Of a stretch of DNA of 64,000 nt, positions 1 through 64,000 are shown piece after piece; position 1 is the first letter of the stretch, and each line of letters opens with the position of its first letter. The stretch is from positions 1 through 64,000 of the forward strand of contig CAIZEI010000006.1 of the NCBI GenBank assembly GCA_903931945.1, written 5' to 3'. The DNA comes from an uncultured Hyphomicrobiales bacterium. Lineage in GTDB: Bacteria > Pseudomonadota > Alphaproteobacteria > Rhizobiales > Beijerinckiaceae. Made by a program: the position numbers and the translations under genes. The notes under the pieces were generated by a model, which did not search any database, was not told the DNA's origin, and worked only from the letters and a program-made list of their open reading frames with translations.

Positions 1-59
1 CCTTCATTCACACGCGCAACGACCCGTTCGCGAAGGTCCATCGAATAGCTGTGACCCAT
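1..59 (-). mobile_element. 5' end of an IS630-family-like transposase, truncated by the window edge
   Basis: Minus-strand reading from the ATG at 57-59: MGHSYSMDLRERVVARVNEG, typical of IS630-type transposase N-termini (xxSxDLRERVVxxV). Shine-Dalgarno-like GGAGGTGG lies just upstream. Confidence 0.6.
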
Positions 60-168
60 GATCCACCTCCAATGACGGTGAATCACTTTCAAGCCGATTC
101 GGGAATCCCTTTCGATTCCTTTTTCAGGCACGATGCTCTAAAGTTCCGGCAATCTGTCCTGCGCGCCG

Positions 169-1212
169 TCAATCGATCGCGTAGCGGAAGCCGACTTTGA
201 CCTCTTTGGCGGAATAGGTCCCGGAGCCAACAGACGACAGGCCGGCAAGAGGTTGATAGGTCCCCATGTTGATGTAACGGAACCCGATATCGAGTTTGGC
301 ATGGTCTGACAGGGCGTAGGCAAATCCGGACATCAGCGACCAGGCGAAATTATACCGCGTGGCCTTGATCGTCTTGTTCCAGGCGGGCGGCGTTGAAAGC
401 GACACGACTGTTGAGGTGCCTGGAATTGTCGGTTGTGGCTTAAGAATCTGCCCGAAGGAATTAACCCAGACGAGCGGGGTGCCATTGGTCTCGGTCCATT
501 GGCCCGCCGTTGGCGCATAGAGCGCGCCTGAGTTGGTGTCATAATAATTTATGGACGCCTGTGACGCCAGCCGCGCAACGCCGACGCCGGCGCCAATATA
601 TGGCGTTATTCCCCGCCAGGTGCCCAGATCAATGTAACCATTCAGCATCGTCGTCATTGTATGCAATTGGGACGTCAGCGTCTGATTGCAGGTGCCGAGA
701 ATCTGATCCCAAACATAGCCGATGGGGGCGCTGGCCGCGTAGCTGATTTTTGAACCGTCCATTTCCGTGATTGTCGCTCCAGACGATCCCGCGCTCAGCA
801 CCTGCAAGGCGCCGTTGCCCCCGGTGCTGCCATTCGGGCATACAATCGGGCTGGCGCTTGTTGATGTGCTGGTCTGCATCTTGCGCATGTCAAGGGTAAA
901 ATCTGTACGGAACCAGCTGTTGATCTGATAGCCTGCGCCCAGATCGACAGACCAGGTGGATAGGTTCGGTTTGCTGGATCCGCCGGAGAATGCCGGCATT
1001 GTATCGAAGCCCACCCCTGCGTCGCCGCGCAGATACCATCCCGTGCCCAGCTCGACCGGGTCGGATGCCGTGACAGCAACCGGCTGGGGCTGGATGAGAT
1101 TTTGCAGCCAATCGCCGGCAAGCGCTGGCTTCGCCGCTGTAGCAGCGACCAAAGCAGCCAAAGCCAATCTTCGAAGGCCCATCATTCCAACTCCTGTCCA
1201 GACTGCCAACAC
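169..1212 (-). CDS. outer-membrane beta-barrel protein (Omp25/RopB-like porin family)
   Basis: Signal peptide, WYLRGDAGVGFD, GAGYQINSWFRTDFTLD, YIDLGTWRGITPYIGAGVGVA, C-terminal KVGFRYAID; paralogous to the next gene. Confidence 0.75.
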   Translation of the reverse strand: MLAVWTGVGMMGLRRLALAALVAATAAKPALAGDWLQNLIQPQPVAVTASDPVELGTGWYLRGDAGVGFDTMPAFSGGSSKPNLSTWSVDLGAGYQINSWFRTDFTLDMRKMQTSTSTSASPIVCPNGSTGGNGALQVLSAGSSGATITEMDGSKISYAASAPIGYVWDQILGTCNQTLTSQLHTMTTMLNGYIDLGTWRGITPYIGAGVGVARLASQASINYYDTNSGALYAPTAGQWTETNGTPLVWVNSFGQILKPQPTIPGTSTVVSLSTPPAWNKTIKATRYNFAWSLMSGFAYALSDHAKLDIGFRYINMGTYQPLAGLSSVGSGTYSAKEVKVGFRYAID

Positions 1213-1293
1213 AAGCGATTCCTTGCATCATGGCGCGCATTGATTAATCGGCGCTTAACTATAAAAACAAATTTTCTTTAAACTTCCCGGCAA

Positions 1294-1321
1294 TAAAAAA
1301 AGCGCGGGATTGGCCCGCGCT
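1294..1321 (-). terminator. Rho-independent terminator for the 1351-2520 gene
   Basis: Minus strand AGCGCGGG-CCAAT-CCCGCGCT followed by T7; perfect 8-bp stem. Confidence 0.85.
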
Positions 1322-1350
1322 CTTTGAATTAAGATGAGTTAAGAACTGGA

Positions 1351-2520
1351 TCAGTAATGCGCTTTCGGAGCGACGACCTGACCTGCGCCGTAACCGCCGC
1401 TGACTGGCTGACCCGCCGCATAGGCGCCGTTGTAGGCTTGCCCGCCGCCTGCTGAATAGGAGCCGGCGCCGCCGCTGGCGTAGCTGCCACCGCTGGCGTA
1501 GCTGCCGCCGCTGGCGCCATAACCGCCGCCGACAGTATGACCGCCCGCAGGATAGGCCGACGGCAGAACCGCGCCATCGGAGAAGGAGGAGGAAACGCCG
1601 AGATCGCCGAGCATCCAGCGCATACCGATATGCACTTCGTGCGATGAGGTCTTGAAGCTGATCTGTTCTAGTGGGCAGTTGGTGATCGTGAGGTTTGGTT
1701 GGCAAATGATCGAATTGGATTTGGCTGTGCCCATGTTCAGATAGCGGTAACCAATTTCCAGCTTGAGCCGTTTGTTGACATCCCACGCCACGCCCGTCAT
1801 CAGCGCCCATGCGAGGCTCGCATTGGTGCTTTCAGCAGCATAACCATAACCCCCGGCGCCTGTTATGCCGTTGGCGATGTAATTGATGCCGCCCTGATCG
1901 CGCAGCCCGTAGATGTGATGCGTTGCGACGCCGACGCCAGCTCCGATGTAGGGCGTCAGGCCAACCCAGGTGCCAAGATCGGCATAGCCATTGATCAAGA
2001 AGGCGTTGCTTTGAACGGTGCCGTTGTAGTTATCGCTGTTTCGCACAACCACGCCGTTGGCGTCGACAAATGGAGTCGTCTGCACGCCGCCGACAAAATT
2101 ATACCCTTGAAAGGATTCAACCCCCTGATAGGAGGCCCCTGTGCGCAGGGTTGCTGTCACATCAGCTCGCAACCAGCTGTTGAACTGATAGCCGAAACCG
2201 AGCGTGATCCCGGCTGTTGAATCGAAGTAGGCCATATCCTGGTTCAACCCGGGGGGCGTGGCGACATTGACCTTGGCGAATCTGGAGCTGGCGTTCACCG
2301 AATTGTATTCGACGCCAACGTCGCCGCGGATATACCAGCCGCCGGGATCGACCGGAGCTTCGATGATTGCGCCCCGCAAGGGCGCCATCGCAGGGGGCGG
2401 CGGCAATATATCGGCGGCCTCAGCGCTGAATGGCGCCAATATGGCGACCGTCATGAAACCAAAGGCTCTAATTGGACCCATCTGCAAAATCCCTTCGCGC
2501 ATGAGGGCGCGGACGCCCAA
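1351..2520 (-). CDS. outer-membrane beta-barrel protein with Gly/Ser/Ala/Tyr-rich C-terminal extension
   Basis: Same barrel motifs as the 169-1212 paralog (GWYIRGDVGVEYN, YADLGTWVGLTPYIGAGVGVA, EVHIGMRWML), followed by GGYGASGGSYASGGSYASGGAGSYSAGGG. Confidence 0.75.
   Translation of the reverse strand: MGVRALMREGILQMGPIRAFGFMTVAILAPFSAEAADILPPPPAMAPLRGAIIEAPVDPGGWYIRGDVGVEYNSVNASSRFAKVNVATPPGLNQDMAYFDSTAGITLGFGYQFNSWLRADVTATLRTGASYQGVESFQGYNFVGGVQTTPFVDANGVVVRNSDNYNGTVQSNAFLINGYADLGTWVGLTPYIGAGVGVATHHIYGLRDQGGINYIANGITGAGGYGYAAESTNASLAWALMTGVAWDVNKRLKLEIGYRYLNMGTAKSNSIICQPNLTITNCPLEQISFKTSSHEVHIGMRWMLGDLGVSSSFSDGAVLPSAYPAGGHTVGGGYGASGGSYASGGSYASGGAGSYSAGGGQAYNGAYAAGQPVSGGYGAGQVVAPKAHY
1471..1530 (-). 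repeat. short in-frame tandem repeat (~18 bp) encoding GGSYAS-type units
   Basis: Imperfect copies of ccgctggcgtagctgcc(a/g) within the C-terminal coding region. Confidence 0.6.
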
Positions 2521-2678
2521 AATCGTGACTTCGAAGGGAGCATGCGGGAAAACTCTTAAAGCAAGTTTAACACTAAAAATTAAGATTAACGCCGTCAGGC
2601 GAGCGTTAACGTTTCAAGGCCAGGCAAATGGCCCTGTCAAACAGCCGGACAATCGATGAATGCAGGTTTGTTCGAAGA

Positions 2679-4037
2679 TTATTCGGCCGCAACACGGTTG
2701 GCGGCGCCCGCAATCTCGGAGCAGATATCGTCAACCACCCGCTCGACCAACTCACGGTTGTCGCCTTCCGCCATCACCCGGATCACAGGTTCGGTGCCGG
2801 AAGGCCGAATCACCAGCCTCCCGGCTGAGCCGAGCCGGTCCTGACCATCGGCGATCGCTTTCTTGACCAAAGGACTGGCCAAAGGCGCCTCTCCTGCGTA
2901 ACGCATATTTTTCAGCAGTTGTGGCAACGGATCGAAGAGATGGCAAACCTGGCTGACAGGCTTTTGTTGCCGCTGGACAGCCGACAGAAGTTGCAGGGCG
3001 GACACCAGCCCGTCCCCTGTCGTCGTAAAATCGGATAAGACAATATGGCCGGATTGTTCGCCGCCTACATTGAACCCATGCTCCCGCATATATTCCAGCA
3101 CATAGCGATCGCCGACCTGCGTTCGCGGCATTTCGAGCCCTATCGAGGCCAGATACCGTTCAAGGCCAAGGTTGGACATGACGGTGGTCACAATTCCCGG
3201 TTTTGAAAGCCGCCCGTCCTCCGCCCAGGTTTTGGCGACCACGGCCATCAACTGGTCGCCATCGACAAGCTGGCCACGCTCATCCACCACAAGCACGCGA
3301 TCTGCGTCGCCATCGAGCGCAATCCCGATATCTGCGCGCATTTCGCGAACTTTATGAATCAGCGCGTCCGGTGACGTCGAGCCGACTTCGTGATTGATAT
3401 TGAACCCGTTGGGCTCATCCCCGATGGTGAAAACCTCGGCGCCCAGCTCCCACAGAGCCTCCGGCGCCACCTTGTAGGCTGCGCCGTGGGCGCAATCGAG
3501 CACGATGCGCAAACCATCCAGCGACATGTTGCGCGGCAGCGTGCGCTTGGCGAATTCAATATAGCGGGCATGGACGCTCTCAACGCGCTTGGCGCGTCCC
3601 AGATCGCGCGATTTGGACAGCTGCGAGGACAGGTCCTTCTGCAACATGACTTCAATTTCAGCTTCAACCTCATCGGACAGCTTGAACCCGTCCGGGCCGA
3701 ACAGCTTGATGCCATTGTCCTCGAACGAGTTGTGAGAGGCGGAAATCATCACGCCGAGGTCGGCGCGCATCGAGCGCGTCAGCATCGCCACTGCCGGGGT
3801 GGGTATCGGGCCCAGCAGCAGGACATCCATGCCGACCGAGGTGAACCCGGCGACCATGGCGTATTCAATCATATAGCCCGATAGACGCGTGTCCTTGCCG
3901 ATCACCACGCGATGCCGATGCTCGCCGCGCTGGAAGGCCAGGCCCGCCGCCTGGCCAACCTTGAGCGCCAGCTCAGGCGTGATGGTTCCGTTGGCCTTGC
4001 CGCGGATGCCGTCTGTGCCGAAGTATTTTCTTGCCAT
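2679..4037 (-). CDS. glmM: phosphoglucosamine mutase
   Basis: [16 protein letters not shown], catalytic [47 protein letters not shown]. Confidence 0.97.
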
Positions 4038-4197
4038 CGATGAAATCCTTCAGCTCGCGCGGGCGCGGCGGCAGGGACGAATGATTCTATTGATTTTCTA
4101 ACACATCGGCGGCGATCGCAAAACTTGCTGACCGACGGAAATGCCTTCATTATGAACGCCTCCAGAACTTAAGCGCCGACTCCAAAGGAGGCCTCCC

Positions 4198-4551
4198 ATG
4201 AAGGTTTCGATCTATCACAACCCCAACTGCGGAACGTCGCGCAAAGTTCTCGGCCTGCTTCGGGATCGCGGCATCGAGCCTCAGGTGATCGAATATCTGA
4301 AAACGCCACCATCGCGCGAGCGGATGGAAACGATGCTGCGGGAAATGGGCCTGACGCCGCGCCAAATTCTTCGCCCGCGCACCGCATTGCACGTTGAACT
4401 TGGCCTCGACAACCCTGATTTGCCTGACACCGCCATTCTCGATGCGCTGGAGGCGCATCCCGTTCTGATGGAGCGCCCGGTTGTCGTCGCCCCGGCTGGC
4501 GTGCGGATCTGCCGCCCGGCGGAGCGGCTGAATGAAATTGTGCCGGCCTGA
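4198..4551 (+). CDS. arsC: ArsC/YffB-family arsenate reductase (glutaredoxin type)
   Basis: MKVSIYHNPNCGTSRKVLGLLRDRGIEPQVIEYLKTPPS and C-terminal LMERPVVV. Confidence 0.85.
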   Translation: MKVSIYHNPNCGTSRKVLGLLRDRGIEPQVIEYLKTPPSRERMETMLREMGLTPRQILRPRTALHVELGLDNPDLPDTAILDALEAHPVLMERPVVVAPAGVRICRPAERLNEIVPA

Positions 4552-4588
4552 CTCGCAGACGAAATCAGATCGGAGCCGGCGCTGCGCC

Positions 4589-5110
4589 CTATCCCTTGAA
4601 GTCAGGCGAGGTTTCTTTCTGCTCCAGAACGGACGCCAGTTGCTCGATGATCGGGATATGGATGAAGGCCGCCCATCTGGCCGGGTTTTCGGGCGGGTCG
4701 AGATTGAAATGCTGATGTTCGACGCCGCCTGGCCGCAACGGCAACAACACGACATCGCCCTTTTTCCAGTCGAGGCGCTGGCCATCGACCACTGAATAAC
4801 CGCGCCCGCGCAGGACATAGATCACCAGTCCGCCCTGATGCTTGTGGCGACCGGAAAACGTGCGGATTTCGTGCATGAACACGCGCCACTGCTGCAACGG
4901 CGCATCATGATAGAAAGTGGGGTCGAGGAAGAATTTCAGTTTGCCTTGCCGGGCCTGAAACACTTCGCGTTCATCGTCCCTGATCACCACCGGACCATTG
5001 GCCATGCGATCGGCGAATTCCTTGCGGTATTTCAGTGTGCGCTCATAGGGATTGTCCTGAATGGGGGGGCGTTCGCGCTCGCGTGTGCGTTCAACTTCCG
5101 CCATGACCAT
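4589..5110 (-). CDS. cupin-domain protein
   Basis: GRHKHQGGLVIYVLRGRGYSVVDGQRLDWKKGDVVLLP...EHQHFNLD; homologous in motif to the cupins at 15508 and 16115. Confidence 0.75.
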   Translation of the reverse strand: MVMAEVERTRERERPPIQDNPYERTLKYRKEFADRMANGPVVIRDDEREVFQARQGKLKFFLDPTFYHDAPLQQWRVFMHEIRTFSGRHKHQGGLVIYVLRGRGYSVVDGQRLDWKKGDVVLLPLRPGGVEHQHFNLDPPENPARWAAFIHIPIIEQLASVLEQKETSPDFKG

Positions 5111-5128
5111 ATCCTCCTCGACGGCATT

Positions 5129-6208
5129 TTACTTTTGCGACGACGGCTTGATCTCGTTGATCGTGCCCTTCGCTGCAATGATGAGCTTGATCCTATCGAT
5201 AATTTTGCGCGGCGCCGAGACAATTTTTGTCGCAATCTCAGATGCCTGATCGGCATTCAGGGGATCAAGATCGACGCCAACCTTTTTGGCGTCCTCAATG
5301 AATGCGGAATCGCGGACCATGGCCTGGAAGCCCATACGCAAAACCTGCCGTGCGTCGGGGTTCATATCGGGCGGTCCGGCGAGGGGGCCGTCGAGTGACG
5401 CTGCGACGCTGACAAACTCATAGATCGCACGCTGCTCGTCGTTTTTTGCCAGTTCTGTTAGCAACGGAACATCGGGCAGATCGGTTTCCTTGCGCAGGCC
5501 GATCTGCACAATGGGAATAATTTTTTTGTCGCGCACCCAATCGGGATGTTCGGATTTCCAGGAGGCCCATTGATTGGAGCCGCGTCCTTCAAGCTCGCCC
5601 TGCTCGATGCCATGGTCGATGGCGACGCCGCTGCCATAGCCTGTCACAAGGCGGATTCTTGTGCCTGCCAGCGCGTTGAGCAGCACCGGATAGACCCATG
5701 TTGTGCCAACGACGCTGACCGCGCCCATGACAATGTCGCGATTCGTCGCCTCGGCGAGGGTTTTAACACCCGTTGTGTGCCAGACCGCGACGATATCAAC
5801 GCTTTGGCTAAGCGCGCCAATCCAGGTCAGTTCGGCCGATTTGAAGCGCACGCCGGGCGCCTCGATCGCCTCATAAAAGGGCATGGATTTATTGAAGGTA
5901 GCGAGCGTCGTGCCATCCTTCGGAGCGAGTTCCTGTATGTAATTGACCGCCTGCACGCCTGAGGCGCCGGGCATGTTGGCCACCACAATCGAGGGTTTGC
6001 CGGGCAGGAAGTCGCCCAGATGCCGGGACATCAGGCGCGCGTAATTGTCGTAGTAGCCGCCCGCCACCGAGCCTGCGAGGATACGAATGGATTTGTTGCG
6101 GAAGAGTTCCTGGGAATGCGCGCCGCCGCCGGGCGCGCATGCCGCCGTCAACGCGGCAATCGCCAGCGCGCGCAGGCGCCGATTGTTGTGTCGATCGAAG
6201 CTCCCCAT
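5129..6208 (-). CDS. TctC/Bug-type tripartite tricarboxylate transporter substrate-binding protein
   Basis: Signal peptide, IRILAGSVAGGYYDNYARLMSRHLGDFLPGKPSIVVANMPGASGVQAVNY. Start placed at internal Met 6208 of the longer ORF. Confidence 0.8.
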   Translation of the reverse strand: MGSFDRHNNRRLRALAIAALTAACAPGGGAHSQELFRNKSIRILAGSVAGGYYDNYARLMSRHLGDFLPGKPSIVVANMPGASGVQAVNYIQELAPKDGTTLATFNKSMPFYEAIEAPGVRFKSAELTWIGALSQSVDIVAVWHTTGVKTLAEATNRDIVMGAVSVVGTTWVYPVLLNALAGTRIRLVTGYGSGVAIDHGIEQGELEGRGSNQWASWKSEHPDWVRDKKIIPIVQIGLRKETDLPDVPLLTELAKNDEQRAIYEFVSVAASLDGPLAGPPDMNPDARQVLRMGFQAMVRDSAFIEDAKKVGVDLDPLNADQASEIATKIVSAPRKIIDRIKLIIAAKGTINEIKPSSQK

Positions 6209-6230
6209 CGCTTTCTCCCATGTCGCCTGT

Positions 6231-7013
6231 TTATTTGGCGTGCGGCGCATTGGCGCCCGACGCCAGCGCGGGATGTAATTTATCGCGCGCGATCCGCTCT
6301 TCAAGCAGGCGACGGAAAAAGCGGGTCGGGACGCGACCCGACGGCCAGTTGCTGGAATTAGCAAGTAGCGAGCCCTGTCGTTTCACCCGATAGGCGTAGC
6401 CCGCACCAGGAACGATGCGCATCATTACGCCCGCCTCCTGTAGCGCAATGTTCCAGGCCCAATCCTCAAAAGGATTTTTATTATCGATTGCAGGATAAGG
6501 AATCGATAACGCCAATTCCCGGCCAATGATGCAGCAGGCGGGCCAAAGATTGACTGCAGCCAGCTTCAGCGCGCCCGCCGTTATATCGATTTCTGAAGGG
6601 CGCCATATCGAAGCGAAACGTCCAAAACTGAGAACCAGTTCCGGACGCCACGCGAAACGTCCAGGATGCGCAAGCGCCATAGCCAGTCCCGATGACAGCC
6701 AATTGGACATATACAGATCGTCGCCATCCATAATTGCAACAAATTTGCCGCATGCGTCATTGATGGCGGCGTTTCGGACGCGACCGAGATCGCCGAAATC
6801 AAGCTTCATCGCGCGCGCGCCGACGGCCTGCCATCGTCCAACAATTTCGCGTGTGAGATCGTCAGGTCTGTCCAACGTAAAAATCACTTCGCAAGTGTAA
6901 CCATCTCGAGTTGCGCGCTTGATTGCGCGATCAATCGAGACAAGCGTTGGATGCGCGAGCAATCCCTCGCGATGGAACGTGACAATGACCGAGAGATCGG
7001 GCTTCGCGCTCAT
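6231..7013 (-). CDS. family 2 glycosyltransferase
   Basis: PDLSVIVTFHREGLLAHPTLVSID, IMDGDDL, FEDWAWN; ATGA overlap with the gene upstream. Confidence 0.8.
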   Translation of the reverse strand: MSAKPDLSVIVTFHREGLLAHPTLVSIDRAIKRATRDGYTCEVIFTLDRPDDLTREIVGRWQAVGARAMKLDFGDLGRVRNAAINDACGKFVAIMDGDDLYMSNWLSSGLAMALAHPGRFAWRPELVLSFGRFASIWRPSEIDITAGALKLAAVNLWPACCIIGRELALSIPYPAIDNKNPFEDWAWNIALQEAGVMMRIVPGAGYAYRVKRQGSLLANSSNWPSGRVPTRFFRRLLEERIARDKLHPALASGANAPHAK

Positions 7014-7768
7014 GGCCTGAGCATAACGACATTGTTGCTATCGCGCGCGATCCGCTCTTCAAGCAGGCGACGGAAGTATTGGGTTGGCTGACGTCCGAGC
7101 GGATATTTGACCGAATTGATCTGGTGAATGGAGCCCTGCCGTTTCCCGCGATATGCCAAACCGGTTCCCGGAACGATCCGATTCACGATTCCCGCCTCGA
7201 CGATGGCGATGCTCCACGCCCAATCCTCAAACGGGAATTTTCCGTCAATCGGCGGGTATGGGACTTCGAGAGCAAGATCGCGACGTATGACACAATATGC
7301 CGGCCAGCATCCGGAGTCCGCGACCTTGAGCGTCTCGTCTTGCTCGTCCAATTCCCGCGGCGCCCAGATCTGGCCAAATCGCTCGAATTGCAAAACGAGT
7401 TCCGGTCTCCAGACAGATCGGCCAGGGTTGTCATGCGCGTGACGAATAGCCGTGTGCAACCATTCGGACCCACAAAGATCGTCCCCGTCCAGAATGGCCA
7501 CGAATTCGCCTTGCGCCGCTGCGATTGCCGCGTTCCGCACGCGCGCAACGTCGCCCGCCTGAAATGTCAGGATGCGCGCCTCGAATCCTTTCCATCCCTC
7601 GACAATCTCGCGCGTGAGGTCGTCGGGCCGATCGAGCGTGAGAATAGCTTCGCAGGCAAAGCCGGCCTGCCCGGCCCGTTGGATTGCGCGCTGAATAGAG
7701 ACCAGCGCCGGGTGCGCAAGCAATCCCTCGCGATGGAAGGTGACGATGACCGATAGATCAGGTCGCAT
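7010..7768 (-). CDS. family 2 glycosyltransferase, tandem paralog of 6231-7013
   Basis: MRPDLSVIVTFHREGLLAHPALVSIQRAI, ILDGDDL, PFEDWAWS. ORF track extends to 7999, but the Met at 7768 aligns with the paralog. Confidence 0.8.
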   Translation of the reverse strand: MRPDLSVIVTFHREGLLAHPALVSIQRAIQRAGQAGFACEAILTLDRPDDLTREIVEGWKGFEARILTFQAGDVARVRNAAIAAAQGEFVAILDGDDLCGSEWLHTAIRHAHDNPGRSVWRPELVLQFERFGQIWAPRELDEQDETLKVADSGCWPAYCVIRRDLALEVPYPPIDGKFPFEDWAWSIAIVEAGIVNRIVPGTGLAYRGKRQGSIHQINSVKYPLGRQPTQYFRRLLEERIARDSNNVVMLRP

Positions 7769-9494
7769 CTTCGCCCCCCAGAAAATCGCCAGGACCACTG
7801 ATGGCGTTATAAAACACCGCTGGCGTGTCGCGTTCGACGATGGTTGCTGCGAGGGCGAGCGCCTGCGCGCGCGCATGCTCAAGATTTGCGGCGATTTCGT
7901 TGAGGGCTGCGACATAGGGCGCGGGATCATCGGTGGAGTCGATAAGCCATGCGCGGTTATCGAGAATTTCGTTAACGCCGCCAACGTTCGATGCAACAAT
8001 CGGGAAGCCGTTGGTCGCCTGCTCGATCAGCACGTTCGGACGCCCCTCATGCAATGATGTGAACAGGAATGCGTCGTATTCAGAGAGCGGCAATTCGCCG
8101 AGGTCGCCATAGGGACCGCGCAATCGCACCCGGGAATCCGATACGGCAAACGTCTCCACGAAAGCGCGCAAGGGCCCTTCGCCCCAAATATCGAATCTCA
8201 TCGAGGCGGGACAATTTTTTAATATTGCAGCCAGGAGCGGCAGGTTCTTTTGGCGTGCAAATCTTCCGGTCCAGAAGACACGCAGAGAAACGTCGGCAGG
8301 CTTTGTCGATGAATGTTGCACAGCGACCGACGCCATGGCGGGGGTTAGTGCAACCCCGAACTTGTCGCAGAGCGATGCGGGAACGCCATAGACCCTGCAA
8401 ACATAGTCAATCGCAGTGTGGTTATCGCTATAGAGCCGGCGCAAAATCGGCAAAGCTTCGCGAATGTGCGTGTCGATGAACGCCATTGGATAGCCATCAT
8501 TGTCGAAATCCTGACAAAAAATATAAGCATAGAGATCAGCGTTTGCGGCCATTCGCGGGCCATATTGCCGGTACGCCTCCCAGCACGACGCCGAATTGAC
8601 GTTAAGGACCTTTTTGGGGCGGAAATGCCGGACGACGTGGTCGATGAATTCCGCACGTTGTCCAAGCGCCAACGCCGGCCACCGCGATGCAAAACTCACA
8701 ACCTCGATTTCGGGTGGCAACCACGCGCGCGTCGATTCTTCCGTCGTCTCTGTCAACAACATCAGAAAATGTCCGCCAAGCCCATGCTCAACCGCCATGC
8801 GCGCAATCAATGCGACAATTTTATCCGACCCGCCACGGCTCATCCAGGGCGCACACAGGATATGATCGGGCGCGGCCCGAAGCGTGTTGAACAATTCGCG
8901 AAACGCCTCCCAAACCGGCCCTGATGGCTCGTTGCAAATGTAAGGCAACATTTCTGGATCGCGCAGGACGGGATCGGAATCGAAGGCTGGGTCTATGCCG
9001 TTGAGGTCGGCGATGAGTTCGCGTGTTGCGCTCAGCGCTTCGGGTGGAAGGCACGGAAGTTGGCCATGCGCCTTGCCCAGACGCAGATAATGAAGCAGCG
9101 CGTTGGTGTTTTCGTCGCGAATGTAGATGTTGCGATACCACCTGGTCCGGAAACCAGGCCCGGGGTCTCGACCTTCGACTGCTCCGCGCTCCAGGAAATG
9201 CGTCAACGGGTCTAATCCAGCCGCAGCAACGTCAGCATTTTTTCGCAGGTAATAAGCCGCGTCAAACAGACCCGATTTGACGATGAGGGCCTTGTCCTCC
9301 GGGGAGAGCGGCAACGGTCCGGGGCGCCTGCCTTCCAATATTCCGTCATTGATAAAATGTATCCACGGATCGACTCCCGCAGCGGCGACGTCAGGGTTTG
9401 CACGCAAATAATAGGCGGCGTCGAACGCGCCTGTATAGCGCCAGCCGGCGTGAAGTCGTGCAAACAGCGCGGTTAGCCACATCGCGAAGCGCAT
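7758..9494 (-). CDS. GT-B (family 4-like) glycosyltransferase with N-terminal FDAAYYLRxNPDV repeats
   Basis: Two copies of FDAAYYLR(A/K)N(P/A)DVAAAGxDPxxHFxxxGxxEGRxPGP; C-terminal VFWTGRFARQKNLPLL...SLHEGRPNVLIEQATNGFPIVASNVGGVNEIL. Start uncertain (ORF open to 9629). Confidence 0.75.
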   Translation of the reverse strand: MRFAMWLTALFARLHAGWRYTGAFDAAYYLRANPDVAAAGVDPWIHFINDGILEGRRPGPLPLSPEDKALIVKSGLFDAAYYLRKNADVAAAGLDPLTHFLERGAVEGRDPGPGFRTRWYRNIYIRDENTNALLHYLRLGKAHGQLPCLPPEALSATRELIADLNGIDPAFDSDPVLRDPEMLPYICNEPSGPVWEAFRELFNTLRAAPDHILCAPWMSRGGSDKIVALIARMAVEHGLGGHFLMLLTETTEESTRAWLPPEIEVVSFASRWPALALGQRAEFIDHVVRHFRPKKVLNVNSASCWEAYRQYGPRMAANADLYAYIFCQDFDNDGYPMAFIDTHIREALPILRRLYSDNHTAIDYVCRVYGVPASLCDKFGVALTPAMASVAVQHSSTKPADVSLRVFWTGRFARQKNLPLLAAILKNCPASMRFDIWGEGPLRAFVETFAVSDSRVRLRGPYGDLGELPLSEYDAFLFTSLHEGRPNVLIEQATNGFPIVASNVGGVNEILDNRAWLIDSTDDPAPYVAALNEIAANLEHARAQALALAATIVERDTPAVFYNAISGPGDFLGGEDAT

Positions 9495-9665
9495 TCTGGA
9501 AAATGACAGGAAGACAATGACGCGCGTCTCCGCCGCGAATGAGGAGTCCAATCGCGTTTTATGGGAAGGTTGCGATGAAATCCAGTGGCGGACAGGCGTT
9601 CGCCGCAACGAGCCTGAACAGTGCGGCAAACGTCGCGCGGGCGCGCCTTGTGAGGCCCGTCCCCA

Positions 9666-10724
9666 TCAGGCGCGGGCCGCAGCAGCCGCGAAGCCGAGTT
9701 CGAATGCCTCCTCGGCATAGGAATACAACGCCAGATCCTGCTCGAGAAGATTGTGAACCAGACTCATGCGGCTGAGCCGATCCGCAAGTTTCGAGACGAT
9801 CGGCGAGGGCTCCATCGTTGCGTCGCCAATAATATCGGCGCCCAGCACATCGGCGAGAATGGCCTTGAAATCGCTGAATCGTCCACGCGTGCCCACAACG
9901 TCCATTGAGCTGAGAAGGTCGAGAGCCTTGGTCACGTGGTGGCGCGTCGCGCGCTCTTCGGGCTCGCAGGCGATCATGCGCGTCTGGGGATCGCGAATCA
10001 GCGCCCTGGTTTCCGGGGACGCTGCGCGAAAGGCCCGCGTAAGCGACTTTTCGCTTTCGAAATCAAGCGTCCTGGCGAATTCCGTCAAGGGCAACAACCC
10101 CGTGGCGAAGCCCATCAACGGGGCAGGATTTTTGGTTTTGGCGAGCAAGTTGAAAAATAGCAGACGCGCGGCAAGTTCCTCGAAGGGATCGTGCAGCAGG
10201 GCGGCGATGAGATAGTTGCGCTCCTTGAAACCTGTGACCTGTCGCATGAAATGGGGGCGACCGGCCATAAAAATCGAATTTCCTTGATGACAATAAATCA
10301 TGGAATACAATGTTTCATATGTCATCGATTCAACATTTGTATAATCATGTGTGAATAGTTTTTTTGCAATGTTTTGAACGTTTCGCGCAATCAATACGCT
10401 TGCGTCCAAAAATACGAGCCTCCGCGCAATGTGCCTCGCGCTATCAAAACGTCGATACAATAAAATGTTGGATACCGCGTCTCGAAGCTCAATTTGCAAT
10501 TCGCGCCGAAGGTTTGGAAATTGAGTCTCGTCGATCCTGAAACCGCACACACCGGTGGCATGCAAGGACAGGGCGACAACATCAGGCCGTGAAATCGTGG
10601 CCTCGATTTCCACAGGCGTTGTTCCGGGAAAGCATACTAATATTCTCGCTTTTTCGTTGGGGTTGTCCGGTGTCAACCATCCGACAATACTGTCGCCCGT
10701 GTCAGAATCGATAATGAACCGCAT
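9666..10724 (-). CDS. hypothetical protein in the glycosyltransferase cluster
   Basis: 352-aa ORF, minus strand, same orientation as the glycosyltransferases; no family recognised. Confidence 0.6.
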   Translation of the reverse strand: MRFIIDSDTGDSIVGWLTPDNPNEKARILVCFPGTTPVEIEATISRPDVVALSLHATGVCGFRIDETQFPNLRRELQIELRDAVSNILLYRRFDSARHIARRLVFLDASVLIARNVQNIAKKLFTHDYTNVESMTYETLYSMIYCHQGNSIFMAGRPHFMRQVTGFKERNYLIAALLHDPFEELAARLLFFNLLAKTKNPAPLMGFATGLLPLTEFARTLDFESEKSLTRAFRAASPETRALIRDPQTRMIACEPEERATRHHVTKALDLLSSMDVVGTRGRFSDFKAILADVLGADIIGDATMEPSPIVSKLADRLSRMSLVHNLLEQDLALYSYAEEAFELGFAAAAARA

Positions 10725-11140
10725 TTATTTTCCCGACATTTCGTACAAAATCGCGGATTCAAAATAGCCAGTGGCTCACGCTTGAAGCAGACCTCATATC
10801 ATGCTTGCGCAGCCAAACAATAGGACGCCTCGAAAAATCGCTGATTGGCGCGCGACGCTAACCCACCCTACGCTTCGCCCACCGGCGGTTTCGGATTAAA
10901 TATATGATTTCATGTGGGATTTATTTGATGTCAAACTATACGGTTTCAGAAGATCCACACCCGCCATGTCCGATCCTATTTTCCCATCGCCGTATCCCGC
11001 GTTCAAATCGCAGGATCGTAGAATCTGGTTTGCGACCATCGCGGAACGACCAGTTTTTCGAAGCGCAACTATAACGCGGCCCATAGCAAAATCACAATTC
11101 CGCCAGACACCTCAAAAATTCAGGCTTCGAGTCTGCCGTA

Positions 11141-13021
11141 TCAAGTCGTTGCATCATCAGGCGAACGCAACTCAAGCTTGCTATCAGCCGCGAACCTCAC
11201 CCAGGGTTTCACGCGCCGCGGCGGGAAAGCCAGATCGTAGTCATGCGATCGTAGCGACAGGTTCGGGTTGAAATAGGGGTCGTTGTCCAGCAACTCCCCC
11301 CAGACTCGCCGCATATAAGCATTTTCGCGATCGAAGCGGGCGGGGGCTTGCCCGGAGGCGGCTTGGTCGGCTGAATTCGATTCATGATAGAGGAACAGCG
11401 CGCGAGGCGTCCAGACATTCCGGTAACCCTTCGACATGGCCTTGAGACAAAGGTCCACATCGCTAAGCGCAGCCGCGAGGTCGATGGCGTTCAGGCCGCC
11501 AACTTCCTCAAAGACGGATTTTCGTACGACCAGGCAAGCAGCCGTTACAGCCGATATGTTTGACGCCATGACCAGACGACCGAAATAGCCCTTCTCGTGC
11601 CCCTTAGTATTGGCAAAAGCGTGGCCGACCACGCCCCTGAGCCCCAGGATCACGCCGCCATGCTGGATGCGACCATTCGGATGCAGCAGTTTCCCACCGA
11701 CAACTCCATTTTCCGGCAACGCGGCGAGGGACACCATTTCGGCCAACCAGTCCGGCTCCTTTATGTCGATGTCGCTGCTTACCAGCGCGATGATATCGCC
11801 CCGTGCGCTTGCCACCGCCTTGTTGTTCATATCCGAATAGTTGAACTCGCCCTCGTAAGGGATGATCTGGACCCGGTCATCGCGGCGGTAGAGGTCGAGC
11901 AAAGCGCGCATCTTCGCATCGGGGCTGTTGCCGTCGATGATAATGATCTCGAAATTTGGGTAATTGGTTCGATTGAGAAGGCCGTCAACGCACCGTTTGA
12001 GCGGCTTGGCTTGATTCTTGGCGAGAACGACGATCGTAACGAGCGGCGCGGGATCGGGCACAGTCCGCCGAATCTCTTCCCAGAAAGGGATGCTTGGGTT
12101 TTGCACGACAACCGCACGTTCCTTGCGTGCGGCCAGAAAATCACGTTTGGCGCGCCTGGCCGCAGCAATGCAACGATCCAGTTGGGACTCGGAAAACGAT
12201 CTGGCCCCCTTGCTTTGGCGCCAGTGATACAACACCGCAGGAATGTGGTGAATGCGCGCTGCCGTCGTCGCCGCCGTCGCGCGCAACGCGAGATCGTAAT
12301 CCTGGCTGCCCTCAAAGCCGTGACGAAAGCCACCAATCATTTCAAGCAACGTTCGCCTGTAAACGCCCAGATGAGAAATCATATTGTGGCCGAGGAACAA
12401 TTCCGGATTCCAGTCCGTCTTGAAATATGGCAACATTCTCTTGCCATCATCGGAGACTTTGTCTTCGTCCGAATAAATGACATCGGCGTCTGGATGCTCA
12501 TTCAGCAGCGCCACGACTTCATACAACGCGTGTTCGGGCAGTATGTCGTCATGATCCATTAACGCGACGAATTCGCCACTGGAAAGTTCAAGCGCGGAAT
12601 TGCTGGCGAGCGAGATATTGCCGTTCGTTTCGCGCCGCGTGATCTTGATTCGAGAATCCAGCGCCGCGTAATTCTGCAGCGTGGATTGCACCGTAGGGAG
12701 CGTTGACGCATCGTCTGCAACACACAACTCCCAATTTGGGTAGAGTTGCGCGCGTACGCAATCAAACGCCTCGCGCAATAAAGCGTCGGGCGTGTTGTAG
12801 ACTGGCATGACAACGGAAATCAGAGGCGCATGAGAAAGCGCGGCAAGATGTTTTCCGATCATATCGCGATCTGTCGGGGAAATTGTATCGTATAATTGCG
12901 CCCATTCTCGATAGGAACGGTGCTTGAGGAGAGGCAGTCGGGACTGAGCTTTAGCAAGCCTCGCGCGAAGGCGTTGCTTTACTGAAGCATCGACTGAATC
13001 TCCATCGATATCGAATTTCAT
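11141..13021 (-). CDS. large glycosyltransferase with two GT2-type domains
   Basis: PLISVVMPVYNTPDALLREAFDCVRAQ...LMDHDDILPEHALYEV...YSDEDKV, and a second domain LVTIVVLAKNQAKPLKRCVDGLLNRTNYPNFEIIIIDGNS. Confidence 0.85.
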   Translation of the reverse strand: MKFDIDGDSVDASVKQRLRARLAKAQSRLPLLKHRSYREWAQLYDTISPTDRDMIGKHLAALSHAPLISVVMPVYNTPDALLREAFDCVRAQLYPNWELCVADDASTLPTVQSTLQNYAALDSRIKITRRETNGNISLASNSALELSSGEFVALMDHDDILPEHALYEVVALLNEHPDADVIYSDEDKVSDDGKRMLPYFKTDWNPELFLGHNMISHLGVYRRTLLEMIGGFRHGFEGSQDYDLALRATAATTAARIHHIPAVLYHWRQSKGARSFSESQLDRCIAAARRAKRDFLAARKERAVVVQNPSIPFWEEIRRTVPDPAPLVTIVVLAKNQAKPLKRCVDGLLNRTNYPNFEIIIIDGNSPDAKMRALLDLYRRDDRVQIIPYEGEFNYSDMNNKAVASARGDIIALVSSDIDIKEPDWLAEMVSLAALPENGVVGGKLLHPNGRIQHGGVILGLRGVVGHAFANTKGHEKGYFGRLVMASNISAVTAACLVVRKSVFEEVGGLNAIDLAAALSDVDLCLKAMSKGYRNVWTPRALFLYHESNSADQAASGQAPARFDRENAYMRRVWGELLDNDPYFNPNLSLRSHDYDLAFPPRRVKPWVRFAADSKLELRSPDDATT

Positions 13022-13206
13022 TGCACACGTTCCACGGCCCAATACCAACTCCTGCTGGATACACTATCGCAGCGGGCCTTTCCACACCGAGATCGCGCTC
13101 GTCGGCATGGCGCCGTATCAATGGCGTCGCATGTTGACGCATTGCCGGCGCGTCCGCGCGATTGCGTCATGCCAAAGATCGGGGTCGGGGCTCACACCCC
13201 TTGACG

Positions 13207-14013
13207 TCACAGAAAGTTATTCGGCCAGATGATGCTTCGCCACATGTGCGCGACCGGGCTGCGATCGAAGCCCAGGCCTTCTTCCGGCGTTTTGAAATTT
13301 CGCCCGATGATATCCTCGAATTCGCGGATTTCGACCTTGACCGTCGGATCGAAGGCATAAAGATCGTTGCACGTGACCAGCCGCGCGGACGGATACCATT
13401 TATGCGCGCGCGCTTCCGCATAGGCCTGTTGCACGTAGAGCGGCGGCTTGTAAGCGGCGCCAAAGGATCGCATATAGAGATCGGGATATTCGTAGTTATA
13501 GTCCGCGTCGGGATAGAATCGCAGGGCCTGATGGTAACGGATCGCCCATGCGCATTCCTCGTCGACATAGGGCTCAACGAGCTGCGCGCCATAATAGCCG
13601 TGATCACTGCGCACATGCGCGACGACAGCAATGTCATGCAGCAGGCAGGCCAGCACGAGTTTTTCCGGCAGACCGTTTTTGCGCGCCAGTCGCGCGCTTT
13701 GCAGCAGATGGCTGCCGCCGCGATTGTTGAGCAGTATTCGCTTTTCAAAAAAGTCGATCAGGGTTGGGGCCTCAGGCATTTGGGGCAGGCGTGGCTCCTC
13801 ATGCATCAGATAGCGCCCGCCGCCTGTCCCCTTCGGCCCACCGGTGGCAAGCTGCGCCACGCGTCCGAAAAACGGCGGGGCGACGCCCTTGTCGAGCAGC
13901 TTCATCATCGTGAGTTCGAGCAATTCGTCCTTTTCGGTCGCGCTCATGGCGGGCGTCGTCAGCGATCCCGCGATACGGCCGGCTTCAGCTGCCAGTTGGT
14001 CTTGCGTCAACAT
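13207..14013 (-). CDS. HD-domain-like protein
   Basis: LLHDIAVVAHVRSDHGYYGAQLVEPYVDEECAWAIRYHQALRFYPDADYNYEYPDLY. Confidence 0.65.
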   Translation of the reverse strand: MLTQDQLAAEAGRIAGSLTTPAMSATEKDELLELTMMKLLDKGVAPPFFGRVAQLATGGPKGTGGGRYLMHEEPRLPQMPEAPTLIDFFEKRILLNNRGGSHLLQSARLARKNGLPEKLVLACLLHDIAVVAHVRSDHGYYGAQLVEPYVDEECAWAIRYHQALRFYPDADYNYEYPDLYMRSFGAAYKPPLYVQQAYAEARAHKWYPSARLVTCNDLYAFDPTVKVEIREFEDIIGRNFKTPEEGLGFDRSPVAHMWRSIIWPNNFL

Positions 14014-14037
14014 GCGCGGCTCCTCCGAAAAGACGCT

Positions 14038-15336
14038 TTAAGTTCGCGTTTGTCCATTGCCATGAACACGGTAATTGAATGTGCACAATTGTTCGAGCCC
14101 GACCGGTCCACGCGCGTGCATACGCCCCGTCGCAATGCCGATCTCGCCGCCAAAACCGAATTCGCCGCCATCGGCAAATTGCGTCGAAGCGTTATGCAGT
14201 ACAATCGCCGAATCGACCTCGGCGAGAAATCGCGCCGCGATACCTGGATTTTCCGTGACAATACAATCAGTGTGATGCGAGCCGTAATTTTCGATGTGGC
14301 CGATGGCTTCATCCAGGCCATTCACCACTTTTACCGAAATGATGGCGTCAAGATATTCGCTCCGCCAATCCTCTTCGGTCGCAGCCACAACGCGCGCGTC
14401 AACGGCGAGCGTCTGCGGATCGCCGCGCACCTGACAGCCTGCGTCGAGCAGCATCGTCACCAGAGGCGCAAGCATGGTTTGCGCAACGGCCCGGTCCACA
14501 AGCAGGGTTTCGGCTGCGCCGCACACCCCTGGACGCCGCATCTTCGAGTTCAGAGTGATGTTTCTGGCTTTATCGAAATCTGCGGCCCCATCGATGTAAA
14601 CGTGAACGATGCCTTCAAGATGCGCGAATACGGGGACCCGGGCGTCCTCCTGCACGCGCGCAACGAGGCTTTTGCCGCCGCGCGGCACAATCACGTCGAC
14701 ATTGCCGCTAAGACCGGCGAGCATTTCGCCAACGGCGGCGCGGTCGCGCGTCGGCACAAGCTGGATGGATTCGACCGGAAGCCCGGCGCTGCGCAGCCCC
14801 TCCACGAGGCAGGCGTGAATCATGGACGAGGAATGAAACGAATCCGAGCCGCCACGCAGGATGGTTGCATTGCCGGATTTCAGGCACAGCGCGCCGGCAT
14901 CAGCGGTGACGTTGGGGCGGCTTTCGTAAATCACGCCAATCACGCCGAGCGGAGTCGCCACGCGCTCAATCTTCAAGCCGTTAGGCCGCTCGTAAACGGC
15001 CAGCACCTTGCCCACCGGGTCTGGCAGGGCCGCAATATCTTCCAGTCCCCGCGCCATGGATTCAATGCGTGCGGCATTCAGCATCAGACGATCGAGATTG
15101 GCTGAGCTGGCGCCGGCGGCGCTCGCCGTCTCCATGTCGCGCGCGTTGGCGGCGACGATGTCGTGAGCGCTCGTGCGCAGATGCGCGGCGGCGAGCGTCA
15201 GCGCGCCATTTTTGCGCTGACGCGGCGCAAGCGCAAGTGTTCGCGCCGCCTTGCGCGCGGCGACGCCAATCTCCAGCATCAGCCGTCTGACATCGCGCTT
15301 TTCCGCGCCGCCCTCAATAATTCTGAACCTGTCCAT
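14038..15336 (-). CDS. proA: glutamate-5-semialdehyde dehydrogenase (gamma-glutamyl phosphate reductase)
   Basis: [69 protein letters not shown]. Confidence 0.95.
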
Positions 15337-15507
15337 CCCGCCGCCAATCCTGTGATGCGGCCATAATAAACAGGTTTGACTTATGTGGCCAACGATACTT
15401 GCCGCGATTGCCTTCAGATACGGAATTCCGGAAGCCCGGCGCTATCGGCCGAGCTTCTGTCAGACAGATCGCGCACAAACCATAGATGCGCGCGAGCCTG
15501 TCGTCCG

Positions 15508-16113
15508 TTACTTCCGCTCGCCGCGCAGATATTGCCGCACGATGTCGTCGGTCAGCACAACCTTCGGATCAAACTCCGGCGCATCTTCCAACTGATCGAG
15601 CGTGTTGAGGCCGATCTGCTTGAAAATGCGGTTGGTCGAGGAAATCATCCGCGCCGGATTTTTCGGGTCTGCGTTGAAATGCTGATGAATGGTGTTGGGC
15701 GGGAGATAAATGACGTCGCCCGCTTCCCATTCGAATTTCTTGATCTCGCCAGTTGGCTTCCACTCGAACACATCGGTGATCTCGACATCGCAATCCTCAT
15801 GCAGATCGTAGCCGCGGCCTTCGATCACATAGACGCATTCCTCGGCCAGATGCCTATGCTTGCCCGAGCGCGAGCCCGGCGGAATGATCTGCATGTAAGC
15901 ATCGACCGTTTCCATGCGGGTGTTCATGTTCTCATTGATGAGATGTTTGAGAAGACCCTGACGCGACATTTCCCACGGCATGTCAGCGGGGCGCACGATC
16001 TTCTTGCGGCGCGCATTGCGCGAGGCCGCGTCCTGCGAATCATCGAGAAGACGCTGATAGAGACGCTCATTCGCCTTGCCATCGAGCCATGAGGAGGCTT
16101 CACTCCACGCCAT
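15508..16113 (-). CDS. cupin-domain protein
   Basis: GSRSGKHRHLAEECVYVIEGRGYDLHED...WEAGDVIYLPPNTIHQHFNADP. Confidence 0.75.
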   Translation of the reverse strand: MAWSEASSWLDGKANERLYQRLLDDSQDAASRNARRKKIVRPADMPWEMSRQGLLKHLINENMNTRMETVDAYMQIIPPGSRSGKHRHLAEECVYVIEGRGYDLHEDCDVEITDVFEWKPTGEIKKFEWEAGDVIYLPPNTIHQHFNADPKNPARMISSTNRIFKQIGLNTLDQLEDAPEFDPKVVLTDDIVRQYLRGERK

Positions 16114-16114
16114 A

Positions 16115-16756
16115 TCAGTAGCCCCCCTTCGGATGGTTATAATCCTGCTCGTCTTCACGGGCCTCAAAGCCCTCGCTTTCCGGCGTCACATCGACCGGGC
16201 GCAACTTCACTGTTTTCTGGAACAGCATGTTGAGGAAGAGATACATCGGCTTCGTCTTGATGACGATGGCGCGCGCCGGCTTGTCCTTGCTGGCGTTGAA
16301 ATGCTGATGCACGCAATTGTTGTGCACGATCGCAACGTCGCCGGCCTGCCAGTCATAACGTACGCCATCGTGGATCTCGTAGCCGACGCCATCGAGAATG
16401 TAGAAAGCGGCCTCATTGACATGGCCATGCTGCTGCGAGGACGCGCCGGGCGCATATTCCTCAAGATGCAGGTGGAATGTCTGGGTGATGCCGTCCTTCG
16501 GCTCGACATAATGGCGGCTGAAGCACTGGGGACCATCGATGAAAGACGTCTCCTTCGCCTTTTTCACGCGCGGCACAGCGCGCAGCCGATCGAGTTCGGC
16601 CTTGACGTTATATTCGCCCTGAATGGCGCGAACGAAAACGCGGTCTTTCTTGGAATGGTAAAGATTCGCGATTTTTTCATCGCGCGTCTGGTTTTCGGAA
16701 TTATGGCCGATGGCGCCTGCGCCGCCGCCCTTCTGGACTCTGGATTCGCCATCCAT
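16115..16756 (-). CDS. cupin-domain protein
   Basis: GASSQQHGHVNEAAFYILDGVGYEIHDGVRYDWQAGDVAIVHNNCVHQHFNASKDKPAR; stop lies just beside the start of the 15508-16113 gene. Confidence 0.75.
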   Translation of the reverse strand: MDGESRVQKGGGAGAIGHNSENQTRDEKIANLYHSKKDRVFVRAIQGEYNVKAELDRLRAVPRVKKAKETSFIDGPQCFSRHYVEPKDGITQTFHLHLEEYAPGASSQQHGHVNEAAFYILDGVGYEIHDGVRYDWQAGDVAIVHNNCVHQHFNASKDKPARAIVIKTKPMYLFLNMLFQKTVKLRPVDVTPESEGFEAREDEQDYNHPKGGY

Positions 16757-16956
16757 AGATCGCTCCTGCCTCAATGAAACACGCCAGCAGCGCACATCCC
16801 ACTTTGGCGGAATCGCCAAAGTGACAGGGATATGCGCCGTCGTCTGGGGAATGCCCTTATCGAAAAAGTCTGCAACTTTTTCGGGGCATGCCCTTTGGCC
16901 GGCGCGCGGTTGTTCTGTATTTCCGCCCCGGCGGGCGGACTGTCAAGGGCGCAGAC

Positions 16957-18027
16957 TTATTCCGCCGCAACAGCCATCCCGACGGGATCGCGCAACCCGA
17001 GAATCCGGCGCGCATTATCGTAATAAAGCTTGCGCTTGTCGGCTTCGGACAGCGGCACATCCTGGAGCAATTGCAGACAGGTCGCCGGGTCCCAGCAGGG
17101 ATAATCTGTGCCGTACATGACATGGTCGAGGCCATAATAATCGATGGCGAATTTCATACCCATCGAATGCGGCGACACCGTATCGGTGTACATGCGCTTC
17201 ATATATTCGCTCACCGGGCGCGGCAGATTGGCGGCCTTGGTGTTCTTGTCCATACGACCGGACTGATAGGGCAGCGCGCCGCCGGTATGCGACAGCACGA
17301 TTTTCAATGTCGGATGACGCTCCATCAGGCCCGACAGGATGAGCCGCGAAGCTGCAACGCTGACCTCGATGACACGCCCCAACGACAGGTGCAGCGCGCC
17401 ATTATAGCCATCCAGCATCGAGCTGAAAATCATGTCCGTGGGATGCAGAAACATCGGCAGGCCCAGTTCTGCAACGCGCGCGTAATAGGGTTCGAGACGT
17501 TCCGCATCAATGCGCGGGTCCGCGCCAACGCTGCCCGGCAGGTTCACGCCCATCAGATCGAGGCGGCCCACCGCATCTTCCAGAACCTCAAGCGCGATCT
17601 TTGTGTCCTGCATCGGAATGGCGGCGCTGCCCCAGAAACGACCGGGATATTTTTTCTGCGCCGCAGACATCTCCTCGTTCCAGTCGAGGGCGTAATCGCG
17701 GCCCTCTTCTTTTGACACAGCTGAGAAGAACACTGACATCGGACCGAGCGAGGAGACCACATCGACGCGATGGCCGAGCCCGTCCATATGGTCAAACTGT
17801 TTGCCCAGATCGTGCCAGGCGTCCCAGCCCATGGACTGGAACTTGTCTTCCGCACGCGCTTTGATGTCGTAACCGCCTTTGGCGTTTGGACGCGCGCAAG
17901 GGGCTTCCGTGCGTTTGTTCAAAGCCTCGAAAAACCGGCGGGGCCAGAAGTGGAAATGGGAATCGATAATATGCACGCCTCGCCCTCCGCGTTCGTCTCT
18001 ATGGCCGACGCTGTTACAATAGCACAA
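16957..18027 (-). CDS. amidohydrolase family 2 (ACMSD/gamma-resorcylate decarboxylase-like) metal-dependent hydrolase
   Basis: HIIDSHFHFWP, MGVNLPGSV, MFLHPTDM, IVLSHTGGALPY, HVMYGTDYPCWDP. Start may be the GTG near 17976. Confidence 0.8.
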   Translation of the reverse strand: MCYCNSVGHRDERGGRGVHIIDSHFHFWPRRFFEALNKRTEAPCARPNAKGGYDIKARAEDKFQSMGWDAWHDLGKQFDHMDGLGHRVDVVSSLGPMSVFFSAVSKEEGRDYALDWNEEMSAAQKKYPGRFWGSAAIPMQDTKIALEVLEDAVGRLDLMGVNLPGSVGADPRIDAERLEPYYARVAELGLPMFLHPTDMIFSSMLDGYNGALHLSLGRVIEVSVAASRLILSGLMERHPTLKIVLSHTGGALPYQSGRMDKNTKAANLPRPVSEYMKRMYTDTVSPHSMGMKFAIDYYGLDHVMYGTDYPCWDPATCLQLLQDVPLSEADKRKLYYDNARRILGLRDPVGMAVAAE

Positions 18028-18137
18028 AAAACGATATTGGAAATGGCTTCAGGATTAGCGGCGCCGCCCGCATTTCCGACTGGCGCTCGCCACACCGGGC
18101 CAGAAAAACCGACATTCGATAACCAGACGCCAGACCC

Positions 18138-19370
18138 TCACGTCCCCGGATTTTGCGACCCCGGCGCCGCCTTGATCGCGACCGGCGCGCCATCGGAGAG
18201 AAAATCCTTGCCGTCGTCGACGATATCCTCGCCACCCTTCAGCCCCTCCGTCACGACAAATCGTCCATCCTGAAACCGCCCAAGCGTAATCTTGCGCTTG
18301 TGCGCGACGTTGTCATCGACCGTATAGACATAATCGACGTTATTCTGCCGCACGATGGCAAGGCGGGAGACAGACACGTCGTCGGGCTCTGTGCGCAGCG
18401 TGAGCTCGACGTTGCAGAGCTGGCCGGGCCACAGGACTTCATCGGAATTGGGGAAAGTCGCGCGCACCATGACCGTTCCCGTGCCCGGGTCGATCAGATT
18501 GTCGATGACCGTAATCTCGCCCGCAGCCTGACGCGCGCCGCCCTGCGGGGTCGCGACGACTTTGACAGGCGACTCGGCAATCGCCTCGCGCAACGAGGCG
18601 AGCTGCACCTGTGGAATTGGAAAAGCGACGTAGATAGGCGACATCTGGTTGATGGTCACCAGATTTCCGGTGGCGGTGCTGTCAGCGGTGCGGATGATAT
18701 TGCCCACCTTGGAGGAAAATACGCCGAGGCGCCCGGAAATGGGGGCGCTCAACGTGTACCAGCTCTCCTGGATTTTCAGGTTATCGAGCTGGGCCTGATC
18801 GGCCTGGGCTGCAGCCTGCGCCGCTTTCTGCGCGGTCTGGGCGTTCTGCAAATTCAGCAAAGGTCCGGACGTGCTGTTCAGCAACGTGCCGGCGCGCGAG
18901 GCGTCGCGCGTGCTTTGCTCGATCGCCGCCCTGTCTTTTTCAAGTGTGGCTTCCGCCTGCCTGATTTGTGTCAGCACCTGGCGGTCGTCGAGTTTGACAA
19001 GCACGTCGCCAGCCTGCACCCGGTCTCCGTCGCTTTTGACGAGTTCCGCGATCGTCGCATCAATCCGGCTGCGAATGGCGACGCTGGCGACCGGCTGCAC
19101 CGTGCCGACAGTGTCAACATGGAATGGAATGGGGCCCCGCGCGACTTTCTCCACCGATACGTTCACGCGAGGGCGACCGCCGCTCGCCGCCGCTGGCTGC
19201 GGCTTGCCAAAGAAAATCATGCCATGCGCATCCGCAAAGCTCCTGATGTCGGCGGTCGATTTGGTCCAGCCGTTCGCATAGGGCTCAAATGTGGCTGGCG
19301 ATTCGATACCGGTCACGAAAGCCGCGCAGGCCAGAAAAACAGTCCAGCCCAAAACACTTTTGACGCCCAT
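18138..19370 (-). CDS. RND efflux periplasmic adaptor (membrane fusion protein, HlyD family)
   Basis: GPIPFHVDTVGTVQPVASVAIRSRIDATIAELVKSDGDRVQAGDVLVKLDDRQVLTQIRQAEATLEKDRA...LSAPISGRLGVF. Confidence 0.85.
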   Translation of the reverse strand: MGVKSVLGWTVFLACAAFVTGIESPATFEPYANGWTKSTADIRSFADAHGMIFFGKPQPAAASGGRPRVNVSVEKVARGPIPFHVDTVGTVQPVASVAIRSRIDATIAELVKSDGDRVQAGDVLVKLDDRQVLTQIRQAEATLEKDRAAIEQSTRDASRAGTLLNSTSGPLLNLQNAQTAQKAAQAAAQADQAQLDNLKIQESWYTLSAPISGRLGVFSSKVGNIIRTADSTATGNLVTINQMSPIYVAFPIPQVQLASLREAIAESPVKVVATPQGGARQAAGEITVIDNLIDPGTGTVMVRATFPNSDEVLWPGQLCNVELTLRTEPDDVSVSRLAIVRQNNVDYVYTVDDNVAHKRKITLGRFQDGRFVVTEGLKGGEDIVDDGKDFLSDGAPVAIKAAPGSQNPGT

Positions 19371-19587
19371 GGCTGTCTCTCTCCAGAACGAAACCGGTTA
19401 GATCTTTTAGCTGGCAGGCAATGGCGGCAGATCGGGGCCAGCGCAAGTGGGCAAAGATTAACGTTTTGTAATGTGAATGCAAGGGCCGGACGATTTCCGC
19501 TTGCCCTTGGCGAAAACCCGTTTATTGGTCCGCCCGGAGATTGACCCGGCGCGCCAGACCTCGCGCGCCACCACGGGAGGCACACTT

Positions 19588-20604
19588 ATGCGTTACATCG
19601 ATTGTTTCAATCATTTCTTTCCTCAGGGTATCTGGGACAAGATCATGTCAACGCCTGGCGCGGTGGCCGACATTGGCGCGCGTATGCGCGGTGTCCCGGC
19701 GATCTACGATCTGGATCGCCGCAAGCAGGTCTGCGACATGTTTCGCGGCAAATATGACTATACGCAGGTGATATCACTCGGCATGCCGCCGCTCGAAGCG
19801 CTGGGAACCCCTTCGGAAGTTGAGGAATTCGCCAAGCTTGGCAATGACGGCATGGCCGAACTCTGCGTGAAGGAAAAAGACTATTTCTGCGGCTGGCTCG
19901 CCTCGCTGCCGATGAACTCCCCCAACGCCGCCAAGGAGTTGGAGCGCGCGTTCAGGAATGGCGCCTGCGGGGTGCAGATTCACACCAACATTAACGGCAA
20001 GCCGCTCGATGAGGAGGAATTCCGTCCGGTGTTCGAGGTCGCCGAAAAGGCGGGCAAGATGGTGTTCCTGCATCCTTCGCGCGGCGCCTTCGACCTCGCC
20101 GACTACAAGACCGAGAAGAAGTCGAAATACGAGATCTGGTGGACCTTCGGCTGGCCCTACGAAACCTCGGTTGCAATGGCCCGCCTCGTCTTCGGCGGCG
20201 TGCTCGACGATCACCCGAACCTGAAAGTGCTTGCGCATCACCTGGGCGCAATGGTCCCCTATTTCGAAGGCCGTGTCGGGCCAGGTTGGGATCAACTTGG
20301 CAATCGCACGACGGACGAAGACTACAAGACGCTGCGCGCCAATATGAAGAAAAGCCCGCTCGCCTATTTCAAGGATTTTTACGCCGACACCGCCGTGTTC
20401 GGATCAAAGGCGGCGACCGATTGCGGCCTGGCCTTCTACGGCGCAGACAAGGCGCTCTTTGCCTCGGACTGCCCCTTCGACCCGGAAAAGGGCCCCGGCT
20501 ATATCCGCGAAACCATCGCCATCATGGAAAAGCTCGATTACAGCAAGGCCGATATGGACAAGATCTGTCACGGCAACGCGCAGAAACTGCTTGGAATCAA
20601 GTAG
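19588..20604 (+). CDS. amidohydrolase family 2 (ACMSD-like) metal-dependent hydrolase
   Basis: MRYIDCFNHFFP, VQIHTNINGKPLDEEEFRPVFEVAEKAGKMVFLHPSRG, LKVLAHHLGAMVPYFEGRV, ALFASDCPFDPE. Confidence 0.85.
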   Translation: MRYIDCFNHFFPQGIWDKIMSTPGAVADIGARMRGVPAIYDLDRRKQVCDMFRGKYDYTQVISLGMPPLEALGTPSEVEEFAKLGNDGMAELCVKEKDYFCGWLASLPMNSPNAAKELERAFRNGACGVQIHTNINGKPLDEEEFRPVFEVAEKAGKMVFLHPSRGAFDLADYKTEKKSKYEIWWTFGWPYETSVAMARLVFGGVLDDHPNLKVLAHHLGAMVPYFEGRVGPGWDQLGNRTTDEDYKTLRANMKKSPLAYFKDFYADTAVFGSKAATDCGLAFYGADKALFASDCPFDPEKGPGYIRETIAIMEKLDYSKADMDKICHGNAQKLLGIK

Positions 20605-20627
20605 GTTCGCGCCCCTCCAATGCGGCG

Positions 20628-20655
20628 AACGCCCGGCAAAGCCGGGCGTTTTTTT
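20628..20655 (+). terminator. Rho-independent terminator after the amidohydrolase
   Basis: AACGCCCGGC-AAA-GCCGGGCGTT followed by T-run; 10-bp perfect stem. Confidence 0.95.
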
Positions 20656-20791
20656 GCCGCCGCGCGCCCGGGTTGACAGATAAATCATCCCGCCATTCCA
20701 TACATCGCCCGATGGATGGCTCAGGACCGCGCTACGGCTGTGGACAATGGCGCCAAAACTGGGCGAAAGCGCCAATGGAGCTGCGCGAATA

Positions 20792-21226
20792 ATGAAAAAT
20801 AACCCTACAGCCACGGGCGAATCCCCCTCGCAACTGATCGACGCGAGGATCCGGGATTTGGGCGACTGGAGAGGCGAAACGCTCGCGCTGATCCGCGCGC
20901 TCATCAAGCAGGCGGTCCCCGACGTGATCGAGGAATGGAAGTGGAGGGGTGTTCCGGTGTGGTCTCACGAGGGATTGATCTGCACTGGCGAGACCTACAA
21001 GAGCGTCGTGAAGGCGACTTTCGCCAGCGGCGCCGCGCTCAAGAACCCCACAGGTCTTTTCAACGCAAGCCTTGAGGGCAACGTCAGGCGCGCGATCGAT
21101 TTCCATGAAGGCGATGAAATCGATACGGAAGCATTCAAAACGCTTGTTCGCGCCGCCGCGGCCCTGAATATGTCTTCAACGGCGCGTCGAGCCGGACGGC
21201 GCTCCCGCGAAACCGGGACAGCATAA
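20792..21226 (+). CDS. DUF1801-type protein
   Basis: IDARIRDLGDWRGETLALIRALIKQAVPDVIEEWKWRGVPVWSHEGLICTGETYKSVVKATFASGAALKNPTGLFNASLEGNVRRAIDF. Confidence 0.75.
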   Translation: MKNNPTATGESPSQLIDARIRDLGDWRGETLALIRALIKQAVPDVIEEWKWRGVPVWSHEGLICTGETYKSVVKATFASGAALKNPTGLFNASLEGNVRRAIDFHEGDEIDTEAFKTLVRAAAALNMSSTARRAGRRSRETGTA

Positions 21227-21263
21227 TAAATTCAGGGTGTCGGACCGAGCAGTCACGCCAGCC

Positions 21264-21515
21264 CTATACGCCCATGCAAGACTGATTATCCAGGCCGCCG
21301 ATGGCTTTATTGATCGAATGAAACCTATAGTCGCGCCTGTCGTCCGCGTCATCGCGGACAAAAAGCCAAGTAAACCCGCGCGCAGAACCCGGCAGGAGAT
21401 GGCCGATCTCCCGCCAGACAACCCGCCCCGTCATAGAGCCAAGCACGTTGCGCTCGCGGTAATAACCCTTTTCGGGCGCTTGCGCGCCAGCATTCACTTC
21501 GGTGTTCATGGCCAT
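21264..21515 (-). CDS. small hypothetical protein (83 aa)
   Basis: Coding-like MAMNTEVNAGAQAPEKGYYRERNVLGSMTGRVVWREIGHLLPGSARGFTWLFVRDDADDRRDYRFHSINKAIGG. Confidence 0.4.
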   Translation of the reverse strand: MAMNTEVNAGAQAPEKGYYRERNVLGSMTGRVVWREIGHLLPGSARGFTWLFVRDDADDRRDYRFHSINKAIGGLDNQSCMGV

Positions 21516-21657
21516 GATTCCAGAAAATCAGACTGGAAGGTTTCCACGCCTGCGCCGGTCTGGCCTTGATCCGTCGCAAGTTCAACGTCGCGACAAGGCG
21601 ACGGCGTCCCGCAAACTTTGAAGCGCTGATGACAGCGGCCTGATTTGTCCAAGAACA

Positions 21658-23103
21658 CTATTTCGCCCAGGCGTCGAGAACCTGTTTCATCAACCGGTCG
21701 CCAAACGCGCCTTTCTCGATCGCAATCTTGGCGATGCGATCGGTCGAAAGAAGGATCGGCAGGTCGACCCAGCCGCGGCTGCGCATGAGGTCAAGATTGT
21801 GCTCGACCACGCCATCTCCTTTCGCAAGCGCGAACCAGTAGTAATTGTCCGTGATCCGCTGCGGGACGCCAGTGAGCGGCTCTCCCTGCGGCCGGTCATC
21901 GGCGCGCATTTCCAGCGCCGCAATCTGTTTGACGCCGGGCATCACCCCGTCGTTCGGCGCAACGGAGAACCGCACTTCAACGCGATGCGAGGATGCGCTG
22001 GCGGGATCCACGCTCTTTGTCAAAAAAAGATCGACGCCAAAATTGGCGCCGGGAATATCGACTTTGGCGCGCAGACCTGGCAGCCCGCCGGGCGCAGTCT
22101 CCACCGACCAGATCACCGTTCCCACAACCGTCTTGACCTTGGAGGCCTCGTCGGGCGCCTCAACGAGCAAGGCCGCGCGCTGCGCCACCGCCAGAGGTTG
22201 TGCAGGCGGCGGGCTTGGCGACTGGGACGGTTTTGCGGGGGCGCCATCGATACCGATGCGCCCGTCGATCTTGGCCGCCGCCGCATCGCCTTGCTCCTCG
22301 GTTGGAGGGGCGACGCGAGCGAAGTCTTCCGGCTTTTCCCGCAACGACATCGCGAGGGCGAAAATAACGGCCATGACGGCAAGCAGCGCGCCGCCAAATA
22401 TGAGCGCGCGCCGGTCGACATTGCCCGACTTGCGCGCAACAGGCGCCAAAGGACGGATGGATTCGGCGCGTTCGAGCCGCGTCGCCAACCCATTTTCGCT
22501 GACGGTTTCGCTCGAGGGCGCAGAATCCGCCTTCGAGCGGCCAAAATCACGCAATAGTTCGAGCCCCGGGGCGGCGGGTCTCGATTTGCGCTCGGTCGCC
22601 ACATTGGGAGCGCCGATCGCATCGACGGGGGGCGTCAGCGAATTTGCCGCAACCTGCGGCGAATCGAAGGCGCCTGACGGCGCGTCGGCTGCCGTCGCCG
22701 GCTCAACCAGCGGCGGGCGGGCAAAGGGCGACGACGCCTGAACGCGGCCCGCGATCGGTCGCAGCGGCGGACGCAAGGGCGGCGGAGGCGGTAAGGGGCT
22801 GCGCCGGGCGACGGGCGCTTGCGAGGCGTGGGTTTGCAACGGCGGGGCAGCGGCGCGCGGTTCGTCGGCAGCGAGCAGGGAGTCGGTGAATTTCGCCTGA
22901 ACCTCGCGTTCCACACGCGCAGTGGCGGCATTGAGCGCGGCTTCCTCGCGTTTGATATCCGCGTCGGCGACCGGCGGCTGCGCGTTGCGCAACTGGTTCA
23001 GCAAAGCGGTGCGCGCGCGCTCATAAAGCGCGCGGCGGCGTTCGGGTGTAGAGTCCTTCTGGTTCGCAACCGCTTTCGCGAGCAGAGGATAATATTCAGC
23101 CAT
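21658..23103 (-). CDS. hypothetical membrane-anchored protein with proline-rich middle region
   Basis: MAEYYPLLAKAVANQKDSTPERRRALYERARTALLNQLRN; one TM segment (LIFGGALLAVMAVIFALAMSL) and periplasmic C-terminus. Confidence 0.65.
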   Translation of the reverse strand: MAEYYPLLAKAVANQKDSTPERRRALYERARTALLNQLRNAQPPVADADIKREEAALNAATARVEREVQAKFTDSLLAADEPRAAAPPLQTHASQAPVARRSPLPPPPPLRPPLRPIAGRVQASSPFARPPLVEPATAADAPSGAFDSPQVAANSLTPPVDAIGAPNVATERKSRPAAPGLELLRDFGRSKADSAPSSETVSENGLATRLERAESIRPLAPVARKSGNVDRRALIFGGALLAVMAVIFALAMSLREKPEDFARVAPPTEEQGDAAAAKIDGRIGIDGAPAKPSQSPSPPPAQPLAVAQRAALLVEAPDEASKVKTVVGTVIWSVETAPGGLPGLRAKVDIPGANFGVDLFLTKSVDPASASSHRVEVRFSVAPNDGVMPGVKQIAALEMRADDRPQGEPLTGVPQRITDNYYWFALAKGDGVVEHNLDLMRSRGWVDLPILLSTDRIAKIAIEKGAFGDRLMKQVLDAWAK

Positions 23104-23227
23104 TGTCCCCGCCGTAAACTGGATTCAAACCAAAATCGCCTTCATCCGCAGACCCATTCCACATGAACCAAAACCGGTTTGATCCGCTCACGTCAACCCG
23201 TCAGGCGCCCAACGGGCGGCAGGAGCA

Positions 23228-24523
23228 TTAATCCTGGAACGGGTTTTGAACCAGAATTGTGTCGTCGCGTTCCGGGCTCGTTGAGAGCAAAGCCACCGGC
23301 GCCCCGATCAATTCCTCGATGCGCCGGACATATTTGATGGCCTGCGCGGGCAGCGCAGCCCAGGAGCGTGCGCCGGCGGTCGTGCCTTCCCAACCCTCGA
23401 TGACTTCGTAAACCGGCTCAACACGCGCCTGCGCGGCCTGACTTGCGGGCAGGCGGTCAATCTCGACGCCATCCAGTCGGTAACGGGTGCAGACCTTGAT
23501 GGTCTCGAACCCATCCAGAATATCGAGTTTGGTCAATGCGATGCCGGCAATGCCCGAGGTTTTGACGGTCTGGCGCGTCAGCACCGCGTCGAACCAGCCG
23601 CAGCGCCGGGGTCGCCCGGTGACAACGCCAAATTCCTTGCCGCGTTCGCCAATCAGCCGGCCGGTTTCATCATGCAACTCGGTCGGGAAGGGGCCGCCGC
23701 CAACCCGCGTGGTATAGGCTTTGGCGATGCCCAGCACATAACCGATGGCGTTGGGGCCGAGCCCGGAACCTGTCGCCGCATTGCCCGCCACCGTGTTGGA
23801 TGACGTCACAAAGGGATAGGTGCCGTGGTCGACATCCAGCAGCGCGCCCTGCGCGCCCTCGAACAGAATGCGCTTGCCCTGCCGCCGTAGACTGTCGAGC
23901 AGGTCCCACGTCGGACACATGAACGACAGAACCTTCGGCGCCACAGACATCAATTCATCGCGGATTGCGCGCGGATCGATCTCCGGCAGTCCGAGGCCGC
24001 GCCGCAGGGGATTGTGATGCGCCAGCACGCGCGCGATCTTGTCGTCCAGCGTATCGGGTTCGGCCAGATCCATCACGCGGATCGAGCGTCGGCCCGCCTT
24101 GTCTTCATAGGCTGGGCCGATGCCGCGCATCGTCGTGCCGATCTTGGTGCCGCCCGTGCTGGCGCCCTCGCGATGCGCGTCAAGCTCGCGGTGCAGCGAC
24201 AGGATCAAAGGCGCATTTTCCGCCACTTTCAGATTGTCCGGCGTGACGGCGACGCCCTGCGCCTCAATAGCGGCAATTTCCTTGACGAAGTGATGGGGAT
24301 CGACCACCACGCCATTGCCGATGACCGAGAGCTTTCCCGGTCGCACGATGCCTGAGGGCAGCAGCGAAAGCTTGTAGACCTTGCCATCGATCACGAGCGT
24401 GTGGCCGGCGTTATGCCCGCCCTGAAAGCGCACGACGACATCGGCTTCAATCGACAGCCAGTCGACGATCTTGCCTTTTCCCTCATCGCCCCACTGGGCG
24501 CCGACGACAACGACATTGGCCAT
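23228..24523 (-). CDS. purA: adenylosuccinate synthetase
   Basis: [72 protein letters not shown]. Confidence 0.97.
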
Positions 24524-24561
24524 GATACGATTTAATGATCCTGTTGCAGCGGGCGCGCAAG

Positions 24562-24586
24562 CAAAACCCCGGCGCAATACCGGGGT
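24562..24586 (-). terminator. probable Rho-independent terminator between the R-M remnant and purA
   Basis: Minus strand ACCCCGG-TATTGCG-CCGGGGT followed by TTT. Confidence 0.6.
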
Positions 24587-24629
24587 CCCTTGGATTGTCG
24601 ATTAGCCCAAAGGGCGCGAGGTGGCAAGT

Positions 24630-25989
24630 TTACCCTCTTGGCAGCGCCCGCATCGCCTCTACAATCTCCATGGTTTCGACGCTGACCCGCGTGATACGGC
24701 CTAAGAGATCGACGACCTTCTCCTTGTAGTCGGCAAAGCGATAGGCGTTGAACTTTTCGCGGATCGTCGGGTCTTTCGGCGTCTTCTCCTTATGCTGGTC
24801 GAGCACCCAGTCGAGCGCGCAGCGGTTGCCAAGCTTGTAGCCCCATGCCGCTTTCGGCACGCCCGAAAGTTGCGTCTGGCTGTCGAGAATGACGATGCCA
24901 TTTTCATGGTCGGATTTCAGCGCGGGCTTGGGGTTCTGGCCGGCATCGCTCGCCTTCTTGTCGGGCGTGTCCGTGCGTTTCAGCTTCCATGGCTCGACGC
25001 TCTCGTAGCCAATATGCAGCGCCATCAGTTTCTCGCCCCAGTCCGCCCAACGCCAGAAGTCGGGATAAAACGGAATGCGTGGAAACTCGCGCTTGAGATT
25101 TTGCGCGTATTTCTCGCGGTAAACGGGATCGTGCAGGACGGCGTAAACATAGTGAAAGATGGCGTCCTTGGTGATGGTGCGCGGTGGCGCGGATGGCGTT
25201 GTAATAGGGCTCCAGCGCCCGCAGCGTGTTCTTTTTCAGCGCGCCGGTGAAGAACAGGTTCTCGAGCGTGTAGAGTTCCTTCGCCACGTTGTTCTGGCGA
25301 TGGAAATCATCCTCGTCGAAAACTTTTGAAAAGATTTCCTCGGTCAAAATATGCTGGATCAACATTTCCCGCACATCGGCGGCCGTTACGCTCGAATTGA
25401 TGGTTTCTTGCGCGTGGGTGAGAAATTTTTCCGCAGCGTTTTTGAAGGCGGGATTGATCGCCTGCGCTTGTTCAATCATGCCGCGCAAGGCCGTCAGAAC
25501 TGCCGGCAAATCTGTCTGGAACTGCACAACGGCCTTCCGAAATTCCGCAATCTCTGGCCGCTCATATGCAAAGAAGAGATCGAGCAGGTTTTCCAGTCTG
25601 CCCGCGTCACCCGTTGCACAGCGCAGGACCTCGTGACCATTCTGGATCAGAACGGCGGTCGCACTATCCTCAAAAATGATATTGTCTCTCGGATAGCCCT
25701 TTTTAAATTTCTTCTCGATTTCCTCGTCTAGATCGTCGGCCTCATCTTTGGCCTCCCAATAGCCGAAGGGCAGGCGGACATCGAATAAAAGCGCGCCGTC
25801 GACGTAGATATTCGTTTGGGTGGACGTGACCATGTGGTGTTCGGGAACGAACACGAGATCGCGGGCCCGGCCCATCGTTTTCAGGAGGTCTTTGAATGCT
25901 TCCCGAACGACCGATTCGCGCGCCGACCCAGAGACCTTTTTCAGATCCGAGAGTTCATTCAGATATTTACCGATCGCCAATTGGCTCAT
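24630..25989 (-). pseudogene. remnant of a type ISP-like restriction-modification enzyme with internal deletion and frameshift
   Basis: N-terminal nuclease-like part MSQLAIGKYLNELSDLKKVSGSARESVVREAFKDLLK...FHRQNNVAKELYTLENLFFTGALKKNTLRALEPYYNAIRA, joined out of frame near 25176-25190 to the C-terminal part ITKDAIFHYVYAVLHDPVYREKYAQNLKREFPRIPFYPDFWRWADWGEKLMALHIGYESVEPW...YRFADYKEKVVDLLGRITRVSVETMEIVEAMRAL. Helicase and methylase core missing. Confidence 0.8.
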
Positions 25990-27203
25990 TGACTGTGTTC
26001 CGGTCCGGCTCTTTCTGCCGAATCAGGCGATTCTAGCCGAGCCCTGTCGCCGCGCCACAATACATCGCTGTCAATATCAGAAATGTTCGGACGCCCGACA
26101 TAGCTCATCGTGCGGCGCAATTCGTCTTTCAGGATCGCCAGCGCCTTGTCGGCGCCCGCCTGCCCGCCCGCGCCAATGCCATAAAGGGTTGCGCGACCCG
26201 TCAGCGCCATTTTCGCGCCCAGCGCAAGACATTTGACCAGATCGCTGCCGCGCCGCACGCCCGAATCGACAATCACGTCGGTCTTGTTCCCGACTGCGCG
26301 CACAATTCCCGGCAGCACATCGAGCGTGGACGGCGCGCTATCCATGTTCCGCCCGCCATGGTTCGAGACGACGACGCCATCGACGCCGCGCGCGACGCAT
26401 TTTTCCGCATCGTCAGGCCGCATGATTCCCTTGATGATCAACTTTCCGGGCCAGACATCGCGCAAGCGGTCAATATCGTCAAAACTCACCTGATCGGCGC
26501 GCAGCGCCTTGGCGACGCTGGCTTTGCCGGTGATGCTTTCGCGATATTGCGGCGGGTAATTGGCGTGTTTGGGCATGCCCGTCGTCGCCATGTAGCGGCC
26601 CATGACTGTCGCCATCCATTCAGGGTGCGTCAGCATGTCCACAGCGCTTTTCATATTGAGCCTGTAGGGCGTGTTGAAGCCATTGCGCTTGTTGTGCTCG
26701 CGATTGGCGCCAAGCCCGATATCAACTGTCCAGATCAGCGCCTCGTAGCCGGCCGCCGCCGCGCGTTTGACGACCTCGTAGGACATCTGCTTGTCGCGCC
26801 ACATATAAAGCTGGAACCACAAGCGCCCTCCGGCCTCCGCGGCGATCTTTTCCATCGATGTGTTGGAGCCGGTGGCGAGCGTGAACGGGATGCCTGCCTT
26901 GGCGGCGGCTTTGGCGAGTTCAAGCTCGCCCTCATACCACGCAAGACCTGCGATGCCGGTCGGCGCAATCGCCATCGGCAAGTTGATCTTCTTGCCAAAG
27001 ATCTCGGTTGACGTGTCGATGGCGGAGACATCGACGAGCACCTGATTGAGCAGTTTGGTCTGTTCGAGAAAGGCGCGATTGTTGCGAAGCGCAATCAGAT
27101 CTTCCGTGCCAAGGTCCATATACTGGAACACGCCTTTGGGCAGGCGTCGTCGCGCAGCCTCGCGCAGATCGGCGATATTGTAGCATTGATCGATCCGCGC
27201 CAT
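25986..27203 (-). CDS. FMN-dependent alpha-hydroxy-acid oxidase/dehydrogenase (LldD family)
   Basis: NIADLREAARRRLPKGVFQYMDLGTEDLIALRNNRAF, PMAIAPTGIAGLAWYEGELELAKAA, LIIKGIMRPDDAEK, VVSNHGGRNMDSAPSTLDVLPGI, DSGVRRGSDLVKCLALGAK. Confidence 0.92.
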   Translation of the reverse strand: MARIDQCYNIADLREAARRRLPKGVFQYMDLGTEDLIALRNNRAFLEQTKLLNQVLVDVSAIDTSTEIFGKKINLPMAIAPTGIAGLAWYEGELELAKAAAKAGIPFTLATGSNTSMEKIAAEAGGRLWFQLYMWRDKQMSYEVVKRAAAAGYEALIWTVDIGLGANREHNKRNGFNTPYRLNMKSAVDMLTHPEWMATVMGRYMATTGMPKHANYPPQYRESITGKASVAKALRADQVSFDDIDRLRDVWPGKLIIKGIMRPDDAEKCVARGVDGVVVSNHGGRNMDSAPSTLDVLPGIVRAVGNKTDVIVDSGVRRGSDLVKCLALGAKMALTGRATLYGIGAGGQAGADKALAILKDELRRTMSYVGRPNISDIDSDVLWRGDRARLESPDSAERAGPEHSQ

Positions 27204-27338
27204 TGTTGCCGGGCCTCCCGCCGGGTTTTGAATTCGCCGGGACGATAGGGGCAGGGCGGGCGCCTGTCCAGATTTTTGCCCGCAATTTGCGCTTACGTCT
27301 GCGTTTTGGCACAGTGACGACCCGATCCGGAGATTTTC

Positions 27339-28298
27339 ATGCGGCCTCTTGTCTTGATCCTTCTGCTGGCGGCCTTCGCCGCACCGAATGTCCATGCGCA
27401 GACCTGGCCCGATCATCCCGTGCGCATCACGATTCCCTTCGCGCCGGGCGGAATCGCCGATATCACGTCGCGGATTCTGGCTGATCGCCTGTCCAGAAAG
27501 CTCGGCCAGAATTTCATTATCGACAATCAGCAGAGCCCTGGCGGCATTACCGCGGCGCGCGCGGCGCTGGCCGGCGGCGCGGATGGCTACACGCTGACGC
27601 TGTTCACCAATGGCACCGCCATCAGCGTCGGCATGTTCAACAATCTGCGTTACGACCCGCTGAAAGAGTTTCAACCGGTTTCGGGAATCGGCTATTTCGA
27701 TTTTGCATTCGCGACTGCCGGCGATGGCCCCTATAAAACGCTCGCCGATGTTCTGAAAGCTGCAAAAGAAAAGCCCGGCGCGCTGAATATCGGCACTGTA
27801 GCGATTGGCAGCACGCAGAACCTGTCGGCGGAATTGTTCAAGGCGATGGCCCGCGTCGATATGCGCGTCGTGCCCTATCGCACGACGCCCGAATTGATTG
27901 TCGCGGCGATGCGTGGCGATGTGGCCGTGATTGTCGATTCTCCCGCCTCGATGAAAGGCAATCTTGACGATGGAAAATTGCGGGCGCTGGCGATCTCAGG
28001 CGCAGTCCATTCCGATTACCTGCCCGGCGCGCCTTCGGTCGCAGAGGCTGGGGTGCCGGGCTTTGACGTGCCATCCTGGAATGCGTTGTTTGCGCCGGCA
28101 GGCGTGTCTCCGAAAATTGTCGAGACCCTGAACACGGCGATCACAGACGTTCTGAATGCGCCCGACACGAAAAAGGCGATGTTCGATGTCGGCATCACAG
28201 CCTGGCCGACAACGCCCGCCGAAATTGGCGCCAAACTGAAAACCGAAATCGCGCGCTGGAGCGACGTGATTGCAAAAGCGGGCATTGAAAAGCAATAG
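27339..28298 (+). CDS. TctC/Bug-type substrate-binding protein
   Basis: Signal peptide; WPDHPVRITIPFAPGGIADITSRILADRLSRKLGQNFIIDNQQSPGGITAARAAL; GVSPKIVETLNTAITDVL. Confidence 0.9.
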   Translation: MRPLVLILLLAAFAAPNVHAQTWPDHPVRITIPFAPGGIADITSRILADRLSRKLGQNFIIDNQQSPGGITAARAALAGGADGYTLTLFTNGTAISVGMFNNLRYDPLKEFQPVSGIGYFDFAFATAGDGPYKTLADVLKAAKEKPGALNIGTVAIGSTQNLSAELFKAMARVDMRVVPYRTTPELIVAAMRGDVAVIVDSPASMKGNLDDGKLRALAISGAVHSDYLPGAPSVAEAGVPGFDVPSWNALFAPAGVSPKIVETLNTAITDVLNAPDTKKAMFDVGITAWPTTPAEIGAKLKTEIARWSDVIAKAGIEKQ

Positions 28299-28363
28299 GA
28301 TGCGTTGCATGTTGAATTCCGCAGAATGCGGGATGAACGTGAGAAACGAAGCGGGAGGGGTCG

Positions 28364-29413
28364 ATGGCAAAAGCGCTCATGGCGGCGCTGCTCGCTGGCG
28401 CAACATTGTCCGCGCCGCACATCGTTGGGGCGCAGGAGCGCGCGCCTGCCTCCGTTGAGCAATTTTACAAGGGCCGCACCGTCAATCTTTTCGTCGCCAA
28501 CCAGGGCGGTGGGCGTTATGACCTCAACGCGCGTCTTGTCGCAAGGCATCTCGGTCGCTTCATCCCGGGAGATCCGAACGTCGTCGTGCAAAATCTCGCC
28601 GGCGGCGGCGGGCTGGTCATGGCCAACCGCATGTACAATACCGCAGACCGCGACGGCGCGACGCTGGCCGTGTTGCAGCCTGGCGCTGCGCAGACAGCCA
28701 TTCAGGGCGTGCCCACAGCCAAATTCGATCCCACGAAGTTTAACTGGCTGGGCAGCGTCTCATCGTTTGGCGACGATGCGGATCTGCTGATCGTATCGCC
28801 ACGCCACAAGGCGCAATCGGCTGCCGACTTGCGTGCCGGCGTATCGGCGACGCTCGGCTCTGGCACGCCGGGCTCGACCAACCTGACATTCGCGCTGATC
28901 GGGCGCGACGTGCTTGGCCTCGATCTCAGGATTGTGCGCGGCTATAACTCCGCGCCCTTTGTTCCTATGGAGGCGGGCGAAATCGACGGTCAGGTCGTGC
29001 TGATGAGTTCGATCAAATCGACGCATCCCGATCTCTGGCGGTCGCAAGCCTTTAAAGCGCTGGTGCAGTTCGGGCGATCCACGCGGCATCCCGAATTGCC
29101 CGATACGCCAACCGCGCGCGAACTCGTGACCGACCCGGAAAACATGCCGCTGCTTGAGTTCGCCGAGCTCGCATTCTTCATGTCGTTGCCCGTCATTGCG
29201 CCACCGGGCGTGCCGCCCGACAGGCTCGCGGCGTTGCAACAGGCGTTTGTCGCAATGACCGGGGACGCCGACTTCCGCCGCGAGGCCGAGGCGATGCATG
29301 TCGATCTCTCGCCGATATCCGGAGCACAGGTTCTGGCGCTGATTCGCAAGGCCGCTGCGACGCCGGGGAAGATCATTGCGCGTTACAACGAAATCGTACC
29401 GCCAGGAGAGTAG
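28364..29413 (+). CDS. TctC-like periplasmic substrate-binding protein (divergent)
   Basis: FYKGRTVNLFVANQGGGRYDLNARLVARHLGRFIPGDPNVVVQNLAGGGGLVMANRMYN. Confidence 0.8.
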   Translation: MAKALMAALLAGATLSAPHIVGAQERAPASVEQFYKGRTVNLFVANQGGGRYDLNARLVARHLGRFIPGDPNVVVQNLAGGGGLVMANRMYNTADRDGATLAVLQPGAAQTAIQGVPTAKFDPTKFNWLGSVSSFGDDADLLIVSPRHKAQSAADLRAGVSATLGSGTPGSTNLTFALIGRDVLGLDLRIVRGYNSAPFVPMEAGEIDGQVVLMSSIKSTHPDLWRSQAFKALVQFGRSTRHPELPDTPTARELVTDPENMPLLEFAELAFFMSLPVIAPPGVPPDRLAALQQAFVAMTGDADFRREAEAMHVDLSPISGAQVLALIRKAAATPGKIIARYNEIVPPGE

Positions 29414-29417
29414 GTCC

Positions 29418-30515
29418 ATGAAGATTGCATCGATGATCGTGTTGCCAATGGCGGCGCCCTATCTCTGCGCGATGGGCGAGCCCTATTCGACCAGGGACAG
29501 AATTGGCGGGCTGGCGGTGCTGCTGCGCACGGACGCGAGCGTGGCAGGTGAAAATCTGCTGATCGCGAACAATGGCAAGGGCCTGCGCGTGATGGCCGAA
29601 ATGATCCGTTCGCTGGAGCCGCTGGTCATCGGAATGGACCCGTTGCAACCCGGCGCGTTTTTAAAGCAGGCCCGGGTCGAGGCGCGGCATCTGGGGCCGA
29701 GCGGCGTATCCCTGATGGGAGTCGGCGCCATTGAGGGAGCGTTGCTCGATCTGCGTGCGAAAATCGCGGGAATGCCGGTGCATCGCCTGCTCGGCGCCAC
29801 CCATGAGAAACTGCCAGCCTATTACAGCGCGGCGCTGTGGCCGCATGTTGGCCTCGACGGCTTGCAGAAGGCCGCGACAAACATTGTCGCCAAGGGCTTT
29901 TGGGGGATGAAGCTGCGCGCCGGGGCGGGGACGCTCACAGATCAGGTCGATCGCGTCAAAGCGATCCGCGAGGCTGTGGGATATGATGTGAAGCTGCTGA
30001 TCGACATCAACCAGCGCCTCGACGAACGCCGCGCCCTGCAACTCGGTCGCGCGATCGAGCCCTACGATATCTACTGGTTCGAGGAGCCCGTTGACGGGCG
30101 CGATCATGCCGGCGAGGCGCGCATCGCCGCCGCGCTCGATACGCAGGTCGCGGCTGGCGAAAGCGCTTTCAGTCTCGGCGAATTCAAGACCATGATCGAG
30201 ATGCACAGCGCCGATGTGCTGATGCCCGACGTGCAGCGCGTTGGAGGACCCATGGAATTTCTGCGAATTGGCGAGCTTGCCGCCGCCTCCCATATCAAGG
30301 TTTCGGGCCATACTTTGCCTGAAATATCCCTGTCGTTGATGGCCAGCCAATCCAATGCCTGTTGCCTTGAGGTCATGCCGTGGTCGGCGCCCTTCTACGA
30401 GGGCGAAGTGAAGATTGAAGCTGGCTTCGCCCATGCTGGCGATCGCCCGGGCTGGAGTCAGGGCCTTGATGTCAAGGCCATGCGTAAATATGCGTTGGAA
30501 AACGCGGATATCTAG
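29418..30515 (+). CDS. mandelate racemase/muconate-lactonizing enzyme (enolase superfamily)
   Basis: GVGAIEGALLDLRAKIAGMPVHRLLGA, GMKLRAGAGTLTDQVDRVKAIREAVGYDVKLLIDINQ, YWFEEPVDGRD, GESAFSLGEF, DVLMPDVQRVGG. Confidence 0.88.
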   Translation: MKIASMIVLPMAAPYLCAMGEPYSTRDRIGGLAVLLRTDASVAGENLLIANNGKGLRVMAEMIRSLEPLVIGMDPLQPGAFLKQARVEARHLGPSGVSLMGVGAIEGALLDLRAKIAGMPVHRLLGATHEKLPAYYSAALWPHVGLDGLQKAATNIVAKGFWGMKLRAGAGTLTDQVDRVKAIREAVGYDVKLLIDINQRLDERRALQLGRAIEPYDIYWFEEPVDGRDHAGEARIAAALDTQVAAGESAFSLGEFKTMIEMHSADVLMPDVQRVGGPMEFLRIGELAAASHIKVSGHTLPEISLSLMASQSNACCLEVMPWSAPFYEGEVKIEAGFAHAGDRPGWSQGLDVKAMRKYALENADI

Positions 30516-30541
30516 AATCGACAGGACAGGATCCCAATAAA

Positions 30542-31645
30542 ATGAAAATCGCCGCGATCGAACCCATTTTGGTGTCCATTCCCTTTGAACATGGGGCGCC
30601 CCGTCCGCCGGCCACGCGCTCGCACGGCTATGATCATATCAACATCCTGTTTTTGCGCGTTGAGACCGATACGGGAATTACCGGCTGGGGGGAGGCATTC
30701 GCCATTTCCGGCGGCGCAGTGACCCACAAAGCCATCGCTGAAACGGTGGCGCGAGTCGCTATCGCGCGCGACTTCGTGACGGCGTCCGAGCTTTCCGATC
30801 AATTGAAGCGCGAAACCAATTCGGTTGCGCGCGGCGGCGGGCCTGTCGCCTTCGGACTTTCGGCGCTCGATATTGCGCTCTGGGATATCGAGGGCAAAGC
30901 GGCGGGACTGCCGATCTGGCGCATGCTCGGGGGGAGCGCCAAACACAGCGTCGACGCCTACGCCAGCCTGTTTCGCATCGGTATTCCGCAACATGTGGAA
31001 AATGTCTGCAGGGCGGCTGTGGCCCGAGGTTTTCGCAAAATCAAATTGCATGAACATTCGGTGGAAGCAGTCGCTGCCGCACGGCGGGGCGCCGGCGCCG
31101 GCGTTGACATCATGGTCGATGTGAATTGCTACTGGACCGACCCCGACGAGGTCGTGGCGTTTTGCGAGGCCACAGCGCCCTACGATATCGCCTGGCTCGA
31201 GGAGCCGCTTTATCCCTCAGACGATTACGCTGCGCATGGCGCGCTGCGCAAGCGCGTTCAGACGCCCATCTCGCATGGCGAGAATCTTGGCAATGTTGCG
31301 GACCTGAAAGCGCTGCTGGCGGCAGGCGGCGCTGATATCGCGCAGCCCAGTCCGGCCAAGTTATGCGGCATTACCGGCGTTTGGCGCAGCGCGCAACTGG
31401 CCTTGCAGGCGGGCGTTCGCTGCGTGCCGCATTCGCCCTTTCACGGGCCTGCGCTGATCGCTGCGGCGCATGTCGTTGCGGCGCTTCCCGGCAATGCGCC
31501 GCTGGAATTGCGCTATTGCGATCTGGAAGCCAATCCGCTGCATCCCTATGGCGTCTGGAGCAATGGCGCTTTCGCGCTGCCACAGGCGCCGGGCCTCGGG
31601 ATTGAAGTCGATATGGAGATTGTTAAAAAATACCGGGTTCTGTGA
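30542..31645 (+). CDS. mandelate racemase/muconate-lactonizing enzyme (enolase superfamily)
   Basis: TGITGWGEAF, GLSALDIALWDIEGKAAGLPIWRMLGG, FRKIKLHEHS, IMVDVNCYW, AWLEEPLYPSDDYAAH, ISHGENLG. Confidence 0.9.
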   Translation: MKIAAIEPILVSIPFEHGAPRPPATRSHGYDHINILFLRVETDTGITGWGEAFAISGGAVTHKAIAETVARVAIARDFVTASELSDQLKRETNSVARGGGPVAFGLSALDIALWDIEGKAAGLPIWRMLGGSAKHSVDAYASLFRIGIPQHVENVCRAAVARGFRKIKLHEHSVEAVAAARRGAGAGVDIMVDVNCYWTDPDEVVAFCEATAPYDIAWLEEPLYPSDDYAAHGALRKRVQTPISHGENLGNVADLKALLAAGGADIAQPSPAKLCGITGVWRSAQLALQAGVRCVPHSPFHGPALIAAAHVVAALPGNAPLELRYCDLEANPLHPYGVWSNGAFALPQAPGLGIEVDMEIVKKYRVL

Positions 31646-31672
31646 AAGCGACTTCGCCTTTTGGCGGCGCGC

Positions 31673-32827
31673 TCAATCCCCAAATTCCGGTATTGGCCGC
31701 TGCTCGACAATCTTGATTCCATAACCCTCAATGCCGATCATGCGATGCAGCGAGTTGGTGAGCATAACCATTTCATGCACGCCGATATCCATCAATATTT
31801 GCGCCCCGATTCCATACTGACGCAATTCGTCCATCGGCTTGCTCATCGGCAGCCCTGCGCGCTCCTTCGCCATGCGGCTTAGCGTGGTGATGGTGGGCTC
31901 GCGGATCAGCACGATCACACCCCGCCCCGCTGCGGCAATCGCGCGCATCGAATTTTGCAGATCGCGGTCGCGCGAACGCGCCTCGCCCCGGAAAAACTCG
32001 CCCGGCGTCATATCGCCCAGACTGTCGGCGAACAGATTGTGCTGATGCACGCGCACAAGCGCGGGTTCGTCGTTCGGGAAATCGCCGAGGATGAGCGCAA
32101 CATGCTCGGCATAGGCGACCTTGTTGGCGTAGATGCGGACCTTGAAAGGGCCGCCATAACGCGAATCGATTGTGGTTTCTCCGATGGCGTCGACCAACCG
32201 TTCGGTGCGTCGACGATAGGCGATGAGGTCGGCAATCGTGGCGATTTTCAAACCATGCTGTTTGGCGAAGACGACAAGATCGGGCAGGCGCGCCATACTG
32301 CCATCGTCGTTCATGATCTCGCAGATGACGCCAGAGGGGTCGAGCCCCGCCAGCCGCGCCACATCGACGGCCGCCTCCGTATGGCCGGCGCGCACCATCA
32401 CGCCGCCATCCTGCGCCACCAGCGGAAACACATGGCCGGGCGAAACGAGATCGTCACGTGTGCGGTTGCCGCCAATCGCTACAGCGATGGTGTGGGCGCG
32501 GTCGGCGGCGGAAATACCGGTCGTCACACCCTCACGGGCCTCGATCGACACAGTAAAGGCGGTCTGATGCTGCGCCTGATTTTTGGAGGCCATGGGTTGG
32601 AGGCCCAGAAAATCCGCGCGCTCGCGCGTCAACGACAGGCAAATCAGCCCACGCCCGTGTTTGGCCATGAAATTGACGACGTCAGGCGTCGCCATCGTCG
32701 CCGGAATCACAAGATCGCCCTCGTTCTCACGGCCCTCGTCATCCACCAGGATGAACATGCGGCCCTGCCGGGCGTCCTCGATAATGTCTGCAATGGGCGA
32801 CAAAAAACTGCTGGCTGATTCAGGCAT
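31673..32827 (-). CDS. ribB: 3,4-dihydroxy-2-butanone-4-phosphate synthase with degenerate GTP cyclohydrolase II-like C-terminal domain (RibBX-like)
   Basis: RibB motifs [57 protein letters not shown]-terminal half lacks the GCHII zinc cysteines and EGR motif. Confidence 0.9.
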
Positions 32828-32985
32828 TCCAACGCATTCCCGGGGGCCGCGACCTCGCGGCGGCGCCGCGCAGCAACGGACCGCGCGCGCCAGAGTGAAC
32901 TTTTGCATTGTTCACGGGCGCTGGGTCAAGGGGTGGATTTTTGCCAGAGGCGCGGCGCCCCAAACCCCAAAACATCGGCCAGCCA

Positions 32986-33240
32986 TCATTCAACGTCGAG
33001 CGGGGCGGTCCCGGTGGGGGAGCCATCGGCTCGAAGCGTAATCTTTTCGATCCGCGCTTCGGCGGTTTTAAGCTGGGCGTCGCAATGCTTTTTCAGCGCC
33101 TCGCCGCGTTCGAAAAGCTTGATCGAATCGTCAAGCCCGACCTGCCCTTTTTCGAGCTGGTCCACAATCGCTTCAAGCTCGGCCAGCGCAGCCTCGAACG
33201 GCAGGCTGGCGATGGCGGCAGGTTTTGTCGGCGTAGTCAT
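32986..33240 (-). CDS. xseB: exodeoxyribonuclease VII small subunit
   Basis: LPFEAALAELEAIVDQLEKGQVGLDDSIKLFERGEALKKHCDAQLKTAEARIEKI. Confidence 0.95.
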   Translation of the reverse strand: MTTPTKPAAIASLPFEAALAELEAIVDQLEKGQVGLDDSIKLFERGEALKKHCDAQLKTAEARIEKITLRADGSPTGTAPLDVE

Positions 33241-33293
33241 GGTTGCGCGAACCCTTGCAGAGTGCGCCCCTTATATCAGCGAAGGCGCGCCCC

Positions 33294-34268
33294 TCAATCG
33301 GCCTTGATGCCGTTTTCCCGCACAACGGCGCCCCAGATGGCCTCCTGCTCGCGAAAAAATTTCAGAAAATCCTCCGGCCCCTGCGCCAGGATCGTCACCT
33401 GCTGGGCATCGGTCAGCACCTTTGCGACATTGGCGTCGGCCAGCGTGGCCTTGAGGTCTGCGCCATAACGATCGATCATCGTACGCGGCGTTTTGGCGGG
33501 CGCCCAGACGCCCCACCACGACAGCGCGACAAAATCCGGAAAGCCGGATTCTTTGGCCGTCGGCGTGTCTTTGAGGTTCGGCAGGCGCTCGGCGCCCGTC
33601 TGCAACAGAGGATGCAAGGCGCCCGCTGCGATCTGCGGCGACACCAGCGCCGCCGATCCGATCACCATGTCCGTCTGCCCGCCCACAGCCGAATTAATGG
33701 CCGGCCCGCCGCCATTATAGGGCACATGGGTGAGGGCGAAACCGCCCTTCTTTTCCATCAGCGTCATGCCAAGATGGCCAAGGCTGCCATTGCCGATCGA
33801 AGCGAAGGTCAGAACCTCCGGCTTGGCTTTGGCTGCGGCGATCACGTCGGCAAAACTTTTATAGGGTTTGGACGTGGCGCAGGCCACCACCATCGGTGTC
33901 ACGCCGATCAGCATCACCGGATCAAGGTCCTTGTCGATATCGAATGGCAGCTTGTGCAGCGCGCCCAGCGCAGCGTGGGAATCGAACACATTCAGCCAGG
34001 TGAGCCCGTCCGGCGCAGCGCGCGCCGCAAACGCCGCCCCGATGGCGCTGTCGCCGCCGGGATGATTTTCCACAATCACATTCGCGCCAAGGCGCCGTTG
34101 CATGCCCTCGGCTGTCAGCCGGGCGATGACATCGGTTGAGCCGCCGGGCGCAAAAGGCACGATCACCTTGATCGTCTGGCCTTCGGGCCAGCCTGCAGCC
34201 TGCGAGGACGTGGAGAAAGGCAGCGCAAGCCCGGATGCAACAACAGCGCGACGAGTGATGACGGTCAT
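33294..34268 (-). CDS. TctC/Bug-type substrate-binding protein
   Basis: IKVIVPFAPGGSTDVIARLTAEGMQRRLGANVIVENHPGGDSAIGAAFAARAAPDG. Start placed at Met 34268. Confidence 0.9.
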   Translation of the reverse strand: MTVITRRAVVASGLALPFSTSSQAAGWPEGQTIKVIVPFAPGGSTDVIARLTAEGMQRRLGANVIVENHPGGDSAIGAAFAARAAPDGLTWLNVFDSHAALGALHKLPFDIDKDLDPVMLIGVTPMVVACATSKPYKSFADVIAAAKAKPEVLTFASIGNGSLGHLGMTLMEKKGGFALTHVPYNGGGPAINSAVGGQTDMVIGSAALVSPQIAAGALHPLLQTGAERLPNLKDTPTAKESGFPDFVALSWWGVWAPAKTPRTMIDRYGADLKATLADANVAKVLTDAQQVTILAQGPEDFLKFFREQEAIWGAVVRENGIKAD

Positions 34269-34848
34269 GGGCGGTTCCTTCGGAATGGCGTTGTTGCACG
34301 AAGTGTGGGGGCTGGGAAGCGGGATGTAAATGGGGGAGGCGATTTCGACCGCAAGCGCGACGCCCTCATGGTAGACAGCTTTCTGGAAAGCAGACCGCGC
34401 AGCAATTTCGAGTCTTCTCAATAAGGTAGGATTCCCGGATTTCGCGAAATATCAGAGGCGTTCGTGAGTTTTAAGACGCTCGCAACTCAGCCGAGTGAGA
34501 ATGACTTTTGAGAATATGATATCTTGATCAACGCTCGAAAACGATTGAGTTCTGAGAGCGTAAACATAGCTGTTCTGAGAGGCGTATTCACGCGGTCGCG
34601 GCTGGCGGCTTTACCCCCCAACACTGGACGCTGCCGGTTGGGCAGGCATTGTGGGACCGCAGTTTGCAATGCGCCAATCGGTCATCAACCCGAGCGCGGG
34701 CGCTCTTGCCTCACTCAATCGACGATCCCGCGTTTCGGGATTTCCCGACGAGAACATTTCTTCGCCCCGGGACATTTGCCTCATGACCATACGCCTGAGG
34801 CGTGATCACTTTACGGTCGTAGGAGCCAACGCAGCCCTTTGGACGGAT

Positions 34849-35841
34849 ATGAACATGACGATGACAATGTCAAAGCTAGGCATCGCGCGACTAGCTGTTT
34901 TGGTGTCAGTGATCGAAGCCGGGTCGCCGCCCTCTTTGGCGCAGACGAGTTACCCAACCCGGCAAGTTACCATTGTCGTGCCCGTGCCAGCGGGCCCGAT
35001 CATCGACATTGTACCCCGCATCATTGCGCAAAAGCTTTCGGCCCGCTGGGGGCAGCCAGTCATTGTCGAAAACAGGCCCGGCGCTTCCTCGATGATCGGC
35101 GCGGAATATGTCAGCAAGGCCGCGCCCGACGGCTACACGCTGCTTTTCACTCCGCCGAACCCCCTGGTTCAGGCGCAGCATTTTTTCCCCAAGCTGGGTT
35201 ACGATCCCGCCGCATTCACGCCCGTGACCCTTATGTTCCGGCTCCCATTGTTATGGGTTGCCAATCCAAAAATTTCCGCCTCAAATTTCTCGGAGTTATT
35301 AGCCTATGGACGGGCAAATCCTGGCAAACTGACATTCGGCTCCGCCGGGCAGGGCTCGGACCCGCACATAAAATTGATGGAGTTGATGAGCGTGACCGGC
35401 GCGAATTACGTGCACGTCCCCTATCAGGGCCTCGGACCGGCAGGGAATGATTTACTGGCGGGGCACATCGATTTTATGATCGACAGCGCCAGTAACGCGA
35501 TACCGCGCGTACGCGATGGCAGGCTCAAAATATTGGCGGCCGCCACCAAAAAACGCGTCGCAGATTTGGCGGAAGTCCCCGCTGCGGAAGAAACTGTTCC
35601 CGGTCTGATGACCACCGATTGGTTCGCCTTGGTCGCGCCCCCCGGAACCCCACGCGAAATAGCCGAGAAAATCTCAATGGCGATCGCGGAGTCCATGCGC
35701 GAGCCTGACATTCTGGAGCGATTGAAATCGCAGTTTGTCATTCCTGTTGGCAGCTCTCCGGCAGATACCGACACTATGCTCAAGCAGGAAGCCACCCGCT
35801 TTGGAGAAATCATCAAAAAGCTCGATATCAAGGCGGAGTGA
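34849..35841 (+). CDS. TctC/Bug-type substrate-binding protein
   Basis: YPTRQVTIVVPVPAGPIIDIVPRIIAQKLSARWGQPVIVENRPGASSMIGAEYVSKAAPDGYTLLF; ORF open upstream to 34651. Confidence 0.9.
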   Translation: MNMTMTMSKLGIARLAVLVSVIEAGSPPSLAQTSYPTRQVTIVVPVPAGPIIDIVPRIIAQKLSARWGQPVIVENRPGASSMIGAEYVSKAAPDGYTLLFTPPNPLVQAQHFFPKLGYDPAAFTPVTLMFRLPLLWVANPKISASNFSELLAYGRANPGKLTFGSAGQGSDPHIKLMELMSVTGANYVHVPYQGLGPAGNDLLAGHIDFMIDSASNAIPRVRDGRLKILAAATKKRVADLAEVPAAEETVPGLMTTDWFALVAPPGTPREIAEKISMAIAESMREPDILERLKSQFVIPVGSSPADTDTMLKQEATRFGEIIKKLDIKAE

Positions 35842-37076
35842 ACGTCATGGACAACCCGCACGCCCTGATTATCGGGGGCTCCATGGCCGGATTGTTTGCG
35901 GCTCATTTGTTGCGAACTATTGGTTGGAGCGTCGATGTCTACGAACGTACCGCCGGCGATCTCGCGGGGCGGGGGGCGGGGCTCGGCACGAGCGAGGAAC
36001 TTTTCGCGGTGATGCGGCAAATTGGCGTCGTTCTAGAGCCGACGCTGCGGGTCAAAGTCCACTCGCACATTTGCCTCGACCGATTTGGCGATATTGCTTG
36101 CGAAGTGCCGGTTTCGCACCTGTCGTCCGCTTGGGATCGGCTGTACCGCGCGCTCAAGCGGGCGCTGCCGCCGGATTGCTTCCACGCGGGCGTTGGCTTA
36201 GACACATTCGCGCAAGAAGAACATCGAGTCACCGCGTTTTTCTCAAATGGAGACAGCGCGCGAGGCGATCTTCTCATCGCTGCCGACGGAGTTCATTCCG
36301 TCGTGCGCCAACACGTCCTGCCGGAGATCGAACCGCGTTACGCCGGTTATGTTGCTTGGCGTGGCGTGCTTGTCGCAGCCGAATATCCGGCGAAGCTGAA
36401 AGAGCTACTGAGCCGGCATATGGTTTTCTGCTTTCCAGAGGGAGAGCAGGCCTTTTCCGTCCCCCTAGCGCCGGCGGACTCCGCGAGTTCAGTCAGGGTC
36501 CAATTTGTCTGGTTCCGCCCGGTTGATTACGTGAACGAACTGCCAGAATTGTGCACCGATGCCAACGGGATCAAACATGGTGTGGCGATCCCGCCGCCGC
36601 TGATCCGGCGGGCAGTCATCGAGCGTCTTAAAGCAGATGCGAAGGCGAGGTTGGCTCCCCAAATCGCTGAGCTCGTTATGCGCGCGAAGCAGCCCATTCT
36701 TCAAGCGATCTACGATCTGGAATCGCCCCGCATGACCTATGGCCGCGTGGCCTTCATGGGCGATGCCGCCTTTGTCGCAAGGCCCCATGTCGGAGCCGGC
36801 GTGACCAAGGCGGCGCTCGACGCAGAAGCGCTGACAAAAGCGTTGTCAGACTCCGGTAACGACATCGACGTGGCCCTGGCATCCTATGACCGGCTCAGGA
36901 CGGCGGCTGGCAAGCAGATGGTCGAACGCGCCCGATATCTTGGCTCGTCAATAGGACCGTTGCTACCGAATAGCGAGGAAACCCGAAAACTCCGCGCCTG
37001 GCGAACGCCTGAAATCATGATGCGGGAAATCGGGACCACCGCTGTCGTTGATGGCGAGCGGATTGATCTGTCTTGA
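35838..37076 (+). CDS. FAD-dependent monooxygenase (aromatic hydroxylase type)
   Basis: HALIIGGSMAGLFAAHLLRTIGWSVDVYER, DLLIAADGVHSVVRQ, GRVAFMGDAAFVARPHVGAGVTKAALDAEAL; GTGA overlap with the upstream receptor gene. Confidence 0.85.
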   Translation: MNVMDNPHALIIGGSMAGLFAAHLLRTIGWSVDVYERTAGDLAGRGAGLGTSEELFAVMRQIGVVLEPTLRVKVHSHICLDRFGDIACEVPVSHLSSAWDRLYRALKRALPPDCFHAGVGLDTFAQEEHRVTAFFSNGDSARGDLLIAADGVHSVVRQHVLPEIEPRYAGYVAWRGVLVAAEYPAKLKELLSRHMVFCFPEGEQAFSVPLAPADSASSVRVQFVWFRPVDYVNELPELCTDANGIKHGVAIPPPLIRRAVIERLKADAKARLAPQIAELVMRAKQPILQAIYDLESPRMTYGRVAFMGDAAFVARPHVGAGVTKAALDAEALTKALSDSGNDIDVALASYDRLRTAAGKQMVERARYLGSSIGPLLPNSEETRKLRAWRTPEIMMREIGTTAVVDGERIDLS

Positions 37077-37188
37077 AATCAGCTGGGGCTATATGCGCCA
37101 TTGAAATGCATCTCGCACAGGCCTGCCCCGCTCTCGACCGCCATTGATTCGTGCCATAACATGGCTCGTTCATTTGAAACGGGCACCG

Positions 37189-38283
37189 ATGTCTCGATCT
37201 TCACAACAAATTCGCTTTTGCACGAGCCGCGATGGCACGCGCATCGCTTACGCGACGTGCGGCAATGGCCCCCCGCTGCTATTTGGGCAACATTGGGTCC
37301 ACCATCTCGATCATGACTGGACCAGTCCTATGTGGCGTTCGTGGCTCGAACTGCTCACGAAACATCACACAGTGATCCAGTTCGACTGGCGCGGTTGCGG
37401 CTTGTCGGATCGTGAAGGAGTTGATTTCGCGGCTGAAAGATACGTGGAGGATTTCGAAGCGGTTGTCGAGGCGGCGAAACTCGATCGATTTCCGATAGTT
37501 GGTATATCGAACGGTGGGATATTCGGCGTGGTCTACGCCGCGCGCCATCCCGATCGTGTCACGCGGATGTTTCTCAACGGCATACAAGCTCGGGGACGTT
37601 TGGGCGCAAGCCCGACATCGGAAGAGGTCGACGCCCTGGAAGCGCGATTGAAGATCATAGAGCTTGGATGGTCCGCAAAAAATCCACCGCATGAGCAGTT
37701 TGTCATCGGCCACCATTTGATCGTCGCGACGCCCGATCAGCGAAGAGCCCATCAAGAAATTCTCCGACAATCCTCTACCGCCGACACCGCCAGGAAGTTG
37801 TTGCCAACTTTCGCTCGCGCCGATCTGCGCGATACATTGCCCCAAATACGATGCCCGACTGTCGTCCTTCATTCCCGCTTCGATCCGTTGTTGCCGTTCG
37901 ACGATGCGCGAGATGCGGCTGCGCTAATTCCCAATGCTCGATTTGTATCGCTGGAAAGCAGCAATCATTTGCTCCTTGATAACGAGCCCGCATGGCCAAT
38001 GATGACCGTCTTGCTCGACGAATTTCTTCGGCCTTCAGTGTCAGAGGAAAGCACCGCGTCGAACGTGCTCTTTCACGATCTGACGCCAAGAGAACATCAG
38101 GTTCTGGAACTGGTCGCTAGGGGTTTCGATAACGAGTTGATTGCCAATAGGCTTAGAATCTCTGAAAAGACCGTCAGAAATCAAATATCTATCATTTTTG
38201 GCAAGTCCGGATTGAACAGTCGCGCTGAGACAATTGTGCGCGCACGCGAGGTTGGCTTCGGCCAATCGAACACACAGGCTTAA
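37189..38283 (+). CDS. alpha/beta hydrolase with C-terminal LuxR-type HTH domain
   Basis: CTSRDGTRIAYATCGNGPPLLF, nucleophile elbow GISNGG, VLHSRFDPLLPF, SSNHLL; C-terminal LTPREHQVLELVARGFDNELIANRLRISEKTVRNQISIIFGK. TTG-start ORF extends to 37144. Confidence 0.88.
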   Translation: MSRSSQQIRFCTSRDGTRIAYATCGNGPPLLFGQHWVHHLDHDWTSPMWRSWLELLTKHHTVIQFDWRGCGLSDREGVDFAAERYVEDFEAVVEAAKLDRFPIVGISNGGIFGVVYAARHPDRVTRMFLNGIQARGRLGASPTSEEVDALEARLKIIELGWSAKNPPHEQFVIGHHLIVATPDQRRAHQEILRQSSTADTARKLLPTFARADLRDTLPQIRCPTVVLHSRFDPLLPFDDARDAAALIPNARFVSLESSNHLLLDNEPAWPMMTVLLDEFLRPSVSEESTASNVLFHDLTPREHQVLELVARGFDNELIANRLRISEKTVRNQISIIFGKSGLNSRAETIVRAREVGFGQSNTQA

Positions 38284-38561
38284 TGGGACTGTGGGCATTT
38301 TGGAATTTCACTGGCGAGTCAGGAGCAGCCAGAAAGAATTCTGCCCACCCCCGTGGTCAATTTTCCAAAAAGGGGACAGGCGCAAAATTCGGGACTTCTC
38401 AATAAGGTCGGTTTTTCAGAAGTCCAGGCGCGACGCACCCAAGACGCTGAAAATGCATCAAGATGCTTCTCACAACTCATTCTCGAAGAGGGCTTCCCAA
38501 AACCGCCCGGCGACATTGAGTTTCGAAACTCGATCCGACCGGCCTCGCGTGAAGAATCCTC

Positions 38562-39149
38562 TCACCCAAATTTCTGTTGCATCGCCTTCTGCACGGCCGG
38601 GCGCGCGGCGACGCGCTCCAGCCATTTCACAACATTTGGATAATCAGACAATTTCACCCGCTCATGCTTGACGCCATTGACGCGCGTAAAGGGGATGATG
38701 TCGGCGATGGAATAGTTCTCGCAGAACCATTCGCGCCCTTTGAGATGCCGGTTCATGGCGTCAAGCTGCTGGTGCGAGCCTTTTTCGAACACGGGCGAAT
38801 CCACCCGGCCCAGCTGCGCCATGGTAAACAGCACATTGGTGGCGTGGAACATCGACCATTTCAGCACATTGGGATGATCGGCGGGCGAGCCGAGAAATTT
38901 TCCTGTCTTTTCGCCAAGATAAAAGCAGATGGCGACCGATTCGAAGATTGTTTGCCGCCTGCCGCCCGCGCCGTCGGGATCGACCAGCGCCGGGATTTTG
39001 CGATAGGGGTTGATCGCCTCATATTCGGGCGTCTTCTGTTCGCCATTGTGAATGTCGATGGGGTGGAGATGGAAGGGCAGGCCCGCCTCCTCGGCCATGA
39101 TCAGGGCGCGGCGGCCATTGGTCGTGCCCCAGGCGTAAAGCTCAAGCAT
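38562..39149 (-). CDS. glutathione S-transferase family protein
   Basis: MLELYAWGTTNGRRALIMAEEAGLPFHLHPIDIHNGEQKTPEYEAINPYRKIPALVDPDG...IFESVAICFYLGEKTGKFLG. Confidence 0.9.
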   Translation of the reverse strand: MLELYAWGTTNGRRALIMAEEAGLPFHLHPIDIHNGEQKTPEYEAINPYRKIPALVDPDGAGGRRQTIFESVAICFYLGEKTGKFLGSPADHPNVLKWSMFHATNVLFTMAQLGRVDSPVFEKGSHQQLDAMNRHLKGREWFCENYSIADIIPFTRVNGVKHERVKLSDYPNVVKWLERVAARPAVQKAMQQKFG

Positions 39150-39273
39150 TCCTGTCTCCCTTTGCCGGTCCGGCCCGCGCCGGACTTCTTCCCGCGCTCC
39201 ATACACGATTGCGCGATGACGCGACAGGTCCGAACCGCTTGGCGCGTGCGGCGCAAATATGCCACAAAGCGCC

Positions 39274-40482
39274 ATGGCCAACGATGCACCCAAGCCCCTT
39301 TCGACCGACGCTCGCGCCCGCATGGAGGCGCTGAACGCGCAGGCAAGACACCTCTCGATCTGGTTGCGCACGCAGGCCAACGCGCCCGCGCAGCAGCCCT
39401 GGTTTCGAGACACGAGCGTCTCGCCAGCCGGCAGGCTTGCCGATGGGCGTGTCGGCGCCGGCCAGATGAAAGCCTTGCCGCATTTATGGAAATGGGCGGA
39501 CATTTCGCCCTATCTCGATCAGATCGCGCGCATTGCCAAAGAAGCCGAGATTCCGCCGGTGGAATTTGCCGATCGCCAGCAATTCCTGCTGACCAACCCC
39601 GGCCTTGGCGGGCGCCTGCAAGTCTCAGCCAGCATTCGCTGCGCGCTGTCGATCTATAATCCGGGCGATCTGGCCCGCGCGCATCTGCATTCGCCCAACG
39701 CCAGCCGCACCATTATGTCGCAAAACGGCGGCTACACGACGGTTGAGGGCGAGCGGTGCGCAGCAAGCCGGGGCGATCTGATCCTGACGCCGAACGGAAC
39801 CTGGCATGACCATGGCAACGATGGCGCAACGCCGGTGATCTGGATCGATACGCTGGATTGGCCGCTGATGGAGTTTCTCGACATCATCTGGCTCGACGAA
39901 GACATGCCCGGCGATATCGGGGCCGACAATCTGCGGATGCAAAAGCGCAGCGCGCCCGACGGCTATTCCCGAATGCTCTATGGCAAGGGCGGCCTGAAAC
40001 CGGCCTTCGCCACGCGCGCGCGCGGCATCGGCCAGGATGTCAGCCCGTGTTTCCATTATCGCGGCGCAGATACGCGCGAGGCCCTGTGCGCCTTGCGGGG
40101 CGAGGCGGGCGACCCCTGCGAGGGCATTGCTCTGGACTTTGTCAATCCTGAGCACGGCGGCCCGGTGTTTCCGACGCTCGCCTACGGCGCCCAGCTTTTG
40201 CGTGGCGGCGAGGAAACAGCGTTCAAGCGCGAGACGTCGAGCACGGTCTATGTCGTCATCTCCGGACGCGGCGAGACCGAAATCGCCGGCAAGACCTATC
40301 CCTGGGAGGAAAACGACATTTTCGTCGTACCCAATTTTCTTTGGCGCAGGCATGTCGCCAGGGGACCGGGCGATGCCATCCTCTATACGATGAGCGACCG
40401 ACCATTGCTGGAAAAAATCGGGCAGTACCGCGCGCAGGAGAAGCGTGGAAGCAAAACAGTCAATTCGCCGAAAGGCTTTTGA
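39274..40482 (+). CDS. bicupin dioxygenase, gentisate 1,2-dioxygenase-like
   Basis: RAHLHSPNASRTIMSQNGGYTTVEGERCAASRGDLILTPNGTWHDHGN, and C-terminal cupin SSTVYVVISGRGETEIAGKTYPWEENDIFVVPNFLWRRHVA. Confidence 0.8.
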   Translation: MANDAPKPLSTDARARMEALNAQARHLSIWLRTQANAPAQQPWFRDTSVSPAGRLADGRVGAGQMKALPHLWKWADISPYLDQIARIAKEAEIPPVEFADRQQFLLTNPGLGGRLQVSASIRCALSIYNPGDLARAHLHSPNASRTIMSQNGGYTTVEGERCAASRGDLILTPNGTWHDHGNDGATPVIWIDTLDWPLMEFLDIIWLDEDMPGDIGADNLRMQKRSAPDGYSRMLYGKGGLKPAFATRARGIGQDVSPCFHYRGADTREALCALRGEAGDPCEGIALDFVNPEHGGPVFPTLAYGAQLLRGGEETAFKRETSSTVYVVISGRGETEIAGKTYPWEENDIFVVPNFLWRRHVARGPGDAILYTMSDRPLLEKIGQYRAQEKRGSKTVNSPKGF

Positions 40483-40667
40483 CGCATCCGGGGCTCCATT
40501 GGCCCGGATATGTCGGATGCGCCGTCGGCGGCCTCGGGGCGCGGTTTCGGAATTTTCCCGCCTGACGGTTTTCCCTTGCCGATCTGTCCTAAAACCGCCA
40601 TGTTCCCCCGCGAATCCGCATTGGCGGCGCGTTTTGACGCGAGTCCGCTCTGGCTCTGTTCTACGGA

Positions 40668-42482
40668 ATGACATTCGTGCCGCACTTTTCAGTTGCCTGC
40701 CCCGGTCGCTCTCCATCGACCCTCAAATGCGCCGTAAAGACGACATTCAAGTGGTCATCGGCTCTTGTGTTGACCGCTGCGCTCGCGACCCCAGCTTTGT
40801 CGCGGCAGAATATCAGCGTATCTAACCCGTTTGAGGTCGGCGGCAGCCCTTCGGGCAATTATCTGGCCGCGCTCGTTGCAGGCGCAGAGACTGATACGCT
40901 GGCGGCTTCGACCTATTTCCGTGAGGCCCTGCGATACGATCCCCGCAACCGCCAATTGCTGGAACGTTCCTTTGCAGCGGCGCTGGCCAATGGCGACATG
41001 CCGGAATCCTTCATACTGGCGCAGCGTTTGCTGAAAGCCAACCCCGGCCATGGTTTGGCGCATCTTGCTCTGGCGGTGAAGGCGATCAAGGCCAAGCAAT
41101 GGGGCAATGCGCGGCAGGAACTGGCCAAAAGCGGAAGCGGCGCGCGGGATATTACAGTCATCATGCTGAACGCCTGGACATGGGCGGGCGCTGGCAATAC
41201 GGCCAAGGCGCTTGAAACGCTCGATCAGCTGAAAGAGCCGCAATTCCAGGCTTTCCGCGATTATCACGCGGGCCTGATCGCGGACGCGGGCGGCAATGCC
41301 GCCGAGGCGGCCAAACGATTCAAATCCGCTTATGACGGCGAGCGGAACAGCCTGAGCGTTGTGGACGCCTATGCGCGGTTCAAGGCTCGGCACGGGGAGC
41401 AGGACGAAGCGCGCAACGCTTATCAGGCTTTCGACGCCCTGCTGCCGCGCCACCCGATCGTTGAGGCTGCGCTGAAAGATCTTGCCGCCGGCAAACAGCT
41501 TGAGCCGACCCTTTCCGGCCTCGTTGCTGGCGCCGGCGAAGTCTTTTACGGATTGGGCGCCTCGGGCGGCCAGCAGGCCGACCCGGTCGCCAGCGTGATC
41601 TATCTTCGCATGGCGCTTTATCTCGCACCGGAGAACGGCCAGGCGCTCGCGCTGCTCGGCGATGAATACCAGCGGCTGAAACAATATGAGCGAGCGATTG
41701 ACGTCTACAGTTCCATGCCGGATCGCTCGCCGCTGCGCGCCAATGCGGAGACCCAGTCAGCCTTGATTCTTGCGGCCATGGATCGCAAGGACGAAGCGCT
41801 CAAACACTTGAAAGCGATAACCGCCGAGCGGCCAGGCGATATCGATGCCACGGCCTCGCTGGGCAACCTGTATCGCGACCGTAAACAGTGGCCCGAGGCC
41901 ATAGCCGCCTACAACGCGGCGCTCCATCTGATTGGCGCGCCAAAGGCGAGTGACTGGACGTTGATTTATTCACGCGGAATCGCATACGAGCGCAACAAGA
42001 ACTGGCCAGCGGCCGAGGCTGATTTCAAGAAGGCGCTGGAACTGAAGCCTGATCAGCCACAGGTGCTCAATTATCTCGGTTATTCGTGGGTCGATCAGGG
42101 GCTCAATCTTGACGAAGCCTTCCGCATGCTGCGCAAGGCGGTCGATCTCACGCGAAACGAAGACGGGTACATTATCGACAGCCTCGGCTGGGCTTATTAC
42201 AAGCTCGGGCGCTATGACGATGCGCGCCGGGAGCTTGAGAGCGCGATCGATCTGAAGCCCGGCGATCCCGTGATCAACGATCATCTTGGCGACATCTATT
42301 GGCGCGTCGGTCGCAAGCTGGAAGCCGCGTTCCAGTGGAACCATGCGCGCGACATGAAGCCGGAACCTGAAGATCTCGACCATATTTTGAACAAGATATC
42401 GAATGGTCTGGTTGACACAACAAAGCCGGACGCCATGGCCCCGACAGCGCCGGAATCCACCCCGACCAAAGACGGCGGGTAG
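40668..42482 (+). CDS. tetratricopeptide-repeat protein with signal sequence
   Basis: Multiple TPR units, e.g. DIDATASLGNLYRDRKQWPEAIAAYNAALHL, DWTLIYSRGIAYERNKNWPAAEADFKKALELKPDQPQVLNYLGYSWVDQG. Confidence 0.9.
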   Translation: MTFVPHFSVACPGRSPSTLKCAVKTTFKWSSALVLTAALATPALSRQNISVSNPFEVGGSPSGNYLAALVAGAETDTLAASTYFREALRYDPRNRQLLERSFAAALANGDMPESFILAQRLLKANPGHGLAHLALAVKAIKAKQWGNARQELAKSGSGARDITVIMLNAWTWAGAGNTAKALETLDQLKEPQFQAFRDYHAGLIADAGGNAAEAAKRFKSAYDGERNSLSVVDAYARFKARHGEQDEARNAYQAFDALLPRHPIVEAALKDLAAGKQLEPTLSGLVAGAGEVFYGLGASGGQQADPVASVIYLRMALYLAPENGQALALLGDEYQRLKQYERAIDVYSSMPDRSPLRANAETQSALILAAMDRKDEALKHLKAITAERPGDIDATASLGNLYRDRKQWPEAIAAYNAALHLIGAPKASDWTLIYSRGIAYERNKNWPAAEADFKKALELKPDQPQVLNYLGYSWVDQGLNLDEAFRMLRKAVDLTRNEDGYIIDSLGWAYYKLGRYDDARRELESAIDLKPGDPVINDHLGDIYWRVGRKLEAAFQWNHARDMKPEPEDLDHILNKISNGLVDTTKPDAMAPTAPESTPTKDGG

Positions 42483-42500
42483 TCCGTTCGGGAGGTCGGG

Positions 42501-43154
42501 ATGCACCAACCCAGGCTTCACCGGGTTGATGACCTTGCCCGGAAGCACGCATTCATGCGCGGGAATCCGCTCGGCCTGCTGGTGACGTCGGGCGCAGGCG
42601 GACTGATGGCAAACCCTCTGCCATTTCATCTTGACGCGGACGCCGGGGAAAAAGGCGCGCTTCGCGCTCATGTTGCGCGCGCCAATCGGCAATGGCGCGA
42701 GGCCGGGGGCGAGGCGCTTGTCGTGTTCCAGGACCCTGGCGTTTATGTGACGCCTTCCTTTTACGCCACCAAGTCGCTCACGCATGAAGTTGTTCCGACC
42801 TGGAACTATGTCTGTGTGCAGGCGCGCGGGATTTTGCGCGTGATCGAGGATCGCGTCTGGTTGCGCCGCCAGCTCGATGCGCTGACGGCTGCCGGAGAAT
42901 CGACACGCGCTGTCCCATGGGCCCCTGCCGACGCGCCTCGGGATTTTCTTGAGCGCATGATGGACGCTATTGTCGGTCTCGAAATCACCGTGACATCGAT
43001 CGAGGGTAAATGGAAAGTCAGCCAGAACCGGAATGAGATCGACCGGAATGGCGTCATTGCCGGGCTCCGGGCGCAAGGCGATGGAGCCGCCCTGAGAATG
43101 GCCGATCTCGTCGAACAGGAAACGAACTGCGGGAAAGCGCATGATGTTGATTGA
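42501..43154 (+). CDS. FMN-binding negative transcriptional regulator, PaiB-like
   Basis: HAFMRGNPLGLLVTSGAGGLMANPLPFHLDADAGEKGALRAHVARANRQWRE...VVFQDPGVYVTPSFYATK. Confidence 0.88.
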   Translation: MHQPRLHRVDDLARKHAFMRGNPLGLLVTSGAGGLMANPLPFHLDADAGEKGALRAHVARANRQWREAGGEALVVFQDPGVYVTPSFYATKSLTHEVVPTWNYVCVQARGILRVIEDRVWLRRQLDALTAAGESTRAVPWAPADAPRDFLERMMDAIVGLEITVTSIEGKWKVSQNRNEIDRNGVIAGLRAQGDGAALRMADLVEQETNCGKAHDVD

Positions 43155-44010
43155 GCGCGCGCACGCCAAAGTCAACCTGACCCTTCGCGTCAACTGCCGC
43201 CGCGCGGACGGCTATCACGATCTCGAGAGCCTGGTTGCTTTCGCCAGCGCAGCCGACCTTTTGACGCTGACGCCGGGCCCGGCTCTGTCGCTGAGGGTCG
43301 AAGGACCCACCGCTGCAGCAGCAGGCGATGGAGACGGCAATCTCGTTCTGAAGGCAGCGCGCGAACTTGCCGCAGGCATTCCGCATCTCGCAAGTGGCGC
43401 GTTCCATCTCGAAAAGCGCCTTCCCGTCGCAGCGGGCCTTGGCGGCGGATCCAGCGATGCTGCGGCGGCCTTGCGCTTGCTGGCGCGCGCCAACGGGCTT
43501 GCCCTTGACGATGCGCGCGTGCTGGACGCCGCCCGGCGCATTGGTTCGGACGTGCCGGTGTGCCTTGAATCGCGGGCGCGGGCGATGCGCGGCGCCGGCG
43601 AACTATTGGGGCCGCAGTTGAATCTGCCGCCGCTGTTCGCGGTTCTGGTGAACCCCGGCGTTGGCGTCTCGACGCCACAGGTTTTTGCTCGCCTCGGCTT
43701 GCAGCCGGGCGAAGTCCATGGCTTTGGAAAACCTCCAGCCTTTGCCGACGGCATGCCATTCGACGCGATGATTGCGGCTCTGCGCAAAGGCCGCAACGAT
43801 CTTGAAGACGCCGCCATTTTTGACGCGCCGGCGATTTCGCATGTGCTGGCTGTGATTGCCGCTGCGCCAGGTTGCCGTCTCGCGCGCATGTCGGGTTCTG
43901 GCGCCACCTGTTTCGGATTATTCGCGACGCGCTCGGGCGCGATCCGCGCCGCGCGCGTGATCCGCAGGGACAACAGGAACTGGTGGGCGACCGCTGTTCT
44001 TTTGCGATAA
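43141..44010 (+). CDS. ispE: 4-diphosphocytidyl-2-C-methyl-D-erythritol kinase
   Basis: AHAKVNLTLRVNCRRADGYHDLESLVAFA, LPVAAGLGGGSSDAAAALRLL, RMSGSGATCFGLF. Confidence 0.95.
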   Translation: MMLIERAHAKVNLTLRVNCRRADGYHDLESLVAFASAADLLTLTPGPALSLRVEGPTAAAAGDGDGNLVLKAARELAAGIPHLASGAFHLEKRLPVAAGLGGGSSDAAAALRLLARANGLALDDARVLDAARRIGSDVPVCLESRARAMRGAGELLGPQLNLPPLFAVLVNPGVGVSTPQVFARLGLQPGEVHGFGKPPAFADGMPFDAMIAALRKGRNDLEDAAIFDAPAISHVLAVIAAAPGCRLARMSGSGATCFGLFATRSGAIRAARVIRRDNRNWWATAVLLR

Positions 44011-44265
44011 CGACGTTGTTGCGCACAAACCAGCCTGGGAACAAGGCAATAAAACATTTTATCGTGGAGGCGACCTACGCCGCGCCAATCGAGACAATCC
44101 GCGAGAACTCGCGAGCTATACCATCACTGAATTTGATCCCGTCAAGCGTCAGCCCTGGACCGGGGACTGGTTTGGCGCTGCGCCGGACGGGAAATAGATT
44201 TTGCCATCGACGGGGCCTTTACGACGTGAAAAGATGAAGGCCTTGCGAAAACGCGGGCAAAGCCG

Positions 44266-45132
44266 ATGACAATCCCAGTTTACGATCGAGCAGCCGAAGA
44301 CCTCGGCAATATAGTCAATCTTGGCCACGTCAATTATCGCGTTCCAGATCAAAGGCTCGCAACTTTGTTTTACGTCGCGGGTCTTGGTCTGACGCGCGAC
44401 CCCGCGATGATGACAAGCGTCGATAATATGTGGGTGAATGTAGGGGTCAGCCAGTTTCACCTGCCAACCGGTCCGGCGGTTGTCGCGCCGGGAATTTTGA
44501 CAGGCCTTGTCATTGCAGACCTTGAGGGACTCTCCGCGCGCCTGTCGCGTGTGCGCGCCCAGCTCGCCGGCACGCGCTTTGAATTCCATGCCGGGAACGA
44601 TGGCGTGGAAGTCATCTGTCCCTGGGGCAATCGCATCGCCTGCCACGCGCCGGATAACACGCGGTTCGGTCCGACAACGCTTGGCATGGCCTATGTCTCG
44701 TTTGAAATTCCGCGCGGGGCGGCGCAGGGGATCGCGCGCTTCTACCGCGATCTGATGGGCGCACTTGTGTCCGTTGAGCCGGGTGAGGACGGCGCGCGCG
44801 TGCAGGTTGTCTGCGGCAATCGTCAATATCTGATCTTTCAGGAAAAGGCGGCTCCTGCCGCCGCCTGTCCGGATCATCACATCCAGATCTATCTCGCGAA
44901 TTTTTCCGGACCTTACCGCGCGTTGCAAAAGCTTGGCGCGGAGATCGAGGAGTCCGGTCCCTGGCAATACCGGTTCAAAACCATTTTCGATCCGGTGGAT
45001 GGCCGCGCGTTGTTCACGCTCGATCATGAAATGCGCGCCATGACGCATCCCATGTACAATCGCCCGCTCATCAATCGAAATCCCGGGCAGTCCGCGCGGG
45101 ATTATCGCGCTGGCGCTGATTTTTTCAGCTGA
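44266..45132 (+). CDS. VOC (glyoxalase/bleomycin resistance) superfamily protein
   Basis: LGHVNYRVPDQRLATLFYVAGLGLTRDP; second module GMAYVSFEIPRGAAQGIARFYRDLMGA. Confidence 0.7.
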   Translation: MTIPVYDRAAEDLGNIVNLGHVNYRVPDQRLATLFYVAGLGLTRDPAMMTSVDNMWVNVGVSQFHLPTGPAVVAPGILTGLVIADLEGLSARLSRVRAQLAGTRFEFHAGNDGVEVICPWGNRIACHAPDNTRFGPTTLGMAYVSFEIPRGAAQGIARFYRDLMGALVSVEPGEDGARVQVVCGNRQYLIFQEKAAPAAACPDHHIQIYLANFSGPYRALQKLGAEIEESGPWQYRFKTIFDPVDGRALFTLDHEMRAMTHPMYNRPLINRNPGQSARDYRAGADFFS

Positions 45133-45144
45133 AACGGGGTCTGA

Positions 45145-45513
45145 TTACAGAAATGGATAGTGCGAGCGCATCTGCTTTGCGCGCGTCCTGCGCCAACCCG
45201 TGAAAGCGAAGGCGAGAAGCACAAGCGCCGTCAGGATCAATCCCGATAGAAGGCTCAGTGTGGCGAAAAAATCGCCTGCAACAATTGTCCCTGCCAATTC
45301 ATAGAGCGGCAGGATGGGAACCTGAAACAAGGCGTAGCAGAGGAAGTCGGCGACAGCCGCCAGCAGGACTGCGAAAATAAAACAGCGGCCAAAACCCTGC
45401 CAGGATTGGGCAAGCGCTCGCCCTGACGCAACGGCGGCGGGCGCGCCAAGCAGCAAGGTCACCGCAAACCAGACAAGCAGATCGTGCGTGGTCGCGGGAA
45501 GGGCGGACATCAC
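45145..45513 (-). CDS. small membrane protein at the 3' end of the liv operon
   Basis: Three hydrophobic segments; start overlaps the livF stop. Confidence 0.65.
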   Translation of the reverse strand: MMSALPATTHDLLVWFAVTLLLGAPAAVASGRALAQSWQGFGRCFIFAVLLAAVADFLCYALFQVPILPLYELAGTIVAGDFFATLSLLSGLILTALVLLAFAFTGWRRTRAKQMRSHYPFL

Positions 45514-46232
45514 TGTCCCCCTTCAAGATAGGCGGCGCGGATTTCCGGACGCTCAAGCAATTCGCGTCCCGCGCCCTGCATAGCGACAGCGCCATTGACG
45601 AGCACATAGGCGCGATGGGCCAGACGCAGCGCGTGATGCGCATTTTGTTCAACCAGAAACACCGTCAGGCCCTGCGTTTTGTTGAGATCGGCAATGACAT
45701 CGAAGATCAATTTGACGATGAGCGGCGCGAGACCCAGCGAGGGTTCGTCCAGCATCAGAAGCCGGGGCCGGCTCATCAGCGCCCGCGCGATCGCGAGCAT
45801 CTGCTGTTCGCCGCCAGACAGGGTGCCGCCGCGTTGTTGCGCGCGTTCTTTCAGGCGCGGAAAGATCGCGAACATACGCTCGACATCCTCGACAAAATGC
45901 CCAGAGCCGCAAACGGCGGCGCCCATTTGCAGATTTTCAAGCACGCTCATCCGCGCAAAAATGCGCCGGCCCTCTGGCGATTGGGCGATGCCAAGCCGGG
46001 CGATTTCATGGGTTGGCGTTTTTGTGATGTCGCGCCCGGCAAACGTAATCGACCCCCGGCGCGCTCTGGGATCGCCGGAGATTGTCATCATGAGCGTCGA
46101 TTTGCCCGCGCCATTGGCGCCGATCAGAGCAACAATCTCGCCCTCGTTCACATCGATATCGACGCCGCGCAGCGCGATGATATTGCCATAACAGGTTTCA
46201 ACGCCGCGAAGCGCGAGAAGCGTCGCGCTCAT
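45510..46232 (-). CDS. livF: branched-chain amino acid ABC transporter ATP-binding protein
   Basis: LIGANGAGKSTLMMTISG, GTLSGGEQQMLAIARALMSRPRLLMLDEPSLGLAPLIV, FLVEQNAHHALRLAHRAYVL. Confidence 0.95.
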   Translation of the reverse strand: MSATLLALRGVETCYGNIIALRGVDIDVNEGEIVALIGANGAGKSTLMMTISGDPRARRGSITFAGRDITKTPTHEIARLGIAQSPEGRRIFARMSVLENLQMGAAVCGSGHFVEDVERMFAIFPRLKERAQQRGGTLSGGEQQMLAIARALMSRPRLLMLDEPSLGLAPLIVKLIFDVIADLNKTQGLTVFLVEQNAHHALRLAHRAYVLVNGAVAMQGAGRELLERPEIRAAYLEGGQ

Positions 46233-47140
46233 TGCCCGCCCCCCACGCTTGCTTTGGTTTCCCCGGCATCGGCGACGCCAAGATAGGCGGCTATGACTGC
46301 GGGGTCCTCGCGCACCTGAACCGGCGCTCCATCTGCAATCCTGCGCCCGTAGTCCAATACGACAACGTGATCGGAAATCTTCATTACCACGCTCATGTCA
46401 TGTTCGATGAGCAGGATCGATACCCGATCTTTATCGCGGATCGATAGCAGAAGATCGTTCAGCTCGCCGGATTCGCGCGGGTTGAGCCCCGCGGCTGGTT
46501 CATCCAGACAGAGCAGCACGGGGTCAGCGCACATCGCGCGCGCGATTTCGAGTCGGCGTTGATCGCCATAGGGCAGAGCGCCGGCAGCGTCGTCAGCCCG
46601 GTCCAGAAGCCCGATGCGTTCGAGCCAGTTTGCGGCCTTGTCGAGCGCCAATTTCTCCGCCTGCGAATAGGAGGGAAGGCCAATCAATCCGCCGACTGTC
46701 ATCAGCGAGGCGCGCATGAGTTCGTTATGTTGCGCGACGATCAGATTTTCGAGAACGGTCATGCCCTGGAACAGTCGGATGTTCTGGAACGTCCGGCCGA
46801 CGCGCGCGGAACGTGCGATTTCATGGCCCGGCATACGTTCAAGCAAATAGAGATCGCAGGTTTGCGAGACCGCGCTTCGGCGGCCTGAACGCGTCAAGGC
46901 TTCAACGCCCGTCGCTTCGATCTTGCCGCTGCGCGCAAGCGCAATGCGCCCGATGGTCGGCTTGTAAAATCCGGTAATGCAATTGAACACCGTCGTTTTG
47001 CCCGCTCCGTTCGGGCCGATCAGCGCTGTAATATCGCCCCGCCCGGCGACGAAGGAAAAGTCATCGACCGCCACAAGACCGCCAAAACGCATCGAAAGAT
47101 GATCGACCGCGAGCAATGGTTCAGAAAGCCAGCGCGTCAA
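46229..47140 (-). CDS. livG: branched-chain amino acid ABC transporter ATP-binding protein
   Basis: [88 protein letters not shown]. Confidence 0.95.
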
Positions 47141-48663
47141 CCGCGACCCTCCCCGACATGTTCTCCAGAAATTGCCGCACGCGATCTAAGGTAGATCGAA
47201 GGCGCCCGTGAGGAGACGACGCCGCGTGGTTTCCAGATCATCATCACCACCATGGCGAGGCCAAACACGAGCATCCGGTATTGCGCAGGATCGAAGGATT
47301 CGCCGAAAACCTGCTTCAGAATGTCGAGCTCGCGCAGGATTTCCATACCTCCGATCAACGCGACTGCAGCTGCGGCGACGCCAAGTTGTGAGCCCATCCC
47401 ACCGAGCACAACGATGGCGAGGATGGTCGCGCTCTCGCCAAATGTGAAGCTTTCCGGACTGACGAAATTTTGTCGTACGGCAAAGAAAGCCCCTGCGAAT
47501 CCGGCAAACATGGCGCCTAAAGCAAAAGCCGTGAGTTTGGTGCTGACAGTGTCGACGCCCAGCGAACGGCAGGCGATTTCATCTTCGCGCAGGGCTTCCC
47601 AAGCTCGGCCAATTGGCAACCGGCGCAGCCGCAGGGTTGCCGCGTTGGTCAATAACGCCAGACACAGAATGAGGTAGAAGAGAAAGATCGTGCGGTGGAT
47701 CGGCGAGAATTCAAGCCCGAATCGCGCGGCAAAACCTGTTTCGTCGTCATCGATAAACGGAATGCCGAAAAAGGTGATGCGCGGAATCGATGAAATTCCT
47801 GCATAGCCGTTGGTGAGATCGGTCCAGTTGATCAAAACAACCCGGATGATCTCCCCAAAGCCCAATGTGACGATGGCAAGATAATCGCCGCGCAGTCGCA
47901 GCACCGGAATCCCGAGCAACACGCCCCAGAATGCCGCAAAGAGACCTGCAAGCGGCAGGCAAATCCAGAACGACAGGCCAAAGACTGTCGATAACAGCGC
48001 ATAGGTATAGGCGCCCACAGCATAGAACGCGACATAGCCAAGATCGAGCAATCCGGCGAGGCCGACAACAATATTCAGGCCCCAGCCGAGCATGACATAG
48101 ATCAGGATCTGGACGCCGTAATTGTTGATCCATTTGAGCGAACCCTGCGGACCTAACAGCCACAGCGCCAGCAGAGGAAACGCAAAAAGGGCAAACACGC
48201 CCGCAAATTCCATGTGACGCGATCGGGCGCCCAGAAACGCGCGCGCGCCCTGCTGTTTGCGGGCGAGCGCAGACGTTGCAGCGAACGGCGCTGTCAACCA
48301 GAGGCCGACCATCGCCGCCAGAGCGACCGCCAATGCGACGAGCTCCGGCGCCGGAAAATCAGCGTCCATTCCCCAGGCGTCGATGACCAAATAGATCGCT
48401 GCAAACGCGGCGCAGACAAACACTATCCAGCGCGCAGCAACCCCCGCTCCCGGAACGCGCGCTGCAAGGCGTCCGAAAAAGACCAGCATGGCCGCGCCAA
48501 ACATCAGCGGCCAGCGCTGTTCAAGTTCGAGCTTGTTGTCGAGATTTTCGACAGTCCGCAGCGCAAGAATGGGAAATGAAAGCCCCGCAGTGACAAGAGC
48601 GGCGGCGCCAGCATCGCGTAACGCCTCCCATAGTCCGCCGCCGGTTTCCTGCCTCAAATCCAT
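47137..48663 (-). CDS. livM: branched-chain amino acid ABC transporter permease
   Basis: [74 protein letters not shown]. Confidence 0.93.
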
Positions 48664-48665
48664 GC

Positions 48666-49580
48666 CTAGACTTTCTCGACCTCGGGGCGACCCAACAGGC
48701 CGGACGGCATGAAGATCAGCGTGACAATCAGAATGGCGTAGGGCGCGACATCCTTATAATCGCTGGAGAAATATGCAGAGAAAAAGACTTCGACGAGACC
48801 GATGATGAGCCCGCCGATCACCGCGCCCTGAAGCGAACCGATGCCGCCAAACACAGCCGCCGTGAAAGCCTTCAATCCCGGCGCAGCGCCGTCGGCGAAA
48901 TTCACCACGCCATAATAAACCATATAGAGCGTGCCCGCGACGGCGGCGAGCATCGCGCCGATCACGAAGGTCATGGATATTGTGCGGTTGACGTCAACGC
49001 CAAGCAGCGCAGCCATTTTGCGATCTTGCTCGCAGGCGCGTTGCGCACGCCCCAGCGAGGTCTTCTGAACAAGAAACCAGAACCCCGCAAGCAGAAGCGC
49101 CGTCACCGAAACAATCATGATCTGCTTGTAGGAGAGCGTCACATCATAGCCGCCGACCTCGACTTTGATAAGGTCGGTGAAGAGCGGCGGCGTCGGCTTG
49201 TTGCGAGGACCCTGCACAACCTGCACAAAATTCGACAGGAAGATCGACATGCCAATGGCTGAAATCAGTGGCGCAAGACGGAACGAACCGCGCAGGGGCC
49301 GGTACGCAACGCGTTCAATCGCCCAGTTCCAAAGGCCGGTAAAGACCATTGCGCCGAGCAGCACAAGAATGAAGGCGAGCGGCAACGACAGCACGCCGAA
49401 CATCTGCGTCAACGCCAGATAGAAAATCAGGGCGATGAAAGCAGACAACATGAACACATCGCCATGCGCGAAATTGACCATTCCGATGATTCCGAAAACC
49501 ATCGTGTAGCCGATGGCGATCAGCCCGTAGATCGAGCCGAGCGTAACGCCATTGATCAACTGTTGCAGGAAATTGCCCAT
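48666..49580 (-). CDS. livH: branched-chain amino acid ABC transporter permease
   Basis: [90 protein letters not shown]. Confidence 0.95.
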
Positions 49581-49684
49581 AAGGGCGAGACTCCGGAATG
49601 AGGGCTTTTAATTCAAAACTCAAGAACCGGATTCTATAGCAGAACAAGGCCGGGCGTCGACTGCCAGCCGCGCCCGGAATGCCT

Positions 49685-50851
49685 CTATTTCTTCCACAAT
49701 GCCGATGTGGCGATCCGCGCGCCTTCCGCCAGCGCTTCAAACTTCGCCCATACGACTTCGGGTTCAATTTCCGGCGGTTGGCCGGGCGCCAGCGTCGAGG
49801 CAAATCCACAGTCTGTGGAGGCGATCACATTCTCGCGTCCGACGATCTCCGCCACCTTGACGATGCGCTCGGCGACGAGATCGGGATGTTCGACGATCAC
49901 GGAGGCATGGGTGATGCAACCTGGCATCAGGATGCGGCCTTCCGGCAATTTGACGTTTTGCCACACCCGCCATTCATGTTCGTGGCGAGGATTGGCCATT
50001 TCAAACGAATAATATCCCGCCTTGATGGTCACGATCAGATCGGCCAGATGCTTCATCTCCATGTCGCTGACGCGCGGCCCCATGTTGATGCCATAGCAGG
50101 TGTGATGTCGAACCCGGCTTTCCGGGATGTTGCGCAACGCATGATTCAGCGCCTCGATCCGGCGCCTGGCCCAGGCGCGAGACTCTTCAATAGAATCAGC
50201 GGGGGTGAGCATATAGTGCATGGCGAGACGGGGATCGTCGATCTGCACACAGAATCCGGCGGCGACGATGGCCTCATATTCCTCGCGCATCGCTTCGGCG
50301 ACAGCAAATACATGCTCTTCATCGGTTTTGTAATAGCGGTTTTCCATCAATCCGGCGCAACTTGAAGGCGACACGGACGGCATGAAAACGTCCACGGGAT
50401 CGCGCCCCTGGAGGGCAGCCTTGAGATTGGCGATATCCTCGGCGACCTGGGTATGGCCGGTGTACTTGATCGGGCCTGCGCACGCAAAGCGCGCCTGCGC
50501 AGACCCCGAATGCGCGCCACCCCTGTAGAAGTTCGGGAAGGCCGCGTTCTCGCGCGTCCGCCGCTCGCCTGCTTTGGGCGCGATCGCTCCAAGGCCCTGC
50601 AATCTTTCGGTCGCATAAATCTGAAAACTGGTCTTGGATTGTTCGCCATCGCTGACGATGTCGACGCCAACCTTCATCTGCTGACCGACAGTCTCCGCCA
50701 CGGCTTCGCGAATGCGTTGCGCCAGCAGGCCCGTATCGAACTCCTGTTTGGTCATGCGTTTGAAGAGCAGGCCGGACAGTTCATCCGGGCGTGGCAGGCT
50801 GCCGGTATGCGTTGTCAAAATTCGCTTCTGGCGCTCGTCAAGCCGCAACAT
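49685..50851 (-). CDS. cobalamin-independent methionine synthase (MetE C-terminal)-like methyltransferase
   Basis: ILTTHTGSLPRPDEL, VGVDIVSDGEQSKTSFQIYATERLQG, QIDDPRLAMHYML, YGINMGPRVSD, IASTDCGFASTLAPG. Confidence 0.85.
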   Translation of the reverse strand: MLRLDERQKRILTTHTGSLPRPDELSGLLFKRMTKQEFDTGLLAQRIREAVAETVGQQMKVGVDIVSDGEQSKTSFQIYATERLQGLGAIAPKAGERRTRENAAFPNFYRGGAHSGSAQARFACAGPIKYTGHTQVAEDIANLKAALQGRDPVDVFMPSVSPSSCAGLMENRYYKTDEEHVFAVAEAMREEYEAIVAAGFCVQIDDPRLAMHYMLTPADSIEESRAWARRRIEALNHALRNIPESRVRHHTCYGINMGPRVSDMEMKHLADLIVTIKAGYYSFEMANPRHEHEWRVWQNVKLPEGRILMPGCITHASVIVEHPDLVAERIVKVAEIVGRENVIASTDCGFASTLAPGQPPEIEPEVVWAKFEALAEGARIATSALWKK

Positions 50852-50946
50852 TGATTTCTCCCGGTTGGTGCCAAGTCGCCGTGTTCGCGCGGCGCATCAA
50901 AAAAGTCAAAGATAGGGCCATTGGAAGGACTTTGATCGACTGGACA

Positions 50947-51267
50947 TGGTGCGGGCGGCCGGAATCGAACCGGCACAGGCCTTTCGGCCCTACGGATTTT
51001 CTTACCACTACGGCTTTCGCCGCCCCGCCTGCGCGGGTTTGTGGTCTGGACTATCCCTTCGCCCTGGCCGATACGCCCGAAGGCGCAGGCTACAGGCGCT
51101 GCCCGTCTAGTCTCTACACCTTCCCGCCGCAGATCCGCGGCAGGCTTGGCTCGGGATTGCCACTCGCGAGGTTTCCCCGACTTTGAGCAGTTCTACTTCC
51201 CCGGTTTCCCGGGGAGCACTCAAATTGGTTTCAAGTCCGTTGCGTCTACCAGTTTCGCCACGCCCGC
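50947..51267 (-). tRNA. tRNA-Leu(UAA) with anticodon-loop intron; exons 51233-51267 and 50947-51000 (CCA encoded)
   Basis: Acceptor GCGGGCG/CGCCCGC (7/7), D-stem GCG/CGC, anticodon stem ACGGA/UCCGU closing spliced loop CUUAAAA (anticodon UAA), long variable arm AGGGCCGAAAGGCCT, T-arm GCCGG-TTCGATT-CCGGC, discriminator A plus CCA. Confidence 0.95.
51001..51232 (-). ncRNA. group I self-splicing intron (IC3-like) in tRNA-Leu(UAA), ~232 nt
   Basis: Inserted after U34; P1 exon ACUU with IGS GAGU giving the conserved U-G wobble; Q-like AATCCCGAGCCAAGCC (51143-51158), R-like GTAGAGACTAGACGGG (51102-51117), S-like AAGGGATAGTCCAGACC (51043-51059); P7 GACUA/UAGUC; terminal omega-G at 51001; P10 UUU with 3'-exon AAA. 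Confidence 0.93.
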
Positions 51268-51279
51268 AAATCCGCCGGT

Positions 51280-51308
51280 CTTATAGGCTGGACCTTGCCG
51301 GGAACCAA
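51280..51308 (-). promoter_or_regulatory. putative sigma70-type promoter of tRNA-Leu(UAA)
   Basis: Minus strand TTGGTT-N17-TATAAG, 12 nt before the tRNA 5' end. Confidence 0.6.
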
Positions 51309-51449
51309 GAGCTTTCCGCAGCTAGAGCAATTGGGCGACGCTTGTGTATATTTGCTCAATTTATTCCCGGATTGAAATAATTTAGACGAAAATAAAAATT
51401 TATATTGCACGTTTACGGTAATTAAACGTGGTCGCACTATGACGTCGTC

Positions 51450-52067
51450 ATGGCACAGGCAAAAGCGGCATCTTTCGGCAAACGCGGAGCAGTCACCCGC
51501 AACGCAACCCCAACGCTCGTGCAACGTCCGACGCGGGAAACGGCGCTGACCATGACCGAATCCGGTCTGCCGCTGGAAGAAATCGCCAAAAAGCTGCTCG
51601 CAACAAGTCCTTCGGATAAAGCTGACGCGAAGGCGGACATCGTAAACGCAAGGACCGGCGTTGTTCCGTGGTCATGGCGCGCCGCAACGCTTGCGGGCGT
51701 TTCGGCAGCCTGCCTCCAGGCGGGCGCGGTGGTTTTGGCGGCGCAGTCGCCGAACTCTTTGTTGCCGGGAATTCCCGTTGAAATTGGAGGCGCGGGGACA
51801 GCGGCGGCTCCTGTGCTGATCGCCTATGGGCTCTGGTCGGGCGGACAGGACGCTGCCTCGGCCCTGCTTTTCTCGCATTTTGGATTACGTTCGCTCAACA
51901 TGACTTCACCCATCGCCTATGCGATCTGTGGCGCCGTCATGGGTGTGGCGTCCGCCTACCTGATGCAGGTATTGAATGTTGGCGAAGCCGCAAGCGTTAC
52001 GGATGCAATCATGGGGTTGATCGCGGGTTTCATGTACCGCACGCTCGCCGGTATAAAAACGGCCTGA
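51450..52067 (+). CDS. hypothetical membrane protein
   Basis: 205 aa with hydrophobic segments (AATLAGVSAACLQAGAVVLAA; AAAPVLIAYGLWSGG; IAYAICGAVMGVASAYLM; AIMGLIAGFMY). Confidence 0.55.
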   Translation: MAQAKAASFGKRGAVTRNATPTLVQRPTRETALTMTESGLPLEEIAKKLLATSPSDKADAKADIVNARTGVVPWSWRAATLAGVSAACLQAGAVVLAAQSPNSLLPGIPVEIGGAGTAAAPVLIAYGLWSGGQDAASALLFSHFGLRSLNMTSPIAYAICGAVMGVASAYLMQVLNVGEAASVTDAIMGLIAGFMYRTLAGIKTA

Positions 52068-52097
52068 GAGGCGCTCGCCGCCGCGTTTGGCAATGCA

Positions 52098-53351
52098 TCA
52101 GTGCGTGAGCATCGGCAGGCTTTTCATGCGCAACTCGCCAGCCGCGCCGCCATAGACCGGCTGAAACGCCGGGTCGGCGAGCCGCGCATCGGGAAACCGC
52201 CGCAACATCCCGCGGATCGCGAGCAGCAGCGCCATGCGCCCCAGCAGATTGCCAACGCAATGATGCGGCCCTGCGCCAAAGGTCATGATCCGTTTGGGAT
52301 GGCGATGGATATCGAATTGGAGCGGATTAGCGAATACCTCCGGATCATAATTGGCGGCTTGTGGCGAAGCGCGCACCACCATGCCTTTTGGTATTGCGAC
52401 TCCGCCAACCTCGGTGTCGCGCGTGGCGAAGCGCGGGAAGGTGAAATAGCCATTTCCCGCCATGCGCAGGCATTCTTCCAGCGCTTCGGGAATAAGGCCT
52501 GGATCTCCAATCAGTTCGCGCCTCTGGCTGTCATGCGTATAAAGCAGCAACAGCGCTCCGGAGGCTGACCGGGGTGTCGTCGCGATAGCGCCGAAAAGCC
52601 CGAATATCTGGTCAAACAATTCCGTGTCTGAAAGGCGGTCGCCAGCGTCGCAGGCCTCGACAAGATCGCCAAGAAAATCCGAACGGGGGCGGCGACGCCG
52701 ATCCGCAATGACGTGCTTTACAAGATCGCACGCGCGCTGATAGGCGATCAGGCATTCCCGGGGATAGGGCTGGCCGGGTTTCAGCGATGTGATGACCGGC
52801 TGCAACTCCTGAAATTCGAGCAAAATTTTCCGCTGGGCTGCATCGAGATTGAGCATGGCTGTCAATAGCACGCCAACCACGAGCTGCGCCGCATATTGCG
52901 TCATGCCATCAAATTGCCGCCCGCCGCGCTCGATATTGTCGAGCATGGATTCAATGATCGCGGTAATATGTTCTTCGATCTGCGCCATTCGCTTCATGGA
53001 AAAAGCTGGCATCAGCAGCCGCCGCAACCTTCCGTGCTGTTCGCCATCCATCTGCGTGACAAACCGCGATCCCATGAACTTGTCATATTGTTCATATCCC
53101 GGTCCGGTCGGCAGGGCCGACGAAAAACGCTCTGCATCCTCGAAAATCTCGCGCACATCCGCATATCGCCCGGCGATGACCTGCGGCGGCCCCTGATTGA
53201 AAACATAGAACGGCGGACGCCGCGCCCATTGCGCAAGATGCTCTCGGGCGTTGGCCTTGAATTCGGCGCCAGCAAGATCGATCTCACTCGAATTGCTGCG
53301 GTCGAGTCTGGATATATCCAACATAGTGTCTCCCGGCGGCGCCGCGTTCAC
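52098..53351 (-). CDS. cytochrome P450
   Basis: Heme-binding loop MTFGAGPHHCVGNLLGRMAL; GLFGAIATTPRSASGALLLL; EALEECLRM; ASPQAANYDPEVFANPLQFDIHR. Confidence 0.95.
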   Translation of the reverse strand: MNAAPPGDTMLDISRLDRSNSSEIDLAGAEFKANAREHLAQWARRPPFYVFNQGPPQVIAGRYADVREIFEDAERFSSALPTGPGYEQYDKFMGSRFVTQMDGEQHGRLRRLLMPAFSMKRMAQIEEHITAIIESMLDNIERGGRQFDGMTQYAAQLVVGVLLTAMLNLDAAQRKILLEFQELQPVITSLKPGQPYPRECLIAYQRACDLVKHVIADRRRRPRSDFLGDLVEACDAGDRLSDTELFDQIFGLFGAIATTPRSASGALLLLYTHDSQRRELIGDPGLIPEALEECLRMAGNGYFTFPRFATRDTEVGGVAIPKGMVVRASPQAANYDPEVFANPLQFDIHRHPKRIMTFGAGPHHCVGNLLGRMALLLAIRGMLRRFPDARLADPAFQPVYGGAAGELRMKSLPMLTH

Positions 53352-55516
53352 GCGCCGCGCAATACAACCAGCGCATCCACCGCCGCGCCGCCCTTCGGCA
53401 GCAGCATGAAGGGATTTATATCAATGGATTCAATCACATCGGAAAGATCATGCGCCAGCCGGCCGAGCGCGACAAGCGCTTCGCAGAATGCTTCGGTGTC
53501 AAGCGCAGGCGAACCGCGAAACCCTTTCGCCAATTTTGCCGCGCGCGTGCGCTCCAGCAAATCGAGCGCCTTTTGCCGCGTGACGGGCGGCGCCACGAAA
53601 GCGACATCGCGCACGAGTTCGAGCAGAACGCCGCCAGAACCCGCCATGACGACAGGACCGGCCTCGGGGTCCCGATGCACGCCCATGACGAGTTCAAGCC
53701 CGCCCTTGATCATCTCGCCGACCAGCATTCCCTCGAGCGTCCCGGTAAAATTGTGCGCCTTCAGATTGGCTTCAATCCGCGCCCATGCGGCGGCGAGCGC
53801 CTTGTCATCGCCGATGTTCAGAACGACTGCGCCAAATTCCGACTTGTGCGTCAGTTCGGCGGACACGGCTTTCAGCACGACCGGATAGCCGATATTCTCC
53901 GCCGCCTTCCGGGCCTCATCGACGTCATGAGCCAGCGCTTCCCGCGCAACTGGAAATCCATAAGCCGCCAGCAAAGCCTTGGATTGGGCTTCATCGAGCG
54001 CGAATGCGCCCTTTCCGGCTTTGGCTTTCGCGCGCAATTCAGCGGCGATTGCCGGAGTTGCCGCCATTGCTGGCGCCGCATGGGCGGCGATGGCCTCAGC
54101 CTCATTGCGCCGCGCTGCGCTGGCGATGGCGCGCAGCGCCTTGTTCGCCTCCTGTAAAAAGGAAACCTGCGGCGCGGCATGGCGGATCGCGCGACTGTGG
54201 TTCGTCTGCCCGTGCGAGGTCAGCGTCACAAACGTCACCGGCTTTTTGGCCTTGCCCGACGCGACATATTCATTCGCGACGGCAATGTATTTTTCAGAGC
54301 GCGGCGAGCCTTGCTCGCGCGGGATCGCCTCCTGCACCAGCACCATATCGACCGAGGGATCGCAGGCCAGCGCGTCAATGCATTCCTTATAGGTGTCGAC
54401 GCTTTGCAGCACGCCAAAGCCGCCGTCGATCGGGTTTGAAATCATCGATCCGACGCCAAGCACCTTGCCGAGCCGCTCATAGGTTTCCGGCGCGAGCCGG
54501 GGAAAGGACAGGCCATTGCGCTCGGCGGCGTCCAGCAGCAGGCCGCGATAGGCGCCCGAAAGCGTCACCGCGCCGAGCCGCCGGCCTTGTGGCGCGCCGG
54601 TGTGCGATAACAATTCGCAAAGCTCCACGGCGTCGTCGAGCGTATCGGCGCGGATGACGCCAGCGTCAGCGGTGACCGCATCGAACGCCGCCACTGTGCC
54701 CGCCAGCGACCCGGTATGCGCGAGCGCCGCCTCCCGCCCCGCCTCCGATTGCCCGAGTTTGATCGCCACGACAGATTTGCCCGCGGCCCTCGCATATTTG
54801 CAGGCGGCTGTGAATTCGCCGATGTCGGCGACCGCCTCGATATAGACCAATATGACCTTGATATCGGGCTCGCTGGCGAAATAGGCGATGTAATCGGCGA
54901 TATGAAGACCGGCTTCATTGCCGCTGGTGATCATGTAGCGGGCGGACATGCCCCGTTCTTCGAGCGCCTGATTGACAAACAGCATGACGCCGCCGCTCTG
55001 CCCCACCATGGCGATGTCGCCCAATGTCATGTCAATCGGGCGATCTTCGGTAAAGGTGATGAGCCGCGAGGGTTTGCAGATATTGCCCATGCAATTGGGG
55101 CCGGAGACGCCGAGCCCGGTTCGGGCGATCGTCTCGCGCAAGGTCTTGCCGAGTTCGGCGCCCGCCTCGTCGAACGCTTCTCCAAAGCCGGAGGAAAACA
55201 CCGTGGCGCTGCGTGCGCCCGCCGCTGCGCCGCTGGCGAGTATGTCGGACACGGCCGGGGCTGGAACAACCACCAGCAGGTGATCGGGCGCCTCGGGCAA
55301 GGCGGCAAAGTCGGGATAACATTTCTCTCCTAGAATTTCGTCACGACGCGGATTGATGAGGTAGACATTGCCAGGAAACGCATAACGCCTGAGATTGTTG
55401 CGCGCGCGCAAGGCCCAGTTGCCCGGCCGGTCGCTGGCGCCAACGACGACCACGTTTTTTGGCGCGACAAGCGCTGCGACTTTCCTGCGAGAGGCCTCGA
55501 AATCCATACGTTTCAT
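53348..55516 (-). CDS. acyl-CoA synthetase (ADP/NDP-forming), fused CoA-binding and ATP-grasp domains
   Basis: PKNVVVVGASDRPGNWALRARNNLRRYAFPGNVYLINPRRDEILGEKCYPDFAALPEAPDHLLVVVPA; GVSGPNCMGN; C-terminal AYGFPVAREALAHDVDEARKAAENIGYPVVLKAVSAELTHKSEFGAV. Confidence 0.92.
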   Translation of the reverse strand: MKRMDFEASRRKVAALVAPKNVVVVGASDRPGNWALRARNNLRRYAFPGNVYLINPRRDEILGEKCYPDFAALPEAPDHLLVVVPAPAVSDILASGAAAGARSATVFSSGFGEAFDEAGAELGKTLRETIARTGLGVSGPNCMGNICKPSRLITFTEDRPIDMTLGDIAMVGQSGGVMLFVNQALEERGMSARYMITSGNEAGLHIADYIAYFASEPDIKVILVYIEAVADIGEFTAACKYARAAGKSVVAIKLGQSEAGREAALAHTGSLAGTVAAFDAVTADAGVIRADTLDDAVELCELLSHTGAPQGRRLGAVTLSGAYRGLLLDAAERNGLSFPRLAPETYERLGKVLGVGSMISNPIDGGFGVLQSVDTYKECIDALACDPSVDMVLVQEAIPREQGSPRSEKYIAVANEYVASGKAKKPVTFVTLTSHGQTNHSRAIRHAAPQVSFLQEANKALRAIASAARRNEAEAIAAHAAPAMAATPAIAAELRAKAKAGKGAFALDEAQSKALLAAYGFPVAREALAHDVDEARKAAENIGYPVVLKAVSAELTHKSEFGAVVLNIGDDKALAAAWARIEANLKAHNFTGTLEGMLVGEMIKGGLELVMGVHRDPEAGPVVMAGSGGVLLELVRDVAFVAPPVTRQKALDLLERTRAAKLAKGFRGSPALDTEAFCEALVALGRLAHDLSDVIESIDINPFMLLPKGGAAVDALVVLRGA

Positions 55517-55700
55517 CCCTGATTGCTGCGCGCGATGTGAATGCGCTTCGTTTCGGGCGCAAAATGCGACGGGCGGGGAGAAAGATCAACCGGCGCGCGC
55601 CATGAAGTTCCGCTGAGCCTTGATTGAACTGGAGGTATTCAAATTCAAAATTGACAATGATCTTCGGCGAGCACATTGTGTTACAAACGATCACATATTA

Positions 55701-55997
55701 ATGATAAAGCGACTGCAAATGCCGGCTCCCTCGCCAACGATTTCCATCAGACTACCTGCGGATGCGCGCGCGCGCCTTGACAAGGCGACCGCCAAAACCC
55801 GCCGCTCTCGTTCTTATCTGATGCAACGGGCGCTTGAATTGCATCTCGACGAGATCGAGCGCGCGGAAACGCCGATGCCGCTCAAGGGGAAGTTGACGGG
55901 CATCCTGGCGCTCGCTGGCGCGGGGGTCGATTCCAAAAACCCACCTACGATAGAGGAAATTGACGAACACATCCGGTGGCTGCGCGATCATGATTAG
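55701..55997 (+). CDS. ribbon-helix-helix antitoxin-like protein
   Basis: PTISIRLPADARARLDKATAKTRRSRSYLMQRALELHLDEIE; overlaps the downstream PIN gene by 8 nt. Confidence 0.8.
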   Translation: MIKRLQMPAPSPTISIRLPADARARLDKATAKTRRSRSYLMQRALELHLDEIERAETPMPLKGKLTGILALAGAGVDSKNPPTIEEIDEHIRWLRDHD

Positions 55998-56418
55998 CGT
56001 GGGGCCGGGCTCCGCCGTTTATGTCGATGCAAATATTTTTATTTATTTCATCGAAGGCAATCCGCTTTTTGTTGAACCCGCGCGCGCATTCCTGAGCCAG
56101 ATGGATAATGTCGGAGCGCGGGTCATAACAAACGAAATCACGATCGCCGAATGCCTCCATCGTCCCGCCAGAGGAGGCAATTTGGAAGCAATCAAAGCCT
56201 ACGAAAGGCTGTTTGGCGGCGACGAGATAGAATTAATCGCGCTCGATGGCGCGCTGGCCAAACGCGCGGCCATGCTCGGCGGCGCGTTGAGGCTCAAGCT
56301 GATCGACGCCATTCATTATTTGTCCGCGATGGAGCGCGGTTGCGAATTTTTTGTCACCAATGACGCGCAATTCCGATCCGGGCCAAAGTTGCGTGTGCTG
56401 AGGCCGTTCAAAACCTAA
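55990..56418 (+). CDS. PIN-domain toxin-like protein (VapC-type)
   Basis: VYVDANIFIYFIEGNP, ITIAE, LKLIDAIHYLSAMERGCEFFVTNDAQF: the acidic D/E/D/D set of PIN nucleases. Confidence 0.85.
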   Translation: MISVGPGSAVYVDANIFIYFIEGNPLFVEPARAFLSQMDNVGARVITNEITIAECLHRPARGGNLEAIKAYERLFGGDEIELIALDGALAKRAAMLGGALRLKLIDAIHYLSAMERGCEFFVTNDAQFRSGPKLRVLRPFKT

Positions 56419-57632
56419 TCCTCTTCGATCCCCGCCTGTTGCGCGTCCCCCTTCCTGAACGGCGTATGTTCGCCGTATGCCTCAATCATCCGCTCCATTT
56501 CTGCACGTTCGCGTTTGAGAAAATCATCGATCGCGCGGGCAAGACGGGCATCAGGAATATAATGGGCGGAATAGGTCGGCGCGGGCTCATAGCCACGCAG
56601 CAATTTATGCTCGCCCTGCGCCCCGGCCTCTACGCGCGCAAGGCCGCGCGACAAGGCAAAATCGATAGCCTGATAATAGCACACCTCAAAATGCAGGAAG
56701 GGATGCTCCTCGGTGCAGCCCCAGTTGCGGCCATACAGCGCGTCATCGCCGATCAGGTTCAGGGCGCCGGCGATAAATTTCCCGTTGCGCCTGGCCATCA
56801 CCAGCAACACGCGATCCGCCATCGCGGCGCCCAGCATCGAAAAGAATTTCCGGTTGAGATAGGGCGTGCCCCATTTGCGACCGCCGGTGTCCATATAAAA
56901 CACAAAAAACGCGTCCCAATGCGCTTCGGTGATCGCAGCGCCGGTCGCCCATTCAATCTCGATTCCCGCCGCCAGCGCATCGCGGCGCTCGCGTTTCAAG
57001 ACCTTGCGTTTGCGCGAGGCCAGCGCGCCGAGAAAATCATCGAAGGTCTTGTAGCCCCGGTTGAGAAAATGGAACTGTTTGTTGGTGCGGCGCAAAAACC
57101 CCTGCGCGCCCAACTCGTTCCATTCGCGCTCCTGACAGAACGTCACATGCAACGAGGAGGCGCCAAGTTTTTGGGTGACCGCGCGCAATCCGGCCATAAG
57201 CGCCTTGCGCGCTTCGTCCTCACGCGGACCGCTGGCGACCAGCAGGCGGCGGCCCGGCGCAGGCGTGAACGGAACGCAGGTCTGGAGTTTGGGGTAATAG
57301 CGCCCGCCAGCCCGCTCATAGGCGTCGGCCCAACCGTGATCGAACACATATTCGCCCTGCGAATGGGTCTTTACATAGACCGGCGCGCAGGCGAGCAATT
57401 GCTGGTTGTCATCTTCAACCAGCACATGCGCGCCGCCCCAGCCTGTGCGCGGCGTGGCCGAACCCGATGCTTCCAGGCAATTCAGAAAGGCATGGGTGAC
57501 AAAGGGATTGAACCGCTCCCTTTGCAGGATTGACTCTTCCGCAATCTCGGCCGAATTGGCGCAAGCGTCCCATCGCGCAGCATCAACCTCGGCGAGCGAT
57601 TTCACAATGCGAAGATGGAGAGGACCTGACAT
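56415..57632 (-). CDS. GNAT/FemAB-like acyltransferase family protein
   Basis: PRTGWGGAHVLVEDDNQQLLACAPVYVKTHSQGEYVFDHGWADAYERAGGRYYPKLQTCVPFTPAPGRRLL; KRKVLKRERRDALAAGIEIE; GRNWGCTEEHPFLHFEVCYYQAIDFAL. Confidence 0.85.
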   Translation of the reverse strand: MSGPLHLRIVKSLAEVDAARWDACANSAEIAEESILQRERFNPFVTHAFLNCLEASGSATPRTGWGGAHVLVEDDNQQLLACAPVYVKTHSQGEYVFDHGWADAYERAGGRYYPKLQTCVPFTPAPGRRLLVASGPREDEARKALMAGLRAVTQKLGASSLHVTFCQEREWNELGAQGFLRRTNKQFHFLNRGYKTFDDFLGALASRKRKVLKRERRDALAAGIEIEWATGAAITEAHWDAFFVFYMDTGGRKWGTPYLNRKFFSMLGAAMADRVLLVMARRNGKFIAGALNLIGDDALYGRNWGCTEEHPFLHFEVCYYQAIDFALSRGLARVEAGAQGEHKLLRGYEPAPTYSAHYIPDARLARAIDDFLKRERAEMERMIEAYGEHTPFRKGDAQQAGIEED

Positions 57633-57774
57633 GGGCGCGCTCTTTTCGAGGAAGGCTCAGTTTAGGCTTCTGACGACGCAGGGTCGAGAGCCTGACGTCA
57701 CAAGTCCGGACGTTTGAAGCCAGTGGCGTCACGTCAATGGCACGTGTAATATTCGCGCCGCGAAGGAGCCGCCA

Positions 57775-58077
57775 ATGTTTTACGGACGCGCGTGGAGCGA
57801 CTGGATCGCCCGATACGAAATGGGTCATCAGGATCCGCGCAACCGGCTGTGCCATATGTTTGGCATCCCCCTTGTCATGCTCGGCCTGCTCCTCTTGTGC
57901 GCGGCATTGGCTACGAACTCCGGTTGGACCACGGCTGCGACGGTTTTTGGCCTGGGTTGGTTCTTGCAATTCCTTGGCCATTTTTTTGAGGGCAGAAGGC
58001 CGGAATTTTTCAATGACTGGCGCTTTTTGCTGGTCGGCGCGCGCTGGTGGATTACAACCGTCTTCGGGCGAACCTGA
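57775..58077 (+). CDS. Mpo1/YGL010w-like (DUF962) family protein
   Basis: WSDWIARYEMGHQDPRNRLCHMFGIPLVMLGLLLL...GLGWFLQFLGHFFEGRRPEFFNDWRFLLVGARWW. Confidence 0.85.
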   Translation: MFYGRAWSDWIARYEMGHQDPRNRLCHMFGIPLVMLGLLLLCAALATNSGWTTAATVFGLGWFLQFLGHFFEGRRPEFFNDWRFLLVGARWWITTVFGRT

Positions 58078-58161
58078 AGACCGGCGCGACCCCGAGATGG
58101 CGGCGCGGGTTCCCGTCTGCTAAACTGACAGAAGTTCCAGGTTTGCAGAGCGCCGCGCATT

Positions 58162-58827
58162 ATGTTTCCCGAACGGCTGACCAAAGGCTATTCGTCCTTC
58201 ATCGAGGGGCGCTTCTCCTCCGAGCGGCAGCGCTACGAGAGGCTGGCCGATACGGGCCAGAAACCGGAAATTCTGGTCATCGGCTGCGTGGATTCGCGGG
58301 TGTCGCCGGAGGTGATTTTCGATGCTTCGCCGGGCGAACTGCTCGTTGTGCGCAATGTCGCCAATCTTGTGCCGGCGTATGATCCTGACGGTCGCTCGCA
58401 GCATGGCGTGAGCGCTGCTCTCGAGTTCGGCGTGATGGCCCTGCGCGTCAAGCACATTGTCGTGCTCGGCCATGCCTCCTGCGGCGGCATAAGGGCGTTT
58501 TCGGACGACAGAGCGCCGCTGTCGCCGGGTGATTTCATCGGACGCTGGATGTCGCAGATCGAACCCGCAGCGCGCAGCCTGGGGCCGCGCGGCGTCCAAA
58601 GCGACAGCGTCTGGCTCAGCCGACTCGAGTTTGCCGCCATCGAACTCAGCCTGCGGAATCTGATGACGTTCCCCTGCATCAACACACTTGTCGGGCGGGG
58701 AAAGTTGTATTTGCACGGCGCCTATTTCGGCATTTCCACGGGCCGCCTGCTGGTGCGCGACCCTGACGCAGAGCATTTTTTGCCCGTCGTGGATGACATG
58801 CCGGACCGGGTTTTCAGGTGTGACTAG
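58162..58827 (+). CDS. beta-carbonic anhydrase
   Basis: QKPEILVIGCVDSRVSPEVIFDASPGELLVVRNVANLVPAY, LRVKHIVVLGHASCGGIRAF, LHGAYFGISTGRLLV. Confidence 0.95.
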   Translation: MFPERLTKGYSSFIEGRFSSERQRYERLADTGQKPEILVIGCVDSRVSPEVIFDASPGELLVVRNVANLVPAYDPDGRSQHGVSAALEFGVMALRVKHIVVLGHASCGGIRAFSDDRAPLSPGDFIGRWMSQIEPAARSLGPRGVQSDSVWLSRLEFAAIELSLRNLMTFPCINTLVGRGKLYLHGAYFGISTGRLLVRDPDAEHFLPVVDDMPDRVFRCD

Positions 58828-58929
58828 AGCCAATTCCTATCTGATGGAATCAGATAGGGGCTCCAGAGGCCATGATGTGACACGTTTCTTAACGCGAACC
58901 GGCATCCACTTCGCTGGAAAACGCTCTAG
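58824..58929. repeat. ~106-bp palindromic element with CTAGAGC/GCTCTAG terminal inverted repeats
   Basis: Ends CTAGAGCCAATTCC and (rc) CTAGAGCGTTTTCC, 11/14 matching; internal perfect hairpin CCTATCTGAT-GGA-ATCAGATAGG at 58836-58858. Confidence 0.75.
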
Positions 58930-60092
58930 AATTGTCCCGACGCCGTCGGAAAGCGCCTGAACATTTGTGACGCCAAAAGGCCAACGCCCGTCAAAACCAG
59001 CACGTTCAGGAACAGCCACGGCCTGCCGAAATGGTCGAGGCCGAATCCGCAAATGATCGGGCCGAATGCCTGGCCGAGAAAAAACGAAAAGGAATGCATG
59101 GAGAAGGCCGAAGCGCGGTTGGCGGGAGCCAGACCCGCAACTTCAGCCTGAATGGAATTGTGCAACAGCATGAAGCCAAAGCCTGTGACAACAAACGCGC
59201 CGACCAGGATCTGCCAGGGCGCGGACAGCGCCAGCGCGATCAGCCCCGTTGACAGCAGGCTTGCCCCTACCATCATCATCGTGGTGCGCCGCATCAGCCG
59301 CAGCGTCCATTGCAACGACAGCGAATAGCAGATGCCGCCAACGCCGATCGCGCCCAGCGCAAAACCCGCCTCGCGCGCGGTGCCCTGCCCGGCTTTTTCA
59401 AGCAAATTGCCGATATAGGGCGTTGCGCCATAGAGCGTCAGCCCCTCGGTGCAGACCGTCCCGAAACAGAGCAGCGCCTTGGGGTTGGCGAATATCGCGG
59501 CGTAGCCGGAGATCGCGTCAGACAGACGGATATGGGCGTGATCGCGCCTGGCGGGCGGCGGAAGTTTCAGAAAAAATGTCGCTGCAATAGCCGCCGCCAG
59601 CGAGACGGCGACTGAAAGATAGATGAAACTGCGCCAGCCGACGGTGACAGCCATGACGCCGGCGACGCTGGCGCCAAACACCATGCCTGTGAGACCCGCC
59701 GTCAAAAACCGCCCGATGGCGAGCTGACGCACGGCAGGCGGATATCTGTCGCTCATCAGCGCCATTGTTACCGGCATGATGCCGCCGGCAGCAACGCCGC
59801 CAATCAGGCGGATTGTCAGCATCACGTGAAAATCGGGCGCCAGCGCAATCCCGAGCATCACAGCGGCGAGCAGCCAGAGGCAGCATTTCAGCACCAGCGA
59901 TTTGCCATAAAAATCGCCGATCGGCCCCAGCACCGGCTGGCTGAACGCATAGGGAAAGGCATAGGCGGACGACATCAGCGCCGCGGTGGCGACCGGCACG
60001 TCGAAATCCCGCGCAATCATGGTGATGAGCGGGTCAAGCGAACGGTTCGAAATGGCGCTGGCGAGGCCGCAGAGGACGAAAATGAACAGCAT
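58926..60092 (-). CDS. MFS transporter
   Basis: FVLCGLASAISNRSLDPLITMIARDFDVPVATAALMSSAYAFPYAFSQPVLGPIGDFYGK; repeated TM segments. Confidence 0.92.
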   Translation of the reverse strand: MLFIFVLCGLASAISNRSLDPLITMIARDFDVPVATAALMSSAYAFPYAFSQPVLGPIGDFYGKSLVLKCCLWLLAAVMLGIALAPDFHVMLTIRLIGGVAAGGIMPVTMALMSDRYPPAVRQLAIGRFLTAGLTGMVFGASVAGVMAVTVGWRSFIYLSVAVSLAAAIAATFFLKLPPPARRDHAHIRLSDAISGYAAIFANPKALLCFGTVCTEGLTLYGATPYIGNLLEKAGQGTAREAGFALGAIGVGGICYSLSLQWTLRLMRRTTMMMVGASLLSTGLIALALSAPWQILVGAFVVTGFGFMLLHNSIQAEVAGLAPANRASAFSMHSFSFFLGQAFGPIICGFGLDHFGRPWLFLNVLVLTGVGLLASQMFRRFPTASGQF

Positions 60093-60101
60093 GGACGCTT
60101 G

Positions 60102-60878
60102 TTACGGCCTAAATCGTTCAAAAACCACCTGATCGGACCATTTTAACGCATCGCGGGCCTGCTCCGGGCTTCTGACGGTCCAGGCCATCACCGGCAGGCC
60201 GACAATCTGTCTCAACAAAAATGGCGTCGCAGCTGGCAAATCGCGCAGGGACCATGACAGGAAATCGGGCTGTGTCTGCGGCCAGTGCAGAAATTGCGCG
60301 AGGCCAAGCCTGTCCGCCGTTGATAGCCCGGCCCATTCATCGCCAGGCAAATCATAGCTCGACATTGCAACCATGCCGAGTGGAACGCTTTGAATACCCA
60401 GCCGGGCGCGATTCCTCCGCAGATGCGCCATCACAGCCGGATCGAAGGATTTCAGCGCCAGCGGCCCCCGGTAGGCGCCCGCGCAACCGGCCACGCGGTC
60501 GGCCAGCCTGACATCGCCGTTAAACCGGCTTTTGATTTCGCAAATGAGCGGCGCGCGCCCGCCAACCAGAGTCAGGAACTCGGGCAAGGTCGCCATACAT
60601 TCATCGACTCTTTTGAAGGCGATAACGGCGAGATCCTGCGCTTTACGCGTGTCGATACGTCCGTTGCCGCGCGTCAACCGTTCCAGCGAAAAATCGTGGA
60701 ACACCATCGCCTCGCCATCCCCGCTCAGTTGCACATCGCATTCGATGGCGTATTGCGCGGAAATGGCGGCAAGCGCCGCCGATCTGGAGTTTTCCACCTT
60801 TCCGATCGCCGCATCGTGCAGCCCGCGATGCGCGATCGGCCGCGCTGTCAGCCAGTCCGGCGCCATCGGCGCGCTCAT
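60102..60878 (-). CDS. glycerophosphodiester phosphodiesterase
   Basis: PIAHRGLHDAAIGKVENSRSAALAAISAQYAIECDVQLSGDGEAMVFHDFSLERLTRGNGRI, LICEIKSRF. Confidence 0.92.
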   Translation of the reverse strand: MSAPMAPDWLTARPIAHRGLHDAAIGKVENSRSAALAAISAQYAIECDVQLSGDGEAMVFHDFSLERLTRGNGRIDTRKAQDLAVIAFKRVDECMATLPEFLTLVGGRAPLICEIKSRFNGDVRLADRVAGCAGAYRGPLALKSFDPAVMAHLRRNRARLGIQSVPLGMVAMSSYDLPGDEWAGLSTADRLGLAQFLHWPQTQPDFLSWSLRDLPAATPFLLRQIVGLPVMAWTVRSPEQARDALKWSDQVVFERFRP

Positions 60879-61339
60879 TCCACCTCGAACATGGCTTCGA
60901 TCTCTACCGCAGCATCGAGCGGCAATTCGCTGACGCCCACTGTCGTGCGGGCATGACGGCCCTTCTCGCCAAACACCTCGACCATCAGATCAGACGCGCC
61001 ATTCATGACGGCAGGCAAAGCGTGAAACCCCGGCGCGGCGTTGATAAAACCGCCGAGCCGCACCACGCGCTTGATCCGGTCCAGCGACCCGAGCGCCGCC
61101 CGGGCCTGCGCCAGAACATTGAGCGCCGCCAGCCGCGCCGCCGCCTGACCGGCCTCGTTGAACAGGTCATGGCCAACCTTGCCCTTGCAGGAATCGTCAA
61201 GCTGCCCCCCAACAAGCGGCAATTGCCCGGAGACGATCAACAGCCCGCCCGCGCGCACGGCAGGGACATAATTGGCCAGCGCTGCGCCCGCCGTTGGCAA
61301 CGCCAGCCCCAATGCGGCTATTTTTGCTTCTGCCGACAT
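60875..61339 (-). CDS. RidA/YjgF family protein
   Basis: YVPAVRAGGLLIVSGQLPL...AARLAALNVLAQARAALGSLDRIKRVVRLGGFINAAPGF...RTTVGVSELPLDAAVEIEAMFEV. Confidence 0.9.
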   Translation of the reverse strand: MSAEAKIAALGLALPTAGAALANYVPAVRAGGLLIVSGQLPLVGGQLDDSCKGKVGHDLFNEAGQAAARLAALNVLAQARAALGSLDRIKRVVRLGGFINAAPGFHALPAVMNGASDLMVEVFGEKGRHARTTVGVSELPLDAAVEIEAMFEVE

Positions 61340-61466
61340 GCCGCCTCCAGTTTTTTGCGCGCGAGGCGCCATAATTGCTATGAGTCTCTGAACGGCAGGC
61401 GTGCGCCCGCCACGAAGCTGCCTTATTGGCTGTTATACCCGGTCAGCAGGATTGGAGCATCAGAAT

Positions 61467-62315
61467 ATGTGCAGCACATTTACAGGCGTCCTGGCTTTCG
61501 CAGGCGCGTTGGTTCTAGCCATTGGCTGCGCCCCCGCGACTGCGGACCCGGCGGGCGTAGGCGCGCCGCTGCTGGCGCACCGGGCCGTCTATGATCTTTC
61601 TCTGGGCCGCACGGACGAGAGCCATTCCGCGCCCGTCGCCGCGCGTGGGCGGATCGCCTATGAATTCACCGGCTCGCCCTGTGAGGGCTGGGTGACGAAT
61701 TTTCGCCAGCTCACGGAACTGGAGATGCCGGAGGCCGATCCGCGCGTTTCCGACATGCGGACATCGACCTTCGAGGAAGCCGATGGTTCGGCCTTCCAGT
61801 TCAAATCCGACACGCTGATCAATGGCAAAACGGTCGAGACCATCGACGGCGCCGCCCGTAAATCCGGCGAAACCGCGATTGCCGTCAATCTGACGCGACC
61901 TGCGACGAGCACAACCAGCATCGCCGCCCCCGCTGTTTTTCCGACAGCGCAGATCTTGCGCATCATGGCGGCGGCGCGCGCGGGCGACAAAACCGCGGAA
62001 ATCCCCATTTTCGATGGCTCGGATACCGGTCAAAAGGTTTTCGACACCATGACGATTATCGGCCATGCGAAAACGTCGGATTCAGCCGAACCTGTGGCCG
62101 CCCAGGCTGCAGCGCTTCAGGGCGTCTCGCGCTGGCCGGTTTCGGTGAGCTATTTCGACCACAACAAGCGCGATGGCGCGCCCAATTACATCCTGGCTTT
62201 CGATCTCTTCGAGAACGGCGTATCGAGCGCGCTGCGCATCGACTACGGTTCCTATGTGCTCGAAGGCGCGATGGTGAAATTTGAACCGTTGCCGCAAAAA
62301 CCCTGCGAGAAATAG
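61467..62315 (+). CDS. EipB-like (DUF1849) cell-envelope protein
   Basis: Signal peptide; LLAHRAVYDLSLGR, GRIAYEFTGSPCEGWVTNFRQLTELE, DGSAFQFKSDTLINGKTVETIDGAA, MVKFEPLPQKPCEK. Confidence 0.88.
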   Translation: MCSTFTGVLAFAGALVLAIGCAPATADPAGVGAPLLAHRAVYDLSLGRTDESHSAPVAARGRIAYEFTGSPCEGWVTNFRQLTELEMPEADPRVSDMRTSTFEEADGSAFQFKSDTLINGKTVETIDGAARKSGETAIAVNLTRPATSTTSIAAPAVFPTAQILRIMAAARAGDKTAEIPIFDGSDTGQKVFDTMTIIGHAKTSDSAEPVAAQAAALQGVSRWPVSVSYFDHNKRDGAPNYILAFDLFENGVSSALRIDYGSYVLEGAMVKFEPLPQKPCEK

Positions 62316-62323
62316 CTTTTTCG

Positions 62324-63235
62324 TTACTGCTTGGCGCCCAGCGCGCGTTCGTTGCGTCCAAAATCGGGCGCCGGCGGCGTGCCCCAGCCCGAGACCCATG
62401 TCCGCGGCGGCCAGACTTTCGGGCGCTGCGGACGGTCGACGTGCCAGGGCCGCGGCTCGAAATAGCCCAGCGCCTCATTCTTCATCTGATCGAGTTCGCA
62501 ATAATACTCGATCACATGATCGTCTGGATTGCGATGGTAGGCGGCCACATTGTGCCCCGGCCCGTGGCGCAGCGGACCCCAGCCGAGCGGGATGCGATGC
62601 ATCGCCAGCGTCTCGCAGGCGTTGTTGACGTGGATGAAGTCTTTTAATTCCAGCGCGAGATGATGCAGCCGCACAGGTCCGCCGCGAAAGAAATTCAACG
62701 TGTGATGGTCCGGATTGCAGCGCATGAACACGAAGAGATCGCCGATCCAGTCCGAGACGCGAAAACCCAGAATATCTGAATAGAACGCGATGGTCTTTTC
62801 GAGATCATCGACAAAAAAGGCGATGTGGCCGACTTTCAGCGGACCGACGCCGGCGACGTTCTGGTTTGGCGCGACAAAATCCCATTTCGAGAACAGGTCG
62901 ATGTTTGTGCCGGAGGGGTCGGCGAAGGACAGGACCTGCGGCGAGCCGGGGAAGGGATCGGCGCGCAACTCACTATTGACGCCCAGCGCCGCAAGGCCCT
63001 GCTGCGCGGCCCCAAAATCCGTGTCGGGCGCAACCTCAAAGGCCATGCGAAGACAGGCGGGTTCGGCGTCCCGGACAAGTTCAATGGCGAGCTGGCCGAG
63101 TTTGGACGCCAGCCAGACCTGTTTTCCCGCTCGAGAGACTTCAACCAGTCCATTGACGCCCACATAGTAATCGAGCGCGCGCTGCAAATCGGGCGTTGCA
63201 ATCGTGGCGTGGGACAGGCGCTGGGCTGCGATCAT
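62324..63235 (-). CDS. extradiol ring-cleavage dioxygenase-like VOC protein (two modules)
   Basis: RLSHATIATPDLQRALDYYVGVNGLVEV, KVGHIAFFVDDLEKTIAFYSDILGFRVSDWIGDLFVFMRCNPDHHTLNFF, DHVIEYYCELDQM. Confidence 0.85.
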   Translation of the reverse strand: MIAAQRLSHATIATPDLQRALDYYVGVNGLVEVSRAGKQVWLASKLGQLAIELVRDAEPACLRMAFEVAPDTDFGAAQQGLAALGVNSELRADPFPGSPQVLSFADPSGTNIDLFSKWDFVAPNQNVAGVGPLKVGHIAFFVDDLEKTIAFYSDILGFRVSDWIGDLFVFMRCNPDHHTLNFFRGGPVRLHHLALELKDFIHVNNACETLAMHRIPLGWGPLRHGPGHNVAAYHRNPDDHVIEYYCELDQMKNEALGYFEPRPWHVDRPQRPKVWPPRTWVSGWGTPPAPDFGRNERALGAKQ

Positions 63236-63359
63236 GGCGTTTCCGGAGGTGGCGGGTTGCTATTCTGCAAGCTGTGAACATGGATTGGATTGGCGCGTCA
63301 AGGCGGGGGCAACGCGCCACCAACCCTTCGCTCTACCGTATCCCAAAAACACTCCCCCC

Positions 63360-64000
63360 TCACTGCGGGTCAAGCCGTCGCAGTTCCGCCGTGGCGCGGG
63401 CGATTACCTCGGGCGGGCTCGCCAGCAACCGGCCAAGAGTCGCCTCGATTTGTGGCGCGTTGGAAGCGTGGATCGTCATGTCGGCTTGCGCAGCATCCGC
63501 AAGAAAGTCCGGCTCGGCGAACATTTTTTCAAATCCCGCGCGGAGCATCGCGAGGATGGGGGCAAGCGTATCCGGCGGGGCGATAAACAGCCCGCCATAG
63601 GTCTGCCTTGCCATCAGCAACTGCAGGACATCGCGATTTTCCGGGCTGACAAGATCGAAGACCGTGGGCACATCCGGCAAATCGCGATGCCGGGTCAGGC
63701 TGGCCTGTAGCAGAATCCGGACCTTGCCCTCGCGCAACCAGTCGCGGCGGGTGACTTTCATGAGATCGTAATCGGCGCCGACCGCAGCCTGCACCTCGCC
63801 CCGCTCCAGCGCAAGATCGACGCCCGATCCGCCGGGATAGCCATTCACTACCTTGAATTTGGTATGCAACAGGGAATTCAGCAGATTCGGCAGAACCGAA
63901 TTGTTGGAGGTCGCGGCGCTCGAACCGACCAGAATCTCGCGCTCCAGAAATTCCTGCGCGCGGGTGAACGGCGCCGTGCGCCAGACGGCGGCGACAGCGG
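63360..64000 (-). CDS. TctC/Bug-type substrate-binding protein, 5' end beyond the window
   Basis: In-frame reading to the edge: ...FTRAQEFLEREILVGSSAATSNNSVLPNLLNSLLHTKFKVVNGYPGGSGVDLALERGEVQAAVGADYDLMK...ILLQASLTRHRDLPDVPTVFDLV. Confidence 0.8.
   Translation of the reverse strand, partial: AVAAVWRTAPFTRAQEFLEREILVGSSAATSNNSVLPNLLNSLLHTKFKVVNGYPGGSGVDLALERGEVQAAVGADYDLMKVTRRDWLREGKVRILLQASLTRHRDLPDVPTVFDLVSPENRDVLQLLMARQTYGGLFIAPPDTLAPILAMLRAGFEKMFAEPDFLADAAQADMTIHASNAPQIEATLGRLLASPPEVIARATAELRRLDPQ

Follow-up and report, generated by a model that had tools for sequence, protein, structure and literature searches.

A tRNA-Leu(UAA) gene split by a predicted group I intron in an uncultured alphaproteobacterium, with relatives of the intron on plasmids and phages

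Introduction

Group I introns in bacterial tRNA genes are an established kind of element. In cyanobacteria, the intron of tRNA-Leu(UAA), represented here by Anabaena, lies between U34 and A35 of the anticodon, carries a U-G pair at the 5' splice site and ends with a G, and is nearly fixed. A tRNA-Leu(UAA) intron was reportedly also found by Vepritskiy et al. (2002) in a deep-subsurface gammaproteobacterium. The introns of tRNA-Arg(CCU) in Agrobacterium and Bartonella (BbgpI) are located after the anticodon, and BbgpI self-splices both in vivo and in vitro (PMC7717549). In Azoarcus, an IC3 intron interrupts tRNA-Ile(CAU).

Here we describe a tRNA-Leu(UAA) gene with a 232-nt insert in an uncultured Hyphomicrobiales bacterium of the family Beijerinckiaceae. 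Gene, insertion site, splice-site U-G and terminal G are all shared with the cyanobacterial intron. However, the insert is only about 66% identical to the Anabaena intron (73% to that of Azoarcus; both reference sequences may be inexact), is GC-rich, and has a patchy rather than a nearly fixed distribution. The Azoarcus intron appears to share the small IC3-type core, with highly similar P3-P8 strands, but resides in another tRNA. The tRNA-Arg(CCU) introns belong to the same clade by sequence (77–82% to examples from the same family, within a range of 77–84% for alphaproteobacterial Arg, Thr and Lys introns), but differ in the tRNA and in the site. The gammaproteobacterial case, likened by description, sets a precedent from another proteobacterial class, as the gene and the type of intron are the same.

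Results

Anatomy and detection of the split gene

The analysed DNA (the window) is a 64,000-nt stretch of contig C6 from this bacterium, and contains the split gene on its minus strand (Table 1). The joined exons form an 89-nt class II tRNA with anticodon UAA, a 7/7 acceptor stem, a long variable arm and an encoded CCA, which ARAGORN types as tRNA-Leu(taa). On the unspliced sequence with introns allowed, the same program reports tRNA-Leu(taa) and places a 232-nt intron at position 36. At default settings, ARAGORN reports no tRNA at 50947-51267, and an Rfam scan at the gathering threshold yields no match in the window (RF00028 cut-off 50 bits). Under permissive settings, RF00028 aligns with the insert over the full model (1-253 of 253) at 41.2 bits, and this is the sole RF00028 match in the whole genome. 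Pipelines miss the intron because this score falls below the curated cut-off of 50, which is an annotation limit and not a mechanistic feature. tRNAscan-SE, by its authors' statement, is not designed for group I introns (PMC8450103). Spurious ORFs span the gene, and the intron contains no homing endonuclease gene (spurious ORFs only, with no room for one).

These results agree closely with a preliminary description made from the sequence. The exon limits, acceptor stem, variable arm and CCA that it gave are exact, and the insert lies between U34 and A35 as it stated. Its assignment of the insert to group I is borne out by the RF00028 match and the 60-pair core described below, and the comparison with the Rfam intron model that it proposed gives a full-length match, though under the gathering cut-off. 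That annotation would overlook the gene and place spurious ORFs across it was likewise foreseen correctly.

Two further observations concern the same contig. ARAGORN reports a 90-nt tRNA-Gly(tcc) at 61715-61804 of the window, which is probably false because RF00005 is silent there and a good tRNA-Gly(TCC) is present on contig C136. A dispersed repeat of about 100 bp (C6 78452-78553) occurs in more than 20 other places of this genome and also in the congener G119 (L223:3527-3627).

Table 1 Features of the split tRNA-Leu(UAA) gene (window positions)
Feature	Position	Strand	Basis and remarks
tRNA-Leu(UAA) 5' exon	51233..51267	minus	35 nt, last base U34 of the anticodon; ARAGORN, spliced and unspliced
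Group I intron (predicted)	51001..51232	minus	232 nt; 3'-terminal G at 51001; RF00028 E=5.6e-9, pair counts over 12 helices
P1 internal guide GAGU	51218..51221	minus	pairs with exon ACUU (51233-51236); P1 paired in 43/43 homologues
P3 5' strand	51185..51190 (partner 51099-51104)	minus	paired in 100% of cells; 9 sequences with C-G in place of U-A
P4 enclosing short P5	51151..51180 (P4: 51175-51180 with 51151-51156)	minus	P4 invariant in 43/43
P6b hairpin	51123..51144	minus	double-sided changes in 6/8 pairs
P7 5' strand, guanosine-binding helix	51108..51112 (partner 51049-51053)	minus	5 pairs, invariant, always paired
P8 with extended loop	51060..51098	minus	double-sided changes in 2/5 pairs; last pair weak
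P9 region, closing helix and two hairpins, one with GAAA tetraloop	51004..51045	minus	double-sided changes in 8/14 pairs
tRNA-Leu(UAA) 3' exon	50947..51000	minus	54 nt, A35 through CCA; ARAGORN

Fold of the intron

Helices P1 to P9, including the P3/P7 pseudoknot, were written out for the window intron and the pairs were counted over 43 homologues. The fold comprises 60 canonical pairs, and 95.6% of the cells are paired across the homologues. Double-sided changes occur in 25 of the 60 pairs, as against 15.8 in shuffles and 8–13 when the partner strand is slid. In addition, single-sequence folding gives a z-score of -4.2, with none of 200 shuffles as stable. P3, P5 and P8 vary across the homologues yet stay paired, whereas P4 and P7, being invariant, are compatible with pairing but not proven by covariation.

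The U-G pair at the 5' splice site in P1 is invariant in all 43 homologues. The intron follows a U at position -1 and its last base is a G, directly before A35. In the homologues a G also precedes AAAAT, but the extraction pattern demanded that G. Homologues with exact exon junctions were found at more than 150 loci. The predicted structure has every group I feature tested, namely the P1 U-G, the terminal G and the P3-P8/P4-P6 core with its pseudoknot. By similarity to the Azoarcus and Anabaena reference sequences, the intron appears to be of the small tRNA type, IC3-like.

Sole copy and proposed function

The assembled genome spans 5.03 Mb in 203 contigs at 98.5% completeness and contains 49 RF00005 matches, all of which were typed except one 54-nt fragment at a contig end. 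Besides the split gene, the leucine tRNA set consists of CAA (two copies), GAG, CAG and UAG; a second UAA gene was not found among the typed tRNAs. A pattern for the intronless UAA gene has no match in this genome and one match in 23 of the 28 genomes checked. UUA is used at about 1.3 per 1000 codons, as counted in mechanical ORFs of the window's contig. Since UUA is used and the split gene is the sole copy, a working UAA tRNA is needed and would be supplied by this gene, unless another lies in the unassembled part.

The preliminary description had pointed to an intact intronless gene in relatives, with the window copy an unexpressed pseudogene, as evidence that would count against it. Such intronless genes do exist in relatives, but in its own genome the split gene stands alone. 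That it is a decayed, unexpressed copy whose job is done by another tRNA seems very improbable: a simple scan for promoters is empty on the strand of the gene, though promoter and terminator scanning is uninformative here, whereas the genome has no other UAA gene to take over the UUA codons in use, and all tRNA and intron core elements are intact. The split gene is almost certainly functional, with a predicted splicing activity. We put a probability of roughly 0.9 on the full reading, in which this is a functional tRNA-Leu(UAA) gene with a putatively self-splicing 232-nt group I intron after U34, of a proteobacterial clade.

In the primary transcript, the intron core would fold, and a guanosine bound at P7 would attack the 5' splice site marked by the U-G pair in P1. 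The freed 5' exon would then attack after the terminal G of the intron, and exon joining would restore the anticodon loop CUUAAAA. The spliced tRNA would read UUA (and UUG). With no second tRNA-Leu(UAA) found in the genome, splicing is presumably essential for decoding UUA.

Distribution of split tRNA-Leu(UAA) genes

By BLAST, at least 23 of 149 genomes from the window's family, the window's own included, have a split UAA gene. Across the class, a strict pattern matches in 13 of 387 genomes, a lower bound, and in none for the reversed control; a pattern for the intronless gene, with matches in 8 of 149 genomes, was judged too narrow and was not used. Among genomes of named species, at least 120 stretches match the split-gene pattern. 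The alphaproteobacterial genera among the matches listed include Caulobacter, Brevundimonas, Phenylobacterium, Sphingomonas, Sphingobium, Rhodovulum and Paracoccus, as well as Bradyrhizobium, Xanthobacter, Methylocystis and Chelatococcus. Outside the Alphaproteobacteria, the matches listed include Acidobacteriota, Binatota and some gammaproteobacteria, for example Tahibacter. Identical introns are shared between members of the window's family and Chelatococcus, Camelimonas, Enterovirga and a Methylocystaceae bin, which fits its probable identity with GTDB Beijerinckiaceae. Two bins, one proteobacterial (L092) and one acidobacterial (L153), each have a contig on which the split tRNA-Leu pattern matches twice in the space of a few kb.

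Introns of the same clade are also located in tRNA-Arg(CCU) and tRNA-Thr(UGU) of the window's family (L081-L083, L087-L089); by the author's reading, a tRNA-Lys(CUU) among these loci holds one as well. The Methylocystis-type genus g17 also has an intronless UAA gene (L086/L282), which possibly reflects precise intron loss or a naive ancestor. Judged by sequence similarity, the window intron is a member of a patchily distributed proteobacterial clade of small, IC3-like introns. A literature search of partial coverage found no UAA introns in alphaproteobacteria; from the pattern matches, leucine tRNA genes of this split form are common there but go unannotated.

Plasmids and phages as plausible carriers

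A conjugative Bradyrhizobium plasmid holds a full split tRNA-Leu(UAA) gene. Another complete and unannotated copy is located on pCTX-M3 (NC_004464.2, from 61823; L301:5001-5299), where its neighbours include aac(3)-IId and an ATPase gene. The pCTX-M3-type split gene is found in about 1280 plasmid records, mostly from Escherichia, Klebsiella, Salmonella and Acinetobacter. Near-identical genes stand beside aac(3)-IId in about 12% of the complete genomes of E. coli (635 of 5426). The intron of this type shares 95% identity with introns from Enterovirga and from a Bradyrhizobiaceae bin. Moreover, the gene together with 165 bp upstream aligns over 468 bp with L075 of the window's family at 91%, which suggests that this part of the resistance region came from an alphaproteobacterium.

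In viral contigs (IMG/VR, L230-L269), 40 stretches match the intron pattern, many of them in tRNA arrays, with up to three split tRNAs per contig (for example L245:112-384, 5359-5644 and 5850-6132). The introns in these phage arrays interrupt tRNA-Leu(UAA), Thr and Met and, by the author's reading, Gln and Lys, while other members of the clade interrupt a phage protein gene. The phage homologues score 61–73 bits against RF00028. Among individual phages, the cultured 490-kb Agrobacterium phage Atu_ph07 (MF403008) encodes a tRNA-Leu(UAA) interrupted by a 278-nt group I intron (L324:1428-1789), at a place where no tRNA is annotated; Gordonia phage Daredevil (L325) has a split tRNA-Lys(UUU) and a Microcoleus phage (L327) a split tRNA-Arg(CCU). 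The Anabaena intron has no match in the plasmids, and the cyanobacterial-type pattern none in the viral contigs. On these matches, phages and plasmids are plausible carriers of split tRNA-Leu(UAA) genes. A 2014 review stated that all phage introns then observed lay in protein-coding genes (PMC3984707), and the phage tRNA introns found here are at odds with that statement.

Origin of the split gene

The closest introns are those of genus g17 and of g43, with the best identity to L061 of g17 (85–89%, depending on the alignment). A careful tree joins the window intron with g17 (support 89/84), while a quick tree places a different row beside it, and the host and intron trees are poorly resolved. 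The window exons are identical to those of the Methylocystis-type split genes L064, L116 and L162. In each of the five congeners sampled, the UAA gene lacks an intron and its tRNA body is a different one. The distance from this gene to a phosphoribosyltransferase gene is 50, 143 and 113 bp in L224, L322 and L323, and about 1.5 and 2 kb in L223 and L222 (smpB was ruled out as this neighbour, since Pfam identifies a phosphoribosyltransferase). The counterpart of that phosphoribosyltransferase gene in the window's genome lies inside contig C66, with no leucine tRNA nearby. The LivHM and MetE-like genes flanking the split tRNA have homologues in congeners; the tRNA-bearing spacer has none. Bin contamination was rejected for contig C6, because ChvG on this contig is single-copy and closest to that of a congener (81%). 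The 3' end of the tRNA occurs just once in the window, and so there is no sign of an island integrated at tRNA-Leu(UAA).

Taken together, we consider that the gene probably arrived horizontally in its already split form and that the native intronless gene was lost, the direction of transfer being read from sequence comparison. Inheritance from a family ancestor with a split gene, followed by loss in the congeners, would accommodate the spread of split genes through the family, and the poor resolution of the trees leaves room for it, since the AU test (p=0.31) does not reject a topology that groups the window with g9, the intron-bearing host genus closest to it by ChvG. Such descent is nevertheless rather unlikely, given the differently built gene in every sampled congener, the site near phosphoribosyltransferase that is occupied in three congeners but empty here, the exact exon match to another genus, a spacer unmatched between matched flanking genes, and the plasmids that carry split genes.

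Alternatively, the intron alone might have entered an intronless tRNA-Leu(UAA) gene already present, through reverse splicing or through homing with the aid of an endonuclease. Introns of this clade have moved into new sites, as their presence in Arg, Thr and Lys tRNAs indicates, and the intronless allele of g17 is nearly identical in its exons. However, the split gene differs in tRNA body and in location from the gene resident in the congeners, and the intron lacks an endonuclease gene, making this route improbable. A recent transfer of the cyanobacterial or plastid trnL intron shares with our case the insertion site, but identity within the proteobacterial clade is 87–89% against 66% to Anabaena, and the latter falls outside that clade in the tree (one cyanobacterial reference); we therefore give this source hardly any credence. 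The phylogeny suggested in the preliminary description thus lends no support to a recent cyanobacterial source. Of the origins that it had left open, we favour horizontal transfer between proteobacteria and prefer it to plain vertical descent. A deep common ancestry with the cyanobacterial trnL intron may exist, as far as the single cyanobacterial sequence compared can tell.

Discussion

Sequence comparison indicates that the window intron is neither a lone oddity nor a recent cyanobacterial gift. Group I introns in tRNA genes are a known kind; the mobile distribution is what is unexpected. The interest lies less in the single gene than in the breadth and mobility of the intron family. The Rfam cut-off excludes the GC-rich window intron. 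A scan with one pattern reveals many unannotated split tRNA-Leu genes, some of them in the tRNA arrays of phages and others on resistance plasmids of clinical origin.

We see about even odds that the whole split gene is a mobile unit, which conjugative plasmids and large phages would move across orders and phyla, where it could displace the resident tRNA gene. If so, whole-gene mobility can leave UUA decoding dependent on a ribozyme. The distribution opens to test the spread of tRNA group I introns that lack endonucleases, which has been argued mostly from cyanobacteria. For the bacterium studied here, the splicing of one RNA would decide whether the cell reads UUA, yet standard annotation misses the gene.
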